Positions 1 through 37,500 of a stretch of 37,500 nt of DNA are shown here, one piece after another (position 1 is the stretch's first letter; each line of letters opens with the position of its first letter). Position numbers and translations under genes: made by a program. Under the pieces are notes generated by a model. That model worked only from the letters and a program-made list of their open reading frames with translations. It was not told where the DNA came from and searched no databases. This DNA is from Hyaloraphidium curvatum (taxonomy: Eukaryota > Monoblepharomycota > Hyaloraphidiomycetes > Hyaloraphidiales > Hyaloraphidiaceae), in the NCBI GenBank assembly GCA_025558095.1, contig JAIVFI010000001.1, forward strand, positions 37,501 to 75,000. Reading direction: 5' to 3'.

Positions 1-661
1 GCCGGGGTTGGTCGCTCGCCTGACAGTCGTTGCCGCGCCTCGACTGCGCCCTCAGCGGGGGGCGACTCGGCCTGCGGCTGATTTGGACATCCTTTTTCCG
101 TCACGTGCCGGTCTTTGTTTCGGGCAGTGCAACGCGGAACCGGGCCTCCGCGCCTGAGAAGGCCTCAAGGCCAATCTGCCTTCGGGCGCCGGCTGCCAGG
201 GCTCCAGCGAGCGTTTTCGGGATGTAGCGCGGTGTGCAGGGCTGGACGGTCGCACATGTCCCGTGGAGACCCGGAAACGAGGGTTTGGGACGGCCGTGGA
301 CCTTCGATTGGGGTGGGCGCTGAGTGGTGCGGCCCCTGGCGCGCTTAGGCGACACCCAGCTGCAAGGGCCCAACTGTCGCGCACCGCAGCTGGCCTCGGC
401 CGTCAACAGCCCGAGCTCAATCACGGCGTCGAGTTCGGAAAGATCGCGAATCGAACGAAGCTTCGGCGGTTTGGGGAGCTTGGCGTTATACTGATTCAAC
501 GCCGGTGTCCCCCCGCGGACGGTGCTCTTGCCCGGGTCGCGAGGCCGGCAACCTGTCCTCCACGGGCCCGCCGGCCGGCCGGCCACGCATCTTCGTTCCG
601 ACAAAGATCATTCTCTTCAAAGCAACCGTTCGACCGTGCCATAGCTAGCTTGCCCCACCAA
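1..661. other. Intergenic, no supported gene
   Basis: This stretch lies downstream of the transcription-factor gene on the minus strand. Several overlapping open frames exist on both strands, as expected for GC-rich DNA. None has an ATG start with recognisable protein character or splice signals. A CACGTG hexamer occurs near 104-109. I see no RNA gene. Confidence 0.5.
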
Positions 662-3412
662 TCACTCCGTCGGCATCGCCCGGAAGCCGACCGACATCCC
701 CCCCAGCCCAACCAGCAGCGGCGTCCCCGGCGGCGCCAGCCTGGGCAGCGTCCCCCCGCCCTCGCCGGCCGGCCGGTCCTCCAGCAGGGCATCCCAGAAG
801 AACCGCGCGCGCCCGTCCGTGCGCTCGTCGGGAAGATCCTCGACCTCGCTGTCGCCCGGGGCGGGAGGACGCGCGGGGACGCCGGCGTCGCGGAGGTGGT
901 CGTGGAAGAGCTCCGAGACCTTGCGGGCTGTCCGTGGGAACGGCCGTCAGCATCGAAGGCGGGCAACATGAGCGGCGATCAACCCACGCTGCATGCCGTA
1001 GTTCCTCCCCGCCGCTGCCAGGCACGCGGCCACGGTCCTCAGCCCGTCCTCGGCGCCCTCGAGCCCCGCCAGCCTGACGCCGACCGCCCTGGCCCTCCTC
1101 AGCTCGGCGAGCAGCGCCGTCCCGACGGTGTAGCACGGGGCGACCAGCGTCGAGTGCGCCGACTCCAAGCCGGGGTCGCACGACATGAGCCCGCGGAGCA
1201 GCCCCAGGAAGCGCGGGAAGCGGGCCAGCGCGGCGCCCCGCACGCGGGCGCCGGATAGGGCGGCCGAGGCGTGTGCTTCGGTGCGGGCGAGGGACTGCAG
1301 GACCGAGGACGGGTGCAGCGGGTCCGGGAAGGAGGTGCGGAGGAGGGAGAGGAGGGGCCGCGGGTTTCCGGCGGAAAACTCGCGCGCTGCGTCGGGGGGG
1401 AGGAGCGAGGTGACGGCGTCGGCGAGCGCGGGGATCAGGGCCGCCGACTCGCGCGACGGGGCGCCGCGCAGGGCGACGGCGAGGTGCAGCGCGTAGTTGG
1501 CCAACTGGGCGGCAGCGAGGACGGAGCCGCGGCCCGAGAGGAAGGCAGAAGCGAGTGCGCGGGCGGCGGCCGAGGCGCCGGGCCAGTCCGATTCGGAAAA
1601 GTCGGCCTCGCCGGGGAGGTTGCCGGGCGGCTGGGCGACGAGCCGGGAAAAGGCGGCGACGGCGTCGCCGTCGTCGAAGAAGCGCTCCGCGCAGGGGATC
1701 GGCCAGGCGTGCTGGTGGAAATACGTCCCAAAGGGCTCGCGGTCCGAGTACCTCGCCGCGGCCAGGTCGTACCCCGCCACCACGATCCGCAGCCGCACCA
1801 CGCACTCGCGCCGTACCCAGTCCAGCGGCGTCTCGGGCGGCTCCTCGGGCAGCGCAAAGAACAGCGCCTCGGCGCCGAGCGCGGCCCTCCTCAGAAGCGG
1901 GAACACCCTCCCCGGCACGCCCGCGGTCGCCAAGCAGGCCACCAGCAGCGCCGTCGCCTGTACCGCCTCGAGATCGCCCGGTCTGCGGGCCATGAGCACC
2001 TCTCGCGCGCGGTCGCAGCACCACCGGGAGAAGAACACGCGCTGCGCCTCGGCCGCCAGCGGCACCGACCGCGCGCCGCACGCCGCGACGGCGTAGAGCA
2101 GCGCGTGCGGGGTCTGCCCGCCGTACACGGTCGCCAGGTCCCCCGCGAACGCGGCCTCGAACGACGCGCGGTGCAACACGGGGAACAGGGGGTGCTGCGC
2201 GCGCCAGTAGCTCCCCACGGCGGCGTTGAAGATGTCCGAGATGGGCGTGGTCCCGCGCGCCAGGTACTCGGGCACGCGGGGCACCGCCGAGGCCGGCAGC
2301 CCTGAGTGGGGCGCCATCCCCGCGAACACGAGCGCGGCCTCGGCGGCGTCCTTGGGCGGCCAGGTGCGGAGCATGGTCTGTACCCTGGGGGGATAGCGCG
2401 AGCGGACGGCCTCGAGCTTGGGTGGGACACCGAGGTCGATGTTGAGGCTCGAGGTGCGGCCGCGGGACTGCTGCGTCGGGATCGAGGCCCAGGTGGGGAG
2501 GGATGCCGAGCCGAGGGAGCGGATGTCGCTCTTGGGCGGGGGCTGCGTGGCGAGGATGGCATCCCAGTGGGGTGCGGGGGGAGAGGGGGGTCGGGGCGGG
2601 TTGGGGAGGGAGGGCGACGGCGTGGCGGGCGGGGTGGCCATGCCCGAGGGAGGGCCGACGTTGACCGCGACCGGCGGAGCGGCGACCGTCGTCCGAGGAA
2701 GCGAGTGGTAGGCCAGTGGGGGCACTGGTGGCGGCAGAGGAGCAGGCTGCGCCGGCGCGGCCTGGGGCCCGAAAAACGGGGGTGCAGGGCGGAACTGCTC
2801 CGGCTTGGGCGTCGCCGAGCGGTCCGGCGGCCAGGGCGGGTCGGGCGGCGCGGCCGGCGGGGCGTACCCGTACCCCGACGGGCCAGCAGCCGCGCCGCCG
2901 TCGTAAAGCGTCCGCGGCGTCGAGGCCGACGAGGGCTGGGGCATGTTTCCGCCCGGCCACGCGGCGCGGAAATGCCGGTCCAGCTCGTCGAGCTCGATCA
3001 CCGACGAGTCCCCGTCGCCCGCGTCGCCGGCGGCCAGCAGCACCGCCTCGCGCCGCTCCATCTCCTCGATGTCGGTCATCGACTCGGTCTCGAAGCCCAT
3101 GGTCTGGGAGCGGTGGTGGCCTTGCCCAAAGTCGACGGGGCCCACGCCGGCCAGCTGCGCACGGTACGAGCCGTAGCTGTCCGTGGTGCCGGCCGTGGTG
3201 TTTCCGTCGGCGTACATGGCCGCGGAACCGTCCCACACCACCCCGCCGGCGCTATCGAGGCTCCGCAGCGCCGGGCCGGCGGGCGCCCCGTGGTGCCCGG
3301 GGTGCCGCGACGCCGCCACCGCCGCCTCGGCATCGTTGACCTGCTGTTCTGCCTCGGAATATTGTCTGGCGAGCAGCGCTATGGTCTCCCAGTGGGCGCC
3401 GCCGTCGTCCAT
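662..3412 (-). CDS. Fungal-specific transcription-factor-domain protein without visible zinc cluster
   Basis: Predicted nuclear regulator of 896 residues. Two exons, 3412-988 and 927-662, flank a 60-nt intron (928-987) with donor GTGGGT, branch CTGAC and acceptor CAG. Splicing restores an acidic C-terminus ending near GGMSVGFRAMPTE. ATG 3412 is chosen because the frame opens further only to a GTG at 3433. Residues 1-370 are low-complexity and Pro/Ala-rich with acidic patches. From about residue 390 the segment FNAAVGSYWRAQHPLFPVLH fits the start of the fungal_trans (middle homology) region of Zn2Cys6 regulators, followed by a long Ala/Leu-rich helical region. No CxxCRxxKxKC-type cluster is seen in this gene or in minus-strand frames up to about 4.1 kb. 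It may be a co-regulator that lacks the DNA-binding module, or a remote 5' exon may be missed. It is divergent from the nucleoporin gene, with about 730 bp between them. Confidence 0.72.
928..987 (-). other. Intron of the transcription-factor gene
   Basis: Donor GTGGGT at 987-982, branch-like ATGCTGACGG and acceptor ACAG at 928. Phase 1. Removing it bypasses the TGA that would otherwise end the frame at 947 and continues into an acidic reading frame (KVSELFHDH...), which supports the model. Confidence 0.7.
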
Positions 3413-4142
3413 GGTGCTCGATGGGGTCAGCACCGTGCGGGGGATTGTGGACGGGATGGCGGGGAATCGCGGGACCGCGGCCCGGCGGCGGGCGGCGCCA
3501 TCGCGGGAGGGCGGTTTCCAGGCGGCCGCCGCGCCCGGGAGGTCCTCCTGCGCCGCCGATGGGGCCGGGTTGGTGGGCGGGTGAAAGGGTCTCGAGCGTC
3601 ATCCGCGCGGCCCGAGAGGGGGGATCTCCATCAAGTCCCGCTGGCCACCCAATATCGCGGCTCCAGCATGGCCATGGGGAGGATGGAGCGCAGGTTCTTG
3701 GTCAACTTTACTGCTGGAATGTCGTAAATGGCCCGGAGAACGCGTCTCGCTTCTTGAGACGGGGTCAAAGGTGGCCGATCGGATGGTCCATGCAGGCCGA
3801 ACTAGCATTTAGTGGCGCAAAATAAACCTGGGTCAGGCTTCTTCATTCAACTGGCAGCCTTCTATCGTCAGTCGAGCATCACCTACTCTATTGAGTGGTC
3901 CGGCAACTGGGTGGGGCAACTGGGGCATGCTGGGCTTCGGACAAGCGGGATGCTTTCACCAAAGATGATTCCCACGGCAGCTGCAATGCGACATCCTGTT
4001 TAAACATGTATTCAGCAACGTTTTCGCGCGGATTGCCGCCAGCCATCTGTGAAGCTGTCTGCGGGCTCGTTCCGCACGGCCGCCTCAACGCGTCGACATT
4101 GGATACCCACGCTTCCCACCGCCTTCCCGGCCCTATCTCGGG
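3413..4142. promoter_or_regulatory. Divergent intergenic region
   Basis: About 730 bp between the ATGs of the divergent transcription-factor and nucleoporin genes, so it should hold both promoters. The 3800-4020 part is visibly more AT-rich than the surroundings. I see no clear TATA box, operator or RNA gene, and no exon that would add a zinc cluster to the minus-strand gene. Confidence 0.4.
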
Positions 4143-6744
4143 ATGGCGTTCCTCGCCGCGCTGCCGTACGTGGCGCTGCCCGAGCTCCCCGCGCTGCCGC
4201 GGCGCGCGCGCCCGTCGCTGCTCGCGCTGCGCGGCGACGACGCGGTGGTCGCGGCGGCATCCGCGCTGCTCGCCGTGCCGCTCTCCGCGCTGCGGCGCGC
4301 GCACGACAAGGCCGCCGAGCGCGCCGACGGCGGCGACCGTGCGGAAGCGCGCGCGGCGGAGCCGGACGAGGGCGCGCTCGAGGACGCCGCCGACGCCGCG
4401 AAACCGCGCACGGTGTCCGCCGCCGCCGTGGATTTCCAGATAGTCGCGATCTCCTTAAACGCCCCGGGAAGGCTGCTGGCCGTGCGCGGCGAGCGCGACG
4501 TGGCCGTGTGCGTGCTGCCGCGCGGGCCGCTGGTGCCCGCCACCGCCAACGGGCAGCCCGCCAACGGGCACGCAAAGGACAGATCGGACCCGGATATCAA
4601 TATCAGTCAGTTGGTTGACAAGGCGTCGGCACTCACGGTCGGATCGGCGGGAGGAGCCCTCGACGTGCGGTCGTTCAAGGTCGGCGCGTGGTTCCACTCG
4701 GCCGACGCCCGCGCGCGCGTGGCCGACGTCGCCTGGTGGCCGACCAGCGAGGGCGGCTCGACGCTCTGCGTGCTGTCGACCGACGGCATCCTGCGCGCCT
4801 ACAACCTCACGGCGTCCAGCGCCAACCCGTGCCTGCAAATCGCCCTCCTGCCGCCGACGTCGCACCTCGCCGCGCCCGCCGCCGCCTTCTCGATCCCCGC
4901 GCCCGACCCCGCCGACCCGTTGCCCTGGTCGGGCCTGGCAGTCTACGCGGTCAACGCCGACGGCGACATCTACGCCGCCTGCCCCGTGCTGCCCCCCGGC
5001 GAGCACCGCCTCGACGCGCGCGCCCTGCGCGCGCTGGCCGAGGACCCGGCCGGCGACGACGCCTCGAAGGCATGGGCGCGCCGCGTGCTCCGCTCCTCGA
5101 TCCCGCACCCCGCAGACCCCAAGGCCGTGCTGGCGACCGTCGGCCCGCTGCCGGCGCCGGCGAGGCAGGGCCCGCTGCGGATCGCCCCGGCGCCGCCCGA
5201 GGGGAACGGGGGCACCGCGAGCGACATTTTCGTCGCGGACGTGCCGCCCGTGCGCTACGTCTGGACGGCGTGGACCGACGGCCGCGTGGAGCTGTGCGCA
5301 GACTGCGGGTCCGTCGGCCCGGTCTTTGGCCCTCCCGGCGCCGCGGGGCAAGCCGAGCCTTCGAGCACCGCCCTGATCCTCGCCGGGGGCGACGACGAGG
5401 ACATGGAGCCCGAAACGGACCCCAACGTACCCCCTCTAGTCCTCCTCGCCTCGGTCCTCGCCGCCCCCGAGCTCGCCTCCCCCCTGCTCTCCACCGCCTC
5501 CCTCCCCCGCCTCGCCCCGGACCCGCTGTACCCCGACTCGGCCCTCCTCTCCCACGCAGGCGGGCTGCACCTCCTCTCCGCCCCTGCCACCCCCGCCGCC
5601 GCCCCCGCGGTGCTCGCCGCCCGCCTCGCCGACACCCGCGCCGACAGCGGGCCCGGCAACCCGCTCCTCGGCGCCGCCATGTCGTCCTCCCCGCTGCTCC
5701 CGCGGTGCTTCGTCGCGCTCGCAGCGGAAGGCGGGTTGGCGGGGAAGCAGCTCCCCGTGCGGCTGCCCGCGGCCCCCGCCGCCGACCCCGTGGATGCCGG
5801 GGAAGGGTGGGCGGGCCTGCTGCCGGGGGCGTGGAAGCCGCCGGGGTTCGGGGCGGCGCCGGCGCCCGTGCGGATGGGCAGGACGGAGGGCGGGGATGCG
5901 GAGGTGTTGAGGGCGCTGGCGGGCAAGGTGGGAGAGATGAGGGAGCATCTGGGGAGGGTGTGGGAGGCCGGCGGGGAGGTCGAAGAGAGGTGGGTTGCTC
6001 CCTGGTATGGACGGCCGCCAGCCGGGCTGACCGCTTGTCGCTGTCCAGGCTGGCGCTGCAGGCGCGCCACCGCGCCCGCGCCGAGGAGCACCTCGGCGAG
6101 CTACGCGCGCGCGCCGAAGCGCTCGGTCCCGCGGCGGCGCTGCTGCAGGAGCGCCTGGCCGCGCTGGCGTCGCAGCAGCGCAGGCTCCGCCGCCGCGCGG
6201 ACGCCCTGCTGGATCTGGTGCTGGACGCTGGGAGGGGCGAGCTGTCGCGGGAGGAGAAGGAGTGGGCGAGGGAGGTGGAGACCGAGACGTCCCGCGCGGC
6301 CGGTTTCGCGGGGGATGTCGGAACGGTGGGCCCTCGTCCGCTTCCTTGCCCCTTGGTCCCCGCTGATTTCCCGCCCCCGCAGTTCCGGAACCGCCTCGCC
6401 CTCCTCCGCGAGGAATCCGCCGCCCTCGCGCCCCCCGCCCCCGCGCCCAAACACGCGCCCGCGCGCCGCGCGCTCCCTCCCAACCCGTACATCGACTCGC
6501 CCGGCGCCGCGGCTGTGGTGCCTTCCCCCGGCGGCGCGCTGCAGAGGAGGCTGGATCCGAGGGAGGTCGAGAGCGTGAGAGGCGCGCTGGCTTCCGAGTA
6601 AGTGGTTTTGCGTGCCGCGGCCGTCCATGCGCCCGGCTCTGATCTCCTTCCAGGTACGTCCTCCTCAGCCGCGCGGCGAGGGAGGTGGAGAGGGTCAGGG
6701 AAGCCGTCGAGGCGCTGAGGATCGAAGTCGGTTTGATGGGGTGA
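4143..6744 (+). CDS. Nup88/Nup82-like nucleoporin
   Basis: Predicted nuclear pore component of the cytoplasmic-side Nup82/Nup88 type, 809 residues. Four exons: 4143-5989, 6049-6325, 6383-6597, 6654-6744. Residues 1 to about 460 look like a beta-propeller, with propeller-type strands such as VADVAWWPTSEGG followed by LCVLSTDGILRAYNL, the hallmark hydrophobic/Asp-Gly-Ile blade pattern of Nup82/88. A Pro/Ala-rich linker follows. From about residue 590 a Leu/Ala/Arg/Glu-rich coiled coil (LALQARHRARAEEHLGELRA) runs to the end, as in the family, where the coiled coil binds the partner pore subunits. Human Nup88 and yeast Nup82 are about 710-740 residues, so the length fits. The second intron is a multiple of three and open, so its removal rests on splice signals only. 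The gene converges with its downstream neighbour. Confidence 0.72.
5990..6048 (+). other. Introns of the nucleoporin gene
   Basis: The first intron spans 5990-6048 (GTGGGT...GGCTGACC...CCAG, phase 2). Two more lie at 6326-6382 (GTGGGC...CGCAG, phase 0, in-frame 57 nt) and 6598-6653 (GTAAGT...CCAG, phase 2). Together they keep the coiled-coil frame open to TGA 6742-6744. Confidence 0.7.
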
Positions 6745-6857
6745 TCGCACCCATGTCTACCGCGAATCGGCGACGGGATACCAGAGGAACTGGACAGATA
6801 CCGAGACAGGGAAAGCAGTAGAATTGTGGACCGCTCGTTCCCTACCACACCGGCATT

Positions 6858-8326
6858 CTACCTCTCGACAATGTCGCCCGTCACGACCTTGTCCAGCCCC
6901 CCGCCCGGCGCCATCCACGCGTTCATCGGCTCCAGGATGACCCCCAGCGGATCGTCGTCAAACTCCCCCGGCGCCTCCTCACCAGCCCTCTCCCGCTCCG
7001 CCGCCTCGGTCCGCGCCGCGGTCCTCGCGCCGTCCTCCGCCTCGGGCGCAGCCACCTCGACGAGCCTCTTGCGCCCGCTGACCGTCCATCCGCCCTCCCA
7101 CTCGTTCCTGTGGCACAGCAGATCCACGGGGCTGAGCGCGAACAACCGGTTGCGCTCCGCGGGCGGGATGCTCGGGCTCGCGAGGATGTGCACCGGCCTC
7201 GGGGGCGGCTGCAGCGGGCTCCCTTGCGGGTGGGGCAGCCGGGCCACAAGCGCGCCCAGCGGGGTCGGGAGAGCGGGCGGGGAGAGCGAGGGGAGGAACT
7301 CCAGCACCGCGGTGCGGGAGGGGTCGGATTGGAGGAGCACGGCGATGCGGCCGTCCTGGGCCGAGGTGCCGAGGCGGCGGTAGCTGCCCGAGTGGCCGAG
7401 GAAGGGGGCGAGGTGGGATTCGAGGTGGGAGGCGGCGGTGGCGGCCGTCAGGCGGGTCCAGACTGACAAGCAGAGGAAATGGACGAGACGATACGATCGA
7501 GCGAGAAAGCAAACGTCACGACCAAGTGCCGATCGTGCAAACGCGGGACAGCTCACCGCCCTCGAGGTCCTCGCCGTCCCAACCGCCGCGGACGAGAACG
7601 TACTCCTCCCCCGCGGTCACGTCCTCCCAAGCCGTCACCACCCTCCCGTTCCCCTCCCGCGCGCACAGACCCGACGCTCCCCTCGATGCCAAAAAGTGGT
7701 GGAACGACGAGCGCGAGAGCGAGTGGGGCAGGAACCGCCCGGTGAAGTCGCGCTGGCCGTCGGCCGAGGGGGCATGGACCGCGACGTGAACGATCTTGGT
7801 GCCCGCGTCGGGGTCCACAGCCGCGCCACCGAGGTGGCGGGACTCGCGGAGGGCCTCGCGGAGGACCTCGCACTTGACGTCGGCGAACTGAATGTCTGTT
7901 GAACGGCGGGGTCAGTTGGGCGTTCGACAAGACGAGGAAACGACCGTTAACCCACTTGCTCCCCTCATCTGCAGCTCGACCTCCTTCATCCTGTTCTTTT
8001 CCGCCAGCTTGGACAGCGCGAGGCCGTTGAGCCGCATCCGCTGCGCGAAGAAATCGAGGATCGCGGGATCGTCGGTGACCTGGAACGCCCAGACCGCGAC
8101 TGGAGGGGCGGTGTGCCGTCAGTCGGCGTGACAGTTCTTCCGGGCGAATAGACGACGCGCCTTTGTGGCAGTCCCAGCTCTCCAGGCCGGCGAGGGACGT
8201 GCCGCGCTCGGCGGGAGACGCGAACCGCCGGAAGGCCGGGGACGCCAGCCGCGCCGCTGCGGGCCGCGGGACCCCGCCGGCGAGCAGCGAGGAAGAAAGC
8301 CGGCCGGGAAGGAGCCGCGGAGGCAT
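6858..8326 (-). CDS. Unknown protein with putative mitochondrial presequence
   Basis: I do not recognise the family. The model has four exons, 8326-8161, 8099-7956, 7895-7557 and 7462-6858, giving 417 residues. The N-terminus MPPRLLPGRLSSSLLAGGV and the next 20 residues are rich in Arg, Ser and Ala and free of acidic residues, which fits a mitochondrial targeting sequence. After it comes a compact region (AVWAFQVTDDPAILDFFAQR) with helix-like Leu/Lys/Glu spacing. A mixed alpha/beta part follows, then a Pro-rich stretch, and an acidic tail ends near VVTGDIVER. Intron 1 only keeps the frame if a GC donor (8160-8159) is used; introns 2 and 3 have normal GT donors. An upstream in-frame ATG at 8428 would give a longer N-terminus. 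The gene converges with the nucleoporin gene, stop to stop about 110 bp apart. Confidence 0.6.
8100..8160 (-). other. Probable GC-AG intron and sister introns
   Basis: Donor AAAG|GCGCGT, branch GACTGACGG and acceptor CTCCAG. Every GT in the surrounding exon is phase 2 and would break the frame, while the GC donor (phase 1) joins exactly. The other introns of this gene are 7896-7955 (GTGGGT...CAACAG) and 7463-7556 (GTGAGC...GTCAG, 94 nt). Confidence 0.5.
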
Positions 8327-9157
8327 CGTGCCGCGTCGGCAGGGACGGAGATTGTGGAGCGGTCGATCACGGATCGGGGCGAAGTGGGGCCTAGAGATTT
8401 CGAGTATCTGTCCGTTCAAGCAGCGCACTCAAAAGCCCGAGGGGCGTTGGTCGCCGAGCGTCGTCGCTCTGCGGGTGGAAAGACGAAAGAAGACTCAATC
8501 GAGGCGAAGACGGCGTGGTCGAGCGAGTTTGCGGTCGCCCGGCGCCCGAGCGACACGGTACGTCTGATGGTGCGCTGCTTCTCGCGCATCGCGGACAAGA
8601 AGGGTCGTCCCGACGAGATCCTGGCCGGGGTGGATAAGCAAGTTGGATCGCCGCCCCGCAGCCTGTGACAGGACGACCCCGAGTGGGCGCGCCACCCGAG
8701 CCGCCGACGGACCGGAACGAGTTCGGAAGGTGGATGCTCGCAGAAGGCTGATCGTGTTCGCGGACGGGAAGAGTAGATTGGCGCAGGCCCGCTGTCCGCT
8801 GATCCGTGATGCTAGGCAATTGCCCACACTCCGCCGGGCATGTGCGGCAGTGCGGCGTGGAGCGGAGGGGCGGCCTGGGCGCCGAGTCACGTGAAGCGAC
8901 CGCGGCACATGCATGCGAACCAACGAGTACACCAAGCGGCCGTGGACTGCGCTGGGGAACGATGTAGCCGATGATCCGATGCATCTCGGAGGCCCACGCG
9001 GGAGGATCCTCGCGCTCGATCGGGTCGGTATATCTGGGAACCAGCCACACACAGCCTCCAGACGCACGGAGCGGCAACACCGCCCTCGGATCAAATCGCC
9101 CTATCGGACGCGACTGCACGCCCCAGACGCGTCGACATCGCGTTGCGCGATCCGGAG
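8327..9157. other. Intergenic between unknown gene and Lys/Thr gene A
   Basis: This stretch holds the 5' regions of two divergent genes. A perfect TCACGTGA octamer (CACGTG core 8888-8893) lies about 270 bp upstream of gene A. Long open frames on both strands start only with non-ATG codons and have no protein-like composition. No RNA gene is seen. Confidence 0.4.
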
Positions 9158-10448
9158 ATGAAGGTGCGACGCACCGGACGCCCTCCGCCGCCCGTTCTGA
9201 ACCCCTGCCGGCACCAGGCCTTCACGATGCGCGCGCACGCGGCCGCGGCCCTCGCGCTCGCCATCGTCCTCGCCGCCCTACCCCGCACCGCCGCGCAGGA
9301 TCTGTCGCCCAACTCGCCGTTCACCTGGGTTTCGGGCCCGAAGTGGTGGGTTCGCCCGGCCCGGCCCGGCGCGCCGAGGAGGACTTCGTGACTCACACTG
9401 AACGGCAGCTCCCCCGGGGGATGGGGCGGAGGATGCTGCTGCACGCGCCCGGCTACCGTGCGAATGACGAAATACAAGACGAAAACCGCAGTCAAGACCG
9501 TCAAGCGGACGAGAACGACCACCCGCACCCTGACCGTCACCTCGCTGGTCCGGCTCCGCATGGAAGCCCGCCAGTTCGAGGAACAGCCCATCGAGCCGGT
9601 CGTCGCCAACCAAGAGATCCTTGATGCTCCGACCGAGGACCCGGTGCCATTAACCACGGCCGAGGACGAACCTGCCGTTGGGCCGCTCGAGTTCGACATC
9701 CTCCCAGGAACCCCGGCAGGGCCCCCCGACGACCAATCCCCCGCCGACACCTTCGGAAGCCACAACCTGTTTGCGCGCGACTACTGCCGGGCCTGTCCCC
9801 GCGGCGTGGTGCCCCGCCCCAGCGCCCGGGGCCGCACGGAACGCTGCTGCGTGACCAAGGTGACCAAGTACACCACGAAAACCAAGACGAAAACGCGCAC
9901 CAGGACAACCACGGTCAAGACGTCCACCAAGACGGTCACAAAGACGGTCACGCAGAGCGCCCGGGTCCGCCTCCCCGTTTTGGTGCAGACCGATAGCGGC
10001 ACCCCCGTTCCCGGTGCAATCGCGCAGCTCATCGGCCCTCCGCTCCCGACGAGGCGCCTTGTCGAGCGGCAGGAGGTCATCCTCGCAACCTGCACCACCC
10101 TCCCCGACGGCAGATGCACCTTGCTTGTCCCCACCAGCCTCGCGCCCGGCACGACGTATCGCATTGTTGTGGTCAACCGACCAGGCACCACGGTATTCCT
10201 GACCACCGATGCGTCGGGTAACCCGCCTGCTCCCACGGGCCCCGGAGGTACCTACCCCGTCGTCGTCAACGTGAGTCATCCTCCATGCACACGCATTCGC
10301 AGCACCGCGCTGACCGCATCTCCGTCGAACGCAGGAGGTCAGCACGCTGCGCCTCGGCCGCCGCGAGCTCGTCGCCCGGCGCGACGCGGATGGCAAGTTC
10401 CGGCGGGCGATCAAGGCCCTCGCGACGCCGTCACCCGAGATTTTCTAG
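9158..10448 (+). CDS. Secreted Lys/Thr-repeat protein A
   Basis: First of three paralogs in the window; the function is unknown. Four exons, 9158-9163, 9218-9345, 9409-10270 and 10335-10448, give 369 residues. The first exon encodes only Met-Lys. Exon 2 gives a signal peptide (AAAALALAIVLAALPRTAAQ) followed by DLSPN and WVSGPK. Exon 3 brings a Cys cluster with CCC, a basic/Thr tract (KTKTAVKTVKRTRTTTRT), an acidic Pro-rich linker and YCRACPRGVVPRP. A CC pair and a second tract (TKTKTKTRTRTTTVKTSTK) follow. Next is an Ig/Cna-B-like beta region (SGTPVPGAIAQLIGPP, with a CTTLPDGRC pair) typical of carboxypeptidase-regulatory-like folds. The last exon carries LGRRELVARR and RRAIKA, shared by all three. 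Predicted extracellular or cell-wall protein; the basic Thr tracts suggest a positively charged beta-strand or polyanion contact, which is inference. Confidence 0.78.
9164..9217 (+). other. Introns of Lys/Thr gene A
   Basis: Intron 1 (9164-9217, GTGCGA...TTCTGAAC...CCAG) sits after codon 2. Intron 2 is 9346-9408 (GTGGGT...ACTGAACGGCAG, phase 2). Intron 3 is 10271-10334 (GTGAGT...GCTGACC...GCAG, phase 0). All three have position- and phase-matched partners in genes B and C. Intron 1 is a multiple of three and open, so without the paralogs it could be read as coding. Confidence 0.62.
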
Positions 10449-10617
10449 GAGGGAGACGGTCTACCGGAGTTGTTTCGTTGCAAGGGAGACCACGGTATGC
10501 CTTTGGCAATGCGGATTCATGCTACTTAATCTTGTATGAACGGCGGTGTTCGGGAAAACGGTGAGGGTATTCACCAGAGGGAGGTCATCACCGGGATCCA
10601 GATTAGCATCCAAAACA
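10449..10617. other. Short intergenic stretch
   Basis: About 170 bp of 3' flank of gene A, more AT-rich than average. Nothing recognisable apart from the likely polyadenylation region. Confidence 0.35.
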
Positions 10618-10760
10618 TTTCATTCCATGTACGAGAAGCACATCTTCTTTTAATCTTCTATCTACACTTGCAGTCGCAACCCCGCTTCGGCATCTCGTCC
10701 GGACCATGTTCAAACCTGCGAACGCCCCTCGCGCACTCGCTCGCGCGCGCCGCCTCGAAC
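10618..10760 (-). pseudogene. Diverged fragment of a formin 3' end
   Basis: On the minus strand this piece matches the last codons and 3' flank of the formin gene (20296-20454). Shared blocks are TTCGAGG, AGGGGCGTTCG, GATGCCGAAGC, a TGCGA.TGCAAGT block and TTCTCGTACATGGAATGAAA. The formin ending MPKQGCECKF appears here as MPKRGCDCKCR. It is fused directly after the SCGY module, has internal deletions, and is not a gene by itself. It may derive from the neighbouring formin or from a paralog elsewhere. Confidence 0.62.
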
Positions 10761-10769
10761 GGAAACCGA

Positions 10770-11005
10770 TCACGCCCCGCAGCAGACCCCGGACGTCGAC
10801 TCATACAGCAGCGTGTAGCTGTACCCGCACGAGCTGCACTGCAGCCCGTGGAACTTGATCTCGACCCGAACCCGTTCCCCGCCGGGAGCCCCGCAAGTGA
10901 GATCGACAGGGCAGCGCCGCCGAGCGGGGAAGGAGGAGGTCCGTGAATCTGGCGTTTCAAGTCCACGGTGGTCTTGGAGAAGGGGTTGCCCCTCCCACAC
11001 GTCAT
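10770..11005 (-). pseudogene. SCGY module, copy 1 (frameshifted)
   Basis: Starts MTCGRGNPFSKTTVDL at 11005, matching copy 2 at 21714. It ends with LQCSSCGYSYTLLYESTS and VCCGA before TGA 10772-10770. Between them the frame is broken: copy 2 reads GGGTTCGGGTTCGAGATC where this copy has GGGTTCGGGTCGAGATC, one T missing. The start frame therefore does not reach the Cys-rich ending. The middle segment after TTVDL is also shorter than in copy 2. The module looks like the C-terminal part of a small secreted Cys-rich protein of unknown function. Confidence 0.6.
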
Positions 11006-11297
11006 CGCAGTCCTCTAAGGAGAGGATGGGGAGGGGTGGAGCGTAGCGGTGATGTGGCGTTCGCCGTTCCGCGCCGGCAGAAGACGCTGGGGCTCGCGCC
11101 CACCGTTGCCATTGGCGGATGGTGCGGAAACTTGATATACCTCCAGACAGGCGTACATCCAAATCTACCCTTTTCCTCTCTCGAAAGCAACGCGCAATTT
11201 ATGGCAAGGACGCTGGAGCCGATGGGGGAGGCTGCCTGCCGAGCGGTTCATGCGCCGACGAGAAGCTCGCAACCGACGCGCGCCCGCCCCGCCGCCT

Positions 11298-11445
11298 CTA
11301 GTCAGAGTTGCAGCTCTGGTAGGTTCCCGGGCACGCGTTTCCTGCCTTGGCGTACATGTCGAAACTTGAATACGAGACGTTGTCGTACGTTGTGCAGGCC
11401 GCACCGTAGAAGACGCACCCAGTAGGCTCGACCGATTTGAAGAGA
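11298..11445 (-). pseudogene. Truncated copy of the secreted Cys-rich gene
   Basis: From about 11441 to the TAG at 11300-11298 the minus strand repeats the last 48 codons of the gene at 20728-21425 almost exactly (KSVEPTGCVFYGAAC ... GTYQSCNSD). Only one residue differs by eye (CTTYDN against CTSYDN). The signal peptide, N-terminal Cys region and PAN-like first half are absent, and the sequence upstream is unrelated. Similarity continues through the 3' flank, so this is a genomic duplication rather than a domain shared between genes. Confidence 0.75.
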
Positions 11446-11532
11446 GTTTGGAGTCTGCAAGTACGTCTGGCCGACGCGAGTTCCCGATCATCAAATAGCT
11501 CTATAGTCTTTCTCCCGTTCAACAGCCTCGCT

Positions 11533-14529
11533 TCATCCGTTGAAGCTCATCATGCGCACCAGGTTCGCCACCTTCTCCTGCTTCTCCCCGTCCTCCGCCT
11601 CGCCTTCCGGATCCCCCAGCCCAGCAAACACGTTGTCGTTCTCGGGCGGGCCGGGCTCCGGCGCCGGATCCTCCCCGACGGCAGCGTCGCCGACGGTGTC
11701 CAAGGAATCGGCGGGCAGGAGGGGCGTAGCGGGGTGCGCGGGGCCTTGCTCGACGTCGGCAGGGGCAGGCTCGTCCGCCGCGGGCTTGGCGGGCGAAGGC
11801 CCTTCCTGCTCGTCCGCCGGCTTGCCCTCGTCCACCGGGGTGCCCTTCTCCGACCGCTTGTCGCCGTGATCGGGCACCGCCTCGAGCGGCGTGACCGCAT
11901 GGTCGCCCTCGGCGCCGTCCCGAATCGGGGAGCCTTCCGCCTTCTCCTCGCCTGCTTCGACCTTCTCCTCCCCGCCCCCAACCTCCTTCGCCTCCCCGCC
12001 CTCCCCGCCCGCCGCCTCCCCCACCGCCTCCTCCCCAGCCGGCGCCTGCTCCCCGCCCGCCCCCTCGGCCCACACCATCCCCTCCCTCGCCATCCCCGGC
12101 CCCGCCGTCCAGGCCGGGCTCTGGCTCCTCAGCCTGCCCTGCGACCCGCCGCGCGACAGCGGCGCCCGCGGTAGGGGCACCTTGTCCTTGGGCGGCGTCT
12201 GCGGGTGGGAAAAGTACCCCGCGCCCGGCGCCGCAGCCTGCTCCGCGGGCGGGCGCGCGGGGTGGGAAAAGTAGCCCGCCTGCACGGGCGCCGCGGCCCC
12301 GGCACCGACGCCCGCGAACCCGCCCGCCAGCGGCGCCCCCGCCCCGCTGCCCATGCTCGAGAAGCCCCCCGCCACCCCGGCCACGAGCCCGCGGTGCTGC
12401 GCCTCCCTCGCCTGCTGCACCCAGTTGGCGTACGTGGCCAGCTGTCCCTTGAGCTCCTCGCACCGCGCCCCGAGCTCCCTGTTGTCCTGCTGCGCCTGCC
12501 TCAGCTTCTGCGCCAGCGCGTCGCGCTCCTTCATCGCCGAGCCGAGCTCCACCCGCGTGCGGAGGAGCTCGTTCTCGCTCGCCCGGAGCCGGTCGTCGGG
12601 GTCCTGCGGGCTCAGCGCGCCCAGGATCGCCGAGAGGCCCGAGGGCTGCTTGCGCGCGCGGTACGTCGATACTTCGGCCTCGAGCTTGCGGATCCAGTCC
12701 CCGTCCTTGGTGATCTTGTCCCGCATGGCCGAGATGACGAGGTCCTGGTCCGCGATCCGCCGGTGCAGCGCCGAGACGTCGGCCGAGGGCGGCGCGGGCG
12801 GGCCGCCGGGCGACGCGGCGCCGCGGAGGTGCGCCGGGTTGAGCGGCGACCCGGACAGCTTGGCGATCTCCTCGGCGAGGAACTTGACCTGCTGGCGCTC
12901 GCGCTCCGCCTCGGCGTCGCTGTCCCGCCACCGCTTCTCGGCCTCGCGCGCGCGGCCGTCCGACTCGCTGAGCGCGTTGCGGAGCTCCTTCTCGCGGGCC
13001 TGGAACAGCCGCAGGTTGTCCCCCGAGTCGCGGATCAGCGCGTCCAGGTCGCCCTGAAGCAGGTCCCCGCGCTTGACGGCGTCGGCGAGCTGGTGCTTCA
13101 CCTCCGCCTGCGCGCGCTCGGCGCTCTGCCGCTTGGCCTTCTCGCCCTCGTACTCGCGCTTGAACGTCTCGAGCTGCCGGCGGAGCACCTCGATGGTCTG
13201 GTTGAACCCGGCCGCGGCGGCATCGGCCCGGTGGCGGGACGAGGTCTCGGCGGTCGCCGCGGCCTTTTTCTGCTCCAGGAGCTGCTGCGTCAGGTTGGCC
13301 AGCGTCGCCTGGAGCGCCGTGAGCTCGGCGCGCAGCTTGGGGTCCTCGGAGGGGGGCGCAGGGAGCACCTTGGGGGGAGGGGTGGGGCGGGGGGTCGGGT
13401 GCGAAGGGGGCGGGCGGGCCGTGGGGGGACGGGAGGCGGCCTGTGGGGAGCGCGCGGGGGAGGCGGATTGCGGGCGCTGCGCGTGGGCGTGTTGGGCGGC
13501 GGGGGGGGCTGCGGGGCGCTGGATCGGCTGGCTGGTCGGGCGCCGCGGCTGCTGGGCGGCCACGTGCTGGATGGGAGTCTGCTGAACGGGAGACTGGCGC
13601 TGCTGGGCTTGGGGCGGCCGCGCCTGAGGCGGTGCCACCCGCGCCTGATGCTGCACCGCGACCGGCCGCTGTTGGAGTCGCACAGCCTGGGCCGCCGGCG
13701 CCTGCTGCCTCGTCTGCACTTGCTGGGGAGCCTGCCTCGCCCTCGCGGGCGGCGACGCGTCCCTCGACGGCGGCACCGAGTGCGCCGGCACGCGGGCGTA
13801 GGCGGCCCTGCCCGCCGGCACCTCCTCTTCGTCCGTCTCGGAGGAGCCCGAGTCGTTGGGGTGCCTTTGCAGGGTCCGCTGCTGTTGCGCCGGGGCGAGC
13901 TGCCGCGCGGGCTGGCGCTGCGGCGGGGGCGCCGGCTGCCGCACCATCACCGGTTGGGCCACGGCTTCCGGGTACGCCTCCTCGTCCTCGAGGTACGGCT
14001 CGTCGTCGTAGCCGTCGCCGTCGTCCAACTGCTCCTCCCCGAACGCGGGATCACCGTCCCCAGCCGGCGGCTCCTCGTCCGTGCTGAACTCGACCAGGTC
14101 CTGCTCGGCGACCTCGACCTCCGCGCCGCCATCGCCGTCTTCCGCGTCCTCTTCCTCCGGATAGTCTTCCTCCGGATAGTCTTCCTCCGGGTAGTCCTCG
14201 GCGTAGTCCTCCGGGGCCCCCTCGTCGAAGCCGCCATTTTCCTCTGGCGCCTCCCCCTCGACGTCCTCCGGCATCTCCTCGCCCTCCCCCTCCGCAACCC
14301 CGACATCCCGCACATCCTCGATCGGCTCCTCGCGCGCATCGCCGTACGCCGCCTCGCCGGGGCTGTCTGCGCCGTTGGCGGGCGGAGCCGGCTGCCCGCC
14401 TTCCGCGGGCGCCATCGCCGCCGGGCGGGGCTTCCGCGCCGCGGGCCGCGCAGCGCCGCGCGGGGGGGATGAGGGCGACGCCGGCTTGCGGGCCGCCGAG
14501 GGCGCGCGGGCCGGCGCGGGCGTGGGCAT
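11533..14529 (-). CDS. Large acidic, Pro/Gln-rich coiled-coil protein
   Basis: Single-exon protein of 998 residues; no family recognised. Residues 1-60 are basic and Ala/Pro-rich. Residues 60-200 are strongly acidic and contain a tandem YPEED repeat (near 115-130) encoded by 18-nt direct repeats around 14150-14200. Residues 210-400 are Gln/Pro/Ala/Arg-rich and disordered. Residues about 405-560 and 610-740 form heptad-like coiled coils (ALQATLANLTQQLLEQKKAA, then ELLRTRVELGSAMKERDALA). The C-terminal 240 residues are Gly/Glu/Pro-rich with two GYFSHP motifs, and the protein ends in VRMMSFNG. The arrangement suggests a scaffold or cytoskeletal/septum-associated protein, which is inference. Transcribed away from the formin gene, whose start is about 630 bp away. 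Confidence 0.8.
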   Translation of the reverse strand: MPTPAPARAPSAARKPASPSSPPRGAARPAARKPRPAAMAPAEGGQPAPPANGADSPGEAAYGDAREEPIEDVRDVGVAEGEGEEMPEDVEGEAPEENGGFDEGAPEDYAEDYPEEDYPEEDYPEEEDAEDGDGGAEVEVAEQDLVEFSTDEEPPAGDGDPAFGEEQLDDGDGYDDEPYLEDEEAYPEAVAQPVMVRQPAPPPQRQPARQLAPAQQQRTLQRHPNDSGSSETDEEEVPAGRAAYARVPAHSVPPSRDASPPARARQAPQQVQTRQQAPAAQAVRLQQRPVAVQHQARVAPPQARPPQAQQRQSPVQQTPIQHVAAQQPRRPTSQPIQRPAAPPAAQHAHAQRPQSASPARSPQAASRPPTARPPPSHPTPRPTPPPKVLPAPPSEDPKLRAELTALQATLANLTQQLLEQKKAAATAETSSRHRADAAAAGFNQTIEVLRRQLETFKREYEGEKAKRQSAERAQAEVKHQLADAVKRGDLLQGDLDALIRDSGDNLRLFQAREKELRNALSESDGRAREAEKRWRDSDAEAERERQQVKFLAEEIAKLSGSPLNPAHLRGAASPGGPPAPPSADVSALHRRIADQDLVISAMRDKITKDGDWIRKLEAEVSTYRARKQPSGLSAILGALSPQDPDDRLRASENELLRTRVELGSAMKERDALAQKLRQAQQDNRELGARCEELKGQLATYANWVQQAREAQHRGLVAGVAGGFSSMGSGAGAPLAGGFAGVGAGAAAPVQAGYFSHPARPPAEQAAAPGAGYFSHPQTPPKDKVPLPRAPLSRGGSQGRLRSQSPAWTAGPGMAREGMVWAEGAGGEQAPAGEEAVGEAAGGEGGEAKEVGGGEEKVEAGEEKAEGSPIRDGAEGDHAVTPLEAVPDHGDKRSEKGTPVDEGKPADEQEGPSPAKPAADEPAPADVEQGPAHPATPLLPADSLDTVGDAAVGEDPAPEPGPPENDNVFAGLGDPEGEAEDGEKQEKVANLVRMMSFNG
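14150..14205 (-). repeat. 18-nt tandem repeat coding YPEED units
   Basis: About three copies of an 18-nt unit (on the plus strand TCCTCCGGATAGTCT with variants) encode repeated DYPEE within the acidic N-terminal part of the coiled-coil protein. In-frame unit length means that copy-number change would alter protein length only. Confidence 0.65.
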
Positions 14530-15157
14530 CCCGGGTGAGTTGTGGGAAGGGACCGCGAGACCCCAACATCAGGCACAGCCCGGGTCGGCCGCAGCGGATT
14601 CTCTGGCCGCCGTGTTTCGCCTCTGATTGGGCTGAAATGAGAGCAGTCAGAGGATGCAACGACCATCGCTCCCGTCCGGTATCGATCAGACCCGGATGTC
14701 GCTGTGTTGAACGCATGACGGGCGGGCCAACGGACTATGGAGGCAGCCCCTTCGGCTGCTTGAAAGGCATCCATCCAATCGTCCGAGAGGAACACTCAGC
14801 ACATAAAAGAGCCACTGGCCACGTAAAATCCGCACTCCACCAGTATGTTGGGCTGGATGGCGACCGAGCAGTCACCCGAAAGCCTGAACCCGAGGGCCTG
14901 CCGCCTCTTATCAAGCAGAAACAGTTCCAGGCGAAGAATTCGTTTCAATGGTTCTAGCACGGGGGATTGCAGGTTCCTTCGCCTTGAATGGCGGTTGATC
15001 TCTCCGCTCATCTGGGGAGGTGCGTTGAAAGATGAAAGTGAAGTCCCTACTCGCGCGCGAGCCGCGACCACGGACGCGGCCTATCGCGGGCCATGGGGCC
15101 GCCCGGGGCCGCGAGACGTTTGCCGGCATTGCGCCTGACCTCCTAGGAAGGCTGTCG
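14530..15157. promoter_or_regulatory. Divergent intergenic region
   Basis: Separates the coiled-coil gene (-) from the formin gene (+) and should contain both promoters. An in-frame ATG at 15032 would extend the formin by 42 Arg-rich residues. No RNA gene or repeat recognised. Confidence 0.4.
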
Positions 15158-18100
15158 ATGTGGAACCGGCTGTTCGGGTCGGGCAGCGGGCCGCCCCCGC
15201 CGGCGTCCCCGCAGCCGGTCGCCGCCCCAAATGGCAAAATCGCGATTGCCGGGGCGCCGCCGCGGCCGCCTCCCATGGACTATTTCGCACTGCCGCCGCG
15301 GGATGGCACGGGGACGCCGGGCACGCCGCCGCTGCCGCCGGTGCCGCGCGGCGGGTCGCCGCTGCCGCCGCCGCCGCCCGCGGACAAGGGGCCGGCTGCC
15401 AACGGCCTGGGGACGCCCAGCCTGGGCCCTAGCATGGGGTTAATTCCGGTGGCCAATCTGGGGAGCAATTTAAGCGCCACCTCGGGACCGCTGGCGGGAC
15501 AGCTGGCGGGACAGCTGCCCGGGGCAACGGACTCGTTCGGCTCTGCGGCCAGCCGGTCTCTGGGCCGCTCGGGCTCGAGCCGACCGCTGTCGGGCTTCTT
15601 CTCCAAGGCGCCGCTGCCGCTGCCGCCCCCGCCGCCCGCGTACGCGTCGCCGTTCGGCGGCCCGCCGCTGCTCACCTTCGACCCGTTCTTCCCCGACGAC
15701 GACGACCGCGAGGGCCCGCTGCCGCCGCCGCCCCGCGCCGCGCAGGGCTTCCTGTCGAAGCACCTGCACCTCGCCCGCGACGCCGCCTTCCGCGCCTTCG
15801 CCGCCTCGCTCGACGTCACCCGCGTGACGGACCGCGTGATCGCGTGCGGCGCCGTGGGGACCGGCCGCTCGGACCGCTCCTCGAGAAGGGTCAACGCCCG
15901 CGACCTGGCGCGCTTCCTCAACGCCCGCTACCCGGGCAAGTACATGGTCTTCAACCTGGCCTGGGGCGCCGAGCCGGCCTACGACCCCGCCGAGTTCGGC
16001 AACCAGGTGGTCTCGTTCGCCGGCACCGAGGGCGGCGCGCCCACGCACCTCACCCTGCGGCTGCTGTTCGACGTCGTGCGCGCCTTGCACGCGTGGACGT
16101 CGGCGGGGGAGGACCACGTGGCCGTGGTGCACTGCACCGACGGCATCGCGCGCACGGGACCCGCGGTCGCAGCCTATTTGGCGTTTTCCGACGCCGTGCC
16201 GACGGGGGTCGAGGCGCTCGAGTACTTTCTGGAGCGCAGGATCGGGACGGGGCGGAGCGAGGGGGAGAGCAACCTGCTCAACAGGATCAGGGAGGCGTTT
16301 GCCGGCGAGGGGATGATGGGGGCCAACGTGGTCGGCCTGATTCCCGGTGGGTGGCCGACCCACCCTGCGGCCGACAAACCTTTGCTCATCACCGCCCCCT
16401 TTCCAGCCCAATATCGGCGATACGTCCAGTACTTTGACGCCCTGCGCGCCACGGGCGGCACCGTACCCAACCAGGCCCAGCTCTCGCTGCTCCGCGTCGC
16501 CCTCAACCCGCTCCCCCGCGCCGGCCGCCGCCACGTCCGCCCCGGCATCGAGGTCTACGTGCGCGGCCGCCTCGCCTACTCGTCCGAGCTCGCCGCGCGC
16601 TCCCTGTCGGCCTTTTCCGAGCTGGGCGAAGGCGACGAGGACGACGCCCCCGTTTCGCCGACCACCTTCCGCGCCCCCGCCGCCTACGCCTCCTCCTCCG
16701 ACTCGGACGACGCACCCCGCCAGGTGCGCAACTTCCCCGACGTCGCGATCGACGGCGGCACCGCGGTCGTCCGCCCGCGGCGGCCGGTACCGGTGGACAA
16801 GGACGTGCTCCTCCGCGTCGTGGACCACACCCCGCGCGGCGGCAAGGCCACCGTGCTCACGTTCGGCTTCCACACGGGGTTCATGGTCCCCGGCACCATC
16901 CGCGTCTCGCTGCGCTCGGGCGAGCTGGACCTCGCGGGCATCCGCGGGCCGGCGGACGTGGACGCCAGGTTCGGGAGGGCGTTCGGGCTGGACCTGATCT
17001 TCGGGACCACCGCCGGCGCCGGCGCCGGCCCCGGGGCGGGGGCGGGGGCGGACGGGTACGGGGAGTTCCTGGACGGGTCGGCGTACAAGTGCCTTGCCAA
17101 GCTGACGAGGTACCACGTGGTGCGACCGGATGCGGCGTTCAAGGAGGCGCTCGAGGGGCAGTTCAAGGTGCTTCCCGTCGTCGGTGGGTCATCATCCCGC
17201 TGTGCACAGACCACAAGCTGACTGGCGTCCATTTGGCAGCCGACTACATCCTCCAGCGGACCAACAACACCATCCACGAGGCGCACGAGTGGATCGTCGC
17301 GCGGATGCCCTCGCTGCCCTTCTTTTCGCGCGTCGCCACGGATCTCGCCGCCATCGAACGCGACGCCCTCGAGGCGCGCGAGGCCCGGCGGCGGCGCCGC
17401 GCCGAGGGCGGGCGGTGGCGCTCCCGCGCGCTGGCGGCCGAGGACTCGTGGTCCGCCGACGACTCTTCCTCCGTCACGCGGTCGGTTTCGCGGTCGGGCA
17501 CGCCCTCCCGCTCGGGCAGCCCCGCGTCGGGCTTCTCCGACGTCGACTCGGAGGCGTGGGAGGAGCCCCCCGTGCGGTTCCGCGGCGGGCCGCTCCGGAT
17601 CCGCGGGCACGACAGCGGCGTCGGGACCTCGCGGTCCGATGGCAGCGCGGGGAGCAGCGGGCCCGGGGACGACGACGCGGCGACCCCCGTGGCGTCCGAG
17701 ATGCCGGCGGACCTGCTGATTCTGCGCAAGGCGGCCGGGTCGGGTGCGGGCGACGCGCTTTTCGGGGCGGGGGAGAGGGCCGCGGACGACCTCGAGGCGC
17801 TGAGGAGGGATCTGGTGAGCAAGTTCGGGAGGTTCGCGGTGTCGGGGGCCGGGGATGCGGAGCCGTCGGTGTGGGTGTCGAGGAAGCCCACCGCCGCCGG
17901 GAGGAGGAGGAAGTCGGGCGGGCAGCCGGCGCCGGCGCCGAGGGTGCCCTCGCCGCAGTACTCGCTCCCTTCGGACGACGAAGGCCCCGGATCCGAGGTC
18001 TCGGCCAGCGTTTCCGCGTCGGCTTCGGCGTCGGCGGACGAGTCGTACGCGCCCGAGGAGGTCGAGGCGCCGCGCAAGGTGTGGATCCGCAGGGTACCCA

Positions 18101-20409
18101 AGGCCGCGTCGGACACGCAGGCCACGCTGCCCGGGATCGCCGAAACCTCGCCTGCGGGGGTGGACGAGGGAGCGGCGGAGGTGGAGGTTGGCGAAGGACC
18201 TGTGCCGGGCGCGAACGTTCCCCCTGCGCCGCCACCGCCGCCGATCCTTGCTTCCAACATACCCCCGCCTCCTCCGCCGCCTCCGATCCTGCCTTCGAAT
18301 GTACCGCCGGCTCCCCCTCCGCCTCCGCTGCTCCCCTCCAACATCCCTCCCGCACCGCCGCCGCCACCGATGCCGGGATCCAACATCCCGCCTCCCCCTC
18401 CTCCGCCTCCGATACCGGGATCGAGCATACCCCCTCCACCGCCTCCGCCAGCGATGCCTGGTTCCTCGATCCCGCCCCCTCCACCCCCGCCGCCCATGCC
18501 GGGCGGCGGTCCTCCTCCGCCGCCGCCACCACCTCCTGTCGCCGGCGGACCTCCTCCTCCGCCGCCTCCGCCCCCGGGGCCGGGCGGCCCGCCGCCGCCG
18601 CCCCCTCCCCCCGGAAGCGGCCCGCCCCCTCCGCCTCCGCCGCCCGGTGGGGGCCCTCCCCCGCCTCCAGGGGCTCCCTCGCCGCCGCCCGTCGCGGCGC
18701 CCGAGCCGAAGCTCCGCGCCAAGGCGAAGCTGCACTGGCAGGAGATCCGCGAGGAATCGCACCGCATCCGGGACTCGATCTGGTTCTCGGCGCCCAAGCC
18801 CGCCCGGGCCGACGGCGAAGAAAGCGGGGACGAGGAGGAGGACCCCCCGGTGCCGCTGACGGTGGAGCTGGACGTGCAGAAGTTCGAGGACCTGTTCTGC
18901 GTCGCGCCGCCCGTCAAGGGAGCCAAGAAGCCGGTCGAGGTCGCGCGCGCCGAGTCGCCCAAGGCGCCGCAGGCGGTGTCGCTGCTCGACGGGCGCAGGG
19001 GCCAGAACGTTTCCATCGGCGCGGCCATGTTCAAGCGGACCAAAGGCCTGGGGCCCGCCGAGATCCGCAAGGCGCTGGCGGATTTCGACGACGCGTTCGT
19101 GTCCCCCGAGGACTGCGTGGCCCTCGAGCCGCTGCTGCCCAACCCCGAGGAGCGCAGCGCGATCCAGGGCTACCTGGGTTCCGGGGACGACCCCGACGGC
19201 GCCAAGCTGGGCCAGCCGGAGCAGTTCATGGCCGAGATGATGAAGGACCCCAACGTGCCGCACTACGTGGCCGCCTTCATCTACAAGGCCAGCCTGGCGG
19301 CGGAGCCGGACCAGATCGAGGTGGACCTGAACATGGTCATCGAGGCGTGCGGGAAGCTGAGGCGGAGCGAGACGCTGAGGAGGGTCGTGATCGCGGCCAG
19401 GGACATTGGCAACCTGACCAACTGTGTGTTGCTCTCGCGCTGCCGTGTCGGTGCCGGCTAACGTTACCCCGGTTCGATTACAGACGAGTACTCGGGCCGC
19501 TCGACCAACCAGTGGGGCCAGCCGCAGAAGCGCGCCGTGGCCGTCAAGATCGAGTCGCTCGTGCGGCTGCGGGACGTCAAGTCGGCCGACGGCCGGATGA
19601 CGCTCATGAACTACCTGGTCGAGATGGTCTCGCGGACGGACCCGGCCGTCGCCGAGCTGCCCAAGGAGTTTGCGGAGCTCAAGAAGGTCCGGATGGTCGG
19701 GATCCGCGACCTCGTTGCGCAGTACGCTCTGCTCCGCAAGAACCTCGGCTCCTTGTCGTCGTACCGCTACCGCGAGGTCAAGGGCGAGGACAAGCCGGCG
19801 TTCGAGGCCAAGTTCGCCGCGTTCCTCGCCCAGGCCAAGGAGCGGCTGGACCGTCTGGGCGCCAAGATCGAGGAGACCAAGGAGGCCTGGCTGCACACGG
19901 CGGCCTACTTCCTCGAGGACGTGGAGGACTACGACGACGTCTGGGAGGGACCCGGATCGGGCAAGCCCGCTGCCTCGGGGGAGGAGGGCGAGAACCAGGC
20001 CAAGCAGCCCGAGGCGCTATTCGCGTCGCTGGACCTCTTCATGAGCTACGTCGCCGAGGCCGTGCAGCAGAACAAGAAGCGTGCCGACGACGAGGCGCGC
20101 CGGATCAAGCGGGCCAAGGAGGCCGAGGAGCGGGCCAAGAAGGGGATGCCGCCCGAGGAGGAAAAGGGCGGGGCCGGGGTGCGCAAGCTGCGGCACCGGA
20201 CCGTCTCGGGGGAAAAGGCCAAGATGTCGTTCTCGGACGTGGTCATGGAGGCGGCGCTCAAGGCGCGGGCGAACCCCAAGCTGGGCTTGGAGTTGTTCGA
20301 GGAGGCGCCGCGCGTGCGCAAGGGGCGTTCGGGCGGGTTGAGCAAGGTCGGGACGGGCGTGTGTCCAGAGTGTCAGATGCCGAAGCAGGGATGCGAGTGC
20401 AAGTTCTAG
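15158..20409 (+). CDS. PTEN-C2-FH1-FH2 formin
   Basis: Predicted actin nucleator of 1691 residues. Exons: 15158-16346, 16407-17183, 17240-19423, 19484-20409. Order: Pro-rich N-terminus; PTEN-like phosphatase domain (about 205-370) with P-loop HCTDGIARTG (Cys near 326, CX5R intact); C2 domain beginning QYRRYVQYFDAL and holding beta strands such as ATVLTFGFHTGFM; Ser-rich linker; FH1 with long polyproline runs (about 980-1140); FH2 (from KLHWQEI, with GNLTN and the lasso/knob-type spacing) to about 1560; Lys/Glu coil; tail CPECQMPKQGCECKF. This layout is known from plant class II formins, where the PTEN part is usually catalytically dead but binds phosphoinositides. In PTEN an Asp lies in the loop before the P-loop. 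Here that loop reads VSFAGTEGGAP, so the general acid is not obvious. The start could instead be ATG 15032. Confidence 0.85.
16347..16406 (+). other. Introns of the formin gene
   Basis: Three introns: 16347-16406 (GTGGGT...TTCCAG, 60 nt, in frame), 17184-17239 (GTGGGT...GCTGACTGG...GGCAG, 56 nt) and 19424-19483 (GTGTGT...GGCTAACG...TACAG, 60 nt). All three are phase 1. The second and third bypass stop codons. The first is supported by continuity of the PTEN/C2 junction (IPAQYRRYVQYF). Confidence 0.75.
18210..18700 (+). repeat. Polyproline FH1 coding tract
   Basis: Dense CCN repeats encode about a dozen blocks of 5-9 prolines separated by Gly/Ile/Ser-Asn linkers. This is the profilin-actin delivery region of a formin. 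The composition also produces very long spurious open frames on both strands here. Confidence 0.85.
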
Positions 20410-20727
20410 ACAGATGGATGGATGGAGATGTGTTTCTCGTACATGGAATGAAAAGATTGGTCGAACGTTGCAGTTGGGGTCCGGGACCTCGGCCCTGTCT
20501 CAAAAACCCCCGCGCGCGACGGACAGGTCCCAACAGGACTTCGGTCCCTATTGAGGGCCTACCAACACGACCAATCTCCTCAAGGCACTCCTGAGATACA
20601 TCGCATGATTGACTTGGCCTACTGGCGCGGCATCGTCTGGCTTTGCCTTTAATTCCCCGCTCAGATCGATGGCTGGTGTCAGGGAAAGTTCGGGGGCCTC
20701 CCTCAGTCGCGAGTACCGCGCTCAACC
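20410..20727. other. Formin 3' flank and promoter of Cys-rich gene
   Basis: The first 45 bp, up to the segment TTCTCGTACATGGAATGAAA, are the part duplicated at 10618-10637 and probably belong to the formin 3' UTR. The rest should hold the promoter of the secreted Cys-rich gene. No further feature seen. Confidence 0.4.
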
Positions 20728-21425
20728 ATGAAGGCGCTCCTTGCCTGGCTGTTCCTCGCCGCGGCCGTAGCCGCCGTGCTCGTGCCCGCCAGGCGTGCTG
20801 CCGGCCCGCGCCGTGCGGCCCATGCCGACCGCCTTCCTGACGTTCCCCGTCCCCAAGCGCCGCCCCTGCTGGCAAGAGGTAGTGGCAAGAGGGGAAGACC
20901 TCTTGCCACCTGCCGAATCCCGCGCGGTGTGTTACCGCCGCAGCTGTAACGATTGCGATGCGGATCAATATTGGTGAAGGAACCGGCACGCTCCGCGCCA
21001 GAACCCCCCCTGACGCCCTTAACCCGCTCGATCCCGACATCCTGGACTCCCCGCTGGTTCCCAGCGAGTTCGGGTACCCCGGCACCCCCGAAGACAGCAT
21101 TGCCTGCGTCACCCACGCCTCCTCCTCACACCTCTACCGGCGCTACGGCCCGGCCGGCTACAGCCTGTGCCCCGGCCTTGTGATGTGCTGCGGTGGCTAC
21201 CTGGAAGAACATCCCGACCTGACCACCGCGGCGTCCTGCGCCGACGCTTGCAACTGCAACAACAACTGCAAGTACATGCTCTTCAAATCGGTCGAGCCCA
21301 CTGGGTGCGTCTTCTACGGTGCGGCCTGCACAAGTTACGACAACGTCTCGTATTCAAGTTTCGACATGTACGCCAAGGCAGGAAACGCGTGCCCGGGAAC
21401 CTACCAGAGCTGCAACTCCGACTAG
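20728..21425 (+). CDS. Small secreted Cys-rich protein, PAN/apple-like
   Basis: Likely secreted protein of about 176 residues; function unknown. ATG 20728 gives a hydrophobic leader (MKALLAWLFLAAAVAAVL). The frame then needs two introns: 20782-20857 (GTGCCC...TTCCTGACG...CCAAG; a donor six bases earlier is equally possible) and 20974-21064 (GTGAAG...CCCTGACG...CCCAG). The joined product has about 18 Cys, including RSCNDCDADQYC, VMCCGG, ADACNCNNNCKYMLF, GCVFYGAAC and the ending GTYQSCNSD. The spacing of the NNNC/F/CVFY/SYDN part recalls PAN/apple modules, which bind protein or carbohydrate. The C-terminal third is duplicated at 11298-11445. Without the introns the frame is broken, so a recent pseudogene is the alternative. 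Confidence 0.6.
20870..20908 (+). repeat. Direct repeat plus perfect hairpin in coding sequence
   Basis: TGGCAAGAGG occurs at 20870-20879 and again at 20883-20892. The second copy pairs perfectly with CCTCTTGCCA at 20899-20908 around a 6-nt loop. It lies in exon 2 of the Cys-rich gene. Confidence 0.7.
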
Positions 21426-21778
21426 AGGCGGCGGGCTCGCGTCGGTTGCAAGCTTCTGGCCGGCGCATGAACCGCTCGGCATTCGGCGTCGCCCATCCGC
21501 TCCAGCGTCCTTGCCATTAATTGCGCGTTGCTTTCGAGAGAGGAAAAGGGTAGATTTTGTATGTACGCCTGTCTGGAGGTAGATCAAGTTTACGCACCAT
21601 CCGCCTATGGTAACGGTGGGCGCGAGCCCCAGCGTCTTCTGCCGGCGCGGAACGGCGAACGCCACATCACCGCTACGCTCCACCCCTCCCCATCCTCTCC
21701 CTAGAGGACCACGATGACGTGTGGAAGGGGCAACCCCTTCTCCAAAACCACCGTGGACTTATACGACGCCGGCGGCAA

Positions 21779-21929
21779 CAGGGCCCGCCCGACTGAAAAC
21801 GACGGATAGAAGGATACCAGGGATACTTGAAAGATAAATCCTAGGGTACAAAGGATACCAAGGATATTCGAAGGATATTGACGGATATTGAAGGATAAGC
21901 GGCCGCCGTTTTCAGTCGGGTGGGCCCTG
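21779..21929. mobile_element. MITE-like element with 27-bp terminal inverted repeats
   Basis: The ends are imperfect inverted repeats: left 21779-21805 starts CAGGGCCCGCCCGACTGAAA, and the reverse complement of 21903-21929 starts CAGGGCCCACCCGACTGAAA; 25 of 27 positions agree. GCAA flanks both ends (21775-21778 and 21930-21933), a probable 4-bp target duplication. The 97-bp interior is AT-rich with repeated GGATATTGA/GGATACC units and has no coding capacity. The duplicated locus at 11 kb lacks the element, giving an empty-site comparison. The superfamily is not assignable from this alone; CAGGG ends resemble hAT, but hAT duplications are 8 bp. Confidence 0.72.
21820..21898 (+). repeat. Short GGATA(T/C) tandem repeats inside the element
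   Basis: Around seven diverged 10-12 nt units of the AAGGATATTGA / AAGGATACCA type, standing out by AT content from the GC-rich surroundings. Confidence 0.6.
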
Positions 21930-22441
21930 GCAACGCCGTTCCCAGCTTCACGGACCTCCTGATACCCGGTACGGCGGCGCTGCCCTAGCTACTCGATCCC
22001 GCTGGCCGGGTTCCCGGCGGGCAACGGGTTCGGGTTCGAGATCAGGTTCCACGGCTGCAGTGCAGCTCGTGCGGGTACGGCTACACCGTGCTGTACTATT
22101 CCACGCCCGAGGTTTGCTGCGGGACGTGATCGGCTTTGAGTCGGAGCGACCGTGACGCAGGGATGCGACGGCATGCCCTGTCCTCCCTCCTCCACATGCC
22201 AGAACACCGCACCGCCCGGCAGATCGCTTGCCATTGTCGTCGAGGGCCGACGGATCAACGGACACGGACAGAAGGTCGCCTGCACCGTACGATCCGCTCG
22301 TCTCGTTCCGGAGCGCGGTCGCGCTCGGTAGCGATCCGCCCGAACCCATGTTGAATCCACACGGACCGCGAACCGCACGAGGAGAAAACCACAACTCGTA
22401 GTGAAGAGAGACATGCACGCCCCTCTAGACGACTTGCAGAC

Positions 22442-22558
22442 TCCAACCCAGACGCAGAAGATCCAAGCCGCGGCCGGCTGCAAGATACACAATTCCTTCC
22501 GGGACGATTTCCAACCGTCCAACCCAGACGGAGCAGGAGATCCAACCCGCGGTGCCGG
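22442..22558. repeat. Imperfect direct repeat between SCGY module and gene B
   Basis: TCCAACCCAGACG followed by a GATCCAA.CCGCGG block occurs at 22442-22477 and again at 22518-22558, 76 bp apart. It lies in the 3' flank shared by two converging genes. Confidence 0.55.
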
Positions 22559-22567
22559 ACGCGCGGG

Positions 22568-23830
22568 CTAGAACGCATCCGGCGCCGGGGTGGCCCTTGC
22601 CTTGATCGCGCGGCGGAAGTTCCCGTCCGCTTCGCGGCGGGCGAGCAGCTCGCGGCGGCCCAGGCGGATGGTGGAGGGGTTCTGCGATCGGGAACGGGGT
22701 CAGCGGGGCGTGCGACGGGGCGGGGGCGGGAAAACGCACGTCGACGACGATCGGGTAGGTCTCGCCGTTCGGCGGCGGTGGCGGTTGCCCGAAGGTGTTG
22801 GTCTGGAAGAACGTGCTGGTGAGGAGGAAGCGGAGAATGTACTGGGTGGTCGGCAGGAGCGGCCGCCGGACGAGGATGGTGCACAGGCCGCTAATGTTGG
22901 TGATGCAGAACGTCACCACGTTATCCTGGCGTTCGGCGAGGCGCCGGGCGGTCGGAGAGGGGCCGACGAGATCCACCCGGGCGTTTGCCACGGGCTGCCC
23001 AGCGTCGTTCCGGACCGAGACGAGCATCCGGACAGCGGCGCTCTGCGTGATCGTTTTGCTGGTCGTCCTGGTCACGATCTTGACGGTGGTGGTCTTGACG
23101 CGGGTCGTGGTCCTGGTCTTTGTCACGGTGGAAGTAACCCTTGTGATGCAGCACCTCCGGCCGGACCCGCCGGGCCGGGGTACGACGCCGCGGGGGCAGG
23201 CCTGGCAGTAGTCGCGGGCAAAGAGGGCGTGCGCATCGTCGTCGCCGGCGTCGACGGGCGATTGGTCGTCGGCTGGGCCCATGTCGCGCTCGGAGAGGGC
23301 ATCGGAGTCGACGGCTTGGGCGGGCTCCTCGTCGACCGGAGGGGGCGCCGGCAGGTCCTCGGCGGGGATCTCCAGGACCGCCTGAGCAGCGACCGCCGGC
23401 TCGACGTCCTCGTCCCTTGCTTCGAGGCGGCGCCGGACCAGCGAGGTGACGGTCACGGTGCGGGTGGTCGTCCTGGTGCGCTTGACGGTCTTGACCGCGG
23501 TCTTTGTCCTGTACCTTGTCACGCGCACGGTCGTGGCTTTCTTGCAGCAGCAATTCGCGCCGGCCCAACCGGACCCGGAGGAGCTGCGATGGGGGTGAGC
23601 GACGCCGCCCGCTGTGAGGGGGATCGCGCGGCACGCACCACGAGGGGCCCTTGACCCAGGCCAGCCCTGTGTTGCCGTTGGGCGAGATGTCCTGTGCCGC
23701 GGCGGGGGGCGCCGACAGGGCGATGGCCAGCGCGAGGGCGGCCGCGGCCAGGAGATACGGGGCGGGCTGTGCGGGCGGCGACGGGTGAGCGGCGCGTGGG
23801 CCCCGGTTCCGGGGCGCTTACGGTGCGCAT
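22568..23830 (-). CDS. Secreted Lys/Thr-repeat protein B
   Basis: Second paralog, 364 residues. Exons: 23830-23822, 23766-23639, 23583-22740, 22681-22568. Exon 1 codes only Met-Arg-Thr before a 55-nt intron with a strong GTAAGC donor. Exon 2 supplies the signal peptide (YLLAAAALALAIALSAPPAA) and QDISPNG. Exon 3 has GWAGANCCCKK, the first basic/Thr tract (TKTAVKTVKRTRTTTRTVTV), an acidic linker, YCQACPRGVVPRPGGSG with CC, and a second tract (TKTRTTTRVKTTTVKIVTRT). It also carries a beta-type region (AGQPVANARVDLVGPSP, CITNISGLC pair). Exon 4 ends LGRRELLARREADG and RRAIKARATPAPDAF. Lies downstream of, and convergent with, the SCGY copy 2, the same neighbour order as gene A in inverted orientation. 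Confidence 0.78.
23767..23821 (-). other. Introns of Lys/Thr gene B
   Basis: Introns at 23767-23821 (GTAAGC...CACAG), 23584-23638 (GTGCGT...CGCAG, phase 2) and 22682-22739 (GTGCGT...GCTGACC...GCAG, phase 0). Without intron 1 the signal-peptide frame has no ATG and meets a TAA, so it is required. Confidence 0.72.
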
Positions 23831-24470
23831 CTTCCGCGGCTATCCGAGCGCGCGGCTTCGCGGGCCAGGAGGGCACTGGTGCTGTGGGGGAGCGCGATGA
23901 CGAGATCGCCTGCGGGTCGAGGGCGGGTCCACCACAGGAATTTCCGCTCGCGCAGACTCAGGTGGATGGGCTGGTGAAGCGGCACCCGTGAACTGTTGCT
24001 GACCCGTTCGACAGCGCCTCTCGAAAGCGCTTCTGACCGGACAAATCAGATCAATTAGACATGGTTTTCCATGCCTAGCTCGGGGAACGAGACTGTCCGG
24101 CTTCCATCGCCCGGTGCCTTATAGACGCTTTGCCTGTCTGGCGACCACCCATCCCCGCGCAACCCCGCCCGCACCGCTCGTAATCCAGATACCCCGCGAT
24201 CGACCCTGTCTGCCTGCTCCGGGTATCCCTGCGCTATTTCTCCGCGCCGGCCGCGCCGGCATCTCGGTTTGCCCGCCGATCCCGCCCGTTTGCCACACCT
24301 GGACCACAACCCCGGCGCACGAACAAGCACATCCATCGGCGATCGAAACGTCTATCGCATAGTGAGGATCTAAGTGTCAGCAGTATACAGGCCAATAAAG
24401 TACACATCATCGGAGCGGGGTCGGGCCCGACGGAAGCGAGCCGCAGCAACCAGCGCCGGGCCCCGAACGC
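23831..24470. other. Intergenic between genes B and C
   Basis: 640 bp separating the 5' end of B from the 3' end of C; it should hold the promoter of B. The CACGTG motif seen upstream of A and C is not found here. No gene or repeat recognised. Confidence 0.4.
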
Positions 24471-25766
24471 CTAGAACACCACGGGCGCGGGCGTCGCCCT
24501 GGCCTTGAGCGCGCGGCGGTACCTCCCGTCGGCGCCCTTGCGCGCGATCAGCTCGCGGGCGCCGAGGCGGGCGCTGCTCTCGGGCTGCGGAGGAAGGGCG
24601 GATGGGTCAGTTGTGGCGGATAGCGGGCAGAAAGGCGAGGCTACTCACGACGACGATGGGGTAGACACCCCCGCTCGGCGGCGGCGGCGGCTGGCCGCTC
24701 GCGTCGGTGGGGATCGGGATGTCCGGGGCGCCCGGAGTGAGAATGGCGTAGTTCGAGTTTGGGGTGAGGGGTGTCGGGTACAGGAGGTTGCAGATGCCGG
24801 TGGTGGGGTGTGTGTAGCAGAAGGCCCAGATGTCGCGCTTGCCCAGCCGGCCGATGGGGGGCCCGACGAGCTGCACGAGGGCGTTGCCAACGGGCGTGCC
24901 GTTCTGCGTCTTGACCTGTAATCGCATGGAGGAGGGTCAGGAATGGAGCCGGGGCATCGCGGGGGCATGTCTGACCTGGACCGGGATCCGCACCGCCGCG
25001 CTCTGTGATGCGGTCACCGTGATCGTCTTTGTCGCCGTCTTGACCGTCGTCGTCTTGATCCGCGTGGTCGTCTTGGTCCGAGTGGTCGTGGAGGTAACTT
25101 TGGTGACGCAGCACCTCTCCCCAGACCCGCTGGGGCGGGGCGCGACGCCGCGGGGGCAAGCCTGGCAGTAGTTCCGTGCAAACAGCCTGCGTTCCTCGGC
25201 GTCGACAGGGGACTGCTCGACGGGGGCCTCGTCCAAGCCGAGCGGCGCGACGGCGGGCTCCTCATCGGCCGGAGCAGGGGGCAGTGGCTCCTCCGTGGGC
25301 GTCTCGAGGATCTCCTCAGCGGGATCCACGGCCTCCTCGGGCTCCTCGTCGTCCTGCCTCGCCTCGAGCCGGCGCCGCACGAGCGTCGTCGTGGTGACCG
25401 TGCGCGTCAACGTTCTCGTCCGCTTCACCGTCTTGACCGCCGTCTTGGTCTTGTACTTTGTCACCCGCACCGTCGTCGGGCGCCGGCAGCAGCACCCCAC
25501 TCCGCCCCACGCGCTGGAGGAGCTGCATCCGCCGTGAGTCACCTCCTCGCGCCCGGGGACAACCCGCCGACCCACCACTGCGGGCCCTTGACCCATCCCG
25601 AGCCCGAGTGTTCGTTCGGCGAGACATCCTGCGCGGCGGTGTGGCGCGCGGAGAGGGAGATGGCGAGCGCGAGCGCCAGCGCGGCGAGCGCGAGGAGGGA
25701 CGGCGGCTGCAGCGCGGCGGGCGTCAGCGTTGGGAGCGGTGCGCGGAAGGCGCGCCGGACCTTCAT
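24471..25766 (-). CDS. Secreted Lys/Thr-repeat protein C
   Basis: Third paralog, 354 residues, with one intron more than A and B. Exons: 25766-25761 (Met-Lys), 25706-25576, 25522-24976, 24915-24649, 24584-24471. Signal peptide SLLALAALALALAISLSARH followed by TAAQDVSPN. Then GWVKGPQ, a Cys cluster (AWGGVGCCCRR), the first tract (KTKTAVKTVKRTRTLTRTVT) and an acidic linker. YCQACPRGVAPRPSGSG with CC follows, then a second tract (TTTRTKTTTRIKTTTVKTAT). The beta-type region (NGTPVGNALVQLVGPP, Cys pair CYTHPTTGIC) lies after the extra intron. The C-terminus is LGARELIARKGADG and RRALKARATPAPVVF. Divergent from the CxxC protein gene, with duplicated E-box-like sites between them. Confidence 0.78.
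25707..25760 (-). other. Introns of Lys/Thr gene C
   Basis: Introns at 25707-25760 (GTCCGG...CGCTGACG...TGCAG, weak donor, 54 nt in frame), 25523-25575 (GTGGGT...TGCAG), 24916-24975 (GTCAGA...CCTGACC...TACAG, unique to C, phase 0) and 24585-24648 (GTGAGT...ACTGACC...CGCAG). Positions 1, 2 and 4 match introns 1-3 of A and B. Confidence 0.68.
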
Positions 25767-26545
25767 GGGCGGATCTTGCGGTGCGTTGCTCGGCGTGTCG
25801 GTTGTGGATCTGTTGGACGGCGAGCAGATGGTGGAGTGAGTCGGAGGGCGGTGGCGAGTGCGGCCTTTTTCCCTGGCGGGGCGGACGTGGCGCAGCGGGC
25901 GTCCTGACGACGTCATCGCCCAGCGTGCCCGAATCGCCAACAAACGGCTTACAAACCGGCCTCCGCGCCTTTCGGATTCTTTCCACCACCATCGGCACTC
26001 GATGTAGGCGGGTGCGGGGATCCTCTCGCCCCTCTGGAGGTCGCGTTGTCGCAATCGCAGGCTGCGGCATGTCACGTGAATCACGTGAATCATGATTCAC
26101 TCGTCCCGCCGAGGCCCACCCGACGACGCTGTCCGTCTCCGCAGCCGGGCTGCACACCGTCATGCGGATCCAAAGAATCGCTCCCGCGCTGCCGGTGCGC
26201 CGCGGTGATCTGATCGCGGCCCGGATCTGCAGGTCTTGCTCCGGCGGGCCCATGCCTCGCCGCTTCTCCCATGCGCCTACACTGATCGAATGGCTGTCAA
26301 TTCTGCTCTGATGCGCCGTCCAGTTGGCTTTTGCGCTTCCGAACGGCCTCCTCCCGGATGGTGGGTGACGGAGACGGGGGCTCCGCGCGGATAGAGGCCC
26401 CAATCCTTCCTCACTCAACCACAGGCAAGATCATCCATCCATTACGATGTATTCCCGGGAATCCGATGTCGTTGGACCCTCCCCTCTCCGGACGGACCCT
26501 GTAGGCGGCGATCGGTTCGCATGCGCCCAACCAAAAAGCACAGAG
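25767..26545. promoter_or_regulatory. Divergent promoter region with E-boxes and a palindrome
   Basis: Between gene C (-) and the CxxC protein gene (+). At 26072-26100 two CACGTG hexamers (26073-26078 and 26082-26087), each in TCACGTGA context, run into a perfect 16-bp palindrome GTGAATCATGATTCAC (26085-26100). CACGTG is the classical bHLH (E-box) site. Two phased copies plus the palindrome suggest a regulatory element for one or both genes. An ATG at 26447 is in frame with the downstream gene. Confidence 0.5.
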
Positions 26546-28314
26546 ATGGCCTCCGACGCGCCCGGTGCCTCCTCCGGCGGCCCGCCGCCGGTCCCTCCGG
26601 CGTCCACGAAGCCCGTGCGGGCGCCGGCGGGCCATGGCGTGATCGCCGACGAGCCGCTGCCGGCGGCGCTGCCGGCCCTGAACTCGCCGACCGGCACCGC
26701 GGCATCGGGCGCGCCGAACCCGTTCGCGTCGTCGGAGGACGCCGACGAGGCGCTGGCGAGGCGGCTGCAGGCCGAGGAGGACGAGCAGTACGCGCAGGCG
26801 ATGGCGCGCGCGAGCCTGGCCGGGCCGCCGCCCGGGACCCCGCCGTCGCAGCGGCGCCCGTCGCAGACGCCTCAGCCGTCCCAGCAACCCCAGCCGTCGC
26901 AGTCGGCGGCCGCCAGTCAGCCAGCCGCCGCCGGTCAGCCATCAGCGGGCAGCCAGGGGGCCCAGGGCGGTGCCCAAGGAGGCCAGGTCACCCCTTCGGC
27001 CGACATCCCGGCCGACCCCGCCGCGCCCCTCGCCCCGCCGCACCCGCCCGCCGTGCGCCCCGGCCAGGGCACCGCCGCCGCCGCCGCCATCTACGCCTCA
27101 TCATCGCCGGCTCCGATGGCCCCGATGGCACAGGCCCCCGTGTACGTGCAGTACGGCGTGCCTGCCCCCGCCCTGCCGCTGGGCACCTACGTCGCGCCGG
27201 GGGCCATGGTCGCGCCGGGGCAGGTGATGCCCGGCCAGGTGCTCGTGCAGGGGATGCCGGGGCAGCAGGTGGCCTACGTTCAGGTAACCGACAACGTCCT
27301 CGCCGTCTCCCCTCCTGACCGCCCCGCCGCTCCAGGCCTCTCCGTACCCGATGCAAGCCTACCAACCCATCCCGATCCAACCCGCCCCCGTCCTCATCCA
27401 GCGCGCCCCCACCACCGGTCAGCCCCGTCGCCTCAACAACCGCCCCCCCGTCCGCCCTCCGCCGGGGCAGCAGGGCCTCGTCGGCCCACCTCCCCGGGGC
27501 AAAGCGTGGTGCTTGTTCTGCGGCGCCGACGGCGTGGTGGACATGCACACGCCGCAGGGGATCGCGAGGGACTGGTGCCCGCAGTGCGCGGGCGGGGCGG
27601 TGATCGACCTCGAGGGGCCGGCAAACGGGAACGTGCCGTGCGCCGCGTGCGGGGGTGCGTGGACCCCGACGGGACCGCGTCCGACGATGGTTCTGACCCT
27701 CCCCGCTTGCCGCGACAGGAAACGGCGTGGTCAATGATGAACACATCCCGCAGCCGCAGTCGATCCTCGGCACCGTCGGCTCGGCCGTCACCTCCTTCGG
27801 AACCGCCGTCGGCTCGCTGTTCACCGGCTCGCAGGGACAGCAGCCCGCGCCCCAGCAGAGGCCGGCGGGGCCGATGGCCTACTGCGGCGCGTGCAGGGGG
27901 AGCGGCTGGGTGGTGGGGCAGCCCGTGCCGGTGCAGGGGCAGGGGCAGGGGCAGGGGCAGCAGGTGGGTCTCGCGCTCCCCGGTGGAGGATGTGGGCGGG
28001 CTGACCCGCCACGTTGGATGCAGCACGCACCCCCTCTGGCCGCCCAGCCCGCCGCGTCGCAGCAGGCCCGCCCGCAGCAGACCCCCCCCTCGCCCGCTCC
28101 GGCACAGCAGCCCGCTCCCGCGGCGCAGCCGCCCCGCGCTACGACGCCTCAGCCCTCCGCTCCGGCATCGGCGCCCCAGCCGTCCGCTCCGGCACAGCAG
28201 GGAGGGCAGGCGGCGTTCGCGGCCGCGAACCCGTTCGGCGCGGCGGCGGCCCCTGGGCAGGCCTCGGGCACGGCGACGGGGACGGGGGCGGGGGCGGGAT
28301 CGGGATCTGCGTAG
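26546..28314 (+). CDS. Low-complexity protein with four CxxC pairs
   Basis: Protein of 530 residues, no family recognised. Exons: 26546-27283, 27336-27654, 27719-27963, 28024-28314. The N-terminus is Pro/Ala-rich and disordered. Around residue 70 a charged helix (ALARRLQAEEDEQYAQAMAR) resembles ubiquitin-interacting-type helices. A Gln/Pro/Ala-rich, prion-like stretch follows, then Pro/Val/Gly-rich repeats (APGQVMPGQVLVQGMPGQQ). The second half carries CLFC (305-308), CPQC (327-330), CAACGGGN (348) and CGACRGSG (408). The last two fit the CxxCxGxG zinc-binding pattern of DnaJ-type fingers. An NPF motif occurs near both ends. Possible adaptor in ubiquitin or endocytic traffic, which is inference. 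ATG 26447 would add 33 residues. Its stop is 56 bp from the stop of the convergent exporter gene. Confidence 0.68.
27284..27335 (+). other. Introns of the CxxC protein gene
   Basis: 27284-27335 (GTAACC...CTCCTGACC...TCCAG, phase 0), 27655-27718 (GTGCGT...TTCTGACC...GACAG, phase 1) and 27964-28023 (GTGGGT...GCTGACCC...TGCAG, phase 0). The first two change frame and are needed to connect the CxxC pairs. Confidence 0.7.
27933..27963 (+). repeat. GGGGCA hexamer repeat at an exon end
   Basis: Five near-perfect CAGGGG/GGGCAG hexamers encode Gln-Gly repeats and abut the donor of the third intron. The G-runs could form a quadruplex in DNA or RNA. Confidence 0.6.
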
Positions 28315-28369
28315 CCGTCGTGTTTGCAGGCTCCCATCTTTGGGGAATCAAGAACCCATCCGCGACCAA

Positions 28370-30371
28370 TCACACCGCCTCGGAGCCTTCGGCCGGCTTC
28401 TCCCTGACCGCCGCCACCACACCGTCCGCGCCCTCCTTGGCCTCCCCCTCCCCCCCCGCCCCCTTCTCCGCGTCCGCCGCCCCCTTCCGCGTGAGCCTCG
28501 CCTTCTTCAGGAGCATGCTCGAGCACACCACCGCGCACGCCGTCCCCACGACCACGAGGAACATGATGCCGAGCGTGTCCACGTACGCCTGCTGCACCGG
28601 CCGCCTGATCTCGGGGGGCAGCTTGGAGATGAGCGCGGGCGAGTTGACGAAGGGCTCCACGGGCATCCCCGGGGGCAGGTGCTCCCGCAGCCTCGGCACG
28701 AGGGCGTTGTTGTACACCGCGCCGAGCACCGCGATCCCCACGACCGCACCCAGGTTCTGCCAGAAGGCCATGTTGGCCGTGATCACGGCGACCTTGGCCT
28801 GCGTCGTGGAGCCCTGCGCGACGAGCATGTTCATCTGCACGAGGCAGCCGACGCCCATGCCCGCGATCAGCAGGTATCCGACCTGCATGGCCGACGACGA
28901 GTCTAGGTTGAGGGTCGACATGAGGCCGGCGCCGGTGGCGGCGATGGCTCCGCCGAGGGGGATGAACGGCCACGCGAGGCCGGTAACGGAGGCGGTGGCG
29001 CCGCAGACGAGGTTGGTCAGCACGACGCCGAACACGAGGGGGAGCGTGGAGACGCCGGCCTGCGTGGGCGTCTGCCCGTTGGCCACCTGGAGGTAGATGG
29101 GCGTGTAGTACACGAGCCCGAAGAACGTCGAGCCGATGAGGAAGGCGGTGAGGAAGCTGCCGAGGGTGAAGCGGTGCGCGTAGAACTCGGGCGGCAGGAC
29201 GCCGTTCTGCGCGCCGCGGGCCTCCCATGCTACGAACGCGAGGCAGAAGGCGGCGCCGACGCAGAGGAAGCTGATCACGAATGCCGAGTTCCAAGCGTAG
29301 TCGACGCCGCCGGACGTCAGGCCGGTGAGGAAGCATATCACGCCGACGGAGAGCAATGCGGTCCCGATCCAATCCAGCGCGGCGAGACGCTTCAGCACGG
29401 GGAGCTCGTGGGGCTTTCTCGGGATCTTCATGAAGAAGGCGATGGTGAGCACGGTCAGGGCGCCGATGGGGAGGTTGATGAAGAAGCACCAGCGCCAAGT
29501 GAGCTGCTGCGTGAACACGCCTCCGAGTAGCGGGCCGGCGACCGAGGCCAGAGCGAAGCAGGCGCCGACCAGCCCGGCAAACAGCCCCCGCTTCTCCAGC
29601 GGCACGTAGTCCGCGATGATGATCAGCGCCATCGAGAAGATGGCACCCCCACCCAGCCCCGCAACGGCTCTCCCGACAATGAGCACGGGCATGTTTGGGG
29701 CCAGCCCGCAGATGAGCGAGCCCAGCTCGAAAAGGGTGATTGCGATGAGGTACACGGGCTTGCGGCCGACGATGTCGGAGAGCTTGCCGTACGTGGGGAT
29801 AAAGGGGACGGCCTGGCTTGCGGCGGAGCGTAAGACAAGGGGATCAGCGCGGTAGGTGAGGGTTGCGGGGGGGGAGTGAGGTGAGCGGTCGGCCTGGGGT
29901 GACAAGCGCGGGGATGGAACCCACAGTCAAGAAGTACGCGATGCCGATCCATGCGACGCCGCCGGCGGACTTGAATTCCGTCACGATGGAAGGGATGGCT
30001 GCGGAGCACGTTCAGCAGGCCGGACCACCGCCGATATTGCCCGGCGCACCTGTTCCGATGATTGTCTGGTCCAGCGCGGCCAAAAACACGGCGAGCACGA
30101 GGCCGACGAACACCATGACAAAGTCGAACATCTTCATGCCGGGGGGGAGGATGGAGCTCTTGTCCTTCTCGGGTTTCGAAGGGTCGGGTGGCGCCGCGGC
30201 ATCGGGCGCGCGCGGGGAGGGCGGCGGGGAGACCGCATCGGAAGGCGGGGAGGGCGGAGCGGTGCCGCTTGCGAGCGCGATAGAGGCATCGGATGGGGCG
30301 GGGAGGGGCTGCGTGGGTGCAGGGAGCGGCACGGAGTTTGGCGACTCGGGCGGAAGTGCCGCGGGCTCCAT
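28370..30371 (-). CDS. MFS drug:H+ antiporter, 14-spanner (DHA2) type
   Basis: Plasma- or vacuolar-membrane exporter of 612 residues. Exons: 30371-30050, 29998-29925, 29812-28370. A 90-residue Pro/Ser-rich cytosolic N-terminus precedes TM1 (FVMVFVGLVLAVFLAALDQT), which contains the DHA-type LDQTI motif; then AIPSIVTEF and WIGIAYFLT. The loop GKLSDIVGRKPVYL is MFS motif A. VGRAVAGLGGGAIFSMALII and LVGACFALASVAGPLLGGVF (motif C region, G-x3-GP-x2-GG) identify an antiporter. Further hydrophobic segments bring the total to about 14, with a charged Lys/Glu-rich C-tail. ATG 30371 is used because the frame upstream offers only a GTG. Substrate cannot be predicted. The short second exon (74 nt) is needed for continuity of TM1-TM2. 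Confidence 0.85.
29813..29924 (-). other. Introns of the MFS gene
   Basis: 29999-30049 (GTGCGC...GCTGAACG...CGCAG, 51 nt, phase 1) and 29813-29924 (GTGGGT...GCTGATCC...CCAG, 112 nt, phase 0). The acceptor CAG at 29815-29813 is preferred over the AAG four bases earlier because it keeps FLT-AVPFIPTYGKLSD in frame. Confidence 0.68.
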
Positions 30372-30810
30372 CGTCCTGGGGGCGCTGCGGCGCGGTGTGC
30401 CGAACAAAAGGGGTCTGGAAAGCTTTCGGAGAACGATTCGAGGTACCCTCTCGAAAGTGGAAGGCTCCTCGGTGTCTGAAAGTGATTGTTGGTTTGTGCG
30501 AGTGGGTTGTCCCTTGCGGGCGGCCACGTATGAGTCACTCGAAAGTTTAGGCGTTTCTCGGTAAATCGATCTTCCGCCCGCAAGGCGGGCCGCAGGGCCC
30601 TCCGACGTCAGTATCCAATGCCGACATTTCGGTTTTCGAGCGGGATTCCACTGAATCTGGAGCGTTGGGGACGGTTCGGGAACCGGCGGCCCGCAAAGAT
30701 GGATACGGCAAAAGAACCGATTCCGCCGCCGAGCTGGCCGTCCTCAGCAGCGAAGTGGCCCGCCTGATGGTTGCGCGCTGGCCGGCTGCATTGGAGTTCG
30801 TCAACCCGAC
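30372..30810. other. Intergenic with a possible broken 5' coding segment
   Basis: Holds the MFS promoter. From about 30630 to 30810 one plus frame reads like protein (AAELAVLSSEVARLMVARWP, then ALEFVNP) and stops at TGA a few codons past the next gene's ATG, in a different frame from that gene. See the entry for 30811. Confidence 0.4.
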
Positions 30811-31503
30811 ATGTTGATGTCGCTCTTTGCGCTGCGGGAGATTGCCCGGCACGGTCCCGGCGTGCCGAGCGTGTTCATCGAGCTCAAACCGACCGAATCC
30901 GCGTTCGAGTGGATCCGGGCCCTCCCCGCGAAGGCGGTTTCTCTCATCCACACCTGCAACTCCGTCAGCTGGAGTCTTCTCTCGGACCTCTGCGAGTTCG
31001 CGAGCTTCGATCCTTATGCCGTGGAAGTTCGTTCCTACGGCATGGACGAGCCGCGTGAACGTGTCCTGGCATCGCTCCTCAAGCGGCGCTCACTCCAGGC
31101 TCTGGAGCTATACGACGTTACTCTGCCGACGACCTCGTCGTTCTTCCGCATGCTCCCGCGGCGGGACGACGAAGCCGTATACACAATGTGGGACGTCGAG
31201 CTCCGCGGCGCGGACGCGGCTCAACTCGCCTGCATCCGATCTTCCCTTTGCTCGTTCAAGGGCGGGCTGTCTTTAACCCTCACTTTGCCCCCGGGCGATG
31301 TCCCGGATGCCGCAGGGGCCGCCGCGATCGTGCGCGGACTGGGTTTCTGGGCAGCGGCGGCGGGAGATCCCTCGATCCGTGCGGTGTTCGACCCCTCCGA
31401 GATCGAAGCGAAGGAAGTGCCGGGCCTCGTGGCGCAGGCGGGGGGGCAGGTGGAAGGGGGGGCCTTTGGGGGAGAGAGTCGCGGGACGCTCCGCACCGCG
31501 TAG
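30811..31503 (+). CDS. Unknown protein, possibly truncated or frameshifted
   Basis: Open frame of 230 residues from ATG 30811 (MLMSLFALREIARHGPGVPS) to TAG 31501-31503. It has regular Leu spacing (LLKRRSLQALELYDVTLPTT, then FFRMLPRRDDEAVYTMWDVE), as in F-box/LRR-type proteins, but no F-box is seen. Immediately upstream another frame encodes plausible sequence ending ...ALEFVNP. A single extra base near 30805 would join the two as FVNPDMLMSLF. The gene may therefore be a frameshifted remnant, have a missed intron, or simply start at 30811. The tail after residue 205 is Gly/Gln-rich. Confidence 0.55.
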   Translation: MLMSLFALREIARHGPGVPSVFIELKPTESAFEWIRALPAKAVSLIHTCNSVSWSLLSDLCEFASFDPYAVEVRSYGMDEPRERVLASLLKRRSLQALELYDVTLPTTSSFFRMLPRRDDEAVYTMWDVELRGADAAQLACIRSSLCSFKGGLSLTLTLPPGDVPDAAGAAAIVRGLGFWAAAAGDPSIRAVFDPSEIEAKEVPGLVAQAGGQVEGGAFGGESRGTLRTA

Positions 31504-31854
31504 GGGACGGAAGCAACACGGAGGTCGCCCCCATCCGATCCGCAAGTCCGTCCCATTCCGATCAATTCCACGTCGTTCCGTTCCCCCCGCGCTAACAGCT
31601 GCGCCGGGGAGCCTCTTCCCGCGCAACCGCAAGGGGAAGCCGCAGGACGCGGACCGACCGGAGAGCGACTTTCACTCCGCCTCGAACCCGCCGGGCTCCC
31701 CATCGGATCCGCAAGTCCATGCACCGTCCATCCACCCGATACGATCGGTCCCGTGTCGTTCCGGCCCGCCGCACCGGCGCGTGACTGACGGGTTTCTTCG
31801 ACATTCGGCTGGTGACCCTCAGGCACCATCCCCAAACCGAGTCCCGTGCAACGA
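31504..31854. promoter_or_regulatory. Intergenic upstream of the acyltransferase
   Basis: About 350 bp. Imperfectly repeated short segments occur: CCCATCCGATCCGCAAGTCC near 31531 and CCCATCGGATCCGCAAGTCC near 31700, and related TCC(C)GTTC/CGTTCCG strings. No gene recognised; probably promoter of the next gene. Confidence 0.45.
31531..31720 (+). repeat. Short direct repeat upstream of the acyltransferase
   Basis: CCCATC(C/G)GATCCGCAAGTCC occurs twice, about 168 bp apart (near 31531 and 31699), each time followed by CGT-rich sequence. One mismatch by eye. Confidence 0.6.
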
Positions 31855-32601
31855 ATGGCCATTCGCTGCGTTCTCATGCGCTGCTGCGGCGGGCACGCCC
31901 ACTCCGTGTGGGAGAACGTCGCCGCGGAGTACGCCGGCGATCTCTCGTCGTGGCTGTGCGCGGTGTGGGACGACTCGGGCGCGCTGCACCCCGCGCTCGC
32001 GGGCTTCGCGCTCCTCCGCACCCGCGAGGAGGCGGTCGCGTGGGTCCGCGGCACGGGGGCGGCGGAGGTGCACGCGTTCGCGGGCCACGGGCTGCCGGGC
32101 GTGCGGCGTGAGCTGGTGGCGGGGATGCGGGCCGCGTTCCCCTCGGAGCTGCAGGGGGTGCCGCGGCTCGTGTGGCCCAACGCCGTGCATCCGACGGCGT
32201 ACGTGCCCGAGGGTTTCGAGATGGGGGAGGGCAACCTCGTCGGTTCGTTCACGAAGCTCGGGCCGCACGCGCGCGTGGGGAGCTTCTGCATGATTGGCGC
32301 GCACTGCCTCGTGGCGCACGACGCCGTCGTTCACGACTATGCCCAGATGAACGCGGCCAACGTCCTCGGGGGCCACTCGGTCCTGGGCGAAGGATGCGTG
32401 ATGGGGATCAACTCCTGCGCCGCAGACCACGCCGAAATCGCCCCCTGGACGCGAATCGGGATGAACGCCGCGCTGGTGAGGAGCATCACGGTCGGGGGAG
32501 GGGTGTGGATCGGGACGCCGGCGAGGCCGATGGCCAGGAAGCGGGAGGGGAAGGAGGGGCCGGGGGAGCATCGGGGGGAGGCGGCGGCGGCGAAGATGTA
32601 G
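31855..32601 (+). CDS. PglD/NeuD-like left-handed beta-helix acyltransferase
   Basis: Predicted acetyl-CoA-dependent sugar O- or N-acetyltransferase, 248 residues, single exon. Residues 1-105 correspond to the small alpha/beta N-domain of PglD/NeuD, with the conserved GGHA at 12-15 after a hydrophobic strand. Residues about 106-225 are hexapeptide repeats (GNLVGSFTKLGPHARVGSFC, IGAHCLVAHDAVVHD, VLGGHSVLGEGCVMGINS, IAPWTRIGMNA) ending in VWIGTPARPM, the typical cap of this fold. His155 of VAHD aligns with the catalytic His of the family. Bacterial relatives acetylate UDP-amino-sugars or sialic acid in surface glycan synthesis. The intronless structure and bacterial-type family suggest horizontal transfer, which is inference. 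ATG 31855 is used; the frame upstream has only a GTG. The C-tail is Lys/Glu/Ala-rich. Confidence 0.78.
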   Translation: MAIRCVLMRCCGGHAHSVWENVAAEYAGDLSSWLCAVWDDSGALHPALAGFALLRTREEAVAWVRGTGAAEVHAFAGHGLPGVRRELVAGMRAAFPSELQGVPRLVWPNAVHPTAYVPEGFEMGEGNLVGSFTKLGPHARVGSFCMIGAHCLVAHDAVVHDYAQMNAANVLGGHSVLGEGCVMGINSCAADHAEIAPWTRIGMNAALVRSITVGGGVWIGTPARPMARKREGKEGPGEHRGEAAAAKM

Positions 32602-33442
32602 GGCAGCCAGAATCGTACCGAGCCTTCTCGTTCTGCGCCCGAAGTGCAAACGACGGTCCGTTTACCCCCCCTTTGCGCCGGCTCGGCGGCGCGTTGGGAT
32701 CCCCCGCGCGGTTCCCGGCCGAAAGGCTGGGCGTGGCGAATGAGGGTGGCAAGCCACGGTGGCAAGGCGGATCCTGGCCCGGAGAATGCCTGGGCGCCGT
32801 GCGCGTGAATCTCCAGTCAGGGAAGGCAAAGACCCATCAACCGCAGGGCCTCACTGCCGGTGCGCGTCTCCGACGGACGACGCCGGTGATCGTGGCCGTC
32901 AGCATCCCGCACCTTTCCCGCCGGCGCCGTTTTCCCGCGCGCCGATTTCCCGTGCGCTGCGGCTCGAGGTTCCCGCCTTCGGATGGGCTTGGCCACCCGT
33001 CGCCCGCGCACTGTTGCTCGGCGGACTGTGCTATTGCCTGCAATAGCAAGGGTTGCCGACGGGTCCGCCGGCAGGCGATGCGAGCTGAATGCCGGGGAGC
33101 ATGTTGCGGCGACGCGCGGCGGGAAGCCCAGGCCGCCTTGCCGCCGTGGTGGGGGTGGTTGGAACGCGGGCGTGCGTCCCTGCCGGACAGCGGGCGTCGC
33201 GTCAACGCTACTACGCCATTTGGAGTCGAACCCGAGGGCAAGGGGTTGCAGGATGCGAGGCGGTGGGAATGCCGAGAGCGGGATCGGCGGCTTCGATTCA
33301 TTTGGACGTTCGGGACCGTCAGGAACGGCGGCTGGGGACTGGCTGCATCCCCGTCCCTCGAATAGGACGCTGCTTCCAAAGATCGAGGATCCGGCCGCAG
33401 AAACCCACCACCGTCAGCACCCCTCCCGCCCGTCTCCACGCG
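32602..33442. other. Intergenic, no supported gene
   Basis: 840 bp between the acyltransferase and the zinc-finger gene. Contains a perfect inverted repeat GCTATTGC-CT-GCAATAGC at 33030-33047. Open frames are composition-driven. Should hold the zinc-finger promoter. Confidence 0.45.
33030..33047. repeat. 8-bp perfect inverted repeat
   Basis: GCTATTGC and GCAATAGC separated by CT, AT-richer than its surroundings, about 400 bp upstream of the zinc-finger gene. Could be a protein-binding palindrome or a chance event. Confidence 0.5.
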
Positions 33443-34370
33443 ATGTCGCACGACGCCCTGCCGCCCGCGCTGCTCCGCGCGCTCGCCGCGCTGACGTCGC
33501 CGCCGCCCGAGCCGCCGCCGCGGCTGCACGACTGGGCCGCGCCCGCCGCCTGGCCGACGCGCCACGCGATGCCCGGCGCCGACCTCGCGGCGCTGCTGCG
33601 CGGCGACCTCGCCGTCCGCCGCCCCTCCGGCTCTCAGCACCCGCCGCCGCACACCCCCGCCGCCGCCACCGGCTGGCCCGCCGGCTGGCCCGACTCCCTC
33701 TTTGCCCCCGCCCTGCCCGCCCTCCCCGCCACGTCGACGCACCTCCCGCTGTCCGCCTTCCTCGCGCCGGCCCTGCCCGCAGCAAGCGACCCGTTCGCCC
33801 TCTTCGCCGCAGACCTCTTCGGCCTGCCCCCCCCGCACGCCGCCGGCCTGCCGTCGCCCCCGATCACCCCCGCCGCCGAGCCCGCGGCGCTGTGGACCCC
33901 GGTCTCCCGCCCGACCTCGCTCAACGCCGCCGCGCCGGGCGGCCACGCAAGGGCGTTCCCGCTCGCCGCAGAGGGGTACTTCTGGGACTTTCCCGCGAAC
34001 CCCGCCGCCGCCGCCGTCAAGGAGGAGCCCGAGCCGGAGCAGGAGGAGGAGGTGGAGAAGAAGGGCAAGGCCGGGAAGGGGAAGAAGCAGCGCGCGGCCG
34101 CCGGCCCCCCGCGCCCGCACCGCTGCAAAACCTGCGGCAAGCGGTTCCTCTCCTCCGGGGTGCGTGCCCTCCTTCGTCCGCCTTCCCTAAATGCCATGCT
34201 GACCCTCCCGCCCCGTTTGGCAGCACCTCTCCCGGCACCGCTACATCCACGCCCCCGACCCGCTCAAGCCGCACCCGTGCCCCATCGAGGGCTGCGAGCG
34301 GCGGTTCGCGCGGAGCGACAACATGCGGGTGCACTGGAACGCGCATAAGAAGCAGCTCGGGATGGCTTGA
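33443..34370 (+). CDS. Two-finger C2H2 zinc-finger transcription factor
   Basis: Predicted nuclear DNA-binding protein of 287 residues. Exons 33443-34159 and 34224-34370, intron 34160-34223 (GTGCGT...TGCTGACC...GGCAG, phase 0). Residues 1-190 are Ala/Pro-rich with several PALPA and LFAADLFGLP segments, probably activation sequence. An acidic patch (KEEPEPEQEEEVEKK) is followed by a basic Lys stretch (GKAGKGKKQR) that could act as nuclear localisation signal. The intron splits finger 1: C228-x2-C231-x12-H244-x3-H248. After the linker APDPLKPHP comes finger 2: C258-x4-C263-x12-H276-x3-H280 with recognition helix RSDNMRVH. Tandem C-terminal fingers of this type occur in fungal stress and development regulators. 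The ortholog is not identifiable. Confidence 0.82.
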
Positions 34371-34793
34371 TGGATGCGGGGGGATGGATGGACGGTGAAG
34401 GATGGATGTGGTGCGCCGCCTTTGGATCGGGATCGCGAGCGGGGCGGCGAGGCGTATGGCGGGGCGGGGTATCAATACAGAACAAGCTTTCCTCGAACTG
34501 ATCCGGATTGAGCCCGTCGCGTTGCGAAGGGTCCTGGTCTTGCTTTTGGCCGCGTGCCCGACCGTGCTTGGAACGGGGCGGCGCGAGCCGGCCCACGGCG
34601 ACAGGCTGGCCTCAAGGATGGCCGTGCGGGAGCTCGGAGCGCTCGTCCGTGCAGCTGCAGGTTCCTGCGGATGGCTTGCTCGCGGATGCCTCTGTTCTCG
34701 ACTGCTGCTCGCGTCTCTTGTTCACGTGCCCGCGCAAGGGATCAGGCTCAACTCTCCTCCCTCTCACTCGCTTCCCCACCCGCCCAACCCGCG
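34371..34793. promoter_or_regulatory. Intergenic upstream of the SDR
   Basis: About 420 bp with the 3' flank of the zinc-finger gene and the SDR promoter; a CACGTG hexamer lies near 34723-34728 and a CT-rich stretch precedes the ATG. No other feature. Confidence 0.4.
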
Positions 34794-35963
34794 ATGGAGA
34801 CCGTCACCGCCCTCCTCGCCGACGCCTCGGCCAAAACGGGCCTGCCCAAGTGGCTGATCGGGGGCGCCGCCGCCGGCGTGACCTACCTGGCCGGCCGCGC
34901 GCTCCTCTCGGCCGCCTTCCCCCCGCGCCGCCTGTCGCCCTCCGAGGCCGCGCTGCTCCCCGTCGTCGTCACCGGGTGCGACACGGGTTTCGGCAACCTC
35001 ACGGCGATCGCGCTCTCCGAAAAGGGGTTCAAGGTCTACGCGGGCTGCCTGACCGACGCCGGCATCGCCGGCCTGCAGGCTGGCAACCACTCCAACCTGA
35101 CGGCGTTCAAGCTCGACGTGACCAAGGACGCCGACGTCGCGTCCATGCGCGCGATGCTGGAGAAGGAGTGCCCCGGGGGGATCTACTGCCTCGTCAACAA
35201 CGCCGGCCTGCACGCGGCCTACAAGTGGGAGCTCTCCCCCATGGATCTCGTGGAAAAGGACATGGCGGTCAACTACTTTGGCGCCGTGCGGGTCGGCGTG
35301 CAGCTCGCCCCCCTCCTCCGGCTTTTCGCGAAATCCAACGGCGACGCCATCGCCGCGGGCAAGCTCCCCAAGCCGCGGCTGGTGATCGTCACCTCCTCTG
35401 CCGGGTGGTACCCCTCCTCCCCGTACGGCCCCTACGCCGCCTCCAAGCACGCCGCCCGCGTTTTTGCCATCACCTTCCGGCAGGAGCTCGCCGCCCACGG
35501 CGTGCTCGTCTCCTCCGTCGAGCCCTTCTTCGCCCGCACGCCCTTCATCACCGTTGTCGACGAGCGCAAGATCGCCAGGGTGCTTTCGCAGCCCCCCGAG
35601 GTGCTGGACGCGTACAACGGCGCCGAGGACATCAGGAAGCGCATGTCGAGGAGCGGGTTCCACACCGCCGTGCCCAAGGGCATCCTCGAACCAAGCGTGG
35701 TGGTCGACTCGCTGGTCGCCCAAACCGAACTCGTGCGTGTGTCGCCTGCCCGCCCGCCCCGCCGGGCACGAAGCTGACCCCCTCCCGCTGCGCAGTGGAA
35801 GCCGCAGGAGCACGCCGTGGTCGGGACCACCGCCCGCATCCTGGAAAAGATCGCGCCGCTGCTGTCGCCGGCGCAGGTCGACGGGATCGCGGCCAACTTC
35901 GAGGCCGAGGGGCTGGAGAAGCCGGTCAAGGTTAGGGAGGAGAAGGTGAAGGTCGCGGCGTGA
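34794..35963 (+). CDS. Membrane-anchored short-chain dehydrogenase (RDH/HSD17B6/BDH1-like)
   Basis: NAD(P)-dependent oxidoreductase of 368 residues. Exons 34794-35732 and 35796-35963, intron 35733-35795 (GTGCGT...AGCTGACC...CGCAG). Residues 20-42 form a hydrophobic N-terminal anchor (WLIGGAAAGVTYLAGRALLS), so the enzyme is probably at the ER or mitochondrial membrane. The cofactor motif TGCDTGFG (60-67) with the following KGFKVYAGCLT is characteristic of the retinol/hydroxysteroid/3-hydroxybutyrate dehydrogenase branch. D108V, NNAG (135-138), catalytic Ser201 or Ser202 and YAASK (Tyr214, Lys218) are all present, so it should be active. Likely substrates are a steroid, retinoid or hydroxyacid; not decidable here. 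The C-terminus is Lys/Glu-rich. Confidence 0.88.
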
Positions 35964-37342
35964 AGGGGCGGGTCGTATAGAGGGTCATTCGCGTACAGTA
36001 TCCGGCTCGATCCGTTCGGAAGGACAGGCCCGGTCGTGCGATCGACGGATTCGGGGAAAGGCGGACGCGCGACCGCCACGACAGCCCCGGCCCGCATCCC
36101 GGATCCCGCTCCGTGCGCCCCGTTCCGGCTTGTCCCCGCGCGTGCTCCTGTTTTCGCATGCCCGCGAGCTTGCACCCGCCGGCCGGGAGCCCGTGGTTCG
36201 GGCGGCGCGCGCCGGAATTGCGCGCCGAGCTCCCGTCGGCCGAACCCAACCGAGATGGAGCGTCGCCCGTCATTCACGGTCCGTTACCGGTCTTTTCGCG
36301 TCGGGAACAATCCGAATCTCCCGCCGAGGGCGGCAGTCGGGCCCCGCGGTGTCCAGTTCCATCCGCGACACCCCCCGTTGCCGCGGGTCCCGCTTGCGAG
36401 GACGCCGCGCCGCTTGAGGCCAACCCTAGATGCCCACACCCCAAGCAACCCACCGAAATGATTGATGCGACTGATATTCCGTGTGAAATGCGCGGGGACG
36501 CAGTGCGCAGGCCGTCATGCGAGCACCCAGCGCCTTTCAACGCTCCCGGCCGTTCCTCGGGCAGGATGAACACGGGTCCCTACTGTCCGGGCTCGTTATA
36601 GCACCGATCGCACCCGTGGATGAAGCAGATTACGTCGAGCAAGGATTCGCGGCAGACAGTAGGGACCGATGTGCACTGGGCGTCCCGCTGCTGGCCCGGC
36701 GCTCCGCACGGGACCTGCACCTCGGCAGACGGGGCCTAGCAATGGTACAGCAACGCACTTTCGTGCTCTTTTTTACGTCGAGGGGTGCCGTCCGTGTCCA
36801 CGAGCCCCCGGGGCAAAACTGCTCCCCAGAGAGGGCTTCGGTGCGACTTGAGGCCGACCCTGCACGCATGGGGCTCAGATCAAGCATTGCGGCGAGCCCT
36901 CCAGTCCATGTACCGTACGAATCGCACGGGGACGGAGCTCCCGCGCAGCTCCCGCGTGTCCAGGAGGACAGGGGCAATGGGGTCGAAAGCTTCGTCCCAC
37001 CTGACCAGAGCAAAGGAGTGGCGAACTGACGGCATCTAGATCCGCGATGGCACGGCTCGAGGGCACATTTTCACATGCAGTTGTCCGTCACGGGCTGCCT
37101 GCCTCCGCGAAGAAGGCGCACAGCCGAAAATCGTGATTCCGGCCCCGCGAGGCCGACTTTTCGTCCCTACGTGGCAGACCCTCCATGCGGGCTCCTGGGC
37201 AGACCTTGGTTCGGAATCCCATCGCCCAAAGGTATTGTTTCACATCGCAGTATCGCCGTTGGGCCCGCGCGATCGCCAGGTGACCCGTTCAGCACGGCTT
37301 CCAGCGCACTCCAGGACCGCGGCCCCCAGCAGCCTTGAGTAA
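35964..37342. other. Long gene-free stretch
   Basis: No frame here has an ATG, protein-like composition and splice signals. Two passages share CTTGAGGCC(A/G)ACCCT (near 36414 and 36848) in similar Pro/Cys-codon-rich context, perhaps a diverged repeat. Codon composition is less GC-skewed than in the genes. Possibly old mobile or pseudogene material; nothing firm. Confidence 0.4.
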
Positions 37343-37407
37343 GGCCCTCGCGGCGACATTTCGCGTTATTCGCCACGACGCTACTAACCGACTGAGCTAA
37401 ACGGGCC
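37343..37407 (-). pseudogene. Decayed tRNA-Ile(AAU)-like sequence
   Basis: On the minus strand from 37407: acceptor-like GGCCCGT, an intact A-box-type D arm (TTAGCTCAGTCGG) and an anticodon stem TCGTG/CGCGA enclosing an 8-nt loop with AAT (expected 7 nt). It ends in an acceptor-complementary GAGGGCC. The B-box and most of the T arm (GGTTCGA) are missing, and the D region has one extra base. It resembles eukaryotic tRNA-Ile(AAU) with a deletion of about 12 nt, so it is most likely a pseudogene. Confidence 0.5.
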
Positions 37408-37500
37408 TCGCTTGTTGGTCTGGGAGGGAGCGAGCTGATGGCGGGAGCGACTGGGGCAGCCGCGGCGAGCCCGCCGCGGCCAGGTTGCGCCGCCTGGCGC
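37408..37500. other. Window end, nothing recognised
   Basis: Short GC-rich flank with a CCGCGG-rich palindromic stretch (GCCGCGGCGAGCCCGCCGCGGC near 37458-37479). No gene. Confidence 0.35.

What the first reader, a model, noticed from the sequence alone, without database searches (positions are those of the whole stretch)
9158..25766. Three-member family of secreted Lys/Thr-repeat proteins with conserved gene architecture
Genes A (9158-10448), B (22568-23830) and C (24471-25766) share an ordered plan. They have a 2-3 codon first exon, signal peptide, (Q)D(L/I/V)SPN, CCC cluster, basic/Thr tract KTKTAVKTVKRTRTTTRT, acidic linker, a YCxACPRGVxPRP...CC motif, a second K/R-T tract, a beta domain with one Cys pair, and a C-terminal LGxREL-ARR/K...ADG..RRA.KA.ATP block. 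Intron positions and phases match. Acidic and basic segments alternate inside one exported protein, and dibasic sites (VKR, RRR) flank the first tract. This could be a self-assembling wall or adhesion protein, or a polyanion-binding protein; I know no named family with this layout.
Basis: partly seen in the sequence, partly recalled or inferred. Interest (0 to 1): 0.75.

Follow-up and report, generated by a model that had tools for sequence, protein, structure and literature searches.

The report
Expanded family of fungal surface proteins
The three genes are real and encode secreted modular proteins, the short form of a family of about forty genes in this GC-rich fungus that is biased towards contig ends; they are probably cell-surface or matrix proteins, and lineage-specific families of this general sort are common in fungi.

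Summary
Genes A, B and C lie at the stated coordinates, with a 2-3 codon first exon, signal peptide and matching intron phases; C has one extra intron. They are not a trio: this genome holds 11 full members on six contigs, all with exactly 10 mature cysteines, the same order of charged blocks and the same last exon. About 28 more loci carry a related Cys + Thr-(Lys/Arg) front half, some fused to SdrD_B-type, fasciclin or Ser/Thr-rich back halves. The beta region is predicted as a transthyretin/CarboxypepD_reg-type sandwich (pLDDT 84; Z 8-9.6). No Pfam, NCBIfam or PDB sequence match is significant for the whole protein. The loci lie nearer contig ends than chance.

Most likely they are secreted wall or matrix proteins: basic Thr tracts bind polyanionic matrix and the sandwich is displayed. 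Invariant (L/M/R)xxR sites on both sides of the acidic linker suggest Kex2-type processing (inferred). Family and fold are computed; function is untested. No fungal proteome collection was available, so spread beyond this genome is unknown. Interest is moderate.

The parts
9158..10448 (+). Gene A: exons 9158-9163, 9218-9345, 9409-10270, 10335-10448; 369 aa
   Evidence: spliced model; purifying selection
22568..23830 (-). Gene B: exons 23822-23830, 23639-23766, 22740-23583, 22568-22681; 364 aa
   Evidence: the micro-exon is required to reach the signal peptide in frame from that ATG
24471..25766 (-). Gene C: exons 25761-25766, 25576-25706, 24976-25522, 24649-24915, 24471-24584; 354 aa; one extra intron 24916-24975
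9434..9553 (+). A: CCC cluster (9434-9442) and first Thr-(Lys/Arg) tract, 37 residues
   Evidence: tract charge +7 to +12 in all 11 members
9560..9574 (+). A: MEAR|Q, candidate processing site 1 before the acidic linker (Arg99 invariant in 11)
   Evidence: cleavage inferred
9572..9766 (+). A: acidic linker
   Evidence: net -11 to -17 in all 11 members; boundaries
9767..9850 (+). A: LFAR|D site and second Cys module LFARDYCRACPRGV...CC
   Evidence: module found at about 39 loci in the genome
9851..9961 (+). A: second Thr-(Lys/Arg) tract, 37 residues
9962..10270 (+). A: transthyretin-like beta sandwich with one Cys pair
   Evidence: AlphaFold2 pLDDT 84.3; VIA-align Z up to 9.6; Foldseek
10335..10448 (+). 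A: C-terminal basic block LGRREL.ARR.ADG.FRRA.KA.ATP on its own exon
   Evidence: 11 matches genome-wide at E<=10, all in core members; most conserved part, mean pairwise identity 0.70
23433..23552 (-). B: CCC cluster and first tract
23226..23414 (-). B: acidic linker
23148..23225 (-). B: LFAR|D site and second Cys module
23037..23147 (-). B: second tract
22740..23036 (-). B: beta sandwich
   Evidence: aligned with A for the model
25375..25494 (-). C: CCC cluster and first tract
25186..25356 (-). C: acidic linker
25108..25185 (-). C: LFAR|N site and second Cys module
24997..25107 (-). C: second tract
24649..24915 (-). C: main part of the beta sandwich, after the extra intron

Best explanation
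A, B and C are the short form of a large modular family of secreted surface or matrix proteins in a GC-rich fungus. The protein enters the secretory pathway by its signal peptide and forms up to five disulfides (10 Cys). A Kex2-type protease probably cuts at the (L/M/R)xxR sites on both sides of the acidic linker. The two basic Thr-(Lys/Arg) tracts, each after a Cys cluster, then hold the protein to polyanionic wall or matrix polymers, while the transthyretin-like sandwich is displayed for protein or glycan contacts. Shown by computation: gene structure, family size, charge plan, predicted fold, bias to contig ends. Inferred: secretion, disulfides, cleavage, wall retention, display.
For: Every one of the 11 members has exactly 10 mature Cys and the order basic tract / acidic linker / basic tract / beta / basic C-terminus. 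Front-half relatives carry SdrD_B, CarboxypepD_reg and SpaA domains, fasciclin E 2.5e-13, and long Ser/Thr repeats, typical of extracellular matrix or adhesion proteins. The beta domain is transthyretin/CNA-B-like and profile-matches the relatives' beta domains (hhalign probability 96.7, E 4.7e-10). There is no hydrophobic C-terminal tail, so no sign of a GPI or membrane anchor. Arg99 and Arg168 are invariant, and the site before the second Cys module is L-x-[AP]-R-[HND] at most of the 39 loci. PMC6258133 reports an LXXR preference of yeast Kex2. The 39 loci are biased to contig ends (21 of 33 clusters within 100 kb against 10.3 expected, p 4.5e-5), and the contig ends near the C37 and C12 members carry TTAGG telomere repeats; surface-protein families often sit in such regions (general knowledge).
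Against: No protein-level, expression or localisation evidence. Tracts and linker have pLDDT under 50. P2 of the proposed sites is mostly Ala or Pro, not Lys/Arg, so Kex2 cleavage is not assured. Counts of LxxR motifs come from related sequences and are not independent. Thr alternation in the tracts is only weakly above shuffles in single sequences. A shared fold shows no function.
Confidence: 0.5

Rival explanations
1. Charge-balanced precursor of cationic peptides: the acidic linker is a pro-piece that neutralises the basic Cys/Thr tracts during transit, as in prepro-defensins, and the released basic Cys modules or C-terminal block act as antimicrobial or signalling peptides.
For: Acidic and basic blocks are of similar size in all 11 members, the linker is bounded by invariant Arg sites, and the C-terminal block is the most conserved part.
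Against: Total charge stays +8 to +19, so the balance is partial. A folded beta domain is not needed for such a peptide. No repeated peptide cores. Relatives carry adhesion-type domains instead.
Confidence: 0.17
2. Structural polyampholyte: uncut proteins assemble head to tail by opposite charges and disulfides into a wall layer or matrix.
For: Conserved + - + 0 + block order and even Cys count in all 11.
Against: Invariant Arg at the linker borders has no obvious role here; no assembly evidence.
Confidence: 0.18
3. Secreted effector family acting on another organism, diversified near chromosome ends.
For: Secreted, Cys-rich, duplicated, biased to contig ends.
Against: Host and lifestyle unknown; purifying selection, no sign of diversifying selection; the most conserved parts are the basic tracts and the C-terminal block.
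Confidence: 0.1

Closest known systems
SdrD_B / CarboxypepD_reg / SpaA (Cna_B-type) transthyretin-like domains of surface proteins (Pfam PF17210, PF13620, PF17802)
   Same: predicted fold; a relative in this genome matches these families significantly; core domains match weakly
   Different: core domains do not reach a confident Pfam match; no conserved isopeptide Lys; the short form has a single domain behind Cys/Thr-Lys modules
Subtelomeric fungal surface-protein families (FLO, ALS, EPA type; general knowledge, and titles/abstracts of PMC6277891, PMC8305976)
   Same: expanded secreted family biased to contig ends
   Different: no GPI signal, no adhesin domain found by Pfam, basic Thr-(Lys/Arg) tracts instead of long mucin-like stalks in the short form
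Kex2-processed wall protein Ywp1 (PMC6258133) and Kex2-processed repeat proteins (PMC6339444)
   Same: secreted proprotein with probable Arg-terminated processing sites
   Different: sites are mostly LxAR/LxPR rather than KR/RR; no repeated peptide cores; no sequence relation shown
Fasciclin (FAS1) matrix proteins
   Same: one front-half relative, at C4, carries a FAS1 domain
   Different: A, B and C have no FAS1 domain

Membership tests
Transthyretin-like / CarboxypepD_reg fold | seven-strand beta sandwich | tested here: met
   AlphaFold2 pLDDT 84.3, seven strands; Z 8.0-9.6 to transthyretin-like chains. A common arrangement; shows fold only
Transthyretin-like / CarboxypepD_reg fold | confident sequence-profile match to the Pfam family | tested here: not met
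   no match for A; CarboxypepD_reg matches 3 of 11 core domains, best E 0.00059; homology supported only through relatives
HIUase / transthyretin family proper | C-terminal YRGS motif | tested here: not met
   A, B, C end the domain with YPVVV/YPIVV; the motif is recalled from general knowledge
Cna_B pilin-type domain | conserved Lys for an internal isopeptide bond | tested here: not met
   A and B have no Lys in the beta domain
Kex2-processed repeat proteins (KEPs) | repeated peptide cores between KR/RR sites | tested here: not met
   no repeated cores in the three proteins; definition from PMC6339444
GPI-anchored wall proteins | hydrophobic C-terminal GPI signal | tested here: not met
   C-termini are charged...RRAIKALATPSPEIF, by inspection
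FLO/ALS/EPA adhesins | their adhesin domains | tested here: inconclusive
   no Pfam match for A, B, C, which does not exclude a distant relation
Secreted fungal protein | signal peptide actually used and cleaved | not testable with these tools
   hydrophobic N-terminus ending in A(A/G/D)-(A)Q-type sites in all 11 by inspection; no predictor or proteomics here

The most novel reading that the evidence does not exclude
A Kex2-type protease excises the acidic linker and so unmasks two cationic Cys/Thr-(Lys/Arg) modules that assemble on polyanions: a charge-shielded, protease-activated matrix protein family with no described counterpart.
Probability: 0.18. Interest if true: 0.6.

Novelty: new variant of a known kind. 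Interest (0 to 1): 0.38.

Why it matters
It defines an unnamed family by testable marks: 10 cysteines, two Cys clusters each followed by a 37-residue Thr-(Lys/Arg) tract in A, B and C, invariant Arg sites around an acidic linker, and a private C-terminal block. It shows one front half joined to several known matrix domains, which gives GC-rich fungal genomes a handle on a group of surface proteins that standard domain libraries miss.

Tried and rejected
Pfam, NCBIfam and PDB sequence searches with A, B, C and with all 11 members gave no significant whole-protein relative. Scans of prokaryote genomes and viral contigs found no relative, as expected for a fungal family; no fungal proteome was available. 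Attempts to name the organism failed: the rRNA family search returned no answer, IFT57 gave only a sub-threshold match, and the hydrophobin search was uninformative because no control rang. The window shows fungal-type domains (Fungal_trans; formin FH2 and an MFS/TRI12-like transporter). A strict Thr alternation as a beta-strand signature was considered; shuffles support it only weakly in single sequences. Simple local tandem triplication was rejected: in the tree B groups with the member on C37 and A with C, at modest support. Literature searches found no description of this family.

Full report
Observation. Introns are 53-64 nt with GT-AG ends and phases 0, 2, 0; gene C has one more phase-0 intron inside the beta region. 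The proteins are 369, 364 and 354 aa, and B and C are 56-60% identical to A. A simple Nei-Gojobori count gives dN/dS near 0.42-0.49 for each pair, so these are constrained reading frames, not chance.

Micro-exon. All 11 members begin with a short first exon followed by an intron at the same place. Six have MK| with donor GTGCGN or GTGCCG, C has MK|GTCCGG, B and the C37 member have MRT|GTAAGC, and two have seven codons ending in ASK. In B, C37, C32 and three C5 members, reading on from that ATG goes off frame or meets a stop, so the intron is needed; in A, C and three others both readings stay open.

Family size. The last exon finds exactly 11 places in the genome, and each belongs to a full member on C1, C5, C12, C32, C36 or C37. 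All 11 have exactly 10 cysteines after the signal peptide and the charge order basic tract (+7 to +12), acidic linker (-11 to -17), second Cys module with tract (+10 to +16), beta domain, basic C-terminus (+4 to +7). The C-terminal block (mean pairwise identity 0.70) and the two tracts (0.64-0.65) are the most conserved parts; linker (0.37) and beta domain (0.39) the least. The second Cys module finds 39 places in all. The site in front of it reads L-x-[AP]-R-[HND]-L-C at most of them. In the tree the window genes fall with C37 and C32, the C5, C12 and C36 genes form the other side; B is nearest C37 and A nearest C, at modest support.

What the relatives carry. The open frames at the other loci hold a beta domain with a D.dGdG.y.pg.D loop, SdrD_B/CarboxypepD_reg/SpaA repeats (C44), a fasciclin domain (C4, E 2.5e-13), or long Ser/Thr repeats. 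These frames were read from single exons without full gene models, so their exact domain order is provisional.

Fold. AlphaFold2 on the beta domains of A, B and C gives pLDDT 84.3 and seven strands. VIA-align puts transthyretin-like, S-layer and pilin beta domains at Z 8-9.6, and Foldseek lists the same kinds. A profile of the 11 core domains matches the relatives' beta domains (probability 96.7, E 4.7e-10). Pfam matches to core domains stay weak (best CarboxypepD_reg E 0.00059). The first 184 residues of the exon-3 model of A, that is tracts, linker and Cys modules, have pLDDT under 50.

Place in the genome. Of 33 independent clusters, 21 lie within 100 kb of a contig end against 10.3 expected (p 4.5e-5). 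The ends of C37 and C12 carry TTAGG repeats; the eight other sampled ends do not, so not every contig end is a telomere.

Reading. Shared domains and anatomy point to secreted surface or matrix proteins. The processing step rests on two invariant arginines, on LxxR-type sites at the linker borders and on the reported LXXR preference of yeast Kex2 (PMC6258133); motif counts come from related sequences and cannot be taken as independent. Function, location and partners are untested. The organism could not be named; domains in the window are fungal.

Noticed in passing
window 10763-11444 and 21279-22136: Inverted segmental duplication, 84-97% identical in pieces, between A and B. The B-side copy holds the end of a secreted-looking Cys-rich gene (about 20950-21430, + strand); the A-side copy is truncated. 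It looks much younger than the A/B split.
   Followed up: partly
L054 (C4:9000-11700) 2469-2699: A protein resembling that Cys-rich gene (YRRYGPA...C motif) lies beside the fasciclin-bearing front-half relative, so the two families may co-occur.
   Followed up: no
L030 (C34) and L031 (C46): Two front-half relatives on different contigs give the same protein segment: a recent duplication or an assembly duplicate near contig ends.
   Followed up: no
L050 and L052 (ends of C37 and C12): The telomere repeat is TTAGG rather than the TTAGGG reported for most Basidiomycota tested; a hint to the organism.
   Followed up: partly
L044 (C1:1-400): Contig C1 begins in a stretch that looks like a Ty3/gypsy reverse transcriptase by eye; not tested.
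   Followed up: no
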